IMG/VR virus record: IMGVR_UViG_3300046810_000558 | Span: 1-42,116 of that record | Length of the DNA: 42,116 bases | Direction: 5' to 3' (one strand) | Source of the DNA: a virus | Shown here: in pieces, positions 1-42,116 of the stretch | Position numbering within the stretch: position 1 is the stretch's first letter | How the letters are laid out: every line of letters begins with the position of its first letter | Notes under the pieces: model-generated | What the model saw: the letters and a program-made list of their open reading frames with translations, nothing else | Databases searched by the model: none | What the model was told of the DNA's origin: nothing | Translations under genes and position numbers: made by a program

Positions 1-252
1 TCATATAATCGGCCGGCTGTCTTCGTGGTAGTTCGATACCATGAAGGTTACCTTCCCAAGCACCACTAAATCCTCCACAGAAGCCCCCTCCAGCGATTCG
101 CCGTCACGGGTGATGATTGACTGGCCGATCAGCTTGCCAACCGCCCTCTTGCCGTACAGCTCGAAACAGTGAATATCCCCTAACATTGGCTTATCACCCG
201 AATCCATCAGATGAAAAACACCCACACGCAGCCCCTCAAACCCAACATACAT
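1..252 (-). pseudogene. Truncated UmuD/HumD-like C-terminal copy
   Basis: The 83 encoded residues match the C-terminal three quarters of the complete HumD-like gene at 1680-2000, with shared blocks such as FELYG, VGKL, QSIITRDGE and VLGKVTFMV. The N-terminal GFPSPA segment is missing and is replaced by about ten unrelated residues. The ATG at 252 has no purine-rich ribosome site before it. The DNA of the two copies runs parallel for roughly 200 bp with scattered substitutions, so this looks like an old duplicate, now separated from the intact copy by the XRE/ImmA cassette. I infer a remnant. A short expressed protein cannot be excluded, because the frame is intact to its TGA at position 1. 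Confidence 0.6.
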
Positions 253-280
253 TCGATCTAATATACTGATTTAACTTGAT

Positions 281-299
281 ATTTACCTTTTAGGTAAAT
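281..299. promoter_or_regulatory. Palindromic operator before the XRE gene
   Basis: ATTTACCT and AGGTAAAT form a perfect 8-bp inverted repeat separated by TTT. It lies just upstream of the promoter-like elements at 316-343 and the XRE regulator at 392. XRE regulators paired with ImmA/IrrE proteases or toxins usually autoregulate through such palindromes, so this is the likely operator. It also sits between the XRE gene and the divergent remnant at 1-252. Confidence 0.6.
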
Positions 300-315
300 T
301 ATTATCTTTTTTTGG

Positions 316-343
316 TTTACATTCTGTTCTTATTTGGTATATT
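316..343 (+). promoter_or_regulatory. Sigma70-like promoter of XRE-ImmA operon
   Basis: TTTACA at 316-321 and TATATT at 338-343 are separated by 16 bp. They lie about 50 bp before the ATG at 392, which is preceded by a GAGGA ribosome site. Assigned from the motif match only. Confidence 0.5.
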
Positions 344-391
344 TCAATCATTGGAGCGATAAAAAGCTCACCCCCCAATGAGGAATACATT

Positions 392-745
392 ATGGCACTT
401 ACTGATTTCGGCAAAGCCGTCAGGAAGGCTCGGATAGATACAGGGTTTACTTTACTTACTATGGCGCAGCGCCTAGAAACAACCCCTGCTTATCTGAGCG
501 GCTTAGAAACCGGAAGGAAAAACATTTCGTCCAAATGGGTTGAAGCAATCTACGATTTATTCGCAGAGCAAGGTTATTACATTGACGAATTACGAATGCT
601 GGCTGATATTGCAAACGAAACGGTACCTTTACAGGGTCTCCCGCCAGAACAGCAAATGTTGGTTGCGGGATTCGCAAAATCTCAATTCACCCCTGAAGAA
701 CTAAAAAAATTCGCATTGCTTTTAGCGGAAATCAATAAAAAATAA
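392..745 (+). CDS. XRE-family HTH transcriptional regulator
   Basis: A 117-residue protein whose first ~65 residues are a classical XRE helix-turn-helix (MAQRLETTPAYLSGLETGR), followed by a helical C-terminal tail. Such proteins bind palindromic DNA and commonly repress their own operon. The next gene, 19 bp downstream on the same strand, is an ImmA/IrrE-type metalloprotease, giving the recurrent XRE plus COG2856 pair. In those pairs the protease usually cleaves or inactivates the regulator after a stress signal such as DNA damage. The perfect palindrome at 281-299 is the probable binding site. The cassette is transcribed opposite to its neighbours, which suggests an autonomous accessory unit. 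Confidence 0.85.
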   Translation: MALTDFGKAVRKARIDTGFTLLTMAQRLETTPAYLSGLETGRKNISSKWVEAIYDLFAEQGYYIDELRMLADIANETVPLQGLPPEQQMLVAGFAKSQFTPEELKKFALLLAEINKK

Positions 746-764
746 ACTCAGGGAGCGAGATAAT

Positions 765-1289
765 ATGTATCGTTTGCGCGGCAATAGGGTACGTCCAATG
801 TCCAGTGAGGACATTGCTTCGAAAGCGTTAAATGCTTGTTTTGCTCTAGGTTTTAGTGGGAAATACAAGTATAACCGTATACCCAAACGTCTTGATCTCG
901 CCATTGAGCAATTGTCAGAATTTGGTATAACCCTAAACCCAATTGATGACGATGAATGGTCCCAGGAAACATTTGATTTGACGATCGGACATTGTGACCC
1001 TGTAACCCTCACAATTAATATTCCGGAGCGCGTTTATCTCATGGCCTGCCAAGGTGAGCGCGACGCCCTAATGATCATATTTCATGAACTTGGGCACCTA
1101 CTTCTGCAACATAAAGCGCTTCTGCACTTTTCAGCAGTAGATGTAGATCAGTCAGAGGACGCTGAATGGCAAGCGGATCTTTTTGCGGAAACAATGTTAG
1201 AAAGATTGGGGTATCAGACAGACCAACTTAGCTTTGATTTTTATGGTAAAGCCCTGTTGACGCAGGGCTTTAGGGGCGAGAAATGTTGA
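765..1289 (+). CDS. ImmA/IrrE-family metallo-endopeptidase
   Basis: A 174-residue protein with the zinc-protease signature HELGH at residues 107-111 and a downstream EWQADLFAE segment around residues 130-140, which supplies the third acidic ligand in this family. Members act in the cytoplasm on XRE-type repressors (ImmA of ICEBs1, IrrE of Deinococcus). The XRE gene immediately upstream is the obvious substrate candidate. The start at 765 is preceded by GGGAGCGAG. Length is normal for a stand-alone COG2856 domain. Whether the pair controls only itself, the small zinc-ribbon gene downstream, or prophage genes cannot be read from the sequence. Confidence 0.85.
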   Translation: MYRLRGNRVRPMSSEDIASKALNACFALGFSGKYKYNRIPKRLDLAIEQLSEFGITLNPIDDDEWSQETFDLTIGHCDPVTLTINIPERVYLMACQGERDALMIIFHELGHLLLQHKALLHFSAVDVDQSEDAEWQADLFAETMLERLGYQTDQLSFDFYGKALLTQGFRGEKC

Positions 1290-1378
1290 CGCATTACTCG
1301 GTGTCTATGGAGATATCTCAACCACAACACTGCTTACTTGACATTGGCAGTCTAGCGGTTCTCCCAACCAAGTGCAAT

Positions 1379-1394
1379 CTGTATGAGTTTACAG
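1379..1394 (+). promoter_or_regulatory. LexA-like box before the zinc-ribbon gene
   Basis: CTG, ten mostly A/T bases, then CAG (CTGTATGAGTTTACAG) fits the CTG-N10-CAG core of the enterobacterial SOS box. The outer flanking bases are poor. It lies about 25 bp before the ATG at 1420. Much weaker than the box at 2262-2281, so tentative. Confidence 0.35.
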
Positions 1395-1419
1395 CTGTAC
1401 AAATCCCCAGGAGAACGTT

Positions 1420-1569
1420 ATGGCTAGCACTACTTGCCGTAAATGTGGGAATACCTGCGATGTTATCTTTCGCCGTTCAATCACGGTTGATGGTAAGGTC
1501 CGCTATCCGAAAAATGGAAAGGTATTTCCAATCCCTCAATGCGGTTGTACTGAGAAAAAATCAGCTTAA
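1420..1569 (+). CDS. Small zinc-ribbon protein (49 aa)
   Basis: An open frame of 49 codons starts at ATG 1420 behind a clear AGGAG placed seven bases upstream. The protein is basic and has a CRKCG knuckle near the N-terminus, a third Cys at residue 13, and CGC near the C-terminus (residues 41-43): the spacing of a small treble-clef or zinc ribbon. An intrinsic terminator follows directly. I do not recognise the family. An overlapping longer frame from 1283 reads through the same DNA but lacks such structure, so I prefer this gene. A weak LexA-like box upstream hints at SOS control. Confidence 0.6.
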   Translation: MASTTCRKCGNTCDVIFRRSITVDGKVRYPKNGKVFPIPQCGCTEKKSA

Positions 1570-1583
1570 CTAAGCTGGCTATC

Positions 1584-1609
1584 AACCCGGTCTTCAGGCC
1601 GGGTTTTTT
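1584..1609 (+). terminator. Intrinsic terminator after zinc-ribbon gene
   Basis: AACCCGG and CCGGGTT form a 7-bp stem with an 8-base loop, followed by a run of six T residues. It closes the rightward XRE / ImmA / zinc-ribbon unit. Confidence 0.8.
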
Positions 1610-1617
1610 ATTACCTT

Positions 1618-1680
1618 TCATCCAGACTTGCGCATTAGCTCAGCAGCTTCGCGATTGGTTTGTTGTAATTTTTTAGCCAT
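1618..1680 (-). CDS. 20-codon ORF after the HumD-like gene
   Basis: A minus-strand frame starts at an ATG overlapping the TGA of the HumD-like gene (TGATG) and encodes MAKKLQQTNREAAELMRKSG before a stop. It could be a tiny coupled peptide or the surviving start of a gene whose remainder was lost when the XRE cassette arrived. Very short, so weakly supported. Confidence 0.2.
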   Translation of the reverse strand: MAKKLQQTNREAAELMRKSG

Positions 1681-2000
1681 CAGATTATTGGTCGGCTGTC
1701 GTCGTGATAATTGGACACCATGAAGGTCACCTTCCCCAGCACCACTAAATCCTCCATAGAAGCCCCCTCAAGCGTTTCGCCGTCTCGGGTGATAATTGAC
1801 TGGCCCATCAGCTTGCCAACCGCCCTCTCGCCGTACAGCTCGAAACAGAGAATATCCCCGGAACAGGGCTTAGCGCCGGAATCCATCAGATGAAGAACCC
1901 CGTCAATATCAAACATGGTCACGCTGGGGCGCACCTGGCAGATCACATTCAGGTCGATCCGCGTTTCAACGTAGTCCTGCGCCGGCGATGGAAATCCCAT
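1680..2000 (-). CDS. HumD/UmuD'-like SOS mutagenesis protein
   Basis: A 106-residue protein that opens with GFPSPAQDYVE, the residues that begin the processed UmuD' form of E. coli UmuD (right after the Cys24-Gly25 cleavage point). It keeps the GDIL strand, the VGKL lysine region and the VLGKVTFMV closing strand of the S24/UmuD fold. The SGDSM nucleophile segment and the long loop after it are absent, so self-cleavage is not expected. Phage P1 HumD is a known UmuD' homologue made directly in short form, and this gene looks like that class. The start at 2000 was chosen because it yields MGFPSPA and lies just past the upstream stop. It is the second gene behind a LexA box. No umuC homologue is present in the window, so a host polymerase partner is inferred. 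Confidence 0.7.
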   Translation of the reverse strand: MGFPSPAQDYVETRIDLNVICQVRPSVTMFDIDGVLHLMDSGAKPCSGDILCFELYGERAVGKLMGQSIITRDGETLEGASMEDLVVLGKVTFMVSNYHDDSRPII

Positions 2001-2001
2001 A

Positions 2002-2244
2002 TCAGTGGCCCCCGTTATTTGGATTGAACAGGTGGAACGTCCGGCGCTCACCCTCTTCTGTCGAGATGTCGCGGAAGCAGCCCTGATAGTGCTCAATCCA
2101 CCGGTTGGCTTCAGCCAGGGTGAAATTATGGTTCACCTTCGCCAGATGCTCCACGAAGTCGACCGTGGTCACCGTGCGCTTGCCGTTTGGCGCTATCCTG
2201 ATGCTTGCTCTGAATGCTGTTGCTATGTCGTCTCTGCGTGCCAT
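2002..2244 (-). CDS. Small SOS-operon protein upstream of HumD-like
   Basis: An 80-residue protein beginning MARRDDIATAF. ATG 2244 is preferred over an upstream TTG because a GGGGG ribosome site sits about six bases before it. The sequence is mixed charged and helical (HLAKVNHNFTLAEANRWIEHYQ) with no membrane segment or metal motif. I do not recognise the family. It is the first gene downstream of the strong LexA box at 2262-2281 and its stop lies just before the start of the HumD-like gene, so the two are surely co-transcribed and SOS-induced. It may be an accessory of the mutagenesis function or a separate regulator. Confidence 0.65.
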   Translation of the reverse strand: MARRDDIATAFRASIRIAPNGKRTVTTVDFVEHLAKVNHNFTLAEANRWIEHYQGCFRDISTEEGERRTFHLFNPNNGGH

Positions 2245-2261
2245 GATGGCCCCCAATCAAT

Positions 2262-2281
2262 TACTGTATGCATATACAGTA
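2262..2281 (-). promoter_or_regulatory. Near-consensus LexA (SOS) box
   Basis: TACTGTATGCATATACAGTA matches the E. coli LexA operator TACTG-(TA)5-CAGTA except in two central bases. It sits about 20 bp upstream of the ATG at 2244, so it should place the small gene and the HumD-like gene under LexA repression. Confidence 0.9.
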
Positions 2282-2359
2282 ATATTGATCGGCGTAGGCT
2301 ATCAAGGGGATTATCAGGTAGGGGTGTTAGTGGGTTGAAGGGAAAGGGGATTTAGTTTA

Positions 2360-2377
2360 GCCCGGAAAATTCCGGGC
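2360..2377 (-). terminator. Hairpin after the acyltransferase gene
   Basis: GCCCGGAA and TTCCGGGC form an 8-bp inverted repeat with almost no loop, 11 bp past the acyltransferase stop. There is no strong T tract on either strand, so it is at best a weak terminator. Confidence 0.35.
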
Positions 2378-2388
2378 ATGTCTCAAAA

Positions 2389-3453
2389 TTAAAATGTTGA
2401 TTTAGATGTCTCAAAGTTGCTGAGTTTGCGACGGTACTTTTCAACATTCTTATCAATCAATACATATAATATCAAAGAGCACGATATTGAAATGCATATC
2501 ATAATTAATGACCACATCCAACTTCCGCGATGATTTGTAATCACGTAAGCTACAATCGGCCAGTGAATTAAATAAATAGGGTAGCTGAGTTCACCTATGA
2601 ATCTATCAAGCTTACTGTTTTTAGTGAAGTGAAAAACAAATGAGACGGAAGCGGCAAACATTGAGAAGCAGATTATATTAATATATGGATTATTGAAGTC
2701 ATGTTGAATAATCGAGATTAAAACGAATATCAACACGCACCCCGACAATGACGCAACCCACCACCTTATATTTACGTAAATTAATTTAATTTTCAACAAA
2801 CACCACAACCAATAAGAAATCATACCCAGAAGAAATAACCAGAATGAATTTAAGGCACTTCGGTGATCTAATGGATGATGAAAGAACAGCATACTTTTAA
2901 TGGTGATGTATACTATCGTGAAAATCACAAGCAATGATGCGGTGATCCTCCAACTCCTTGCAAACAAAGGGGCAACCAAGTAAAAGCATATCTCCACACC
3001 CACAGACCACATATGCTGCATATGTGCTGCGTTTGTCAGGGGTTGGATTTTCAAGGATTGTGCTTGCTGATTAAGAAAAACCAGGTGGTTAGTACTATCG
3101 ATGCCAAACCACCAAAGTATCTGCGAAAAAAGCATTGATATTGATGATAAGTAGACCAACATGGTTCCCCAAAAATTTCTATAAATACTCGGGTCTATTG
3201 GTGCCACAAAAATCACGACTAAAATGAATACGGAGATGTAACTAGGCCATAACCGAAGAATTCTCGCAAGATAGAAACCCGATGTATTACCGACATATTT
3301 TTCGTTTAATACTAGCGCCATATAGAACCCAGATATTATAAAGAAGGCCATTACTGCAAGGTGGCCTTCAATGCCTGGGGCTCTGATTCCATTGTGAGAC
3401 ACGACAACTGATATTGCGAGTAAGAAACGAATTAATCCCATGACATCGCTCAT
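2389..3453 (-). CDS. Acyltransferase family 3 (O-antigen acetylase-like)
   Basis: A 354-residue polytopic membrane protein of the OafA/Oac type (acyltransferase 3). It has the N-terminal RFLLAISVVVSHNG segment with the conserved His at residue 20, about ten hydrophobic helices, SVGVEICFYLVAPL near the middle and YPIYLIHWP near the C-terminus. These enzymes acetylate lipopolysaccharide sugars at the inner membrane. The gene is AT-rich compared with the tail genes and sits just beyond the tail fibre, the usual place for serotype-converting genes in SfV-like and P22-like phages. The likely benefit is altering the receptor to block superinfection. The acceptor sugar cannot be predicted. Confidence 0.85.
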   Translation of the reverse strand: MSDVMGLIRFLLAISVVVSHNGIRAPGIEGHLAVMAFFIISGFYMALVLNEKYVGNTSGFYLARILRLWPSYISVFILVVIFVAPIDPSIYRNFWGTMLVYLSSISMLFSQILWWFGIDSTNHLVFLNQQAQSLKIQPLTNAAHMQHMWSVGVEICFYLVAPLFARSWRITASLLVIFTIVYITIKSMLFFHHPLDHRSALNSFWLFLLGMISYWLWCLLKIKLIYVNIRWWVASLSGCVLIFVLISIIQHDFNNPYINIICFSMFAASVSFVFHFTKNSKLDRFIGELSYPIYLIHWPIVAYVITNHRGSWMWSLIMICISISCSLILYVLIDKNVEKYRRKLSNFETSKSTF

Positions 3454-3569
3454 TTCAAAAAAAGTTAACTTAATTCTACAGTCATTATAAAAAATGAGCG
3501 AGAAAGTTACAAAACCCTTACCAATTACCCGTTATAATATCACAAACCTGCCAGTAACTCACTATGAAA

Positions 3570-3716
3570 TCATTCAATTTTTTTCATGAAATCAATCACT
3601 CTATCGTCATCATCATCAATATATCCGAGATTCGAATAGTTTTCATCTGATTGCTCAGATGAAAACATAGCTATTATCTCTGTTTCATTTGAATCTTTAA
3701 ATTGAACGAATTTCAT
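3570..3716 (-). CDS. Small acidic protein downstream of tail fibre (48 aa)
   Basis: The minus strand has a 48-codon frame starting at ATG 3716, with GGTGG a few bases upstream. The protein starts MKFVQFKD, has an IIAMFSSEQSDENY segment, then an acidic run (DDDDD) and ends FMKKIE. Short proteins of this pattern (a hydrophobic strand, an acidic stretch and a Phe near the end) commonly follow fibre genes in enterobacterial phages. It lies 14 bp after the fibre stop. Role unknown; perhaps fibre maturation. Confidence 0.6.
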   Translation of the reverse strand: MKFVQFKDSNETEIIAMFSSEQSDENYSNLGYIDDDDDRVIDFMKKIE

Positions 3717-3730
3717 AACGCCACCATTTT

Positions 3731-4720
3731 TTAGAATTCATATCCAGAACAGTAAATAGTAAATTGATATGCCGTTGGGCCATTTATCGAGGTGTAATAA
3801 TAGATTGTTTGAGCTGTGATCATTTGAATAGGTATTGCAGCTGAGTCATATGATACTGCTGATTGGCCTGTTCCAACGTATATACCCCCTGCCGTTCTTC
3901 CTATGCCGTTGGCATCCGCAGACAATGCAAACCCTATTGACCCAGTTCCTGCAGATGCCCTTGATCGGACATAAATGAAGCAATTTCTTGCATTCCGTGG
4001 TACTGCAGATGAGATGTTAAGTGCCGTAGCTGTGCTTGGTGTGGATGTTGAATCAAGCAACGTAATTTGATTAGTGCGAATTGCCCTTTGGAACTGATAT
4101 CCTGGGATAAGATTCCGGTTTCCATCAGTTCCCCACACCGAAACTAGAGCAGATGCAGTGAAGCCCGAAGGCATATTTGGGCCGCTGTAGACTTCCGGTG
4201 CAATTGTGGATGTTGCATCCACGCCCAGCAGAGCTACGTTGGCATTAGTTGGGTTATAGATGACGTAAACAGCAAGAAATCCGGTGACTGGTGCACTACC
4301 CGTGGCCATCCCACCCACTCCGACTGTGGTTAAAGTGATACGCGCATTAACACTTTTAAGCCGAAACTGACTTCCCCCCAGCGCGGTGTTAACGATTAAC
4401 TCATCCGCATAGAAGTCAGCAACAGTTGATGCTGTAGCAACTGTCATTCTTGCGTTGCGCGACTGTCCAACAATACCTGGATAATTAACAGGTTGTTTAA
4501 ATAGCAAATTTAATGCTGCAAGAAGTTGATTATTTTTGCTTTTGTCAAGACTTACACCAGCCCCTTCTATTACATAAGCGATTTCTTCCTGAAGAGAATC
4601 AAAAAAGTTTTCATCCAATGCGGTTGGCAACTCACCGGTCTGAGGGTTACCACCAGTAAACCCATTTTTACCTGCGCCAAATTTATCTACCTGTGCAGTT
4701 GGGGTATCAATACGATGCAT
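3731..4720 (-). CDS. Tail fibre protein
   Basis: A 329-residue protein whose first ~80 residues (MHRIDTPTAQVDKFGAGKNGFTGGNPQTGELPT in two blocks, then LQEEIAYVIEGAG) are the conserved baseplate-attachment domain of Mu S- and P2 H-type fibres. The rest is low-complexity, Ser/Thr/Gly/Ala-rich beta structure, as expected for a trimeric shaft and receptor-binding tip. It follows the gp48-like gene by two bases, in Mu order. It is shorter than Mu S, so only a compact tip is present. No invertase or alternative tip is seen nearby. Confidence 0.85.
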   Translation of the reverse strand: MHRIDTPTAQVDKFGAGKNGFTGGNPQTGELPTALDENFFDSLQEEIAYVIEGAGVSLDKSKNNQLLAALNLLFKQPVNYPGIVGQSRNARMTVATASTVADFYADELIVNTALGGSQFRLKSVNARITLTTVGVGGMATGSAPVTGFLAVYVIYNPTNANVALLGVDATSTIAPEVYSGPNMPSGFTASALVSVWGTDGNRNLIPGYQFQRAIRTNQITLLDSTSTPSTATALNISSAVPRNARNCFIYVRSRASAGTGSIGFALSADANGIGRTAGGIYVGTGQSAVSYDSAAIPIQMITAQTIYYYTSINGPTAYQFTIYCSGYEF

Positions 4721-4722
4721 AT

Positions 4723-5304
4723 TTACTCCGGATATCTGAAAATAACGTAGGTATGTGATGGAGATAATTTTTCAAGCACGCACTCCGCAACCGTGTCTCC
4801 CCAGGTTCGTAGACTATCGGTGCAGTTGCTGATCGCAGTCATCGAGTTAATTTGCGTTGAGGACGGCATATTTACTTGCCAGTAATAACGCCAGTCATCT
4901 GTATATAACGACTCGGTACAGACAGAATTGCAGGTAAACTGGCTATTGTTGTAACGTGTGATTGTCGCATCCGCGTAGCCCAGCGCTTCAAGCTGAGCTA
5001 GATAAAATGCCTCATTGATGCCACCGGGAAGATTTAATTTTGCATCCAGTCGCTGCCGCCGCTGCTGAAGGGTCTGTACACCTGCGGGAGCACAGCTATC
5101 AGGCAGACCGCTGATTGCTTCATAACGGTCAATAAGTTCGGTAACGGACCTGGGGTCTATTTCCAGCATCAGGGCATCCCCCCTCCCATGAACTGCCGCA
5201 AGTGAGGGCGCAAGGCCGGTCAGCAGCAGGTCTTCAGAATCCCATGCAGGACCTCTCGGCAATAATGCGCCAAGCATCTGCCGGTACTGTGCCGTTAAGT
5301 CCAT
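4723..5304 (-). CDS. Mu gp48-like baseplate protein (YmfQ/DUF2313)
   Basis: A 193-residue protein with the hallmark start [16 protein letters not shown], an [14 protein letters not shown] block and a Cys-containing C-terminal half. This is the YmfQ/DUF2313 family that includes Mu gp48 and links the baseplate wedge to the fibres. Its start overlaps the end of the gp47-like gene by 10 bp, so they are translationally coupled. Confidence 0.85.
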
Positions 5305-6362
5305 GAGATTGTCCCTACCACGCCCACTTCACCTTTGCCGATGCTGATATCAGCCGCCGGACTGACCAGCGTATGGCTGTACTCACCCGAAGCGATACTG
5401 ATTGCTTCGCTGATACGTGAAAGTTTAAGTACGCCTTCCGGCACGCCATCACGCAGCATCATTGAGAGAAGCTCTGCCTCGACGGCATAGCGCACCGCTG
5501 TGGTATCCGGGTTTAACCTAATCTGAAAGTCAACGACATGTGGTGTTGGCGCAAACACATAAATATCCGCACCGGCCACAGGTGCCAGCGGTTCAATATA
5601 GGCCTTAACGGCGGCAACGGTTGCTGCGCCAGGGATCGGATTAATCAGGTCGCTGTTTGCCACCATCACGCCCACCGTTCCCCGACCGCTCCAGTGCCGG
5701 TAAGTCCAGGCGCGGGTAATGCCTGCCACCTCTTTGGCCCACACCTCGTAATCACCGTCCGCTCCACCCTGCGGGGTCCAGTACCATCGCTCAATAACGC
5801 GCGCGCGCCAGACTTCTAAATCTTCGATGTCAGCGCCGCCCTGTATGCTGTCCGCCACGCCAGCAGAGGTCAGACCCGTAACAGGACTGACAAGCCGCAT
5901 AGTCAGCCCGTCATCCGTGTTGCCAGCCTTACCAGCCGTATTGCAGATAACCGGCACACGCAGAACGCCACCCGCTGATGAAGCTTTTTCAGTCGTGGTG
6001 AACGAAGTCAGATCATCACGCTGAATTACCACTCCGGCAGGAATGGGGATGCCGTCGGTGGCAACGTCCCACCTTGCAAACCCTGTTGCAAATGTCGCAG
6101 CCTTACGGGGGCAGCGTTTCATATTTGCATGACGCTCCAACCAGTCCTCTTCAGCCAAATCTGGCAAAAGGTTCCGCGCCAGATAATCGATGTAACCATA
6201 AACGGTATGCACCGCGGCCGCCTGTACGCGCCCGTAAACCTCAGCATCAGTTCTCCTTAGAGCAGCAAGGGTTGTGTCAGCAGCGAGGCGGGTAAGAATG
6301 TCGTTTCGAATTGTGGTGATTAACTGAGGGAGTGTCGGGCGGGTAAATCCACTGTCAGCCAT
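5295..6362 (-). CDS. Baseplate wedge protein J / Mu gp47-like
   Basis: A protein of about 355 residues with the [11 protein letters not shown]-terminus and the [23 protein letters not shown] and WTYRHWSG motifs of the baseplate J/gp47 family. It forms the wedge of contractile tails. ATG 6362 is preferred over a start at 6383 because GGAGTG lies at proper spacing and the overlap with the previous gene is then 8 bp. Confidence 0.9.
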
Positions 6363-6768
6363 TGAGTTCACTCCATAAATCATTAAAGGAAAATGCCGTG
6401 CGGTTGCCGTCTTTCTGGCTGATTACCACTGAGGCGCTTAGCGTTTTAATCCCGGTTCGCTCAGCCGTCACATCCACCCGCGCCGCTACGCCGTCATCCA
6501 CCAGCCACTGCAAGGCCTGGCTGATATATTCGCGGGCTTTCAGTGGGGTTTTGTTGGTGAGTTTCTGGCGACTGAGAAGATAAAGGCGCGATCCAATGCG
6601 GTCGTTCTGGATGGTCGGGAAGCTGTCGCCCCACCAGCCGTTATCCTGCTCGGGATTATCGTCTGGCTCAGCCTTTCGCCAGGAGAACAAAGAAATAATT
6701 ACCGCGCGTGTCAGAGGATCGGGCGGCCACGTTACGTCTCGCTGGACGCCGTTGATAACAATAATCAT
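6355..6768 (-). CDS. Mu gp46-like baseplate protein
   Basis: A 137-residue protein with the family features DNGWWGDSFP, GSRLYLLSRQKLT and AREYISQALQWLVDDGVA of the phage GP46 family. It plays the gp25-like role joining sheath and baseplate. It sits between the spike and wedge genes with short overlaps on both sides, in Mu order. Confidence 0.9.
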   Translation of the reverse strand: MIIVINGVQRDVTWPPDPLTRAVIISLFSWRKAEPDDNPEQDNGWWGDSFPTIQNDRIGSRLYLLSRQKLTNKTPLKAREYISQALQWLVDDGVAARVDVTAERTGIKTLSASVVISQKDGNRTAFSFNDLWSELNG

Positions 6769-7322
6769 GCCGCCTCCATTTTCTGCGTTGTCGCATCGGT
6801 AGTGCCGCCGCCATCGCCGTTCTCTTTATGCGTGTGCCCGTTATATGAAATGCGCATATCTGACATGGTCACGCCGGAAGAATCACACCTGTCTTTGATC
6901 TCACCGGTCGCCTCGATGTCCATTTCAAACCGTGCTGTCGGCGCGTTGGTAAAGGTAATCGGCTTGCCTGCGCCATCGACGACTATCCCTGCGCGGGTCA
7001 GCGTGACTGACTGGCCTTGATCGTCATAAACCGCCACTTCGCCGGATGCCAGCCCTTTGATACGGTAGCGCCGGTCAGATACAACCAGCACCACGCCGTG
7101 AGAGCGATCCCCGTCGAAATAGGCGGCCACAGCTTCAGCACCCGTATGCGGTGCGGCGGTAAAACCGTACGGCTCCATGTGCTCGATGTCGCTTTTGCCC
7201 TCACCTCCGGCCATCTCAATCTGAAGCATCTGGCATTTGGTTGCCGTGTTAAGTCCGCGCACCACGGCGCGGGCCAGAAGATTTGAAAGCCCCCGGCTCA
7301 TGCCGGAAAAAGGATTAGCCAT
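6765..7322 (-). CDS. Baseplate spike protein (gpV / Mu gp45-like)
   Basis: A 185-residue central spike protein. It has an N-terminal OB-fold region (first ~110 residues), a beta-helical middle and a C-terminal apex YNGHTHKENGDGGGTT. The HTH pattern matches the iron-binding HxH of Mu gp45 and P2 gpV tips. Its stop overlaps the gp46-like start by 4 bp (ATGA). It punctures the outer membrane during sheath contraction. Confidence 0.92.
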   Translation of the reverse strand: MANPFSGMSRGLSNLLARAVVRGLNTATKCQMLQIEMAGGEGKSDIEHMEPYGFTAAPHTGAEAVAAYFDGDRSHGVVLVVSDRRYRIKGLASGEVAVYDDQGQSVTLTRAGIVVDGAGKPITFTNAPTARFEMDIEATGEIKDRCDSSGVTMSDMRISYNGHTHKENGDGGGTTDATTQKMEAA

Positions 7323-8395
7323 CAGAAGTCATCCTCATCTTTCTTGTTCTTCTTACGTTTGCCGGGCTTCTCCGGTTCAGGTAGATAAGCATCCGGCGGA
7401 CCGACGCGGATTTCGGTCACGGTGCCGTTTTCATCCTGCTGATAGGTCACCTCAGCGATCACCATCTGCCGGTTGTTAAAGCCAAGAACGGGGTCAAAGA
7501 CGATAACCTGCAGGTTGGGCTGCCACAGAGAGCCGTCCCCCTGTCGCCAGCCCTGCACGGTGTATGTCACCTCATCGGTACGCGCAGCACGCTGGCGCAT
7601 CTCAAATTCCGCGCGAGCGCTGCAGGTTGCCGTAGTGGCATTGCCAGTCTGGCGGATAATCATCGGACGGTAGCGCTTCAGTCCGCCATCGATGGTCTTA
7701 GAGCGAATGGCGGTAGTTGTGGCCTCACCAAAATCGTCGTCGTTGCCTTTTCGCTGCCCGGAGACCTGATAATCGCTGAACCGGTCCCGTATGCTCTTCT
7801 CGGTGTCACAGGAAAGAATGTTTTCCCCCAGCACCAGAGCGGTGTGTGCCTGCTGGCTGCCAATGCCGCCAATAACCAGATTTCCCAGTGCGTTGTCGTA
7901 CGCCAGCGCCTGCTGCAGCCCGAGCATTTTATTCAGTACGTCCATGACCGTTTCGCCCTGATCGGCCTGAATCCCCTGAAGCGCACCGGATGCACCGCCC
8001 GCATCCACCACAGTGATGCTGAACGGCTTAGCCAGCTCAGCGGCCACCTGCGCCAGCGAACGTCCGGCATACTGTGACGGCGTGGCAGAGCAGTCGATGA
8101 GGTCAGCCGTTTTACTGCGCCCGGAAATACCCACACTGATGCTGCGCGCGTCATACCGTACCGGCGTCGCCTCAACGTAGCCGGTCAGCACTTTGTCGGT
8201 ACCTATCAGGACCTCAACAAGGTCACCGTTTTTAATCCAGCTACTGCGGTTTGCCTGGTCGGTGTCGCCGGGCCAGCTGCGGGTAATCTCAACGGTGAAG
8301 TCGCGGGCGATACGCTCAATGCCAGCCGCAATCCTGACCGATGTCCAGCCGCCCCACTCCTGACCGTTAACGCGAAGAATCACAGTGTTGTTCAT
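7322..8395 (-). CDS. Baseplate hub protein (Mu gpP/gp44-like)
   Basis: A 357-residue protein with NGQEWGGWTSVRIAAGIERIARDF at its start and GRSKTADLIDCSA further on, typical of Mu gpP (gp44), the hub related to phage late control gene D and VgrG. It carries a charged Lys-rich tail (KPGKRKKNKKDEDDF). Short overlaps link it to the N-like and gp45-like genes. Confidence 0.9.
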   Translation of the reverse strand: MNNTVILRVNGQEWGGWTSVRIAAGIERIARDFTVEITRSWPGDTDQANRSSWIKNGDLVEVLIGTDKVLTGYVEATPVRYDARSISVGISGRSKTADLIDCSATPSQYAGRSLAQVAAELAKPFSITVVDAGGASGALQGIQADQGETVMDVLNKMLGLQQALAYDNALGNLVIGGIGSQQAHTALVLGENILSCDTEKSIRDRFSDYQVSGQRKGNDDDFGEATTTAIRSKTIDGGLKRYRPMIIRQTGNATTATCSARAEFEMRQRAARTDEVTYTVQGWRQGDGSLWQPNLQVIVFDPVLGFNNRQMVIAEVTYQQDENGTVTEIRVGPPDAYLPEPEKPGKRKKNKKDEDDF

Positions 8396-9768
8396 CGTAC
8401 CGGCACCCTCAGTAACTGTACCGGCACGAAACCGGGATGGCGTATTCCGTTCCGCGCCGTTATGTCACCGGAACGCGAGGCTGAGTCGTACCAGTCGCTG
8501 GCCAGTACCAGTGCTGGCATCACCTGCGAAGGCGTTCGTTCAGTCATGCGTTCGACCTGTTCCAGGCGGGCAGAGATATCACGGTTAACGTCAGTTCGTA
8601 CCGTGATCAGCGCCTGATAGAGCCCATCATCTGAGACGCGCTCCATCTCACGATCAATGGCCTCGTTGAGGCTGTCTCGCACCTGCGCAAGGTCATCCCA
8701 TGAAATAACAGTGTTGTTATCAAGAGAGGTGGTTACGCCGGAAGAGGCCGAAACTGTGTCTGTCGCTGTGGTGTCCGAATCTGAAACCGCGTTGCCTGAA
8801 TCAGAACGTATATTGCTGACGGCAGGATGCGATACTGTGACCGGCTGCTGCGGGTCCTGCTGCCGCGTGACAGTCCGGTTTGTTGGCTGTGGCAGACTTG
8901 TCACCGCATAGGCCGCTTCACTGATAGCAGTAGTTCTGACGGCCTGAGCCACATAATTGCGCTGTGTGGACTGCGCCTGAGTGGTTTTACTGTCAGTTTT
9001 CCAGACGCCGCGCGGAGCCAATCCACTGTCAAGCGTGACGCCTGTTAACCCTCTGATCATCGACATCAGATCCGAAGCGTTGCCTGAGAGTTTTGAACCA
9101 GCGCGCCACATGGTCTGCAGCCTGTTTACAAAATTCATTCCACTTGACGGCGGCTGAAGCAGTACGGACAGATCACCCTGCATGAGTCGTGAGGCGGCAC
9201 TTACACCTGAGTCGACATACTGAAAGGCATCGGTAACGTTATTGAACATGTTCGTCGCATCTTCCAGAACACCACTTTGCAAAAAGTCAGGAAAGCCATC
9301 CATTCCGAACGCACTGAAAGCAGACGATATCGCATCATCCAGGAATGAAACGGATGAGGACAATTTCTGGCCCGTTGCCAGCCCTGCCGTAGGAAAAGAC
9401 AGCTCGCCGGACTCAACGAAGCTAAAACTGACGCGACACATGCGCCCTTCGCTCTGCGAATGACTGACACGCACAGCATCGTCCACAACCACGTTCATTT
9501 CACCGTAGTAGGGATGAATCAGCGTGCACGCCCCCGGCTTTTCAATGGCTTCAATCAACCGGTTACGCTGCTCAAAGAAGTCATCACCTATCAGATAGGC
9601 CTGAACGCTGAAGCGACGCGTTGCCCTGCCTAAATCTTCCGCCCACGGTTTATCGCGATTGGGGTACTCATGAACCTGCACCCGGCGGCCAAATGTGGCC
9701 TCATCTTCTTCTACCTTAAACGCGATGCCCCGCAGCGAGGCATCCTGCAGATTATCTTTCCAGCTCAT
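8392..9768 (-). CDS. Tail/DNA circularisation protein N (Mu gp43-like)
   Basis: A 458-residue protein starting MSWKDNLQDASLRGIAF, the signature start of Mu N, with RRVQVHEYPNRDKPWAEDLG in the conserved N-terminal domain. The C-terminal half is Ser/Thr/Gln-rich. In Mu the protein is a baseplate component first named for injected-DNA circularisation. ATG 9768 is chosen over 9783 because CGGAGA is well placed and the family begins MSW. A terminator-like hairpin separates it from the tape measure gene. Confidence 0.88.
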   Translation of the reverse strand: MSWKDNLQDASLRGIAFKVEEDEATFGRRVQVHEYPNRDKPWAEDLGRATRRFSVQAYLIGDDFFEQRNRLIEAIEKPGACTLIHPYYGEMNVVVDDAVRVSHSQSEGRMCRVSFSFVESGELSFPTAGLATGQKLSSSVSFLDDAISSAFSAFGMDGFPDFLQSGVLEDATNMFNNVTDAFQYVDSGVSAASRLMQGDLSVLLQPPSSGMNFVNRLQTMWRAGSKLSGNASDLMSMIRGLTGVTLDSGLAPRGVWKTDSKTTQAQSTQRNYVAQAVRTTAISEAAYAVTSLPQPTNRTVTRQQDPQQPVTVSHPAVSNIRSDSGNAVSDSDTTATDTVSASSGVTTSLDNNTVISWDDLAQVRDSLNEAIDREMERVSDDGLYQALITVRTDVNRDISARLEQVERMTERTPSQVMPALVLASDWYDSASRSGDITARNGIRHPGFVPVQLLRVPVR

Positions 9769-9784
9769 GCAATCTCCGGGCAAT

Positions 9785-9806
9785 AAAAAACCCGCCGGTG
9801 CGGGTT
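9785..9806 (-). terminator. Intrinsic terminator overlapping tape measure stop
   Basis: On the minus strand AACCCGC and GCGGGTT form a 7-bp stem with a 4-base loop followed by a U-rich run. The TAA stop of the tape measure gene lies inside the upstream arm. It splits the tail operon, so it would reduce expression of the baseplate genes unless transcription is antiterminated. Confidence 0.7.
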
Positions 9807-11676
9807 ACTGGTTTGAGAAGCGGTTATAGCCGACATCAAAGTTAAGCCAGGGTAGTGAATTACCCGCTGGCGCAACGCGCATTCCGGGAGGAGCATTTTC
9901 GAAAGAAACTTTCAGTTCCCCCTGCTGCCCCTTTTGAGACTGCAAAAGGGGTTTACTTGTATCTGCACTCTGGTCCATACCAAGCAGTTCTTTAAGTCTT
10001 GGTATAAAGCCCTGATAGCCGCGATCTGAGTCAGCCTGCTTTCCTTTGTTAACCAGAAGCGTTCCTACATCCGTGTTCTGTTTTGCGGCTTCATCATGCA
10101 GATTATTGACGCGCTTCATGAGATCGAAGAGCACGGAAATGGTGACTGTTATCACCCCCATGTTCGCAATGCCTTTCAGGTTTTTTGACAGTTTCCCCGC
10201 TTCAGTATTAGCACCGCCAAATCCTTTTACCATCGACACCAGCCACGCACCTGCAGTGAAAAAAGCAACGCCTTTTAATACATTCTCCCATCCTCCAAGA
10301 GCCTGCGCGACGCCATCTATATTTTCCCACACCTTTTTAACGACAGGGCCAGCTTGATCCCAGTTACTGACTATGAGGCTGCCTGCTAAAACCACCAGTG
10401 CGAGAAGTTTTCCCATGGTGGTCATTTTCATGACTGAGTCGAAGGTTTTGAACGCTTTGGTAGCTACACCAAAGGCCGAGGCAGTACCAAGCAAAGTAAC
10501 GCCGAATTTGAATGCCCCCTTTACCATTTCGGGGTTGGTTTTCACGAACTGCCTGAACCGTTCAATCAACGGTTGCACTTTGGCGCTAAGTTTCACGATA
10601 GTTGGCAGAAACATATCGCCAATGGTGATGCTGGCTGCGGTAAATTGGTTCTTCAGTAATTGAACTGAGTTCGACGTTGTTGCTGCGCGCGATTCGTATT
10701 CCTTCTGCATTGATGCGCCATATTGCTGCGCATCAGAAACACGACCGAAATTCTTTCTCAGCAGGTCAAGGTTGGTCAGCAATGGCGCAATTGCGCCTAA
10801 AGACTCTTTCCCAAAAAGAGCATTCATCACCGCTGCTTGTTTTTCTTTTGGCACTTTAGCGAGCGAGTCGAGGACTTTAAGCATCGCTTTTTTCGAGTCT
10901 TTCTGCATGTCAGCAGCCAGCTGTGCAGGATCGATTTTGATAAACTTCAGGGCTTTCTTCTGTGAGGACGTGGCTGATTTACCAGAGGTCAGGGAAAGCA
11001 TGAAGTTCTTGATGCCCGTAGCTGCGATTTCAGACTCCACGCCCATTCCCGCGATCGTTGCCCCCATTGCGGCAATCTCACCAGACGCTACCCCTGCAAC
11101 TCCACCAAGTGGACCGATCCGCGTCACTATCTCAGAGATTTTTCCGGCACTCGCCGGACCGGTATTGCCGAGATAGTTGATTTTATCCGCAAGCCCAACA
11201 ACGTCTTTCTGCGTCATTTTGAATGCGGTACGCCACTGAGCCATCATCTGACCTGACTCTTCAGCAGTCTGATCAAATGCAACGCCCATTTTTACAGCAT
11301 CACTGGCGAACTGTTGCAGGTCTTCCCTGGCTATTCCCGCCTGCCCACCAGCAGCAACGATCTGGGCAATCCCGTTCGCCGCCATTGGAAGCCTGGTTGA
11401 AAGCTTAAGCACATCCTCGCCCATTTCCTTAAATTGGGCTGGAGTGTCGAAATTTACGACTTTACGAACGTCGGCCATGGATGATTCAAATTCCATAGCC
11501 TGATTAATTGGGATCACGAATGCCGACGCGATTGCTGTTCCCATGGCGGCCGCGTTCACCATTATGTTTTTTGCGTCTTTCTGGAAACCCTTAAGGTTCT
11601 TGCTCATACCCTTAAGTGGACCCGACAACTGATCCACCGCAGTGATAATCGCTTTTAGCTGGAAACTATCCGCCAC
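9805..11676 (-). CDS. Tail tape measure protein
   Basis: A 623-residue protein of the TP901-type tape measure family. It starts FQLKAIITAVDQLSGPLKGMSKNLKGF, has the conserved MEFESSMADVRKVVNF block near residues 60-75, an Ala/Gly-rich helical middle and hydrophobic segments around residues 390-440. Its length sets tail length; at 623 residues a fairly short tail is expected. It lies between the frameshifted chaperone genes and N, in Mu order. Confidence 0.93.
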   Translation of the reverse strand: MADSFQLKAIITAVDQLSGPLKGMSKNLKGFQKDAKNIMVNAAAMGTAIASAFVIPINQAMEFESSMADVRKVVNFDTPAQFKEMGEDVLKLSTRLPMAANGIAQIVAAGGQAGIAREDLQQFASDAVKMGVAFDQTAEESGQMMAQWRTAFKMTQKDVVGLADKINYLGNTGPASAGKISEIVTRIGPLGGVAGVASGEIAAMGATIAGMGVESEIAATGIKNFMLSLTSGKSATSSQKKALKFIKIDPAQLAADMQKDSKKAMLKVLDSLAKVPKEKQAAVMNALFGKESLGAIAPLLTNLDLLRKNFGRVSDAQQYGASMQKEYESRAATTSNSVQLLKNQFTAASITIGDMFLPTIVKLSAKVQPLIERFRQFVKTNPEMVKGAFKFGVTLLGTASAFGVATKAFKTFDSVMKMTTMGKLLALVVLAGSLIVSNWDQAGPVVKKVWENIDGVAQALGGWENVLKGVAFFTAGAWLVSMVKGFGGANTEAGKLSKNLKGIANMGVITVTISVLFDLMKRVNNLHDEAAKQNTDVGTLLVNKGKQADSDRGYQGFIPRLKELLGMDQSADTSKPLLQSQKGQQGELKVSFENAPPGMRVAPAGNSLPWLNFDVGYNRFSNQ

Positions 11677-12084
11677 GGTTCATTTCCTCATTAATGCGGA
11701 TTGCCTCCGCTTCCATTTCAAGGAAGCGGGACAATCCAGTTTTTTTTAGTTCAAGAGGGTTTATTCGCCAGAAATGGGCGGTGTTGTAGAGGCGTTTTCG
11801 GAGGTTTCCGCCGCTTCCGACCCCGTAAAAAAACCTACGATAGTCATAGAGGCCATGAAGATATCTTTCAACGCCATATTGCTTGCTGATGAACGTGGAA
11901 TACCGGCCAGTACCGGGATGTATTTGAGGCATGCACGGGTATCAAGTTTCATCTCACCGTTCTCGGTGTAGTTGAACGGTATGCCCATCTGCTCTACTTC
12001 ATCATAGGTTGGCTCGCGGAACTCCAACACATGAAGCATCTCGCCATGCGCCTGCACAGGTTTTGTCAGCTGAAACTCACTCAC
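11666..12084 (-). CDS. Tail assembly chaperone, -1 frameshift product
   Basis: The zero-frame ORF (11761-12084) and an overlapping open frame (ending at 11666) are joined by a run of seven T residues read GGT TTT TTT. A one-base backward slip there gives a ~139-residue fusion: 86 residues of the first protein, then YGVGSGGNLRK and an NTAHFWRINPLELKKTGLS tail. The tail resembles the GpE-type extension of P2 and Mu chaperones. In most tailed phages this G/GT arrangement coats the tape measure protein, and the ratio of short to long form matters. The long form's stop overlaps the tape measure start. Confidence 0.75.
11761..12084 (-). CDS. Tail assembly chaperone, short form (Mu gp41-like)
   Basis: A 107-residue protein of the phage tail assembly (Mu gp41) family: FREPTYDEVEQMG at residues 22-34 and ACLKYIPVLAGIPRSSASNM at residues 51-70 are typical. 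It stands between the tube and tape measure genes. This is the product when the ribosome does not slip at the T7 run near its 3' end. Confidence 0.9.
   Translation of the reverse strand: MSEFQLTKPVQAHGEMLHVLEFREPTYDEVEQMGIPFNYTENGEMKLDTRACLKYIPVLAGIPRSSASNMALKDIFMASMTIVGFFTGSEAAETSENASTTPPISGE
11827..11833 (-). promoter_or_regulatory. Slippery heptamer for -1 frameshift
   Basis: Minus strand T TTT TTT in the zero frame fits X XXY YYZ. Slipping back one base moves the ribosome exactly into the overlapping open frame that ends at 11666. GC-rich sequence follows (ACGGGGTCGGAAGCGG) that could form a stimulating structure. Confidence 0.75.
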
Positions 12085-12437
12085 TGGTAAAATCCTTCTG
12101 AGCCGTGGAATTCGAGGTCTACCGTACCTTCTTCCGCATTGTGGTTGGCTTCACCGAACTGGAAAGCTTCTGACAGCACGTAAACCATGCCGTTAGCCAG
12201 TTCGGCGGTGATAGTCATCTGGTCAGAGTCCATCAGCTTAGTGACCGGAAACGCCTTCGGCACCTTGAAGGTGCCCTTAACGTAAGGGGCCCGGTGCGTC
12301 TCTTTATAATCCACGTCACCAGCAAGGCCGATAACGTCATCACGCACTTTGGTGTTCATCGGCACCTCAATGCCACCGGTCAGCGACAGCTGCTGGCCGT
12401 CCACCTTGACGTATGCTGTACCCGCAATCTTTGTCAT
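12081..12437 (-). CDS. Tail tube protein (Mu gpM-like)
   Basis: A 118-residue protein starting MTKIAGTAYVKVDGQQL and containing VRDDVIGLAGDVDYKET, the pattern of Mu gpM-type tube proteins. It builds the inner tube through which DNA passes. It directly follows the sheath gene with a one-base overlap and overlaps the chaperone start by 4 bp. Confidence 0.92.
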   Translation of the reverse strand: MTKIAGTAYVKVDGQQLSLTGGIEVPMNTKVRDDVIGLAGDVDYKETHRAPYVKGTFKVPKAFPVTKLMDSDQMTITAELANGMVYVLSEAFQFGEANHNAEEGTVDLEFHGSEGFYQ

Positions 12438-13933
12438 TACGCGGTCTCCTCACTGTATTGCAGACGGAACTGATTAAGCAGCGCAAAGACGCGCAGTTGG
12501 TTGACGTAATCCGGCGGGAAAAGTACGTCTACGCGAGTCGGGTCGCTGACGTTACGCTCTACCACCAGGTGCTGCTTGAAGAGATCGAAGTTCTCCACGA
12601 TCCCCGCACGCTCCATGGCGCGATAGCTGGCACACATCTCACCCTTCAGTACGGCAGGCGTTACGATGGCCTGACCCGGACCGAAGCGAGTACCGTCATT
12701 CGCCAGCTTATGGCGCGGGTACTTGCTGGTAATAATGCTTTTCAATTGACGAATAACGTAGGCACTGGTGTGCAGCGTTTCGCTGTCCAGGTAGCTGTTA
12801 TCCGCCACGCCATAGGCGTTTGTCTGATAGGTGGTAATGTCTCGCTGGATGCGCAGCACCCCACTTTCAGCGTAGGCCGTGGCAATTCCATGCTTCAGCA
12901 GCGACTGCTGCTCGGTCAGGGTGAAGCGGCTTCCTGCTGGTGCCGGTAATGCGCCGGTAAGCTCGCCGGTCTGAGTCGGGCGTGCCGGATCAACGCGGAT
13001 AAATACCGCATTACGGGCGGTGCGCAGCGCGACCAGTTCATCCGCCGCCGTCTGAACAGCTGGCTCATAACCGGCTGCGGTAATGTGTTGGTTGTTCATC
13101 GTGTCGCCATAGGCAACCAGCTCTGACAGCGTGCCGATCTTCGCGGTGTAGACGTGGCCATAAAGCTGGCGCGCATAACCCCAGCGACCGGAAGAATCGT
13201 TCATCTCAAGCGCCAGCGTCGCAAGCGAGGCAGAATCACTGAACGGCGTGCCGATAAAGTCAAACGGTTCATCTCCCATTGCGGCCACAGTCGCAGCAAG
13301 TGAGGGTGAGCCCGTACCGCCCGCCATCGCGACGATGGCAACGTTAACGCCATCGGGTGTGTTTTCGCTTCCTACAGTGCCGAAATAGTTGAGGGCAAGC
13401 GGGATATCGTTTCCGGTAATCCCCTTGTGCCGAGCGGTGATCGTCACCACGCCAGCAGCTGCAGCGGCGGTAACTGGTAGGTCCGAGTTAGCGTTAACAG
13501 CGGCGGCAAGCGTAGCCGCCACAGCTACCGGAGCATCGCCGGTCACCACGGCTGCCTGTACGCGCACTGCCCCGATATACAGGCTCAGAGTGCCGGATGC
13601 CTGTGCGTTACCTGTCAGCGTCACGGTGCCTTTGGCAGTTTCGCCATCCGGCTCGGTCACCGCAATGACCCACAGCTCACCAAAAGGATCTACGGCGCGG
13701 TACCGCGCCACCATACGGGCCAGCTGGCTGCCACGGCCTGCAACCTTGCCCGCCAGGGCCGCTGACGGCATGATGGTGAGCTTGTTTTTGGCGATGGTGC
13801 TGTCGGCTGAGGAAAAGCCAATCAGCAGTGACGGGCCGCTACTCTGCGTGGTATTCGCTTCGCTGTTGTCCATCTCCGCCCAGAACAGCGGCACGCGGAG
13901 GTCTGACGGAATAGTGGGGAACGATACTGACAT
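12437..13933 (-). CDS. Contractile tail sheath protein (Mu gpL-like)
   Basis: A 498-residue sheath subunit with the N-terminal FPTIPSDLRVPLFWAEMDNS and the conserved C-terminal half (RIQRDITTYQTNAYG, YLDSETLHTSAYVIRQLKS). Central residues ~130-220 form an Ala/Val/Thr-rich variable domain that is exposed in related sheaths. This gene establishes the virion as a myovirus. Confidence 0.93.
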   Translation of the reverse strand: MSVSFPTIPSDLRVPLFWAEMDNSEANTTQSSGPSLLIGFSSADSTIAKNKLTIMPSAALAGKVAGRGSQLARMVARYRAVDPFGELWVIAVTEPDGETAKGTVTLTGNAQASGTLSLYIGAVRVQAAVVTGDAPVAVAATLAAAVNANSDLPVTAAAAAGVVTITARHKGITGNDIPLALNYFGTVGSENTPDGVNVAIVAMAGGTGSPSLAATVAAMGDEPFDFIGTPFSDSASLATLALEMNDSSGRWGYARQLYGHVYTAKIGTLSELVAYGDTMNNQHITAAGYEPAVQTAADELVALRTARNAVFIRVDPARPTQTGELTGALPAPAGSRFTLTEQQSLLKHGIATAYAESGVLRIQRDITTYQTNAYGVADNSYLDSETLHTSAYVIRQLKSIITSKYPRHKLANDGTRFGPGQAIVTPAVLKGEMCASYRAMERAGIVENFDLFKQHLVVERNVSDPTRVDVLFPPDYVNQLRVFALLNQFRLQYSEETA

Positions 13934-14121
13934 TATTCACCGCCTTTTTTCTTGGCGTCAGCGGCAGGCTTTTCTTCTTCCGCGCTGACTTCTTCGACAT
14001 CACCATCCGCAATGCGGCGGTGCCAGTAGCTGCTCTCTTCGACGTTCCGGCCTTCTGAGGGCAGCAGATCGCCCCGGACAGGGTCTGGAACAGACCGCCC
14101 GCGCTTGGGTTTGATTTGCAT
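13933..14121 (-). CDS. DUF2635 protein (Mu gp38-like)
   Basis: A 62-residue basic then acidic protein: MQIKPKRGRSVPDPVRGDLLP is the conserved DUF2635 start and SSYWHRRIADGDV the second motif. It is always found just before the sheath gene in Mu-like tails. Exact role unknown. Confidence 0.85.
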   Translation of the reverse strand: MQIKPKRGRSVPDPVRGDLLPSEGRNVEESSYWHRRIADGDVEEVSAEEEKPAADAKKKGGE

Positions 14122-14124
14122 GGT

Positions 14125-14685
14125 TTACTCGCTGAGTTTGATTTTGGTGTGGTGTTCGATGATGCCGTCAGGGCCATTGCCCGGATCGATGTAGTCAATG
14201 TCGATTTCGACCGTTTTCAGCTCATCAAGAGCGTCAAGGTCATCTTGCTGGCGCGTGTCCTCCTCAGTGATTTCCCGCGTCAGCATGAATTCGAACTGGT
14301 AGTAAAGACGTCCCCGGTCCATATCCAAAAGTTGACCGCCGGAATAGGCTACCGGGCCAGCATCGGCGTCCGGCTCCCAGCCCAATAGAGCCTTCCAGAT
14401 TTGCTGCCGGACATCATGCACGGCGTCGTACCCTGCGGCCTGTCCACGCTCGTCGCGTGTATTATCCAGCACCACGACAACCGCGAAGCCTTCAGTCACG
14501 TTCTGCCAGTAGTCGGTCAGGGATTTCTGCTCTGCAGTCACGTCTTCTGTCGGCACAACATACGCCGCCGGCAGACGCATCTTTCCAGTTTCGGGGATAG
14601 ACTTGAATTCAGCCGCCCCGGCTACGTTGCCCGCAAACATCGGACATCGCGCCCGGAGTGCGGCGATCACCAGTGATAGCTTCAT
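14125..14685 (-). CDS. Tail terminator-like protein (DUF1834/Mu gp37)
   Basis: A 186-residue protein with MKLSLVIAALRARCPMF at its start and a PEDxDAGP-like central segment (GWEPDADAGPVAYSGGQLLDMDRGRLYYQFEF in two adjoining blocks). This matches the Mu gp37 family, which caps the tail tube before joining to the neck. It overlaps the neck gene by 4 bp. Confidence 0.85.
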   Translation of the reverse strand: MKLSLVIAALRARCPMFAGNVAGAAEFKSIPETGKMRLPAAYVVPTEDVTAEQKSLTDYWQNVTEGFAVVVVLDNTRDERGQAAGYDAVHDVRQQIWKALLGWEPDADAGPVAYSGGQLLDMDRGRLYYQFEFMLTREITEEDTRQQDDLDALDELKTVEIDIDYIDPGNGPDGIIEHHTKIKLSE

Positions 14686-15188
14686 TTCTTTTTCCTTTCA
14701 GGACGCAGTGAAGTGCGCAGTGCGCGGCTCAGGACATAACGCGTCCAGGCTTTACGCGCTTCAAGTACATCTGCCATATAGTTTTTTCGTGGTGCTACGC
14801 GCCAGCCGCCGCCACCAGACTTGCCTTTGTGGTGGCTTTTTTTGCGTTTTGCGCCTCGTCGTACCCCGTAAAACAGAAAGGCAGGATAGAAGTCACCTTC
14901 AATCAGCCTGTTACCCTCTCCTCTCTTCTGGTTCGGAGCAATTCGCACCATAAGTCCGGGTCTGTTCTTTGATGCACGGGGAACGTAATAACCGATCGAA
15001 CGCGCCAACCTACCGCTACGAAAACCGGGGTTTTCTCCCGGTGCAGAACGTCCACGGCGCATCACCATCCGGCGGGCGTCACGCATATGGACCTGGCCGA
15101 TTTTGATAAACGCCTTACGCATCTTGCCGCGATTAAAAACAAGGTCTTTTGGCTGTTCAAAATCAACGTGCAATAGCGGCTTAGCCAT
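14682..15188 (-). CDS. Neck protein, HK97 gp10-like
   Basis: A 168-residue very basic protein with the conserved core SGRLARSIGYYVPR, EGDFYPAFLFYGVRRGAKRKK and a C-terminal basic helix. This is the pattern of HK97 gp10-type neck or head-tail joining proteins. It overlaps the head-closure gene by 8 bp. Confidence 0.75.
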   Translation of the reverse strand: MAKPLLHVDFEQPKDLVFNRGKMRKAFIKIGQVHMRDARRMVMRRGRSAPGENPGFRSGRLARSIGYYVPRASKNRPGLMVRIAPNQKRGEGNRLIEGDFYPAFLFYGVRRGAKRKKSHHKGKSGGGGWRVAPRKNYMADVLEARKAWTRYVLSRALRTSLRPERKKK

Positions 15189-15570
15189 ACATCTCTCCGG
15201 TGTGCTCTACTGCGCCCAGCTCCTCGCATTCCAGCAGCAGGTAACGACCGGCTGAGTTGAGGTCGCGCAGGCGCTTAATGCGGTAGACGTTCTCGCTGTA
15301 AACAATTTCGAAATCGGATGTGATCCCTTTCCGAAAGCGGATCGTCATGTAGTGGGTAATGGCGTCATCGGCCTGGACTGATTCGTGGTAGGTGGTTGCT
15401 CCCACCTGCCTGACCTTAGCCCACACGTCTCTTTCATTCTGATAGATCGGTTCAACGCCATAATCAGCTGCTGCCTGGTCGATTCGCTGGCGTAGGTGGA
15501 TGCGCTTATTGAGCTCACCGGGATCAGGAAGCGTGAAAACAGCACTGGTGTTTGAAGAGCGTCGCTGCAT
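15181..15570 (-). CDS. Head closure / head-tail adaptor protein
   Basis: A 129-residue protein with PDPGELNKRIHLRQR near the N-terminus and YSENVYRIKRLRDLNSAGRYLLLECEE near the C-terminus in adjoining blocks, the pattern of SPP1 gp16-type stoppers. ATG 15570 is chosen, because upstream residues of the longer frame are out of keeping with the family and lie within the connector gene. Confidence 0.85.
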   Translation of the reverse strand: MQRRSSNTSAVFTLPDPGELNKRIHLRQRIDQAAADYGVEPIYQNERDVWAKVRQVGATTYHESVQADDAITHYMTIRFRKGITSDFEIVYSENVYRIKRLRDLNSAGRYLLLECEELGAVEHTGEMYG

Positions 15571-15571
15571 G

Positions 15572-15901
15572 CTAATACCCCGATACCGGCAGACGCCGAG
15601 AGTAGAGCAGGAACTCAAACGCCTGCGGCGTCTCCGACATTTCCAGCTCTGATACTGAACTGCGATGCTCATACCAGTGACTGACAAGCATCAGCAGGGC
15701 AAGCCGGATATCTTCGGTAATTACCATGCCATCGGTATCAAACGGTGCAATATCCGACACCGTTTTATACAGATTACGATTAAGGTAAGTCACCGCTTTC
15801 GCCTCGGCGGCCAGCCCCAGCAACTCCAGCAGCCGGTCTTCTTCCGTAAAATCGCTCTCCAGTCGGCATTGCTGTTTAATTTCTTCGAGCGTCAGCAGCA
15901 T
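15572..15901 (-). CDS. Head-tail connector (HK97 gp6-like)
   Basis: A 109-residue all-helical protein: MLLTLEEIKQQCRLESDFTEED, LLGLAAEAKAVTYLNR and LALLMLVSHWYEHR are the motifs of the gp6-like connector family. Twelve or thirteen copies form the ring beneath the portal. It lies between a small Pro-Glu-repeat gene and the head-closure gene. Confidence 0.9.
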   Translation of the reverse strand: MLLTLEEIKQQCRLESDFTEEDRLLELLGLAAEAKAVTYLNRNLYKTVSDIAPFDTDGMVITEDIRLALLMLVSHWYEHRSSVSELEMSETPQAFEFLLYSRRLPVSGY

Positions 15902-15906
15902 AGTTT

Positions 15907-16206
<300 letters not shown>

Positions 16207-16213
16207 TTAACGA

Positions 16214-17425
16214 TCAGGCTGCTGCCGGAGCAGTAAAGGTGCCGTAAATGAATGCTTCAGGGCGTTTAACAGCCAGCGCCAGACGCTCTTCGCAGCGAAT
16301 CGAGATCATGTTTTTCTCGAAGTCGTCGGTGTTCTCGGTGGAGATAACCACGTTGGCATCTTCACGATCGAACAGCTGAGCGGCTGCGTTGAAAGCGCCG
16401 GTCAGGAACTTACCCTGGAAGGCGGCGGTTTCGGTGGCAACAACAGGCAGGCCCCAGAGGGTCGGGCCAGTCAGCGCCGAAGGGTTAGCCAGGATGTAGC
16501 GGCCCAGCGTGTCTTTGGTCAGCTCAATCTTCGCCCAGTCGATAAAGTGCAGAACATGACCGGACGCCGGGAAACGAGCCAGCTGAGCCTGAAGCATTGC
16601 CAGACGCAGATCGTCAATGCCGTTCTGTTGCTCAACACTGAACGCCGCAGCAAAAGCTGATGCCTGAGGCACGATACCTTTCAGATGCGCACCGGTACCG
16701 TCTCCGAACAGGATTTCCTGCTCTTCGACATACTTCAGGCCGTAGCGCATTTCGGCGTCAACGGTCGACTGCAACTGAGCGAAGTCATCAAGAATCTGTT
16801 TTGATGCTTTGAACATGTGCGCAATGGTTGTGACTGGCGTGATCTGCGTTGCAAACTCAATATCGCTGTACGGTTTTGCCGTCCCTTCAGGTACGACTTT
16901 CGCCGCATTGGTAAAACCGGTCTGCTGTACCCAGAAGATTGCAGGCGCACTGGTGCGGCCCGGCGCGATCAGGTCACGAATGAACAGGCGCTGTTTTGGC
17001 AGTGCGTCAATGCCCGGCATGCGCTGTGGCTCTACCACGCCATCCGCTACGCCAGTGGAAAGCAGAGCGGCATTAACCGGCACGCTGACACGCTTGCCTC
17101 CCTCAACACTTGCGGCAAATGCTTTCAGGGCCTCAGAGCTGATAACGGTATGGCCAACAGACTCGATAACCTTTTTAGCGTTACTGAGGGGCATCTGAGC
17201 AACGTGCTGCTCCAGTTCGCCCAACGAGGCTTTCAGCGTTTTGTTTGCTTCATTCAGCGCGTTGAACTCAGTCGCGATCTTATCTACCGCGTCCTTGGTA
17301 TGCGCTGAAAGCTGACCGGAGTTTTTTGCCTCTTTCAGCGCGTCCTCAGCTTTCTGACTGAAGGTGCCGGACACCTCTTCCAGCTTCGCGGATACTTTTT
17401 TCAGTAACTCATTTACATCTGACAT
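16214..17425 (-). CDS. Major capsid protein, HK97 fold
   Basis: A 403-residue capsid protein. The first ~100 residues are a coiled-coil scaffolding (delta) domain (LLKKVSAKLEEVSGTFSQK). The mature part begins near residues 115-130 and contains FIRDLIAPGRTSAPAIFWVQQ, then TTIAHMFKASKQILDDFAQL and the C-terminal SIRCEERLALAVKRPEAF. The protease upstream would remove the N-terminal domain. It follows the protease gene by 9 bp. Confidence 0.95.
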   Translation of the reverse strand: MSDVNELLKKVSAKLEEVSGTFSQKAEDALKEAKNSGQLSAHTKDAVDKIATEFNALNEANKTLKASLGELEQHVAQMPLSNAKKVIESVGHTVISSEALKAFAASVEGGKRVSVPVNAALLSTGVADGVVEPQRMPGIDALPKQRLFIRDLIAPGRTSAPAIFWVQQTGFTNAAKVVPEGTAKPYSDIEFATQITPVTTIAHMFKASKQILDDFAQLQSTVDAEMRYGLKYVEEQEILFGDGTGAHLKGIVPQASAFAAAFSVEQQNGIDDLRLAMLQAQLARFPASGHVLHFIDWAKIELTKDTLGRYILANPSALTGPTLWGLPVVATETAAFQGKFLTGAFNAAAQLFDREDANVVISTENTDDFEKNMISIRCEERLALAVKRPEAFIYGTFTAPAAA

Positions 17426-17434
17426 GGTGATTCC

Positions 17435-18283
17435 TTATTTGCCGAACGCGGCCAGCGCGTTTTGAAGTTGTGCAATATTTTCAGGGTTTATGTCGTCGGT
17501 AGCGCCCGGCATACCTTCTGGGGTGGCAGCAGCGCCTGGCTTGCTGCCGGTTAAAGCTTTGAGAAGTTTTCGACGTTCAGAGCGCGGCGTGTCGGTTTTT
17601 GCCAGTAGCGCGTCAAGCTTGCGCAGGGCCGTTGCCGGGCTGTCATCGTCATCAGAGATTTCATCAGCTGACAGCAGGCGATCGGCAAATCCTTTTTCAA
17701 CAGCATCGCTGCCGCCGATATAGGTTTCTGCATTCATCATTGCGTCGATGGTCACCGCATCCATTCCGGTGCGCGCGCCGTAGATATCGTTCATGGCTTT
17801 GTCGAAAGGCTCCATATCCGTCGCAATTTGTGCCAGATCGTGACGGTTTCCCATCGCGTAAACCCAGCAGTTATGGATCATTAGGAAAGCGCCGCGACCG
17901 ATCTGCACTTCATCACCGGCCATTGCGATGACTGAAGCAGCTGACGCAGCCAGACCGAGCACCTTCACGGTGACTTTCCCTTGGTACTCGCGCAGCAGGT
18001 TATAAATCGCCAGGCCTTCAAACATATCGCCGCCAGGCGAATTAATATTTACGGTTACATCAGCGCCACCAATAGAACACAGTGCGGCGGCGATGCGGCT
18101 GGCGGTTACGCCTTCGCCGTACCAGTCAGCGCCAATCACGTCGAACACAGAGATACTGTTCGCATCACTCTTTGCGGCTTTAATACCGCCGTTCCAGCGC
18201 TCCATTGCGGAAGACGGCAAATCGCGTTTTTCGCGCGCAAAAGGCCGCCCCTCCGGCGCTGCCGGAAGACTCTTTACTGTCAT
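17435..18283 (-). CDS. Head maturation protease, ClpP-type (S14)
   Basis: A 282-residue protease. NSPGGD at residues 81-86 is the oxyanion region, Ser114 in GLAASAAS the likely nucleophile and His137 in MIHNC the catalytic base, as in HK97-type ClpP-like prohead proteases. The C-terminal ~90 residues are a charged extension. It should cleave the capsid delta domain during head maturation. Order portal-protease-capsid is standard. Confidence 0.93.
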   Translation of the reverse strand: MTVKSLPAAPEGRPFAREKRDLPSSAMERWNGGIKAAKSDANSISVFDVIGADWYGEGVTASRIAAALCSIGGADVTVNINSPGGDMFEGLAIYNLLREYQGKVTVKVLGLAASAASVIAMAGDEVQIGRGAFLMIHNCWVYAMGNRHDLAQIATDMEPFDKAMNDIYGARTGMDAVTIDAMMNAETYIGGSDAVEKGFADRLLSADEISDDDDSPATALRKLDALLAKTDTPRSERRKLLKALTGSKPGAAATPEGMPGATDDINPENIAQLQNALAAFGK

Positions 18284-18294
18284 TGGGGTTGCTC

Positions 18295-19599
18295 CTAAGC
18301 CGCCTGCTTCAGCGGGGATTGTTCGAAAGGAATATCCGGGAAAACATAGTTGTGGATCTTAAGCAGATTAGCGGCCTGAGCGGCCTGGCTATTTTGCTTC
18401 AAATCTTCAAGAGGCGTCAGGTTCAGCTGAACCGTGTAGATATCACCACCTTCAATCGGCGGCAGATTTTCCAGACGGCGTACATCGTTGCGCGACATCC
18501 AGCCATTCTGCAATGCAGTGGTGTAGTAAGCAGAGCGCCCGGCACTGTCAGCGCGCAGAAGGCCTTCGACAGAGAATTCAGCAAACAGGTCTTCATCACC
18601 ATTTAACAGACAGCGGGCAATCTCCTGCTCAATGTTAACCAGCAGAGGGCGGAGCGTATTAGTCAGAAACAGAAGGTTCATCCCCTCAACGCTTGAGGCC
18701 CAGCTGCTTTGTTTATCAATGTGACCCACCATAAAAGGCGGCACACGAAACCAGCGGCATATTTCCTCAATACTGAATGAACGGGACTGAAGCATCTGCG
18801 CCGCTTCAGGATTCATCGTGATGTTCTGATAGGTTAAATCCGCCTCCAGCACCATAGACTTACCGGCGTTCTTTGAACCAGCGAAAGCTGTGAGGTTTTT
18901 ACGCAGGCGCTCACGCTGCTCTTTGGTCAGTACATTTTTGGAAGCGAAGTAACCCGAACTCTGCAAGCCGTTTTCAAATATCTTTGCTGCTGACTCTTCG
19001 ACTGCCATTGCTGCGCCGAACACATCGCGACCAACGCTCATCGGCATCATTCCGCACACGCCATCAAGGCCAAAGCCGCGAATGTGCATCATGTTCTTAA
19101 CCGGGATAACGCGCTTCACGCCCTTCTCGGTAAAGGTATATTCCAGTTCGTCACTGTCCAGGCGCTTAACCACCATGCACTGTGGAAGCAGCGGAACCAG
19201 CGAAACCAGCTTATTGCCGATCATCTTCTTTTCGACGAAAGCATTACCGCGCAGACACACACTGGCCACGACCATCAGCATGAATCGCGAAGGCGTCATT
19301 TCAGTGTTTGGACGGCGGCAGAGAAGCTGATACGCCGGATGATTTTGTGCCAGCTTGCGGGAGCCGTCTGGTTCCCGCTGATAGACTTTCATCGGCAGCG
19401 TGGATACGGATTCGCTCAGCAGTCGCACGCAGGCCCAGACAGCGGAAAGTGCGATTGCTTTATCAGCGGTAACCACCTTGCCGCTGCTGCTGGTACCGAA
19501 CCACTCCTGAAAAAAATCGCCGTTAGTCAGGCTTATCGGAACGCCCAGCCAGTTAAGCAATGTGCTTTTTACCCGGCCAGGCTGTTTTTTTTCCTTCAT
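18295..19599 (-). CDS. Portal protein, HK97 family
   Basis: A 434-residue portal with AIALSAVWACVRLLSESVSTLPMKVY near the N-terminus in adjoining blocks, the HNLLLxRPN-like segment QLLCRRPNTEMTP, ICRWFRVPPFMVGH, and NGWMSRNDVRRLENLPP near the C-terminus. All are characteristic. Twelve copies form the packaging ring at one capsid vertex. Its start overlaps the terminase stop by one base. Confidence 0.95.
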   Translation of the reverse strand: MKEKKQPGRVKSTLLNWLGVPISLTNGDFFQEWFGTSSSGKVVTADKAIALSAVWACVRLLSESVSTLPMKVYQREPDGSRKLAQNHPAYQLLCRRPNTEMTPSRFMLMVVASVCLRGNAFVEKKMIGNKLVSLVPLLPQCMVVKRLDSDELEYTFTEKGVKRVIPVKNMMHIRGFGLDGVCGMMPMSVGRDVFGAAMAVEESAAKIFENGLQSSGYFASKNVLTKEQRERLRKNLTAFAGSKNAGKSMVLEADLTYQNITMNPEAAQMLQSRSFSIEEICRWFRVPPFMVGHIDKQSSWASSVEGMNLLFLTNTLRPLLVNIEQEIARCLLNGDEDLFAEFSVEGLLRADSAGRSAYYTTALQNGWMSRNDVRRLENLPPIEGGDIYTVQLNLTPLEDLKQNSQAAQAANLLKIHNYVFPDIPFEQSPLKQAA

Positions 19600-21344
19600 C
19601 AGATACCTACCATGATCGGGTCATCAAAAAAGTCATCAGGATCGCCAGTTTCCACCAGCACGGCATCTTCCGCCGCGCCGATAGCCATAGCAGAAGCCAC
19701 CACGCCATCAATGCGGCCGGTGCTTTTCTTTTTGGCAAAGATACGGTTGTCCTTCTGGTCAGCCTCAAGTACCGCAGAGGCGGCATTCCAGCGCAGGCAT
19801 GGATTAGTTCGGATGATGAGCGCTTTGTTGTTCAGGTGCTCTTCGAACAGTTCAATTGATCGCGGCATCCACAGGCCGGATTCCTGCGCCTTGTAGAAGC
19901 CCTGCCCGTGGGGGACCAGGTTAACGCTTACCGACTCGCTTTCGAGTTCAGGCTCCAGATACTTAATGCGGTACTGGTCAAACGCGATACATTTGATGTT
20001 GTACTTCGCCGCCAGCTCACCAATGCGGACGGCAACGAAACCGTAGTTGACCGCCTTACCCGGTGGCGCATGAATAAATCCGTTACGCAGCCAGGAATCG
20101 TAAGGCACGTGGTCAGTCTTGGCGCGCTCAAGCAATGAATCTTTGGGCGTCCAGAACTCAACCAGAAGTTTTTTTGTTTTGGGGAAGTACAGCGCCAGCG
20201 CGGTAAGGTCCCGCGAACCGGACAGGTCCAGGCCGCCATAACACTCTTCGCCGGTCAGCTCGTCAGGGTCGAAGTCCTGTTCGCAGTTCATCCAGGTGTC
20301 ACTGTCAATCCACGGATCGGCAGATTCCACCCACTGGCAGAAATTCAGACGGCGGACAATGCTCTCTTTCGATGGCATGCCGCGTGCCTGCGTCACCTGC
20401 TCGCGAAGATACTTTTCGGTGAACGTGTGTCCCAGCGAAGGATTGGCCTTTTTCCAGCACGTTTCGTCTTTAAACGGGTCGTCCCCTTCATCCAGTGAAC
20501 AGATGAAGCTGAAAAAGCTGTCATCCTCCAGATCGCCAGCGGATACCTTGCGGCCATACTCGTGATACTCAAAACAGACGCTGGTTTTATCATGGCCGCT
20601 GTTGGTGATCAGGAACATCAATGCCTGGCGGCGGCCCTTGGTACCGGCACGCATCATCTCAACGACGGCGTTTGTTTTGTGCTCATGCACTTCATCAATC
20701 AGCGCGCCGTGAGGACGCGGGCCGGACTGACCATCATCAGAGCTGATCGGTTTAAAGAAAGAGCCGGTCTGCAGGAAAGCCAGGTTCCAGACATTCAGTC
20801 CAGTGCCTGACTTGGTAATGCGCTGCGCCAGTGCGGGAGACTGATCAACCATTGTCACGGCATCGCGGAACAGGATCATCGCCTGGTCTTTTTTGGTGGC
20901 AGCCGCATAAACCTCAGCGCGTGGCTCTTTATCAGCCATCAGAAGATAGAGACCGACGCCGCCCGCCAGGGGCGATTTACCCGAACCCTTACCGGATTCG
21001 ATATAGCTCATGCGGAAGCGGCGTGTTCCGTCTGCAGCCTTCCAGCCAAACAACGAGCCGACAATAAAGCACTGCCACGGCAGCAGGATAAAAGGCTGGC
21101 CCTCATGCTCGCCGCCGTTCAGCTTCAGCACCTTCGCAAAGAAGTCCACAACGCGGGTTACTGCATCCACATCCCAGAACAGACCTCGCTCTGGGCCTTG
21201 ATCTAAATCCCGGAGGTGACGTGCACACGCCGCACGGATATCAGGCCCGGCAAGCTCTGCACCGCTAGTCACATCCAGTGCGTACTGCGTTGCCGGATCA
21301 ACCGAAGAACTGGTTGAGCGGGTCTTCTTCTTTTTCTCCACCAT
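19599..21344 (-). CDS. Terminase large subunit
   Basis: A 581-residue packaging motor of the HK97/P27-associated type. It has a Walker A-like GKGSGKS at residues 118-124, a Walker B-like LIDEVHEH, and the nuclease-domain motif CYGGLDLSGSRDLTALAL with its conserved Asp. ATG 21344 is preferred because AAGGTG is seven bases upstream; the ATG at 21350 lies almost on the ribosome site. It overlaps the small subunit gene by about 47 bp. Confidence 0.95.
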   Translation of the reverse strand: MVEKKKKTRSTSSSVDPATQYALDVTSGAELAGPDIRAACARHLRDLDQGPERGLFWDVDAVTRVVDFFAKVLKLNGGEHEGQPFILLPWQCFIVGSLFGWKAADGTRRFRMSYIESGKGSGKSPLAGGVGLYLLMADKEPRAEVYAAATKKDQAMILFRDAVTMVDQSPALAQRITKSGTGLNVWNLAFLQTGSFFKPISSDDGQSGPRPHGALIDEVHEHKTNAVVEMMRAGTKGRRQALMFLITNSGHDKTSVCFEYHEYGRKVSAGDLEDDSFFSFICSLDEGDDPFKDETCWKKANPSLGHTFTEKYLREQVTQARGMPSKESIVRRLNFCQWVESADPWIDSDTWMNCEQDFDPDELTGEECYGGLDLSGSRDLTALALYFPKTKKLLVEFWTPKDSLLERAKTDHVPYDSWLRNGFIHAPPGKAVNYGFVAVRIGELAAKYNIKCIAFDQYRIKYLEPELESESVSVNLVPHGQGFYKAQESGLWMPRSIELFEEHLNNKALIIRTNPCLRWNAASAVLEADQKDNRIFAKKKSTGRIDGVVASAMAIGAAEDAVLVETGDPDDFFDDPIMVGI

Positions 21345-21765
21345 CTGCATTCACCTTTGACCGGGCAGCCGGTGTAAGGCCGAATTCCACCAGGTAACTT
21401 TTGAAACGACGATCGGCATCCGCCAGCATGGCGACAGCCGGATTCGCTTTAATTAAAAAATCACCCATCTGGGTTTTAGTCGTATAGGTGCGCCCTTCGA
21501 TATCGACTATCTGGCGAAGCTGCAAGATTTCAGCATATAAATCGCAGAGCCGTTCGAGCGCAAAAGTATCCGCAACCGTAAGCACGCCCATTCCGTCAAG
21601 AAGCACGGTAAGCCTGCCCCAGGCTGTTTTACCCCAGTCGGTCAGATGTGATGGAGGGCTTGGGATTTCACGGGCAGGCTTTGGCTCATTTTTATTAAGC
21701 GCACGCTTGCCCGGATTGCCGGTAACAACTTTCAGATGGGTAGGTTTTGGTCGTCTTCCGGCCAT
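21298..21765 (-). CDS. Terminase small subunit, P27 family
   Basis: A 155-residue protein starting MAGRRPKPTHLKVVTGNPGK, the signature of P27-family small terminases, followed by a helical core (FALERLCDLYAEILQLRQIV) and an acidic end. It recognises the packaging start on concatemeric DNA and hands it to the large subunit. The family is typical of cos-type, HNH-assisted packaging. Confidence 0.93.
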   Translation of the reverse strand: MAGRRPKPTHLKVVTGNPGKRALNKNEPKPAREIPSPPSHLTDWGKTAWGRLTVLLDGMGVLTVADTFALERLCDLYAEILQLRQIVDIEGRTYTTKTQMGDFLIKANPAVAMLADADRRFKSYLVEFGLTPAARSKVNADGGEKEEDPLNQFFG

Positions 21766-21871
21766 GAAAACCTCCCAGAAAAAAACTTTTCATTTCGCGG
21801 TTGTGCATAAAAAGGGGGGCGGGCGGTCAGGAAGTCGATAACCCCTGAAGATTCCTCCCTCCCCCTCCAAT

Positions 21872-21963
21872 GGTGTTGATAATCATTCTCACCTGTCACT
21901 TTGGATCATTAATCGATGAAGATGGTAATGATATTCATTCCCATCTGACTTTCGCTTTTGGAT
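21872..21963. promoter_or_regulatory. Imperfect direct repeats, possible cos/TerS site
   Basis: Two related segments, 21877-21906 and 21929-21963, both read TGATAxTCATTCxCAxCTG and end TTTGGAT, with small indels. They lie in the noncoding DNA between the small terminase gene and the HNH gene, where cos and terminase-binding sequences are found in HK97-type phages. The same bases at 21872-21890 and 21924-21942 each match about 15 of 19 positions of the Fur box, probably by chance. The rest of the 214-bp gap shows no gene. Confidence 0.4.
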
Positions 21964-21979
21964 TCCCTTCACCTGCCCC

Positions 21980-22318
21980 TCACTTGCGCCAGTGCGACTG
22001 TGGGTCCAATGGCATCCCGTTCTCATCGCACCCTATGACGTGACCGCGCTTCTCTTCACGCTGCTTGGTCGAGTCGTGATGCTGCTTGCAGAGTGACTGC
22101 CAGTTGACCTTGTCCCAGAAGAGCTTCTGAGCCTTTGCTATCTCATCCTGCTTACCGCCGTTTATGGCTTCTTTCAGCCTGTGTGGCTTGATATGGTCAA
22201 CGACCGCAGCTGCCACCGCTCTGCCCTGCCGGTGGCACATAACGCAGAGAGGGTGAGACTTCAGGAATGACAGCCTGGTCTTGTCCCAGCGACTGTTATA
22301 GATGCGTGGTTCGGACAT
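21980..22318 (-). CDS. HNH endonuclease (packaging-associated)
   Basis: A 112-residue HNH protein: CVMCHRQGR (first Cys pair), VVDHIKPHR (catalytic His), then NWQSLCKQHHDSTKQ (Asn and second His). HNH proteins placed directly before terminase genes in HK97-type phages cooperate with the terminase in cos cleavage. Its place, length and motifs fit that role rather than a homing nuclease. Confidence 0.9.
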   Translation of the reverse strand: MSEPRIYNSRWDKTRLSFLKSHPLCVMCHRQGRAVAAAVVDHIKPHRLKEAINGGKQDEIAKAQKLFWDKVNWQSLCKQHHDSTKQREEKRGHVIGCDENGMPLDPQSHWRK

Positions 22319-22435
22319 CAGAGTTTCCTGCTAACTGGATGTGTTTAACCCTCGGCAATAGTGAGGTCATCAGCCGATGATTCGATGTGTTTATGCTGAA
22401 AAGTGAACTCAATGAATGCACTTTTCAGAACAAAA

Positions 22436-22457
22436 TAAAAAACCGCCCGAAGGCGGT
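22436..22457 (-). terminator. Intrinsic terminator before HNH gene
   Basis: On the minus strand ACCGCC-TTCG-GGCGGT forms a 6-bp stem with a stable TTCG tetraloop and is followed by at least six T residues. It lies 10 bp after the stop of the gene at 22468, so late transcription must read through it to reach packaging genes. Confidence 0.85.
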
Positions 22458-22467
22458 AATTATTTTA

Positions 22468-22659
22468 TTATTTCTTTAGGGCTTCTTGTATGGCGTCAGC
22501 TGCCTTAGATAAATCATTTTTTATAGAATCAAGCGCATGCATTGTTCCGCTTGAACCAGCTCCTGCCTTAGCTATTTCCAACGCTGCCTGTACTGCCAAT
22601 AAACGCTGGGTTCTCTCGTCAGTGGTGAGGGGGCCACTCTTGTAATAACCTTCTAACAT
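22468..22659 (-). CDS. Small helical protein of unknown function (63 aa)
   Basis: Starts at ATG 22659, with GGGAGA six bases upstream; an in-frame upstream ATG at 22689 lacks such a site. The protein begins MLEGYYKSGPLTTDERTQRL and is otherwise helical and Ala/Lys-rich, with no Cys and no membrane segment. It lies between the spanin region and packaging, ending at an intrinsic terminator. I do not recognise it. Confidence 0.6.
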   Translation of the reverse strand: MLEGYYKSGPLTTDERTQRLLAVQAALEIAKAGAGSSGTMHALDSIKNDLSKAADAIQEALKK

Positions 22660-22741
22660 AAAAATCTCCCTTTCATAAAGTGAGTTCACACATTATCGTC
22701 GGGATCAACCAAAGTGAAGATAAATTTATATTTTGGTTAGT

Positions 22742-22861
22742 AATCAGAATGGAATTCGAACCCATGGACCCATCGGTATCGGCTACCGCGCCACCTCACG
22801 GGTCTGTATCGGCCTCACGCTTCGTCCGGATCGGATTAACCGACATCTCGCGCACCTGATT
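22742..22861 (-). ncRNA. tRNA-like structured RNA
   Basis: On the minus strand the 120-nt segment opens with AATCAGG and closes with TCTGATT, a 7-bp acceptor-like stem. Just before the closing arm is a T-arm: ATGGG, loop TTCGAAT (fits TTCRANY), TCCAT. Inside are GACCC/GGGTC and CGGTA/TACCG stems and TCGG/CCGA. It is too long for a normal tRNA and has no clear anticodon loop or encoded CCA. It may be a decayed tRNA with an insertion, or a tRNA mimic. The 245-bp gap around it holds no other gene. Confidence 0.4.
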
Positions 22862-22933
22862 ATTTTTATAATACGCCAGCTTTGAAGCGCTTCACAGCGA
22901 GGCTAACTGTTATAACTTGTCGGAGGATTTGTC

Positions 22934-23122
22934 TTAAGAAGGATCAGCGGGTGAAAGCTCACCTTCTTCAAACCACGCATCGACCGCACGGCCATCAGCA
23001 GCCAAATAGTGAATGAAGTACTGATTCGGGCCTGCATTGTATTCAGCGCGTGCCTTTACATAACCTTCCTCACTGCTAATGGTGACAACTACAACTTGGC
23101 CAATTACATGCTTAAAGCTCAT
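22934..23122 (-). CDS. Small phage protein of unknown function (62 aa)
   Basis: A 62-residue protein starting MSFKHVIGQVVVVTISSEEG with a strand-rich sequence (YFIHYLAADGRAVDAWFEEGEL). This resembles a small SH3/KOW-like barrel. A GGTAGGG stretch precedes the ATG. It follows Rz on the same strand. No family is recognised with confidence. Confidence 0.65.
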   Translation of the reverse strand: MSFKHVIGQVVVVTISSEEGYVKARAEYNAGPNQYFIHYLAADGRAVDAWFEEGELSPADPS

Positions 23123-23169
23123 TTACCCTACCTCTCTTGATGTAAATAGTTCTCTTTTTGCAGGGCTGA

Positions 23170-23655
23170 TTACTTCATGCACTGCTCAATGATGTACTCC
23201 TGCAATCCAGCTATTTTCTTTCCGGCAACTTCGATTCGCTCTCTGAGGGTGAAATAATCCCGTTGAGCGGAGTCAATAAGTCGGGGCCTGGCTGCATCAT
23301 CCACGCTGGCGGTGCCGGAGGTGTCGTTCTGACAGGTTGCGTTGAGCTGCAACCGACGCTTGCCAGCAGTAACATCATGCTTAAGCTGATCGATAGTGGC
23401 TTTAGCATCCGCTAACTCCTTTGTGTATTTGGCATCGAGCGCCGCCACACTCTTCTGGCGTCTCTGCATGTCATCAATGGTTTCCTGTCGGCTGTCTGCA
23501 AGGTTTTGGGCCGTTACAGCAAGGCTCTTTTGCCTGTCAGCTGATGCCTTGTAGTTGTTAGCTGACATGGCAAAGCCCATGCACAGGAACATCAAACCAG
23601 CCACAAGAACAGCACGCCAGTTATCTACCAGCCACTCCCCGGCGAACGCCATCAT
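23170..23655 (-). CDS. Rz-like inner-membrane spanin
   Basis: A 161-residue protein with one N-terminal membrane helix (residues ~11-30, WRAVLVAGLMFLCMGFAM) and a long coiled-coil periplasmic domain rich in Lys, Gln and Ala. This is the i-spanin (Rz) layout. It fuses inner and outer membranes with Rz1 after the wall is cut. Its start overlaps the endolysin stop by 4 bp and Rz1 is nested inside it. Confidence 0.92.
   Translation of the reverse strand: MMAFAGEWLVDNWRAVLVAGLMFLCMGFAMSANNYKASADRQKSLAVTAQNLADSRQETIDDMQRRQKSVAALDAKYTKELADAKATIDQLKHDVTAGKRRLQLNATCQNDTSGTASVDDAARPRLIDSAQRDYFTLRERIEVAGKKIAGLQEYIIEQCMK
23211..23408 (-). CDS. Rz1-like outer-membrane spanin lipoprotein
   Basis: A 65-residue lipoprotein fully nested in the Rz gene in another frame. 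It has a signal sequence MLKPLSISLSMMLLLASVGC with a lipobox Cys at residue 20, followed by a Pro-rich mature part (TTPPAPPAWMMQPGPDLL). Nesting, lipobox and Pro content are those of lambda-type Rz1. Confidence 0.92.
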   Translation of the reverse strand: MLKPLSISLSMMLLLASVGCSSTQPVRTTPPAPPAWMMQPGPDLLTPLNGIISPSESESKLPERK

Positions 23656-24278
23656 ACGAGTACCGATTTAGCCAGGTTATAACGCTTAGTCCGGTCTTCA
23701 ATGCCGTTCTGCCCACCGTTGATGACCTGAGTGCATTTGATAATCGCACCGGCCCACTGAAGGCAACCTTTCGCCACGAAGAACCATGCCGCCGATCGGG
23801 CTGCGTTCTGGTCCTGCTCTATCAACTCCGGGTTACTCACCAAATCCAGCTTGATGCCGTTACCCGTGGCGCGGTAATTATCCAAGAACGTTGTCTGGAT
23901 AAGCCCGCCACCGCGATACTTCCATCCATCGCCGGGCTGGTTGTTGCCGAAGCGTTTCTGGTACACCAGATTGGCAATCGCCCGCTGCCGTTCTAATGGC
24001 AGAGCATTCTCGCCGGGCTTACGTCCAAGCATCAGGGCCTGGTCTTTGGTAAGCCTTGCCGGCACGAACGTGGCAATCAACGCCTGAACGCTGTAGTTGA
24101 AGTTCTCGCGAGCGGCAGTGACCCCATTTGATTCATGCCCCAACTGCGCGATGAACATTGCTTTTTCCAGCGGGCTGTTAATCCCAAACTCAGTCATTGC
24201 CGCATCAATATGCGGATACCAGCGCGCAGCTAATCCGGCGCTGATGCCAGCCGCCCGTTGAAATTGGTTTAGGTTCAT
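23652..24278 (-). CDS. Endolysin, glycoside hydrolase family 19
   Basis: A 208-residue chitinase-like lysozyme. Catalytic Glu49 lies in QLGHESNG; YRGGGLIQTT and NPELIEQ are further conserved blocks. It cleaves the glycan backbone of peptidoglycan. There is no signal peptide or signal-arrest segment, so it depends on holin pores. It overlaps the holin-like gene by 4 bp. Confidence 0.93.
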   Translation of the reverse strand: MNLNQFQRAAGISAGLAARWYPHIDAAMTEFGINSPLEKAMFIAQLGHESNGVTAARENFNYSVQALIATFVPARLTKDQALMLGRKPGENALPLERQRAIANLVYQKRFGNNQPGDGWKYRGGGLIQTTFLDNYRATGNGIKLDLVSNPELIEQDQNAARSAAWFFVAKGCLQWAGAIIKCTQVINGGQNGIEDRTKRYNLAKSVLV

Positions 24279-24559
24279 TGTGGTCTCAATACATGAAGTA
24301 GCTGAGCCACATTCCCCCGTGACCGGAAGACGGCAGCGCAGATGATGAGGTTAATAGCCACGGCGGCCCAGTGGGGCGAACCGTAACAATGGAAGAAGAA
24401 CCGGAAAGGCACCGTCGCATACGACAGGACCAGCAGATATGCCAGCCAGGATGCCCACCAGTTATGTTTTGCTCCCGGCTTACGGAATGCCATTAACCGG
24501 ACAACAATCGCAGTGCACGTAATCACGTTTGCGATCAGTAGCGGATCACTTATTGCCAT
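24275..24559 (-). CDS. Holin-like membrane protein (3 TM)
   Basis: A 94-residue protein with three hydrophobic segments (PLLIANVITCTAIVVRLMAF, WASWLAYLLVLSYATVPF, WAAVAINLIICAAVF) and a basic C-terminus, the layout of the phage holin 3 group. ATG 24559 is chosen: GAGGGGG lies just upstream and the start overlaps the preceding gene's end. Either this or the next gene upstream forms the lysis pore, the other acting as partner or antiholin. Confidence 0.8.
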   Translation of the reverse strand: MAISDPLLIANVITCTAIVVRLMAFRKPGAKHNWWASWLAYLLVLSYATVPFRFFFHCYGSPHWAAVAINLIICAAVFRSRGNVAQLLHVLRPQ

Positions 24560-24929
24560 TGGTTCCCCCTCTCCAACGCTGCAGCCAGGTGGTGGGGTCT
24601 TGCTCAAGGAAGAAGGTTAGTGTCTTGATGGCCACAGCAGAGATGAGTACAGCCCCAAGAGAATCAAGAGGCTTATCACTGTAGCCAGACCACAACGACA
24701 ACTTTGAACCAACCAACCCAGCACCGTAGATGCCAACGAAGTATGAAACGAGAAAATAGGCTGCACGCCGTATCAGAGTCAGGTCAGCAGCAGTAGCAAC
24801 GTAGAACACTGCACCGGCGAACGCACCGAATACGACACCATAATCAGTGCCAGTAAACAGACCAAAGATGCTCGCTCCCGTTAACCCGGCCGCCGTGACA
24901 ACAACTCCTCCTGATAGCGGATCGGACAT
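24546..24929 (-). CDS. Putative holin / antiholin membrane protein
   Basis: A 127-residue protein starting MSDPLSGGVVVTAAGLTGAS with three to four hydrophobic segments (FGAFAGAVFYVATAADLTLIRR, YFLVSYFVGIYGAGLVG, LGAVLISAVAIKTLTFFLEQ) and a short charged tail. Proteins with this start are annotated as putative holins in many enterobacterial prophages. It is the first gene of the lysis cassette, after an intrinsic terminator. Confidence 0.75.
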   Translation of the reverse strand: MSDPLSGGVVVTAAGLTGASIFGLFTGTDYGVVFGAFAGAVFYVATAADLTLIRRAAYFLVSYFVGIYGAGLVGSKLSLWSGYSDKPLDSLGAVLISAVAIKTLTFFLEQDPTTWLQRWRGGTNGNK

Positions 24930-24973
24930 TTCGCCCCCTTATGCTGTAACGTCCGCTCAAAGTTGAGGGGCAT

Positions 24974-24999
24974 AAAAAAAGCCACCCGGGTTGGGTGGC
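24974..24999 (-). terminator. Intrinsic terminator upstream of lysis genes
   Basis: GCCACCC and GGGTGGC form a 7-bp stem with a 5-base loop, followed on the minus strand by seven T residues. It ends transcription from the 25021-26528 cassette, so lysis genes behind it should need antitermination by Q or their own promoter. Confidence 0.88.
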
Positions 25000-25020
25000 C
25001 TAATGATGGTTTAGTAGTAT

Positions 25021-25596
25021 TTAAAGTGATGTCTGATGGAACCTGACTGATAAGAAATACAGACCTAACAAAGTAGTTGTTATGATATTTATCAATATCA
25101 GTGAGTATAAACCTATGAAAATGGTCTTAAACGCCCATAAAAAATCAGGTGATATCAATTCGCCAAGTCCTGAAGAAACAGTCTTCCCTACAAGTATTGA
25201 AATCAGTCCTAAGCAAAACAAAAAGAAGCTTGCTAGGGCTAGATATCCAAATAGATAGCAAACGAACCTTCTTCGAGTTAGCTCCACTTTCAATTTGGTA
25301 CCACGGAATTTTTCAACTAAGGTTGGCGCATCACCAGCCATCACCTCATCAATGGTCGAGTTAGAAAAAGTGGATACGGCAGCAAGAGCTGCAATATAAA
25401 AGCCAATTAGAACTTGGAGTAAGCCATTGACTTGCACCAAAAGACCGGTGGTACCAACTAATGGAATTTGGTTTGGATAGAAATAATATACACACATGAC
25501 TATTACCGCCCCAATTAATGGGATTCTATAGTCGTACCATCTCTTTTCTTCATGTTTTATAAGGAGATAGCTTAACGGTGAAAAAAGTTTCATCAC
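25021..25596 (-). CDS. Unrecognised four-helix membrane protein of cassette
   Basis: A 191-residue protein with four hydrophobic segments: about residues 26-41 (RIPLIGAVIVMCVYYFYP), 52-77 (LLVQVNGLLQVLIGFYIAAL), 110-138 (RFVCYLFGYLALASFFLFCL) and 158-185 (TIFIGLYSLILINIITTTLL). Charged soluble loops separate the second and third. No signal peptide or enzyme motif is seen. It starts 11 bp after the cytosolic gene at 25608 and ends before an intrinsic terminator. Both genes are AT-rich against their surroundings and occupy the usual accessory site between Q and lysis. A membrane effector paired with a soluble sensor is one reading (as in two-gene anti-phage systems such as Kiwa), but I see no homology that proves it. 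Confidence 0.75.
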   Translation of the reverse strand: MMKLFSPLSYLLIKHEEKRWYDYRIPLIGAVIVMCVYYFYPNQIPLVGTTGLLVQVNGLLQVLIGFYIAALAAVSTFSNSTIDEVMAGDAPTLVEKFRGTKLKVELTRRRFVCYLFGYLALASFFLFCLGLISILVGKTVSSGLGELISPDFLWAFKTIFIGLYSLILINIITTTLLGLYFLSVRFHQTSL

Positions 25597-25607
25597 GAAA
25601 CCTCAAC

Positions 25608-26528
25608 TTATAACAGTCCCTTCATTTTTGTCTCAAGCTCTTGATGTATAGTGCTTTCGCATTGATTAATTCCATTACCCAAGAGAACTTTTTCGCTTTT
25701 TGTGAAGAGCTTAGTAGCAGCATCTTCGTTTCTATCCAGGTCCAAACTTGCCTGTCTTCCGTCTTTCGAGTAGCTGATCGAAACTTTTGTAAAGCCAGAT
25801 TTTTGACCTTTTCTTCTAAGTATTTCTAACAACCTTTTTTTATCCCTGAGCGGCGGCTGTTTGATTATTTTATATCTAACAGACCGCTCAGCAAGTTCAG
25901 TGTAATCTGTTTTGTCCATGCCACCTTGCTTACGTGTGCTAACCAGTTTTACGTTGTGTAATCTGGCCCCACTAAGGGTCTCCAACAGTGTTTGTGACCC
26001 GTGAGAAAAGATTGCTAACTTAGGCTTCAACTGGCACATGGCTTTGGTTGCAGGGTTTCGAAATTCTGAACCTGTGAATGCTTCGCGTAACATTGCGTTC
26101 AAAAAAGGCTCAATAATGGATTTACTAATCCCTGGGACTGATTCCACCAACGTTTTATAGTGATCTGCAGTATGTTGAACTACAGCGGTAGAGATAATTA
26201 TATGGCTTGAAACGGCGATCCCTTCTCCTGCGAGCTTTGGTTCAACCCTTAGGACACCTGTGTTCAACTCACCAAAAACTGGGTCAGACCCATTCTGGTC
26301 ACAGAGTTGGAGCAGTAGTACGGCTTCACTATCGCCCACATTATATGTCATTGCCGATATACGAACTGCACGTGTGCGGGTGTTATAGAGTCTTACTGCG
26401 TTCCCTGCATCCACAAGCATCTTCAACCGATTCAAGGTATCCGATATTGGAATATCAGGTGCTGCTGCATGAGTTGGATTGAAGGCAAAGTCGAAAAATG
26501 ACACCCATCTTTCATTGGTTGATAGCAC
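25608..26528 (-). CDS. Unrecognised soluble protein of cassette (306 aa)
   Basis: A 306-residue soluble protein beginning at a GTG (26528) with GAAAGGG six bases upstream. The N-terminal half is mixed alpha/beta (WVSFFDFAF, then RAVRISAMTYN and EPKLAGEGIAVSSHIIISTAVVQHTADHY in adjoining blocks). The C-terminal ~100 residues are basic (KIIKQPPLRDKKRLLEILRRKGQKSG), which would suit nucleic-acid contact. No catalytic signature is evident. It may belong to one of the uncharacterised phage DUF families of about 300 residues, but I cannot name it. It forms a two-gene unit with the membrane protein downstream. Confidence 0.75.
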   Translation of the reverse strand: MLSTNERWVSFFDFAFNPTHAAAPDIPISDTLNRLKMLVDAGNAVRLYNTRTRAVRISAMTYNVGDSEAVLLLQLCDQNGSDPVFGELNTGVLRVEPKLAGEGIAVSSHIIISTAVVQHTADHYKTLVESVPGISKSIIEPFLNAMLREAFTGSEFRNPATKAMCQLKPKLAIFSHGSQTLLETLSGARLHNVKLVSTRKQGGMDKTDYTELAERSVRYKIIKQPPLRDKKRLLEILRRKGQKSGFTKVSISYSKDGRQASLDLDRNEDAATKLFTKSEKVLLGNGINQCESTIHQELETKMKGLL

Positions 26529-26598
26529 AGAGAGACCCTTTCTGTTTATGGTTTTCCTGCTAACAACTTAAACTAAATGAAAAACAATTTGAAATACT

Positions 26599-26634
26599 TT
26601 AAGCTCAAACCACATTAAAAAGGTTTGAGCTTAA
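26599..26634. promoter_or_regulatory. Perfect 13-bp inverted repeat before the cassette
   Basis: TTAAGCTCAAACC and GGTTTGAGCTTAA are perfect inverted arms separated by 10 bases. There is no T run on either strand, so it is either an operator or a structured RNA element. It lies in the 140-bp gap between Q and the 25608 gene, where lambda has its late promoter and Q-utilisation site. Confidence 0.6.
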
Positions 26635-26668
26635 GCTGTGTGACAAAGTAACCACTCTTAACACAGTA

Positions 26669-27097
26669 TCAGGCTAATTTCGTAACGAACATCCTTCTAT
26701 AAATCTTTTTTGAAATTGTTTCCTGCGTCCAGCTATCCATCTCAAGTTCATAGCCGGTCATGATTATGCATGCATCTATGAACGTCTCCGCGATCATCAT
26801 CTGCTGTCTAACTTTACCCTCGGAGCATTTTTTCCATCTGGCGATAGTCGATTTCGATACGTCGTACATGTAATGAAGCATAACCAGTTCAAGTTCATCT
26901 TCACGTTTAGCTTTCTTCAGCATTCCGACAGCTGTGTCGATAATCATTCCGTCATTATCACTGCAGGAGAGTCTCGTTTTTTTGCTTGGCGGGAGAAGGC
27001 TTTTAAACATGGCGCTGGTAGGTGACCAGCCCACACTGCTACCTTCCTTCCCGGCCCAGCCGCCCCAACGTTCAAGCACTAATTGAATATCACGCAT
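26669..27097 (-). CDS. Late antiterminator Q-like protein
   Basis: A 142-residue protein starting MRDIQLVLERWGGWA, the signature start of the Q antiterminator family found in many lambdoid phages (phage 82/933W-related type). A C-terminal helix-turn-helix-like segment follows (LHYMYDVSKSTIARWKKCSEG). It loads on RNA polymerase at the late promoter and lets it pass terminators, several of which occur downstream. Gene position just before lysis is canonical. The AGCGGAGACA linker precedes it. Confidence 0.9.
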   Translation of the reverse strand: MRDIQLVLERWGGWAGKEGSSVGWSPTSAMFKSLLPPSKKTRLSCSDNDGMIIDTAVGMLKKAKREDELELVMLHYMYDVSKSTIARWKKCSEGKVRQQMMIAETFIDACIIMTGYELEMDSWTQETISKKIYRRMFVTKLA

Positions 27098-27111
27098 CTT
27101 TGTCTCCGCTA

Positions 27112-28116
27112 TTATTTTTTGCCCGTGGCGATCACGCCCAGTGACAGGGCTCTGTCGAGCGTTCGCAAAAGCATTTCTGGCTGAGTGCCGTACTTAGCTT
27201 CAAACGACCGCATGTCCGCATGAAGTTCATCGTGATGCGCTCTGCATAGCGGTATCACGAATAAGTCATGCGCTTTGGTTCCCGTTCCACCCTGGCCGTA
27301 ACCAATCAGGTGATGTGGATCATCAGCCGGCTTGCCACAACAAAGACAAGGCTGAGCTTTTGCCCACCGGGTATACTTTTCGTTGGTCCAGCGACGACGC
27401 TTGGGCCTCAACAGGAATGTTTCTGGTGTCTCCGGATCAATGGCCATCTCCAATACCTGCTTAGCCTGTTCCTCAAGAATACTGGTTGCCGTTCTTGAAG
27501 GGACAATCTCGGACTCCCGCATTACTCCAGTAGCTATCTTTTCTGCTCCCATCTTCAGAACGCGGCGCGCTGCCGGTTCAGGCATCAGGTCGATAACATT
27601 TTTGGTAGCGGCCCACCAGCAGAGTTCTGGAAGCGTCAGCTGATGCCCTTCTGGCAGATGAAAAGCCACCAGCGCTGACTGAATAACCCACTTAGCGGCG
27701 TTGGCCTGAGATATTGCCAGGAGCTTTGGAAGCGAGGCCATCTCACGCAGTTCATTATCGTGATGCCAGCACAACCTGACCGCGCCCTCTTCCGTTCTCA
27801 AGATGGCGTGATCTGTGGAGTGCCAGTCGCCGTGCCACTGACAGCCGTTGGTCTCTTTGAGATAATTCTCCAGCGCATCAATCCCGCCAGCGGCATTTAT
27901 TACCCTCTGATGTGTGAAGAACGACAATATGGCAGGATCGTCCAGTAGCGGCTGGCCTACATCAGCAACTGCCCCGGACGCATGACCATGCATGTATTCA
28001 GGTTCGCTGCTGATAAGGATTCGCCGTTGGTGAAACAAAGGCATTAGCTCCCGGCCGGGCTTCAACAACACCACGCCGAGATCGGACTGTACGCAGGGCT
28101 TGAGTAAAGCTCGCAT
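27112..28116 (-). CDS. DUF968 protein with C-terminal HNH-like domain
   Basis: A 334-residue protein. The C-terminal ~90 residues have CLCCG, DDPHHLIGYGQGGTG and IPLCRAHHDELH, the HNH-like zinc fold of DUF968 proteins. The N-terminal ~220 residues are the long form seen in lambdoid early regions next to Q. A nuclease or recombination-accessory role is inferred, since such genes sit where lambda has nin-region recombination genes. ATG 28116 is preferred, with GGGG six bases upstream. Confidence 0.8.
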   Translation of the reverse strand: MRALLKPCVQSDLGVVLLKPGRELMPLFHQRRILISSEPEYMHGHASGAVADVGQPLLDDPAILSFFTHQRVINAAGGIDALENYLKETNGCQWHGDWHSTDHAILRTEEGAVRLCWHHDNELREMASLPKLLAISQANAAKWVIQSALVAFHLPEGHQLTLPELCWWAATKNVIDLMPEPAARRVLKMGAEKIATGVMRESEIVPSRTATSILEEQAKQVLEMAIDPETPETFLLRPKRRRWTNEKYTRWAKAQPCLCCGKPADDPHHLIGYGQGGTGTKAHDLFVIPLCRAHHDELHADMRSFEAKYGTQPEMLLRTLDRALSLGVIATGKK

Positions 28117-28125
28117 CAATACCCC

Positions 28126-28929
28126 TTATGCAGCGCTGGAGCTGACCATTAAACGGATAAGTTCTTGTGCCTTCGTGTTGTAGAAGTGAGGCTGCGTCTC
28201 TCTTGGGTTGTTGGGGCTGGTGATGTTCTTTCCGAACGCCAACCCTTTACTGGTAATGGACCAGAACAGCTTCACTCCGTCGCATGCACGTGATGAATTG
28301 CTTGGCCGCGACATGCGCTCAACAATCCCAATCTCTTTTAAGCGTTGGAATGCATCAGCTGTGGGCAATTTGATGCCATGTTTCATCAGCAGTGTGGTCA
28401 GAGCCATTGTCGGACGACTTGACCCATCTACCGAGTCGGATGGTGCGTCGATAGCGTATGAGGGCATCATGTTTGGCAGACCAGCGAATTCCTGAAGCTT
28501 TTGGTAAGCGCCCAGCTTTGAAGAGTTTGAGAAGTTCAGCATGCGTGATGCTGATTCAAGGAGGATTACTCCCGCCTGCACCTGGTCAGAACGCTGGCTA
28601 ATTTGTTGCCCGGTTACTACTGCGTCGAAGGTTCGGATCACCTTCAGATTGAATACCGCGCTGATCCACATGGCGTACGCATACACCAGTTCTTTGCTGA
28701 CGTAGGTTCCCTGACTGGGTCCGCCACGAATCGACTCCACCGACCCGATGCTCAAATCTGAGCAACGGTCGATTTCTGCACACAGTGTCTTGATGTTCTC
28801 CTGACGGAAGAAGTTCGCCGGCTTATGCCGATCCTCTCCACCAGCAGCACGGTGTAAATCATTCAGGCAATAGCGCCCTGAGTTATCCTGGCGTACAGAA
28901 ACGCCATCAATTACGAGTAACTGATTCAT
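28126..28929 (-). CDS. KilA-N domain protein
   Basis: A 267-residue protein with an N-terminal KilA-N DNA-binding domain: DGVSVRQDNSGRYCLNDLHRAAGG, then KPANFFRQENIKTL, VSKELVYAYAMWISAVFNLKVI (adjoining blocks, residues ~8-110). The C-terminal half is a separate helical domain with a KHGIKLPTADAFQRLKEIGIV segment like those of antirepressor C-termini. Such proteins act as antirepressors or DNA-binding regulators in phages. The AGCGGAGACA linker precedes its ATG. Confidence 0.85.
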   Translation of the reverse strand: MNQLLVIDGVSVRQDNSGRYCLNDLHRAAGGEDRHKPANFFRQENIKTLCAEIDRCSDLSIGSVESIRGGPSQGTYVSKELVYAYAMWISAVFNLKVIRTFDAVVTGQQISQRSDQVQAGVILLESASRMLNFSNSSKLGAYQKLQEFAGLPNMMPSYAIDAPSDSVDGSSRPTMALTTLLMKHGIKLPTADAFQRLKEIGIVERMSRPSNSSRACDGVKLFWSITSKGLAFGKNITSPNNPRETQPHFYNTKAQELIRLMVSSSAA

Positions 28930-28985
28930 ACTTGTCTCCGCTTATTGTGGTTACGCTCGCCTGCATGCAAAACGTAACGAAGTGA

Positions 28986-29001
28986 CTGTATAAATATACA
29001 T
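28986..29001 (-). promoter_or_regulatory. Degenerate LexA-like half site
   Basis: CTGTATAAATATACAT has the CTG-(A/T)10-CA pattern with the final G replaced. It lies about 57 bp upstream of the KilA-N gene. It may equally be an AT-rich promoter -10 region. Weak. Confidence 0.2.
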
Positions 29002-29009
29002 CCCTGGCC

Positions 29010-29324
29010 TTATTCCGACAACGTGACATCGTTGTTTTTACGATGAAATTCATTGATCGTTACCTCCGCCTTACCGTGACATGTCACGCCACCCCATTCC
29101 ACTATCATCCGCTTAATCTAGTTGTCATCAGTCCACACTTCGGCATGAGTCAGGCTATCGAATAAGGCTTTCTGGAAGTTGACTAAATCACGCATAGCGC
29201 GGGGCGGTGGATAGAGGATGACGTGGTTATCAACTCCATTAGTGATCTGCTGAGGTTTTCGCTTAAGTTGCTCCCGTACAGATTCGATGGCATTCACAAT
29301 GATTATTCGCGTGGGATTGATCAC
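29010..29324 (-). pseudogene. rusA: Broken RusA-like Holliday junction resolvase
   Basis: The frame from 29324 encodes YPPPRAMRDLVNFQKALFDSLTHAEVWTDDN, matching the RusA core RRDLDNLQKAxFDALTKAGxWxDD (split here into two blocks). It then meets TAG at 29118-29120. Translation past the TAG continues in frame as IKRMIVEWGG and AEVTINEF, which is the normal RusA C-terminus, to a TAA at 29010. Family members have Q-I at this point, so CAG to TAG is the simple explanation. The second catalytic Asp of DLDN is Val here, and the N-terminal PPSxN region is missing. The gene is almost certainly inactive. Confidence 0.75.
29076..29087. repeat. Palindrome GTGACATGTCAC, copy 1
   Basis: A perfect 12-bp palindrome inside the rusA remnant. 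The same 12 bases recur at 40682-40693 near the other end of the early region. Confidence 0.6.
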
Positions 29325-29665
29325 CCATCCGTTTTTACTTGAGCACCGTTCGCAAATTATTAGGTCATCTTCAACATAAAAATCGTGACAAAACTAATGC
29401 GCAACTTTAATGCAAAAGCTGAAATTATGCTGTTTTCCAAACCTGGTATGCGAAGAGTAAACGCTGAAAATAGGCAACCCAGAAGTCTCAAAAATCGAAT
29501 GGGACATTTAAGCGGGACACTTACAAGCTAAGTAGATTGCCATAATATAAGGGATTAATGATGGACACTTACCGAAATTAATCTATAAACATAATTAGGT
29601 ATGTATATGGAAAGCCACAATACCATTATCAATAAGTCAAGAAAGCCACATTTTCTTTGCGGAAA
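29325..29665. other. AT-rich gap between rusA remnant and HNH gene
   Basis: About 340 bp without a convincing gene. The minus-strand frame of the rusA remnant stays open to about 29395 and reads FCHDFYVEDDLIICERCSS, with Cys/His spacing reminiscent of a zinc finger but no start codon with a ribosome site. The rest is AT-rich and may hold decayed sequence from the replaced rusA 5' end. Confidence 0.4.
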
Positions 29666-30694
29666 TTAAATATCCCTTCCTTGCTTCAACAGGCCCTTCA
29701 CTTTTTGGAAGGTGTAATAACCATTGGAAACTAATGATGCGTGATTTATTCTTCGTCTTACCCTAGCTTTATCCTGCATTCCAAAAATTACTTCCCTACG
29801 TAATGAAGGTTCCAATCCTTCCAACTCTTCTTCAGTGAAGAATTGAGCATTGAGGCTAGCTTTATTACGCTTTGCTATCCCAGCCACAAGATATTCAGCT
29901 CTTTCCATGATGCTATGAATAGCTTTATCTCCTAATATGCTATTACATTCCGGGCAAGATGGTATTGTATGACCTCTTCCATAATGGCGGCTACCTCCCC
30001 GCCATGCCATACTTATGACATGATCGCGTTGTAATCCTGAGCAGTTATCGCCACAATAAATACAGTGATGGTTATTGTTCGTATCATTCAAATCAGACAA
30101 ATCAACATCTTCTAATTCATTATATGACTCTGAATTATCTCCTTGATCTTCAACTCCTTCAATGATTGGCAGTGCTTCCACATCAATCAAAGGTGTTTCA
30201 TCTTCAAAAATCACTTCTCCCCCTAACGTTGGATCTTCACTTTTAATCCTTTTTGTAACATCTACTTTATTATCTCCACTAGCATTCTGCCAAAACTCCT
30301 CATCACTTAATTCTTCACCTTCCTGATCTCGAAGCATAGAACCATACATAGGTTTTGTGTTTATAGTTACTGATTTTGCGGTTATTAATTTATTAGAAAT
30401 TGGAACAGCGCTATAAACATACCCGTTTTTTTTAGATGTTATTTCGCATGTGTGAGTATCTGTTGAGTAGAATGATTTGAAAGCTTCTAGTGCGTATTCT
30501 TCTGTGATGAAAACACCATCAACCAAACCAAGCGAATTTTTAGCCATTGCAAAACCTATCAAATGAGAAATGTAAAGGGAGAGTCTACCCTTGTCAAAAA
30601 CCATCCCCTTAGATTGAAGAATGGCCAAACCCTCTTGTATATTATAACTTAAAAATGCTCCCCGGTACCATATCGATACTGCTGTCACACTCAT
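29666..30694 (-). CDS. HNH endonuclease with novel N-terminus, AT-rich
   Basis: About 342 residues if started at ATG 30694. The C-terminal half has an HNH zinc fold: CIYCGDNCSGLQRDHVISMAW, then SCPECNSILGDK (Cys pairs, catalytic Asp-His, Asn). The N-terminal ~190 residues match nothing I know and include a very acidic linker (EGVEDQGDNSESYNELEDVD). The gene is far richer in A and T than its neighbours and starts inside the MT-A70 gene by ~50 bp. The ribosome site for 30694 is poor, so the true start is uncertain. It looks like a recently acquired nuclease, perhaps mobile. Confidence 0.65.
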   Translation of the reverse strand: MSVTAVSIWYRGAFLSYNIQEGLAILQSKGMVFDKGRLSLYISHLIGFAMAKNSLGLVDGVFITEEYALEAFKSFYSTDTHTCEITSKKNGYVYSAVPISNKLITAKSVTINTKPMYGSMLRDQEGEELSDEEFWQNASGDNKVDVTKRIKSEDPTLGGEVIFEDETPLIDVEALPIIEGVEDQGDNSESYNELEDVDLSDLNDTNNNHHCIYCGDNCSGLQRDHVISMAWRGGSRHYGRGHTIPSCPECNSILGDKAIHSIMERAEYLVAGIAKRNKASLNAQFFTEEELEGLEPSLRREVIFGMQDKARVRRRINHASLVSNGYYTFQKVKGLLKQGRDI

Positions 30695-31274
30695 TGCCCC
30701 ATATATCCCATCCCTCTGACGGGCGGCGGGCGAACAGTTCAATGCGTGGCACATCGCCATACAGCTCTTCAAGCCTGAATCTGGCCTCTGCTGGTTTGGT
30801 ACTGTGTTCACCCTGGCATGAGTAGATCACCTGCTTTACCGAACGGCTGCTTCGCTCCAGCCCCGTTCCCCGGACTGCCACCAGCGCAGACTCCTGATTT
30901 CCCCGCGTGTAATTGCCGGGATTCATCCGGGTCTCAGCATTAAGCATGTCCAGCAGCTCGGTGAAGTCGAAGATAGTCTGCTCGGTGATCGCCTTATTGA
31001 AACGCTGCTCAGCCAGGGGGTTAAACTTCACCCATGTGAAGCATAACATCTGCCGGACACTGAACCCCCACGCCTCAGCCAGTTCACGCGCCTCTTCAAC
31101 GTGTGTCCCGGTGTACCACATCACCAGAACAGAGTTATCTTCAGCAAGCTCCCACACGGGGAGCCTCTTCAGTTGGGTCAGGTTCATGGTGTTGTAATGG
31201 CCATCGGCGGCACCGCGGCTAACGGTGTTGCCATACTGCCAGGGTGGATCAGCGTAGATGAGCCCGTATTTCAT
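30642..31274 (-). CDS. MT-A70 family adenine methyltransferase
   Basis: A 210-residue DNA N6-adenine methylase with the DPPW catalytic motif at residues 9-12 (IYADPPWQYG), a VLVMWYTG strand and the C-terminal ELFARRPSEGWDIWGNE block. Phage MT-A70 enzymes modify phage DNA and can protect it from host restriction. It overlaps the ParB-like gene by 4 bp. The last seven residues differ from the usual end, where the HNH gene begins. Confidence 0.9.
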   Translation of the reverse strand: MKYGLIYADPPWQYGNTVSRGAADGHYNTMNLTQLKRLPVWELAEDNSVLVMWYTGTHVEEARELAEAWGFSVRQMLCFTWVKFNPLAEQRFNKAITEQTIFDFTELLDMLNAETRMNPGNYTRGNQESALVAVRGTGLERSSRSVKQVIYSCQGEHSTKPAEARFRLEELYGDVPRIELFARRPSEGWDIWGNECDSSIDMVPGSIFKL

Positions 31275-32572
31275 TGAGCTGCCCCCGCCAGTTCGCCAAT
31301 CGCCTGCTTCACCGCCGCTCGTAAGGTGCGGATATTCGTCCAGCTGGCGCTCAGGGTGCAGTTCAGTAACTTCAGGAATTCAGAGGCTGATTTGACGTCG
31401 CTCTGACTCTCCCGGTACACGGTGCTGAAGCGCTGGAACATCTCTTCCTGAACGGCTTCATCCTGATAGTTCTGATTCACCCACTCGCGCAGTTCACTGG
31501 TGTCGCCGTAGTTGTTGATGTAACTGACAGCCTGGCGGATCGTCTCCTGTGGAATCACCACCGCCTCTGGATTCTCAACAGAGTCAGCTGCCCATGTGTG
31601 CGCATACTTCGACTGGCTGAAAGTGAAGGCTTCCATATCGCCGAACGCTGCCGCTGCACATGCCCAGGTGGCCACACCACTCTGAGAGATGATTTCTGCT
31701 TTGGTCAGCGGCAATGGGTTTTCAGTCACGTCGTCATCAGTAACGGCTTCAGGTGCATCACCCTTACCCCCTTTACGGTACTCAGTCAGGATGGCGGTGA
31801 TTTCATCCATCAGTTCTTCACGCACCACCAGCGATTTGCAGCCACCTGACATCATTCCTACTTCGGCATCCACCAACAGTTCGGCTAGGCGGCGGGCTTT
31901 AATGGCGCTGAACTGTGGCATAGCGGCGGCTTTGGTCAGTTTCTTCTTGCCGGCTGCTTTAGCCTTAGCCAACTCCTGCGTTGCAACACTGCCCGCTTTG
32001 GTACCGAATTCACGGGACATCGACACTGCTGTGGTTGCGGCCACTTCTCCGGCACGAACCATACCGATTAGCTCGTCACCGCAATCCAGTAACTGAAGAT
32101 GATGTTCAACGTCAGCTACCGAACGTTTTACTTTTTTAGCAATCTCCGCTTCAGTCCAGCCCTGGTTCATCAGACGCTGGTAAGCAGCGGCTCGTTCCAG
32201 CGGCAACAGCGCACGCCCCTGAGAACTGGTGACCATCAGCGCAATGCGATCAGCCTCTGACCCTTTAGCGTCTTTGCATTCCAGGCGGGCGACTTCATGG
32301 CCAGCTTCAATCGCCATCAACGCGCCGTAGTAGCGATGGTGACCATCAATGATTTTCAGGCCCTGCTCGGTAATCTGGACAATCAGTGCCGGGACTTCTT
32401 CGCCCTGAATGAACGCATCACGGAATTCTTCAACGTGCTGCAGGTCAATCTCACGAACGTTGTAGCCAGGCTCGACGTAAAACTCTTTCAGCCCTGCGTA
32501 ATAGGTTTTGCGTGGGACGATATCGGTTTTTGAATCATCGCGGTTCTTGTGTACTACTGAAAGTGAAGTCAT
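31271..32572 (-). CDS. ParB/Spo0J-like N-terminal domain protein
   Basis: A 433-residue protein. Residues ~25-110 form a ParB-like nuclease/CTPase fold with IIDGHHRYYGALMA, SSQGRALLPLERAAAYQRL and an HTH segment (EAEIAKKVKRSVADVEHHLQLL). The C-terminal half is helical and specific to phage members. No ParA lies nearby, so plasmid-style partition is unlikely. A role in replication or DNA modification with the adjoining MT-A70 gene is more likely (inference). Confidence 0.85.
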   Translation of the reverse strand: MTSLSVVHKNRDDSKTDIVPRKTYYAGLKEFYVEPGYNVREIDLQHVEEFRDAFIQGEEVPALIVQITEQGLKIIDGHHRYYGALMAIEAGHEVARLECKDAKGSEADRIALMVTSSQGRALLPLERAAAYQRLMNQGWTEAEIAKKVKRSVADVEHHLQLLDCGDELIGMVRAGEVAATTAVSMSREFGTKAGSVATQELAKAKAAGKKKLTKAAAMPQFSAIKARRLAELLVDAEVGMMSGGCKSLVVREELMDEITAILTEYRKGGKGDAPEAVTDDDVTENPLPLTKAEIISQSGVATWACAAAAFGDMEAFTFSQSKYAHTWAADSVENPEAVVIPQETIRQAVSYINNYGDTSELREWVNQNYQDEAVQEEMFQRFSTVYRESQSDVKSASEFLKLLNCTLSASWTNIRTLRAAVKQAIGELAGAAQ

Positions 32573-32691
32573 TTGCTTACCATCTCCATAACCAGAGCCA
32601 AAAAGAGCAGAGCAATCAATACGCTTGCGATGCGAATGCTGTGATAAAAAATTTCATGCCGGTTGAGGTGCGCCCGTAGTCTGCTTTTCAT
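32569..32691 (-). CDS. 40-residue single-helix membrane peptide
   Basis: ATG 32691 overlaps the TGA of the PerC-like gene (ATGA) and has GGAGGG upstream; its own TGA overlaps the ATG of the ParB-like gene (ATGA). The product starts MKSRLRAHLNRHEIFYH and ends with one hydrophobic helix (IASVLIALLFLALVMEMV). This tight chaining strongly supports a real translated gene. Function unknown. Confidence 0.7.
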   Translation of the reverse strand: MKSRLRAHLNRHEIFYHSIRIASVLIALLFLALVMEMVSK

Positions 32692-33134
32692 AAGTCCCTC
32701 CACAGATCAATGGCCGGAACGGACACAGAATTAACGCTGGAGACATCAGTCAGAATGCCAACGCAGCCATGACTTATGCAGTACTCCCGGCGTGTCGCAG
32801 CCTTGTCGCGGGCCTCTTCGTTGATGGTTGAATCCATCGCCTGAAGCCATTCACGGGCCGCACGTCGCCATAAACCACGCTTCTCCAGTTCAACAGCCTT
32901 CGCACGGTGCGTTTCATACTTAGGTCCGAGGCATGCCCGATCGGATTCCAGCGGTAAGCGGTAGAAAAATGGGTGTGCCTTACGCGCATAGCGGGTCACA
33001 ACTTCTTGCGTGTAAAGCTCGGTCATCAGCGGCTGGATCAGGCGGCGCGGTATACCTGCACCGTTGGCGATCTGCGTTGAAGTGCAGCCAGGGTTTTTTC
33101 GGACAAACTCGACAGCCAATTCACGAATATTCAT
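32688..33134 (-). CDS. PerC-like transcriptional regulator
   Basis: A 148-residue protein. Residues 1-60 are a winged-helix-like domain (GCTSTQIANGAGIPRRLIQPL). Residues ~80-120 carry the PerC signature AVELEKRGLWRRAAREWLQAM followed by RREYCI. PerC-family proteins are phage-borne regulators that can affect host virulence or fimbrial genes. Start overlaps the O-like gene's stop (ATGA). Confidence 0.8.
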   Translation of the reverse strand: MNIRELAVEFVRKNPGCTSTQIANGAGIPRRLIQPLMTELYTQEVVTRYARKAHPFFYRLPLESDRACLGPKYETHRAKAVELEKRGLWRRAAREWLQAMDSTINEEARDKAATRREYCISHGCVGILTDVSSVNSVSVPAIDLWRDL

Positions 33135-34165
33135 GCTGCGTTACTCCCCGATGTGCGCTGTGCGCAGTCTTTCCAGATGCTGTTCCAGCGGCTCACTGCG
33201 AAACTGGCATTCATCGACCGAACATTTGCCCTGCTGGCTTCAGCCTTGACCATTTCTTCCAGCTGGCTTGGGTTTCTCAGTTGTCTGCCGCTCCCGATGA
33301 AGCGACGGTAGGCTGCGTCACGTTCGGTGTGATCTTCACGCTTGTGCCCGATGGTTTCGCCGTTGTCCCTGACCCACTCCCCGTTCACGCACTTTGGTCG
33401 GCCTGCTTTGAGCCAGCCGTTAGCGCCGCTGAGGTACCCCTGAAACTTCGTTGGCTGGAACATCGTCGTGGGGCGAAGGTATTCAGCCATCTTCAGGTCA
33501 TTGGCCCACTTGGCATTCAGGTAATCGGTCGTCAGGATCAGCTCGTCAGTAGTAAACCCTTCACCCAGCCGGGCCCGGATGTTCTCCATCGAAGACTTGC
33601 TTACCTGGTATCGCTGTCCGGTAACCCGGTTGAGGTGGGTTAATACCTGCTTAGCCATGTCAGTCAAAACCACTTCAGGGTCGGTCTGCGCAGCAGGCTG
33701 ACAAGAAGTCTTTTTATCTGATGGTTCTTGTTTTGAATTTACTAACGGATCGCCCCCAGATTTCAGAGGGTCAAAACCGTTTTCACGCTGGGATTTCGAC
33801 GGGTCAGATTTTGATGCCTCAAATTTTGATGCGTCAGATTCTGAGGTGTCAGATTCTGGCGGGTGAACTTTAGAGGCAGCAGCACGCAGTTTTGCAACGT
33901 TCAGCTCATAAATATTCGACGCATTCCGGTTGCCCTGGCGACGTTGACGGCGGCTTAACCACCCATCCTTCACCAGTTTGCCGATCGCATTACGCACCGT
34001 GCTTTCACCAGCGCCAATCTGACGCGCAATCGTTGCCACGCTTGGCCAGCACACACCTTCGTCATTACACCAGTCAGCCAGTCGAGCCATGATCACCACC
34101 TCCGACAACTTCATGCCAGACAAAGCGCAGCCGTCCCAAACGTATGCGGATAACTTAACGCTCAT
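33131..34165 (-). CDS. Replication initiator, lambda O-like
   Basis: A 344-residue protein. The N-terminal ~110 residues are a winged-helix DNA-binding domain (LADWCNDEGVCWPSVATIAR, then STVRNAIGKLVKDGWLSR). Residues ~115-165 are a repetitive Ser/Asp/Lys linker. The C-terminal domain (VLTHLNRVTGQRYQVSKSS to TTMFQPTKFQGYLSGANGWL) is the conserved phage replication C-terminus. ATG 34165 begins MSVKLSAYVWDG and overlaps the DUF4222 stop (ATGA). The linker DNA contains 15-bp iterons, so the gene probably holds the origin. Confidence 0.85.
   Translation of the reverse strand: MSVKLSAYVWDGCALSGMKLSEVVIMARLADWCNDEGVCWPSVATIARQIGAGESTVRNAIGKLVKDGWLSRRQRRQGNRNASNIYELNVAKLRAAASKVHPPESDTSESDASKFEASKSDPSKSQRENGFDPLKSGGDPLVNSKQEPSDKKTSCQPAAQTDPEVVLTDMAKQVLTHLNRVTGQRYQVSKSSMENIRARLGEGFTTDELILTTDYLNAKWANDLKMAEYLRPTTMFQPTKFQGYLSGANGWLKAGRPKCVNGEWVRDNGETIGHKREDHTERDAAYRRFIGSGRQLRNPSQLEEMVKAEASRANVRSMNASFAVSRWNSIWKDCAQRTSGSNAA
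33786..33875. repeat. Six 15-bp iterons, probable replication origin
   Basis: Six consecutive degenerate 15-bp units, best seen as GGGTCAGATTTTGAT (33801), GCCTCAAATTTTGAT (33816), GCGTCAGATTCTGAG (33831) and GTGTCAGATTCTGGC (33846), with weaker units at each end. They lie in the middle of the O-like gene, as the lambda origin does. An AT-rich stretch follows at about 33708-33750. The encoded peptide is a matching five-residue Ser/Asp repeat. Confidence 0.7.
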
Positions 34166-34350
34166 ATAACCCTCGTGAATTTCTTGATGAAGAGTTCCAG
34201 AGGCTGCATGCACTCATACGGATACCCTTCACGGAGGTAGATGACTTGCTGGTTGATTCGGTCCCAGCGGATAACAGTGACCAGAACGCCGCGATTGTCC
34301 CGGTATTTCCTTTTGAGGTTTCGGCTGTCTTCATCCACGCAGCCCTCCAT
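34162..34350 (-). CDS. DUF4222 early protein
   Basis: A 62-residue protein with the family pattern YRDNRGVLVTVIRWDRINQQ, then VIYLREGYPYECMQPLELF. DUF4222 genes lie just ahead of O-like genes in many enterobacterial prophages. Function unknown. Overlaps its neighbours on both sides. Confidence 0.8.
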   Translation of the reverse strand: MEGCVDEDSRNLKRKYRDNRGVLVTVIRWDRINQQVIYLREGYPYECMQPLELFIKKFTRVI

Positions 34351-34540
34351 CTGATGCCAGTTCGTTGACCTGCTGCCAAACCTTCATGATTTCTACCCGT
34401 GACTCTTCAGCCTGGTAGTTGCTGTTCACCGCTTCGCCAGTTAATCTGGACTCATAGCAATACGGCACCGGTGATTTACCACCCGGCAATGGCTTACAAC
34501 GCATTTGCGGTATGCCAGCTTTTTTAAGTAAACTGTTCAT
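34331..34540 (-). CDS. Small early protein of unknown function (69 aa)
   Basis: A 69-residue protein starting MNSLLKKAGIPQMRCKPLPG with a basic N-terminal half and a helical C-terminus. It overlaps the DUF4222 start by 20 bp and follows the AGCGGAGACA linker. No family recognised; retained because of its place in a tight operon. Confidence 0.6.
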   Translation of the reverse strand: MNSLLKKAGIPQMRCKPLPGGKSPVPYCYESRLTGEAVNSNYQAEESRVEIMKVWQQVNELASDGGLRG

Positions 34541-34566
34541 GTGCTTGTGTCTCCGCTAAAAGTGAC

Positions 34567-35091
34567 TTAAGTGCGACGATGCCCGGGAGCTGCAATCTCC
34601 TGGGCATCAACTTTTCTGCCCACCATCAAATCTGCTGCATCGGCCTGCATACCGTGCAACGCTGCCCAGGTCAGTACACCCTGCATGGTGTAGCGAATGG
34701 ACTTCATAACGCTCTGTGTGACTGACTTCAGTTCGTGATACTCAACCACCCCATCCTCTTCAGCATCCAGCTTGCCCTGTGCTGCTAAACCTCTGGCAGC
34801 GTCTGCGCGCATCTGCAAAGTAAACAGGTCCACGTTATCCACCAGCTCAGGATTCGGGTTATCAACCACCAGCATCCCAAACTGAGCAGCAAAGTAGTCA
34901 GCCAAGAACGGATGGCCTACCACGTGCTGCATGAACGCCAGCTGGTCCATATCGAAGAACCGGGTGCCGTTTTTCATGTGCAGGCGGTTGTTAAACTCGC
35001 CATATTTCAATCCCATGAATTCAGCAATCTCTCTGTTCGTGCCTTCGTACTGCTTACATGCCTGAATCACAATCTGCTGTAATTCCACCAT
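34567..35091 (-). CDS. CII-type regulator, YmfL family
   Basis: A 174-residue protein: MVELQQIVIQACKQYEGTNRE, IAEFMGLKYGEFNNRLHMKNG and FFDMDQLAFMQHVVGH are the YmfL/phage-CII family blocks. It has an N-terminal helix-turn-helix, and its position directly after Cro fits a lysogeny-decision activator. Confidence 0.85.
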   Translation of the reverse strand: MVELQQIVIQACKQYEGTNREIAEFMGLKYGEFNNRLHMKNGTRFFDMDQLAFMQHVVGHPFLADYFAAQFGMLVVDNPNPELVDNVDLFTLQMRADAARGLAAQGKLDAEEDGVVEYHELKSVTQSVMKSIRYTMQGVLTWAALHGMQADAADLMVGRKVDAQEIAAPGHRRT

Positions 35092-35113
35092 TTGCCTTTA
35101 CCTTTGGTAGTTA

Positions 35114-35317
35114 TCAGGCCGTAGCCTTTGGTCTATCGTTCTCTTGGTACATCGCAGGGTCATATTTCAACTGGCCCTTCGAAACCTTTTCGATCAACAA
35201 CGCGTATTTCCATGGGATCACTTCCTTCCAGAGACTTACTGTTGCTTTCGAAACCCCGATTGCAGTCGCAACTTTTGTTGCTGTGCCGTAATGGCTGATT
35301 ACGTCTTGTTTGTGCAT
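35114..35317 (-). CDS. Cro-like repressor
   Basis: A 67-residue HTH protein (TATKVATAIGVSKATVSLWK) in the first position of the leftward early operon, divergent from CI. GGGGAGG precedes the ATG. It should bind the same 16-bp operators as CI at 35346 and 35393 and shut repressor synthesis during lytic growth. Confidence 0.88.
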   Translation of the reverse strand: MHKQDVISHYGTATKVATAIGVSKATVSLWKEVIPWKYALLIEKVSKGQLKYDPAMYQENDRPKATA

Positions 35318-35344
35318 GATTCCTCCCCTCGAATGATGGGATAA

Positions 35345-35374
35345 AGTTTAATGTTTCAAACAAAACAAAGTCAA
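35345..35374 (-). promoter_or_regulatory. pR-like promoter with operator OR-a
   Basis: Minus strand TTGACT (35374-35369) and TAAACT (35350-35345) lie 18 bp apart. The 16-bp operator GTTTGAAACATTAAAC (35361-35346) fills the second half of the spacer and the -10 element. CI or Cro binding there would block the leftward early operon. Confidence 0.75.
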
Positions 35375-35392
35375 GAAATTAAACTTGATGTT

Positions 35393-35408
35393 GTTTAAAT
35401 TATTAAAC
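35393..35408. promoter_or_regulatory. Operator OR-b, next to CI start
   Basis: GTTTAAATTATTAAAC has 6-bp arms GTTTAA/TTAAAC around ATTA. It matches the other two operators at most positions and abuts the possible CI start codons, so it could autoregulate cI. Confidence 0.7.
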
Positions 35409-35423
35409 ATGAGAAACGATTTA

Positions 35424-36062
35424 ATGAGCGACCGTATAAACTTGCGCATGCGGTCCTTGAAGCTCAAAAGCAAAGATTTGATTGCTGCTACAGGGGCATC
35501 TAAAGGAACTGTTAGCCAGTGGGTTAACGGCGGCACTGAGCCGTCTGCAACTTACCTCTCTAAACTTGCTGATGTATTAGGTGTGAGTGAGAGATGGCTA
35601 ATTCATGGTGGATTGATCGAGGAGACAAAAGGTAATGGATTACCGGGCCCAGATGTCAGAAGGCGCGTTCCGTTGATTTCATACGTGCAGGCGGGCAGCT
35701 GGAGGGAGATTATGGACAACCAATTCGACGATCTTAGCGACTGGGTTGAAACTACCGCAAATGTGTCACCCTTTTCTTTCTCCTTAAAGGTTCAGGGCGA
35801 TTCGATGTTCAATCCCTCTGGTCATGGTGTCTCGATACCTGAAGGTAGCTTAGTCATCGTTGATCCAGAGGTTGAGCCTTTAAGTGGCAGAATTGTTGTC
35901 GCCAGGCTAAATGCGTCCAATGAAGCAACAGTAAAACGTCTTGTCGTTGATGGTCCAAACACTTACCTGATGCCACTTAACCCAGCTTACAAACCAATTC
36001 CGTTTGATGGGAATGGAGAAATCATCGGCGTATGCGTACGTATTGAAATCAATCTAATTTGA
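35424..36062 (+). CDS. CI-type repressor (XRE + S24 peptidase)
   Basis: About 212 residues from ATG 35424; ATGs at 35409 and 35385 are also possible, and the message may be leaderless. The N-terminal HTH reads KDLIAATGASKGTVSQWVNGG. The C-terminal S24 domain has SLKVQGDSMFNP (Ser nucleophile) and RIVVARLN with a following EATVKRL lysine. The likely cleavage site is in the linker near YVQAGSW. RecA-stimulated autocleavage would link induction to DNA damage. A terminator follows at 36084. Confidence 0.92.
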   Translation: MSDRINLRMRSLKLKSKDLIAATGASKGTVSQWVNGGTEPSATYLSKLADVLGVSERWLIHGGLIEETKGNGLPGPDVRRRVPLISYVQAGSWREIMDNQFDDLSDWVETTANVSPFSFSLKVQGDSMFNPSGHGVSIPEGSLVIVDPEVEPLSGRIVVARLNASNEATVKRLVVDGPNTYLMPLNPAYKPIPFDGNGEIIGVCVRIEINLI

Positions 36063-36083
36063 CCTGTCAGCCAAACCAAAATG

Positions 36084-36105
36084 CCAGCCATGTGCTGGTT
36101 TTTTT
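36084..36105 (+). terminator. Intrinsic terminator after CI
   Basis: CCAGC-CATGT-GCTGG forms a short stem followed by seven T residues, 22 bp after the CI stop. It insulates repressor transcription from the pL region. Confidence 0.8.
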
Positions 36106-36146
36106 GTGCCTGAAACAAAAAAGTTTAAAAAAACGAACAAACCCAA

Positions 36147-36174
36147 TTGACATGAAAGTTTGAATCATTAAACT
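36147..36174 (+). promoter_or_regulatory. pL-like promoter with operator OL
   Basis: TTGACA (36147-36152) and TAAACT (36169-36174) are 16 bp apart. Operator GTTTGAATCATTAAAC lies at 36158-36173, between and over them. It differs from the pR operator by one base in sixteen. A weaker GTTTAAAAAAACGAAC lies at 36123-36138. It should drive the rightward operon from 36534 and be repressed by CI. Confidence 0.75.
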
Positions 36175-36210
36175 CTAATTTATCAAGTACGAATGCTGTG
36201 TGTAGTCTTG

Positions 36211-36271
36211 GCGGGTATCCGGTTACCTCCTCACCAGGGAATTTATAACCCGGTTTACCCGCACTTTTTTT
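36211..36271 (+). terminator. Terminator-like hairpin in the pL leader
   Basis: GCGGGTA (36211-36217) pairs with TACCCGC (36256-36262), extended inside by CCGGTT against AACCCGG with one bulge. Seven T residues follow two bases later. A transcript from pL would end here after about 90 nt unless antiterminated, giving a small RNA. Confidence 0.65.
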
Positions 36272-36277
36272 ACATCA

Positions 36278-36406
36278 GGCAAGGGCATTTGCAAGGCGGG
36301 TCTTTGTTGAACGCTTTGAGACGCTAAGCGAACGCCCTTGCCGATGTGGGATATCCGGTGATAGTCAGGTCGATCCACCTGATGCAGGTTCAACTCCTGA
36401 TACCAC
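36278..36406 (+). ncRNA. Structured leader RNA with tRNA-like fold
   Basis: Two elements. First, GGCAAGGGC (36278) pairs perfectly with GCCCTTGCC (36334), with an inner CGCTT/AAGCG hairpin. Second, 36346-36406 looks like a small tRNA: GTGGGAT and ATACCAC form an acceptor stem with one mismatch, TCAGGT-CGATCC-ACCTGA an anticodon-like arm, and CAGG-TTCAACT-CCTG a T-arm whose loop fits TTCRANY. The D-arm region is short. No protein frame of note lies between 36175 and 36534. It may be an antitermination (put-like) or regulatory element. Confidence 0.45.
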
Positions 36407-36533
36407 CTCACTCAGCGGAGACAGGCTGTGGATTAATGCAGTGATCCACCAGCCTATTAAATACACCAAGGCCTTCTGAATTATTGCCAATCTGGCAAGG
36501 GATTCGTGCAGCCTGAATTTGATAGGTACACAC

Positions 36534-36983
36534 ATGGCAGAAGTAGCAGAATTAACAACGTCAGAGCTGGTTTCCGAAGCTTACGGTAAAGCAAAAGAGC
36601 TGGATAAATCCTTCCCGGATATCTCCTGCCTGCTGCGTGCTCTGGCCGTTCGCCTCGATATTCGTCAGGCTCTCGTTAAAGCCTCCCGTGATTCACAGGT
36701 AGAGCGCTTCCAGCCTGACTACATGATGCATATGAATCATGAGATGGCCTATATGCGGCCATGCCCTAATGGGCAGTATGTGAAGTTTGACTTGCTGGCA
36801 ACCTACATCGAGCAGAACGCCCACTTAAAGATGGTCCAAACCACCCTCGCGATTGCGCTCGATCTGCCTGGCGAAAAGTCTTTTGCCAGTGAAGTGATCA
36901 ACCGAGTGCTTAACGGCCCCACTCCGGGCATGGAGGGGTTCCCATGCAGACGCCAACCGATGCCATCACAGTTGGATTCATAA
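36534..36983 (+). CDS. First protein of the pL operon, unknown function
   Basis: A 149-residue mostly helical protein starting MAEVAELTTSELVSEAYGKA. ATG 36534 is preferred over an upstream TTG at 36519. It has two Cys, no membrane segment and a basic C-terminal tail. Family not recognised. It is the first gene downstream of the structured pL leader and is overlapped by the next gene, so it should be expressed early. Confidence 0.7.
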   Translation: MAEVAELTTSELVSEAYGKAKELDKSFPDISCLLRALAVRLDIRQALVKASRDSQVERFQPDYMMHMNHEMAYMRPCPNGQYVKFDLLATYIEQNAHLKMVQTTLAIALDLPGEKSFASEVINRVLNGPTPGMEGFPCRRQPMPSQLDS

Positions 36984-37126
36984 CCTTCAGCTACTGCCAC
37001 CAGCAAGCCGGCTGGTTGTGTGCCGATTATGGGGTGGTCTCAAACCCTATCAAAGCCCAGAACCTCGCTGAAAAGTTGAATCAGCATCTTCATGCTCAGT
37101 ATGGGAGCCAAATTTATGTCCACTAA
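36944..37126 (+). CDS. Small pL-operon protein (60 aa)
   Basis: A 60-residue protein starting MQTPTDAITVGFITFSYC. A strong GGAGGGG lies six bases before the ATG, inside the previous gene, whose end it overlaps by 40 bp. Unknown function. The predicted fold is a short strand followed by a helix. Confidence 0.65.
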   Translation: MQTPTDAITVGFITFSYCHQQAGWLCADYGVVSNPIKAQNLAEKLNQHLHAQYGSQIYVH

Positions 37127-37289
37127 AGCACCACGCCATGTAAGGCGTCTTCAAACGGGCTGCTGCATACCAGTGAAGCTTCACAATCGCGGGTATATGC
37201 ACCTCATCAAGTTCAACATGGGTGACTATTACGGCAGTGTCAGCCTTAAAGCTTTCGCATCGATATCGCAGGGAGAAGACCATGTTTGA
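37116..37289 (+). CDS. Small basic pL-operon protein (57 aa)
   Basis: ATG 37116 (MSTKAPRHVRRLQTGCC) is preferred because GGGAG lies eight bases upstream; earlier in-frame ATGs lack one. It overlaps both neighbours. Basic N-terminus, no recognised family. Confidence 0.6.
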   Translation: MSTKAPRHVRRLQTGCCIPVKLHNRGYMHLIKFNMGDYYGSVSLKAFASISQGEDHV

Positions 37290-37761
37290 GCGCCCTATTC
37301 TTGATATGTGTTGCGGCTCGCGCATGTTCTGGCTGAATAAAACTGACCCTCGCACCGTATTTTCTGACGCTCGTAGTGAGTCTCACATCCTTTGTGATGG
37401 CAGGACATTGCACATTGCGCCGGACATCATCGCTGATTTTCGCGCCCTACCGTTTCCAGATGAATCGTTTTCTCAGGTGGTATTCGATCCTCCGCACCTT
37501 GTACGGGTTGGAGATAGCGCTTGGATGGGAAAAAAATATGGACGGCTTAACAAAGAGACATGGCAGGAAGACATCCGGTCTGGATTTGCTGAAGCGTTTA
37601 GAGTCCTGCGGACACATGGAACTTTAATATTCAAATGGAATGAGACTCAGATACCCGCAAGCCAAATCATCACTCTGACAGATCAGATTCCTACTATTTG
37701 GCAACGTACCGGCAAAGCGGATAAAACCCACTGGATTTTGTTCCTCAAGGAGTCCGTATGA
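37282..37761 (+). CDS. Phage SAM-dependent (DNA) methyltransferase
   Basis: A 159-residue protein. ILDMCCGSRMF resembles the SAM-binding motif I and VVFDPPHL is an NPPY-type motif IV with DPPH, as in adenine methylases. ATG 37282 has GGGAGAAG upstream and overlaps the previous stop. There is no target-recognition domain. With MT-A70 it gives the prophage two potential DNA-modifying enzymes. Restriction evasion is inferred. Confidence 0.8.
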   Translation: MFERPILDMCCGSRMFWLNKTDPRTVFSDARSESHILCDGRTLHIAPDIIADFRALPFPDESFSQVVFDPPHLVRVGDSAWMGKKYGRLNKETWQEDIRSGFAEAFRVLRTHGTLIFKWNETQIPASQIITLTDQIPTIWQRTGKADKTHWILFLKESV

Positions 37762-37850
37762 CCCAGCGCCCATACGATAAAACTAAACCTTTGAGTGAGC
37801 AGCCTTGGCTGTTCAGTTCTGGCAAGAAATGTACGGGAGCTATCAAATGA
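37758..37850 (+). CDS. 30-residue peptide gene in overlap chain
   Basis: ATG 37758 overlaps the methylase TGA (ATGA), AAGGAG lies six bases before it, and its own TGA overlaps the next ATG (ATGA). The product is MTQRPYDKTKPLSEQPWLF and eleven further residues. The perfect ribosome site and double coupling support translation. Function unknown. Confidence 0.6.
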   Translation: MTQRPYDKTKPLSEQPWLFSSGKKCTGAIK

Positions 37851-38155
37851 TCCAGCCAATTGAAGTTCAGCGCGATAGTTACGGTTACTGGACGCATCCG
37901 GATTACCTGGCTTTTTGTGATGGCCGTGAATACATACCAAATGAAGAATTCAAAGGCTGGATGGAATCTCAGGGGTTGGAATGGTCAGTCGAATATCGGG
38001 ATGAGGAAATGTCCGTTCCTGATATTGATGGCGCAGACATTTCTAACTGGAATCCAGAATCGCCTGCAGGTGATGGATGGTTCGTTGGTTCTATTCATGA
38101 CTCGGATGATGGTGCTGTTTGTATATGGCTCCGTGCAGCTAAGGATGGTGAGTGA
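37847..38155 (+). CDS. Acidic aromatic-rich phage protein (102 aa)
   Basis: Starts at ATG 37847 (MIQPIEVQRDSYGYWTHPDY) with GGGAG eight bases upstream. Asp/Glu- and Trp-rich throughout (DGWFVGSIHDSDDGAVCIWLR). Similar small acidic proteins with this layout occur in early regions of enterobacterial phages. No function assigned. Its stop overlaps the following ATG. Confidence 0.7.
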   Translation: MIQPIEVQRDSYGYWTHPDYLAFCDGREYIPNEEFKGWMESQGLEWSVEYRDEEMSVPDIDGADISNWNPESPAGDGWFVGSIHDSDDGAVCIWLRAAKDGE

Positions 38156-38880
38156 TGGACGCAACCGCCAAAAAGAAATACCTCTCCAAAATCCAAAAAT
38201 TGATGCGTCTGGCTGAAAACACCAGCAGCCCTGCATAAGCCGCCAGTGCCATGTCAAAAGCGCAGGCATTCATGCGGGAGCATGGCCTGAGTGAATCAGA
38301 GGTCGTTTTCTCTGAAATCAGCACCAGTGAAAGCAAAAGCTCTCCGAGTGATGCTGAGAAGCTGCCCCGCTACATGATCTTCCTGACTCAAACCATCGAA
38401 AAGGCCTTCGCCGTGAAAGGCCTTGTAAGCTGGAGAGTAACCTCTGGCTACCGCTATAAACGCGTCGTTAAATTTTATGGGTTGGATAACCGTGATGTTG
38501 CAGCTGCATACATCTTTGACGTTCTGACACGCCAGATTAAGCAGGCGCGTAAAAAATTCATCAATGACCACTGCGAAAGCTGGCTTCCCCCCAAGCATAA
38601 GGCGGCATTAGCTGACCAGTTTTGCGAGGGCTGGGCCTCTGGGGCCTATCATGCAGTGAAAGAGCTGGTTATCGATGAAAAGCAGGAAGTCAAAATGAGT
38701 GCCTACGCGGAGAAGTTACGAGATGAGGGTATTGAAAACGTCAAGGCCCGCAACAGCAAAAATGCTGATAAACCCTCTCATGCCAAATATCTGGGCTATC
38801 AAGAGGGAGTGCTCGCAAAAGTTTTTCATGGGGTGGATGGTAGCTCTAATGCCCCCGCGTTAATCGGTATGGGGGAATGA
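38155..38880 (+). pseudogene. DUF2786 protein interrupted by a TAA
   Basis: From ATG 38155 the frame reads MDATAKKKYLSKIQKLMRLA, then ENTSSPA, meets TAA at 38236-38238, and continues in the same frame as AASAMSKAQAFMREHGLSES. In the DUF2786 family this region is SPHEAASA or similar, so Glu (GAA) to TAA is the likely lesion. The remaining part (38251-38880, with an in-frame ATG) keeps the C-terminal domain (ARKKFINDHCESWLPPKH, ending LIGMGE). A shortened product restarting at 38251 is possible. TGATG overlap with the previous gene marks the original start. Confidence 0.8.
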
Positions 38881-38882
38881 CT

Positions 38883-39593
38883 ATGCGTGAACGCCCAATC
38901 CTCTTTAACGCCGACATGGTTTGTGCAGTTCTGGAAGGTATTAAGACGCAGACGCGCCGAAGAGTTCTTCATCAGCCGCGCCGTTCTGACATCCTGCCGA
39001 ACCTGGTATTCCCTCGCAACAAACAGGAAGCGAAGAAATATCCACCAGCTGGCTGGATTTTCCCGAACGCAATGGAGCAAATATTGTCCCTCTGTCCGTT
39101 CGGTGAAGTTGGTGATCGCCTGTGGGTGCGTGAGACGTGGTCAGTTGTGACCCACTCATTTGATAATAATGGCCTGATGGTTGATTACGTTCCAGACCGC
39201 CCAGCAAAGGCAGTGCAGGAGAAGCCTTTCGGCAATGGCTATTACTCTGGTCACGCCATCTACGCTGCTGACGGTGGATTCACATGGGGTGATGATGACG
39301 GCTGCGTTGATGGCCGGTCATGTTGGAAGCCATCCATCCACATGCCGCGCTGGGCGTCCCGCATCACACTGGAGATTACCGGCGTTCGAGCAGAACGACT
39401 GAATAGCATGACTGAGGCTGATGCTATGGCTGAAGGGTGCCTGGGTGGTCATGGCTCCATACCTGGCTACATGTACAGCGCCACGCCCCATGAGCATTTC
39501 CATCATGTGTGGGAATCCATCTACGGCGAAGACAGCTGGCTGGCTAACCCGTGGGTGTGGGTTATTGAATTCCAGCGTGTAGGAGGTGAATGA
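38883..39593 (+). CDS. ASCH/PUA-like phage protein
   Basis: A 236-residue protein starting MRERPILFNADMVCAVLEG with GIKTQTRR, VGDRLWVRETW and PRWASRITLEITGVRAERL: the pattern of a large phage family, sometimes annotated as morphogenetic protein, with an ASCH/PUA-like fold. RNA or modified-nucleotide binding is the usual inference. ATG 38883 has GGGGG seven bases upstream; ATG 38877 lies almost on it. Confidence 0.8.
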   Translation: MRERPILFNADMVCAVLEGIKTQTRRRVLHQPRRSDILPNLVFPRNKQEAKKYPPAGWIFPNAMEQILSLCPFGEVGDRLWVRETWSVVTHSFDNNGLMVDYVPDRPAKAVQEKPFGNGYYSGHAIYAADGGFTWGDDDGCVDGRSCWKPSIHMPRWASRITLEITGVRAERLNSMTEADAMAEGCLGGHGSIPGYMYSATPHEHFHHVWESIYGEDSWLANPWVWVIEFQRVGGE

Positions 39594-39604
39594 TGCCTTT
39601 TCCA

Positions 39605-40288
39605 TTACAGAACCGGATCATCAATCTCTTCGATCAGGTCAGCGGTCTGGTTCTTAACGTTACCGACCGTTTTAGCCACAGGATGCCAGGTGAATTCATC
39701 AGCCGGCACCGACTCATCTTTGGCTATCTCGCTGGCCCTTTCGCTACTGGTTTCAGGGTCGAGCCATTCCATGATGGATTTAGGTTCAATAACCAGCGGC
39801 CTGCGGTCGTGAATGTCCACCAGCCCTTTATCGCTTTCGGCTGTGACAATGACAAAGCCTTCGTTGTCGTTCTCCTTGTCGTATGGCGCTCTACCGATGG
39901 CGGCGAAGAAGATGGGTTTACCGGATTCATGGTAGATGAAGTATGGCTGTTTCTTGCTGCCGTCACGCTTCCATTCGTACCAGCCATCGGCCATCACGAC
40001 CGCGCGGCCATGGTTCCACAACGGCTTGAACATCCGGCCTGTTGCGGCCTTTTCAACTCTGGCGTTAATGAGTGGGGCTTTATCCCACCATTCGGGCCCG
40101 TATCCCCAGTGAACTGGATCAAGATGCAACTTGTCATCGCGCTGGTTGAGAAGCAAAACGCGCGTGCCGGGAGCGACGTTATACCTGCCGATCGGCTCAT
40201 GGTCATGGGCAATCTGCCGCTCTACCTCGTCGGCAAACTCCTTCAGATATTCTTCGCGTGTTCTGTACTGAGTGAAGCGTCCGCACAT
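39605..40288 (-). CDS. SRAP/YedK-family SOS-associated peptidase
   Basis: A 227-residue protein starting MCGRFTQ, where Cys2 becomes the N-terminal nucleophile. Further active-site blocks are RYNVAPG, NARVE, ADGWYEWKR and DIHDRRP. SRAP proteins (YedK, HMCES) bind covalently to abasic sites in single-stranded DNA and shield them. It is the only minus-strand gene in the rightward operon, so it has its own promoter. It is consistent with the SOS-linked content of the left end. Confidence 0.93.
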   Translation of the reverse strand: MCGRFTQYRTREEYLKEFADEVERQIAHDHEPIGRYNVAPGTRVLLLNQRDDKLHLDPVHWGYGPEWWDKAPLINARVEKAATGRMFKPLWNHGRAVVMADGWYEWKRDGSKKQPYFIYHESGKPIFFAAIGRAPYDKENDNEGFVIVTAESDKGLVDIHDRRPLVIEPKSIMEWLDPETSSERASEIAKDESVPADEFTWHPVAKTVGNVKNQTADLIEEIDDPVL

Positions 40289-40303
40289 AGTCATACCCCC
40301 TCA

Positions 40304-40323
40304 TTTGAGCTTAGCAGCTCAAA
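40304..40323. promoter_or_regulatory. Inverted repeat between divergent genes
   Basis: TTTGAGCT and AGCTCAAA are perfect 8-bp arms around TAGC, in the 46-bp gap between the SRAP gene and the gene at 40335. The arm sequence also occurs in the larger repeat at 26599-26634. Possible operator. Confidence 0.45.
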
Positions 40324-40334
40324 GGGAGTCGCAT

Positions 40335-40685
40335 ATGAGTAAGTCGGCTGCAGAACGTAAAGCAGCACAGCGACAACGCCAGGCAGAGGAAGGATTAGGG
40401 AAGCTGGAGCTGACTCTGGATCAGCAAGAGCTGGAGATGCTCCGGCAGAACTGCGCGACACGTCGCCCTTTCAGGGAGCCTTACGATATGAATGAGTATA
40501 TCGCGCTGCTCATTCGCAAAGACAATGCAGAGCTTGAGAGCATTCTGGCTGAGCTTAAGCAGAAGCGTTGCGGTAAGTGCGGGGATGCGCTGCCGGGTGA
40601 TCCAGAGGGATGTTATTTCTACAAGATAGGCGATTCAGCGTGCTGGCAAACTTTTGGCTGGCATGAAACCAAAATAAAGCTGTGA
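40335..40685 (+). CDS. Phage protein with Cys-pair knuckle (116 aa)
   Basis: ATG 40335 has GGGAG six bases upstream. The N-terminus is basic (MSKSAAERKAAQRQRQAEEG), followed by an RHH-like helix pair and a CGKCGD knuckle near residue 90, ending HETKIKL. Similar small proteins occur near integrase in enterobacterial prophages. A DNA-binding role is plausible but not shown. Confidence 0.7.
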   Translation: MSKSAAERKAAQRQRQAEEGLGKLELTLDQQELEMLRQNCATRRPFREPYDMNEYIALLIRKDNAELESILAELKQKRCGKCGDALPGDPEGCYFYKIGDSACWQTFGWHETKIKL

Positions 40686-40694
40686 CATGTCACA
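40681..40694. repeat. Palindrome TGTGACATGTCACA, copy 2
   Basis: A perfect 14-bp palindrome overlapping the stop of the gene at 40335. Its central 12 bases equal those at 29076-29087. It could be an operator for the excisionase-like gene. Confidence 0.55.
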
Positions 40695-40735
40695 GCACTA
40701 TCAATCCCGATGCAGCGGGTAAAGCGGAGATGAAT

Positions 40736-40954
40736 ATGGAAAATGATGAGATCATGCTGACCGGTGATGTTCTGAGCCGGTACAAAATTTCTCGCAGCAC
40801 ACTCTATTTCTGGAGTACCCCAGAGAGAATGCCTGCTAGTTTCAACTGCCCTTTCCCGCGACCTACAATTGCGGGAAGCCCAAAGCGTTGGCGCAAGTCA
40901 GATATTCTCAAGTGGGAGCATGAAGTAAGTTCGCTCAAAGAGGACGCCCAATAA
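40736..40954 (+). CDS. AlpA/excisionase-like HTH protein
   Basis: A 72-residue protein from ATG 40736, with GGAG six bases before it. LTGDVLSRYKISRSTLYFW is an AlpA/MerR-type helix-turn-helix, followed by the FPRPTIAGSPKRWRKSDILKW wing typical of AlpA-family excisionases. Its end overlaps the 3' end of the convergent integrase gene by 20 bp. It is likely the recombination directionality factor. Confidence 0.8.
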   Translation: MENDEIMLTGDVLSRYKISRSTLYFWSTPERMPASFNCPFPRPTIAGSPKRWRKSDILKWEHEVSSLKEDAQ

Positions 40955-42116
40955 CTTTTGATAGGTGCTGATGCCAGATATTTAACCACTCATACTGATC
41001 GTTAAGATAGTCGTGTAGGTTGTATCTGGCCATCACACCGGCCATTTGGTGACCCAGTAACTTTTCGATGACATGTGGCGGAGCGCCAAGCTCAGATAAT
41101 CTGGTTGCAACAGTGCGGCGAAGGTCATGCAAGGTCCAAGGACGCATAAGGGTTTTCTCAACGGCCTGGGTAGCATAGTCAGAAACCTGAGGTTGTGAAG
41201 GTGGCTTATCTTCCCTACCTTTGAAATTTACGGGCGTAAGAACATGCTCTGTAACCGACCATTTTTTGTGCTCTTTAAGCAGCGCTATAACCGGTTCAGT
41301 TAGAGCACGGCGGATGCTTTTACCAGTTTTATAATCATCGGCCGGTACAGTCCAGGTCTTCTCTGTAAGGTCAAACCAATCCCATTTTGATTTCCTGATC
41401 TCGGCTGTTCTACATCCTGTCAGCAGAAGGAATTTTATCACCAGTTGTTGAGATACCGGCAGCAAGGTTAACCCTTCCCACAGCACTTTTATTTCCTCGT
41501 CAGAGAGCTTTCTTTCCTTCATGCCTGGGGTAAGCCCCACATCTGATTTGCGCAGTGACTCAATGGGATTGTGGCTGATTACCTCTCTATTAGAACAAAA
41601 CCTGAACGCCCTTTTCATCAGCGATAAAACTTCACCCGTAACAACCATTCTGCCCATCTGATCGAAGACTTTTAGCCAGTGCGCCTTTGTTGTCTGGTTT
41701 ACGATTGCATTTCCAAGCATCGGCCTAATGTGCTTTTCAAAGCTTTGCCGATTAGCCTTGATTTTGACTATCCCTTCCGGCTTGCAATAATATGTCTCCC
41801 AGTACGTATAAGCTTGTTCTACCGTGAGAGCCTCTACCTTAGCCTGGCGCTCAAGCATCGCCTGCTGACGAGGGTCATATCCTTCACTTATCCAGCTGCG
41901 AAATTGTTGCCTGCGCTCCCTTGCTTGTGATAGGGATACAGTTGGATACTCTCCAATACTTAACTGTACCGGCCTGCCTTCCCACCGGTATCGATAGAAA
42001 AACGTTACGGCACCGGCGGCTGAAAGTCTTACGTTGAGCCCATGAGCATCTGATATGACCTCGACTTTTTCTCTGCGCCGGCCAAGTGACTTTTTGAGTT
42101 TGGTGTCAGTTAGCAA
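40935..42116 (-). CDS. P4-type tyrosine integrase (5' end probably cut)
   Basis: 393 residues are visible. The N-terminal ~90 residues form a DUF4102 domain (LTDTKLKKSLGRRREKVEV). The catalytic core has LLTGCRTAEIRKSKW (Arg), HDLRRTVATRLSELG (His-Leu-Arg-Arg) and MARYNLHDYL with the tyrosine. The first codon in the window is TTG; relatives have one to a few more residues before LTDTKL, so the true start probably lies just past 42116. The attachment site is expected beyond the right edge. Confidence 0.9.
   Translation of the reverse strand: MLTDTKLKKSLGRRREKVEVISDAHGLNVRLSAAGAVTFFYRYRWEGRPVQLSIGEYPTVSLSQARERRQQFRSWISEGYDPRQQAMLERQAKVEALTVEQAYTYWETYYCKPEGIVKIKANRQSFEKHIRPMLGNAIVNQTTKAHWLKVFDQMGRMVVTGEVLSLMKRAFRFCSNREVISHNPIESLRKSDVGLTPGMKERKLSDEEIKVLWEGLTLLPVSQQLVIKFLLLTGCRTAEIRKSKWDWFDLTEKTWTVPADDYKTGKSIRRALTEPVIALLKEHKKWSVTEHVLTPVNFKGREDKPPSQPQVSDYATQAVEKTLMRPWTLHDLRRTVATRLSELGAPPHVIEKLLGHQMAGVMARYNLHDYLNDQYEWLNIWHQHLSKVIGRPL

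Follow-up and report, generated by a model that had tools for sequence, protein, structure and literature searches.

A gene pair between Q and the holin genes of a viral genome is a relative of RexABpp and a probable superinfection-exclusion module

We analysed a stretch of viral DNA of 42,116 bases, classed as a virus record by IMG/VR and referred to here as the window. Two genes, A and B, lie between the gene of antiterminator Q and the holin genes. In the direction of transcription, the features of this locus are as follows.

26669-27097, minus strand: antiterminator Q (PF06530, 1.4e-40), upstream of gene A; context, outside the system
26529-26668, minus strand: leader between Q and gene A, with a 13-base perfect inverted repeat (26599-26611 with 26622-26634)
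25608-26528, minus strand: gene A, RexApp/PDC-M53A-like soluble protein of 306 aa, GTG start
25021-25596, minus strand: gene B, RexBpp/PDC-M53B-like membrane protein of 191 aa, GTG start
24979-25001, minus strand: intrinsic terminator of 9 pairs, behind gene B and before the holin gene
24546-24929, minus strand: holin (PF16931, 2.7e-34), downstream of gene B; context, outside the system

The preliminary description of this DNA had presented A and B as a co-directional pair separated by 11 bp, AT-rich against its neighbours, closed by a terminator and placed at an accessory (moron) site between Q and lysis. All of these points were borne out. Both open reading frames are on the minus strand, 11 bases apart, and the GC content of the pair is 0.41 (0.43 for A and 0.38 for B), against 0.54 (23652-24929) and 0.53 (27112-28929) in the neighbours and 0.51 in the whole window. 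Besides the holin listed above, a second holin (PF05449, 3.3e-21) and an endolysin-type protein with a chitinase-class match (23652-24278; PF00182, 7.9e-8) are encoded downstream. The closing terminator is found at 25001-24979, in a region where the scan returned three terminators in total against a shuffle mean of 2.4, i.e. no excess. Gene B probably starts at the ATG at 25593, giving a protein of 190 aa, as its close relatives (190 aa) begin at this codon, the next one after the GTG.

By its profile matches, the pair is a member of the PADLOC candidate system PDC-M53. Protein A matches the PDC-M53A model (PDLC04696, 7e-22) with residues 5-306 of 306, and protein B the PDC-M53B model (PDLC04699, 2.7e-48) with residues 2-188 of 191. 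Both matches are thus near full length, and no difference from the system was found. PDC-M53 is a candidate name, and no mechanism is stated in the model tables. The strong PHROGs matches of the pair have no function attached, Pfam and NCBIfam returned no named family above the curated cut-offs for either protein, and Pfam gave one stray match among 117 relatives of A. The term 'PDC-M53' did not occur in the literature searched (most subscription journals and bioRxiv preprints lay outside its scope), and PMC12894663 names neither PADLOC nor PDC.

The latter paper, published in January 2026 in Sci Rep, describes RexABpp (PP_5643/PP_5644), a gene pair of the Pseudomonas putida prophage P1 with an experimentally demonstrated anti-phage function. 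Defence needs both genes (PMC12894663). RexApp forms dimers and its DNA binding is non-specific, whereas RexBpp associates with itself and has four predicted helices in the membrane (PMC12894663). When RexApp is overexpressed, RexBpp halts growth and the membranes of a subpopulation turn leaky (PMC12894663). The authors report an HHpred probability of 98.19 between RexApp and lambda RexA, and their discussion counts only five described RexAB-like systems (PMC12894663).

A locus on a 52,459-base contig (L185) appears to be RexABpp itself. We infer this from its gene order, from the mass of its A protein and from seven published residues of RexBpp, of which one does not fit. Its B protein carries W25, F35, L55, S145, G153 and Y181 as published for RexBpp (six of seven), while the published T103 is a D, with a T standing at 102. 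None of 1794 open reading frames outside the B family matches more than three of the seven residues, and B-family members at the same offset match 0 to 5. The mass of the L185 A protein, 36,644 Da, fits the published 37.5 kDa once a His6 tag is included (PMC12894663). Before the pair lie an S24/HTH repressor and then a 137-aa HIRAN-domain open reading frame and a 78-aa one, the same gene order as in P1, where two genes separate the repressor from PP_5643 (PMC12894663). On PADLOC, the L185 proteins match PDC-M53A (8.4e-157) and M53B (2.8e-72).

The window pair can be tied to L185 by profiles. A seven-row A profile, containing the window protein and no Pseudomonas row, found the L185 A protein with 99.6 bits, and the matching B profile found its B protein with 150.5 bits. 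Directly compared, the B proteins share 31% identity (blastp E 9e-23), and the A proteins only 22% over 123 aligned residues (E 7e-5). With hhalign, a wider A alignment, which includes close relatives of L185, matched the L185 A protein over 314 columns with a probability of 100. RexABpp, taken as L185, and the window pair share full-length profile homology, along with a prophage-borne location and a soluble A protein followed by a membrane protein B. They differ in their sites: RexABpp lies downstream of a CI-like repressor, whereas the window pair lies between Q and the holins.

Protein A had been described as soluble with a basic C-terminus, and this description fits. None of its 306 residues lies in a stretch above the membrane threshold used (hydropathy maximum 1.54), and the C-terminal 100 residues have a net charge of +7. 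The AlphaFold model of A (mean pLDDT 89.5, pTM 0.74) gave nothing at E < 0.001 against the PDB with Foldseek, and a PDB sequence search with the A family profile returned weak matches only (best E 0.36). In a second look with VIA-align, lambda RexA (8twq_B) ranked first (206 residues aligned, rmsd 17.3), with a Z of 6.5 that falls under the level of 8 below which, by the program's own note, a match can be due to chance. Eleven of the 12 entries with a Z of at least 5 are RexA, RdgC or Iml3/CENP-N-type proteins, and RexA has been grouped with RdgC, IML3 and CHL4 (PMC11077077). Several of the alignments span residues ~3 to 306 with merely 108-134 residues aligned, which is consistent with the split globular domain of RexA (PMC11077077); the rmsd of 17.3 perhaps reflects domains placed differently. 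Since a Z below 8 is possibly chance, we regard the RexA-like fold of A as supportive and unproven. The predicted product of gene A is a DNA-binding infection sensor with a RexA/RdgC-like fold. The model also matched four unnamed phage proteins in BFVD (E 4e-12 to 2e-9, 10-12% identity), from which no function was gained and which may form a further branch of this fold.

Gene B had been proposed to encode a four-helix membrane protein. Three of the helices appear as clear hydropathy peaks (55-69, 119-135 and 160-176), and the AlphaFold model (pLDDT 92.9, pTM 0.88) has long helices at 16-39, 52-76, 108-146 and 150-183, so that the fourth helix (16-39), which is not among the clear peaks, comes from the model. 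An alignment of 124 rows shows conservation of GFYIAALAA in helix 2 and of LTRRRF ahead of helix 3; the rows of six annotated loci were left out of both the A and the B alignment. Foldseek of the B model against the PDB gave nothing at E < 0.001, and the PDB sequence search with the B family profile gave weak matches only (best E 0.039). VIA-align returned other types of helical protein for B (best Z 8.2), and these were set aside. By analogy with RexBpp, B is predicted to be a membrane-damaging effector.

The two genes are strictly paired. A search with B retrieved 135 viral stretches, reduced to the best 80 for the analysis, and 73 genome loci. Together with the window and six annotated records, found via the pair, A or B, this made 160 loci, many of the viral ones near-duplicates. 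With the A profile, A was found directly upstream of B and co-directional at 152 loci, with a median gap of 4 bases, and this number rises to 154 of 160 once two Acinetobacter loci with a diverged M53A upstream are added. At three of the remaining loci (L009, L055 and L158) B starts less than 300 bases from the sequence start, too near to tell. At three others (L112, L118 and L127) no A was found beside B. The distances among A proteins and among B proteins are congruent (Mantel r 0.814 over 110 loci; highest of 500 permutations 0.086). Two proteins that are both conserved and stay paired indicate more than chance. The two outcomes that would have spoken against a defence reading, a characterised non-defence family for both proteins and a lack of co-occurrence, were both looked for, and neither was found.

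The Acinetobacter pair (L159/L160, 6808-8549) is much diverged, with an A protein of 376 aa (M53A 2.5e-6) and a B protein matching M53B at 7e-16 in L159; the upstream open reading frame of L160 is identical to that of L159. In L112 (7288-8537), the M53B-type gene without A adjoins a gene for a 211-aa protein that looks membrane-bound by eye.

Close pairs are present at the same site between Q and lysis in Salmonella phage F1055 and in an E. coli E7476 prophage. Shigella phage SfII carries a more distant pair, inverted, between Q and the holin gene (L005, 3827-5441), and the opposite direction means that this pair presumably has its own promoter. Other more distant pairs lie on a Sulfitobacter plasmid, beside a type ISP restriction enzyme, and near the end of Vibrio corticovirus-like elements (L003, 11436-13002; L004, 11753-13298). 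In the Vibrio elements, no rightward unit follows the pair, and a single leftward gene closes the element; this is an uncommon site for a defence cassette. At the DNA level, only one of 5426 complete E. coli genomes has the pair.

The genes next to the pair were also counted by family, in counts that have no background set and in which one protein may fall into several families. Among 116 neighbours at 62 viral loci, PHROGs repressors and regulators are foremost, with a few Q and holins, in agreement with the counts of upstream repressor and Q genes given below. For the 137 nearest neighbours at 71 genome loci, the best 25 of 95 PADLOC families include PbeA (6), MADS mad2 (4), type IIG and type I restriction-methylation (3 each), and SoFic, Mokosh and others (2 each). 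The best 25 of 110 Pfam families at the genome loci include ResIII and DEAD (8 each), Helicase_C (6), resolvase, S24 and HTH_3 (4 each) and type ISP (3 members). Within these limits, the matches to type I, IIG and ISP restriction enzymes, Mokosh, MADS and PbeA speak for the defence reading.

The terminator behind B recurs in relatives. It was detected within 100 bases behind B at all 22 loci chosen for this comparison (21 with Q upstream and L013, some of them near-identical), with 0.3 expected from shuffles. A further intrinsic terminator lies 76-82 bases before A at 12 of the 22 loci (0.1 expected), and these 12 loci lead us to expect the promoter of the cassette behind it. In the window leader (26529-26668), neither an upstream terminator nor a promoter was found. 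The terminator behind the window pair, together with several relatives that are flanked by terminators at either end, suggests that the cassette is a self-contained moron with its own promoter, expressed in the lysogen. The upstream comparison covers the loci other than L023 (3868-5988), where gene A is split; the inserted open reading frame (4450-5430, 326 aa) is transposase-like by eye, and B is open.

Taken together, the window pair, as a member of the RexABpp/PDC-M53 family, is probably a module of RexAB type that serves abortive infection (superinfection exclusion). This reading builds on what is established here, namely the family membership of both proteins, their strict pairing, the four-helix model of B and the predicted RexA-like fold of A. 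The anti-phage role of the window copy would follow by homology to RexABpp. The preliminary description had read the genes as an exclusion module with a sensor and a membrane effector, which stands as far as homology goes. It had also called the system undescribed, which does not stand, because the pair matches PDC-M53 in PADLOC and the anti-phage function of a homologous pair, RexABpp, has been demonstrated (PMC12894663). This copy is a new relative within a widespread family and not a new system. Its site is best read as a late-gene moron position, not one beside a CI repressor.

By analogy with RexABpp, a dimer of A would clamp DNA or nucleoprotein produced by an infecting phage. DNA-bound A would then change shape and activate B, oligomers of B would breach the inner membrane, and growth would stop ahead of progeny production. 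The low identity of A, the one misfitting residue in L185 as the presumed RexABpp, the non-significant lambda profiles, the Foldseek search of the PDB with nothing at E < 0.001, the Z of 6.5 to RexA and the lack of a nearby CI repressor are points against the exclusion reading. For the mechanism, PMC12894663 adds that no RexApp-RexBpp contact was seen in the two-hybrid assay, that trans-complementation failed, and that no depolarization occurred.

Lambda RexA/RexB (PF15969/PF15968) resembles the window pair in gene order, in combining a soluble and a membrane protein, and in the RexA-like fold predicted for A. RexB is shorter, with 144 aa versus 191 aa for B, and the lambda rex genes are part of the CI operon, whereas the gene upstream of the window pair, which is outside such an operon, is Q. 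Neither the Pfam nor the PADLOC models of RexA and RexB matched the window pair at E <= 1. Comparisons of A with RexA and of B with RexB by hhalign were not significant, with shallow lambda alignments (5 and 9 rows for RexA, 3 rows for RexB). In three genomes, neither the RexA model (PF15969) nor the controls of that search gave a match. Sbash gp30/gp31, CarolAnn gp44/gp43 and Butters gp30/gp31 are likewise two-gene RexAB-like exclusion systems of prophages (PMC12894663, PMC11077077). These three are from actinobacteriophages and are likened here by their published description.

Alternatively, the pair could regulate the life cycle of its own phage, with A, like lambda RexA, influencing the choice between lysis and lysogeny or the late transcription near Q, and exclusion being a by-product. 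Lambda RexA biases the CI-Cro switch (PMC11077077), and a CI-type S24/HTH repressor lies upstream at 29 of the 80 viral loci and 12 of the 73 in genomes. Q was found upstream at 15 and 3 of these loci, respectively (three Q queries and an iterated repressor profile, within 2.5 kb and on the same strand). We nevertheless consider this role unlikely. RexApp left the expression of the P1 repressor gene unchanged (PMC12894663). The window copy itself has Q upstream, and the iterated S24/HTH profile found no repressor within 2.5 kb. Moreover, a plasmid carries the pair next to a type ISP enzyme, and in genomes it is found next to defence genes.

A role in addiction, in which A restrains the toxin B and the prophage is stabilised by this toxin-antitoxin pair, would agree with the toxicity of activated RexBpp, and with the Butters pair, whose effector and restraint roles are reversed relative to lambda (PMC12894663). 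This is very unlikely, however, as more A activates B in RexABpp instead of restraining it, and strains that lack only A were obtained (PMC12894663).

The position on the holin side would be explained if B were an additional holin, or an antiholin, under the control of A, and in the window a membrane protein does directly precede two holin genes. Such a lysis accessory is highly improbable. The cassette looks like an insulated moron, with a terminator behind B at all 22 chosen loci, and the SfII pair is inverted. In addition, three holin queries, which miss other types, found holins within 2.5 kb downstream at no more than 14 of the 80 viral loci and 1 of the 73 in genomes.

Kiwa, a lead of the preliminary description, also couples a soluble protein of ~300 residues to a membrane protein and is similar in protein sizes, but a diverged KwaA/KwaB system is scarcely conceivable and was rejected, because the window pair has no KwaB (PF16162) match in Pfam at E <= 1, hhalign of single sequences, a weak test, gave probabilities of 0.2 per cent for A against one KwaB and 0.3 per cent for B against the 193-aa open reading frame before KwaB in L201, and the gene order is opposite, with that open reading frame, taken as KwaA, preceding KwaB and the soluble gene standing first here.

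Tying PDC-M53 to RexABpp puts a concrete prediction in place of an 'unknown cassette' at this locus. It also provides a testable mechanism for a family of which the searches retrieved 135 stretches of viral DNA and 73 genome loci. With only five RexAB-like systems described, homologs clonable in E. coli K-12 would help to settle what the sensors detect. On a wider scale, PDC-M53 and lambda RexAB might be branches of an ancient superfamily, in Proteobacteria and mobile elements, that joins a sensor of RexA/RdgC fold to a membrane effector. Its enterobacterial branch, including the window, would then have moved out of the CI operon and turned into an insulated late-region moron. We put this forward as a tentative and rather doubtful scenario. 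A move from the CI operon to a late-gene moron may mean that the pair answers another trigger or time of infection, for example by keeping out co-infecting phages or those that come at about the time of prophage induction. It would also bring new material to the long-standing question of what is sensed in T4 rII exclusion.

The A/B pair is not the only AT-rich part of the window, as further patches lie at 22,250-23,250 and 29,250-30,750. The second of these (29250-30811) holds a minus-strand open reading frame of 381 aa (29666-30811), for which Pfam gave no match at 0.001. Its C-terminus matches phrog_36777 (3e-15), phage proteins of unknown function, and phrog_2214 (8e-5), which consists of HNH endonucleases.

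Follow-up and report, generated by a model that had tools for sequence, protein, structure and literature searches.

A proposed small RNA with the RprA seed in the pL leader of a lambdoid phage, and the recurrence of its seed in unrelated phages

The window, that is, the whole stretch of DNA analysed here, comprises 42,116 nucleotides (positions 1 to 42,116 of the IMG/VR virus record IMGVR_UViG_3300046810_000558). Its immunity region has an ordinary lambdoid layout, and the structural genes of the phage are nearest to those of Pantoea phage AH07. The genes of interest are as follows.

26669-27097: Q antiterminator gene (PF06530)
33131-34213: O-like replication protein gene
34567-35091: CII/YmfL-like gene
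35114-35317: P22-Cro-like gene
35385-36062, plus strand: CI-like repressor gene, with HTH_3 and Peptidase_S24 domains (Pfam PF01381 and PF00717; PHROG 4 repressor)
36534-36983, plus strand: first gene of the pL operon, with a weak match to PHROG 4790 (RecBCD inhibitor); a search of genome contigs gave no match for it

The leader is the noncoding stretch between the CI-like S24 repressor gene and the first early gene, whose ATG is at 36534. We found the following features in and around it.

36147-36174, plus strand: pL promoter (TTGACA-16-TAAACT), from a consensus scan
36158-36173, no strand assigned: operator dyad GTTTGAATCATTAAAC, overlapping the -10 box of pL
36182-36271, plus strand: proposed sRNA of ~90 nt with the RprA seed and an intrinsic terminator, based on promoter position, core, terminator and a match to RF00034
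36194-36209, plus strand: TGCTGTGTGTAGTCTT, the 16-nt core, which has the same letters as RprA nt 62-77, the part of RprA that pairs with csgD and dgcM
36211-36271, plus strand: intrinsic terminator, stem GCGGGTA/TACCCGC with an inner stem, then T7 (from the fold)
36272-36347, plus strand: long hairpin, GGCAAGGGC/GCCCTTGCC at 36278-36286/36334-36342, extended by ACATC/GATGT (from the fold)
36346-36406, plus strand: D-armless tRNA-like element of 61 nt, with homologs at loci L047 and L344, and with T-arm enrichment and covariation
36484-36513, plus strand: gene-proximal element TTGCC-n5-GGCAAGGGATTCGTGCAGCC, from a viral scan (at least 120 stretches)

A sequence-only reading of this DNA had described a terminator hairpin, a 9-bp stem and a tRNA-like element in the leader after pL, and all three were found where it had placed them. 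The promoter is backed by consensus and context, and exact copies of GTTTNANNNNTNAAAC occur at only three places in the 42-kb window, one at pL and two at pR (35346-35361 and 35393-35408). Transcription from pL probably starts near 36182, as we infer from the sequence. The promoter lies only about 10-12 nt upstream of the core, the core begins ~10 nt after the probable start, and the terminator stem stands directly 3′ of the core. At the other end of the leader, TTGCC-n-GGCRAGGGATTCGTGCANCC was seen directly upstream of the first early gene in at least 120 IMG/VR stretches, some of them before other, recombination-type genes.

In a permissive Rfam scan, RprA (RF00034) was the top family, with 34.7 bits and an E value of 0.018 over all families, and a search of the window's own record with RF00034 gave 34.7 bits and an E value of 3.6e-4; this score is below the gathering cut-off of the family (70 bits). 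The leader matches RF00034 because ACGAA-TGCTGTGTGTAGTCTT (36189-36209) resembles ACGAATTGCTGTGTGTAGTCTT of K-12 rprA in the alignment of the two. At the gathering threshold, Rfam gave no match in the window, and its matches in 20 related loci were all tRNAs. In addition, direct BLAST of the leader against annotated phages and E. coli gave no match. The proposed leader sRNA is not a member of RF00034, yet it is predicted to act like processed RprA. A short form, RprA60-105, was mentioned by Mika et al. (PMC3465796); this form is composed of the core and a terminator. The phage leader has the same 16-nt seed as RprA and RprA60-105, directly before an intrinsic terminator with a U-tail, and the predicted pairing with csgD and dgcM is common to RprA and the phage core. 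However, RprA is under Rcs control and has its own chromosomal gene (ydiK-rprA-ydiL in E. coli), whereas the phage copy lies behind a CI-controlled pL in an immunity region. Furthermore, the phage leader RNA lacks the 5′ half of RprA, and its terminator stem is unrelated to that of RprA.

The terminator stem has its arms at 36211-36217 and 36256-36262, and the T7 runs to 36271. The hairpin had been proposed from the letters alone, and its fold (-21.7 kcal/mol, z -2.6), which is significant when taken by itself, agrees with that proposal; the whole leader folds with z -5.6, and 0 of 100 shuffles were equally stable. By our script criterion, a terminator was present in all of the 88 distinct sequences 3′ of the core, rprA and kilS included. 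The stem begins 16-18 nt past the first core base in 84 of the 88, and the stem sequences are highly diverse.

The abundance of the core in phages was then considered. The core followed by NGC occurs in at least 120 IMG/VR stretches, many of them from closely related isolates. It was also found in 67 to 85 annotated phage records, a count from short-query searches whose weakest rows are chance matches. The carriers among annotated phages belong to unrelated types, including lambdoid, Mu-like, N4-like, and jumbo phages. Ten annotated core-bearing records were examined individually, and a GC hairpin with a T-run stands behind the core in all ten. In the eight with a temperate-type immunity region (SfV, mEp390, Rac-SA53, vB_EcoM-606R2, phiES15, phiNP, BUCT709, and pAEv1818), the core lies 3′ of the repressor gene, on the same strand, and 5′ of the early genes. 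In N4-like Ea9-2 and jumbo Y3, the core lies between unrelated genes. These two are strictly lytic N4-like and jumbo Erwinia/Dickeya phages, and the RprA core with its terminator is at 3001-3060 both in L130 (Erwinia phage Ea9-2) and in L131 (Erwinia phage Y3).

Since these loci were picked by the core, the conservation of the core among them is circular, and thus a second sample was picked by the gene-proximal GGCRAGGGATTCGTGCANCC. In this core-independent sample, the exact seed was present in 34 of 108 distinct upstreams. Most of the other upstreams with the slot had near variants (AGCTGTGTGGAGTCTT, CGCAGTGTGTAGTCAT, and TGCAACGTGTAGTCAT), and the remaining upstreams belonged to other gene contexts. 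Thus, the slot is stable and the seed is variable, and the RprA seed is the commonest one. Upstream of the core, CCACCgaGCCTGatGTGGtgaaaagaCAGGC recurs in L127, L129, L133, and L134 soon after the presumed pL; it could form an H-type pseudoknot.

Two known sRNAs of E. coli prophages lie at the equivalent locus. In the Rac prophage of K-12, the annotated sRNA KilS is located there, in the 5′ UTR of kilR, and it has the same core, with one base differing from the window after GTC. KilS was verified by northern blot and has an independent start site (PMC8175672). It was also detected by others as a stable Hfq-bound RNA, and yncL is the only RIL-seq target named for it. KilS and the window share the kind of terminator, the position from repressor to first early gene, and the structured RNA downstream. 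However, the 5′ part of KilS is longer and has its own upstream hairpins, whereas the promoter of the window is ~10 nt before the core. Of 5,426 complete E. coli genomes, 370 contain KilS-type sequences, which are unannotated among the matches listed. No connection between KilS and RprA was found in the published literature, and the publications consulted on Pas sRNAs give no RprA or kilR context. In the Qin prophage, the sRNA DicF (PMC5069750) is at the equivalent locus with another seed. DicF resembles the proposed sRNA of the window in its location in a pL-type operon leader, in the terminator style (TTTGGCGG...CCGCC-T-run), and in the tRNA-like or structured RNA downstream. However, its seed differs (targets ftsZ, xylR, and pykA), and DicF is 53 nt long and made by processing. 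The window has the same layout as KilS and DicF, with an intrinsic terminator between the repressor gene and the first early-operon gene on the same strand. The sequence-only reading had offered two interpretations of the leader. The first, a possible regulatory role for the ~90-nt product, has strong support from the joining of the RprA seed to a terminator, and also from the locus, which is that of DicF and KilS; the second, put-type antitermination, gained no support and is discussed below.

The pairing of this stretch of RprA with csgD and ydaM (dgcM) was proven by compensatory mutations (Mika et al., PMC3465796). In our recomputation, the core pairs over 13 bp with csgD (about -98 to -86; -22.3 kcal/mol) and over 11 bp with the dgcM start (-15.8 kcal/mol). 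The phage core would be expected to repress csgD and dgcM in the same way. The 12-nt csgD site is retained in Enterobacter cloacae. No 12-nt perfect target common to Enterobacterales was found; the search gave the antisense of rprA itself and otherwise scattered matches, among which csgD of Enterobacter cloacae is the recognised target. The E. coli genome in this species-genome comparison was a strain other than K-12. The core is kept in rprA genes from Xenorhabdus to Escherichia, and thus older targets should exist. In Hafnia psychrotolerans (L321), a 12-nt perfect complement of the RprA core lies ~27 nt into a LuxR-type regulator gene, which is a possible further target of RprA.

It should be noted that E. 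coli RprA was reported to be inactive on Salmonella csgD (PMC3634460). In the host of this phage, the RNA may therefore act on a target other than csgD. In addition, the phage RNA is without the 5′ half of RprA and the csgD anti-sites Ia and II, which leaves site Ib as the only one, and the pairing there may be weak. Phage diffusion and spread are blocked by curli, and biofilms that lack curli set free more phage upon induction (PMC11831127). This obstruction would be a motive for a phage to carry the RprA seed.

The phage itself also has a predicted target.

33156-33171, minus strand: AAGACTGCGCACAGCG, a predicted target site within the phage, located 22 nt upstream of the start codon of the PerC-like ORF (32688-33134)

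A duplex of 16 bp, with G-U pairs counted, is predicted between this site and the core (-26.2 kcal/mol). Among the 55 translation starts of the phage, that of the PerC-like ORF ranked first; none of 200 shuffled seeds matched its energy, and the variants of the site in kin maintain the pairing through G-U. Kin with another repressor have a complement of the core (14 nt plus a G-U) at codons 11-16 of their repressor mRNA, and control of the repressor by the sRNA is possible in those kin. Overall, there were 6 strong antisense sites against 0.9 for shuffled seeds. These results are in favor of a real sRNA that would act mainly inside the phage, by pairing with mRNAs of early phage genes (in this phage the O/PerC-like junction, in kin phages the repressor start) and timing those genes, with host targets secondary. 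However, no own-phage antisense sites stood out in the other phage groups with the same core, and the lytic N4-like and jumbo phages have the core without PerC-like or repressor genes. We regard a mainly intra-phage role as unlikely, and it is the strongest of the alternatives. The repressor mRNA start (codons for DYTQQ) with a perfect 14-nt complement of the core was seen at about 3913 in L121, L122, L123, and L126, and at 3350 in L124 (minus strand). An apparent second core in kin phages was actually this kind of antisense site within their repressor gene, and another apparent core, in L124, was a degenerate remnant.

The terminator might also be a simple attenuator of the pL operon, and the core a run-up to it that has no target. 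The core always adjoins the terminator, and phage AH07 has lost the seed and kept the terminator. However, terminator stems vary freely, whereas the 16-nt core is constant across unrelated phages and rprA, and a mere run-up would drift. This makes the attenuator reading quite improbable. The seed-deletion variant of Pantoea phage AH07 (L359) reads TTGCTGTG-TTGGCGG and lies in the leader near 11085-11140.

Downstream of the terminator, the 9-bp stem noticed earlier is present and can be extended to ~14 bp, and the hairpin folds with -34.1 (z -3.7), likewise significant by itself. Of 146 distinct leaders, 72 have a long inverted repeat just past the sRNA terminator, compared with 6 after shuffling. 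The arms are unrelated in sequence between phages, and the repeat was found even in N4-like and Aeromonas phages. Thus, the structure and not the sequence is kept. We propose that the long hairpin may be an RNase III-type processing stem.

The tRNA-like element has a T-arm at 36384-36399 (GCAGG-TTCAACT-CCTG), with a 4-bp T-stem and the canonical T-loop TTCAACT, a 6-bp anticodon-like arm at 36365-36382, and an imperfect acceptor-like stem. It shares the T-arm with tRNAs, but it lacks the D arm and the recognised cloverleaf. The element alone folds no better than shuffles (z -0.4), ARAGORN reported no tRNA, and Rfam gave tRNA-Sec alone, with 23.2 bits against a cut-off of 47. Across 165 leaders related to this one, T-loops flanked by 4 or more pairs numbered 39/168 on the sense strand, 1/177 on the antisense strand, and 33/1365 elsewhere; the strand-specific T-arm count was 33 sense and 0 antisense. 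Furthermore, the T-arm pairs covary (pair 3: A-T 17, C-G 10, T-A 8, and G-C 3). By the enrichment of T-loops across related leaders, the element exceeds chance. Pairing is conserved in other leaders for both the hairpin and the T-arm. The homologs at L047 and L344 have better acceptor stems. At these two loci (L047 7457-7530; L344, minus strand), the pL leader also contains a genuine tRNA gene, which stands after the sRNA terminator and before the tRNA-like element. It scores 69.8 bits in L047, and with the anticodon loop CTTCTAA it is probably a tRNA-Arg.

In the simplest reading, the stem and the tRNA-like element are probably RNA-processing signals. DicF, the lambda pL leader, and the P1 C4 and P4 CI RNAs are precedents for such processing, and the C4 and CI RNAs are phage regulatory RNAs with tRNA-like processing by RNase P. 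However, C4 and CI are antisense immunity RNAs of unrelated phages, and RNase P cleavage in the window is a proposal.

The sequence-only reading had also suggested that antitermination may depend on the RNA itself, as at the put sites of HK022. Folded leader RNA would then act on RNA polymerase without a protein factor and carry it past the terminator. Its premise holds, for no N-like gene is evident and profile and family searches of the window gave no match to an N-like protein family, although the pL operon still contains genes without an assigned function. In addition, a search for boxA near CGCTCTTTA gave no match on the leader strand within 1 mismatch. Thus, neither boxA nor the N-like protein of the lambda N/nut system was found in the window. 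As at HK022 putL, the phage has no evident N, and structured RNA forms stable hairpins in its pL leader. However, the leader is no more similar to the HK022 immunity/pL region (NC_002166 26000-32000) than shuffled sequences are (score 25; shuffled mean 23.4, maximum 31). Furthermore, the hairpins of the window lie past the first terminator and cannot help polymerase through it, and their arms are unrelated between phages, unlike a polymerase-binding element. If the terminator is the 3′ end of an sRNA with partial read-through, no antiterminator is needed. The suggestion gained no support, and we consider it very improbable. In the least probable reading, the core would persist mainly as a joint at which mosaic phages recombine and exchange modules. 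This reading draws on a mosaic junction exactly at the core (the window and its kin are >95% identical from AATGCTGTG, the core, onward and have three unrelated sequences upstream). However, rprA and the N4-like and jumbo phages also have the core, without shared neighbours, and a joint does not require a terminator directly behind it.

We therefore return to the reading that we consider probable, with moderate confidence: the leader would encode a phage sRNA that is silenced by CI, made on lytic development, and able to act on RprA targets through the RprA seed, followed by processing elements. When CI leaves the pL operator, transcription would start near 36182, run about 10 nt to the 16-nt seed, and stop partially at the terminator (to 36271). 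This would yield a 5′-shortened RprA with seed, GC hairpin, and U-tail, as in RprA60-105, which should bind Hfq and pair with the targets of RprA. Among these targets are csgD and dgcM in E. coli-type hosts, so curli and matrix synthesis would be lowered during lytic development. The mRNA of the phage's own PerC-like gene would be a second target. Read-through transcripts would include both the long hairpin and the tRNA-like element and would probably be cut there, by RNase III-type and RNase P/Z/E-type cleavage, separating the leader from the operon mRNA.

Phage-encoded sRNAs, such as DicF, KilS, anti-sRNAs, and Pas RNAs, are known one by one. What is new here is the breadth of occurrence and the identity of the seed, and in the literature searched we found no description of a host sRNA seed common to so many unrelated phages. 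We tentatively suggest that Enterobacterales phages, both temperate and lytic, may have repeatedly acquired the active half of RprA and may express it early, reprogramming RprA targets (biofilm matrix and c-di-GMP). In lambdoid phages, it would sit in an exchangeable cassette, in which one terminator platform can carry an RprA-type, a DicF-type, or another seed; processing hairpins and tRNA-like elements would come after the cassette. If this is true, early phage transcription would be tied to the control of curli and matrix, a known barrier to phage spread, and there would be a testable role for KilS and for the unannotated KilS-type copies in those 370 E. coli genomes.
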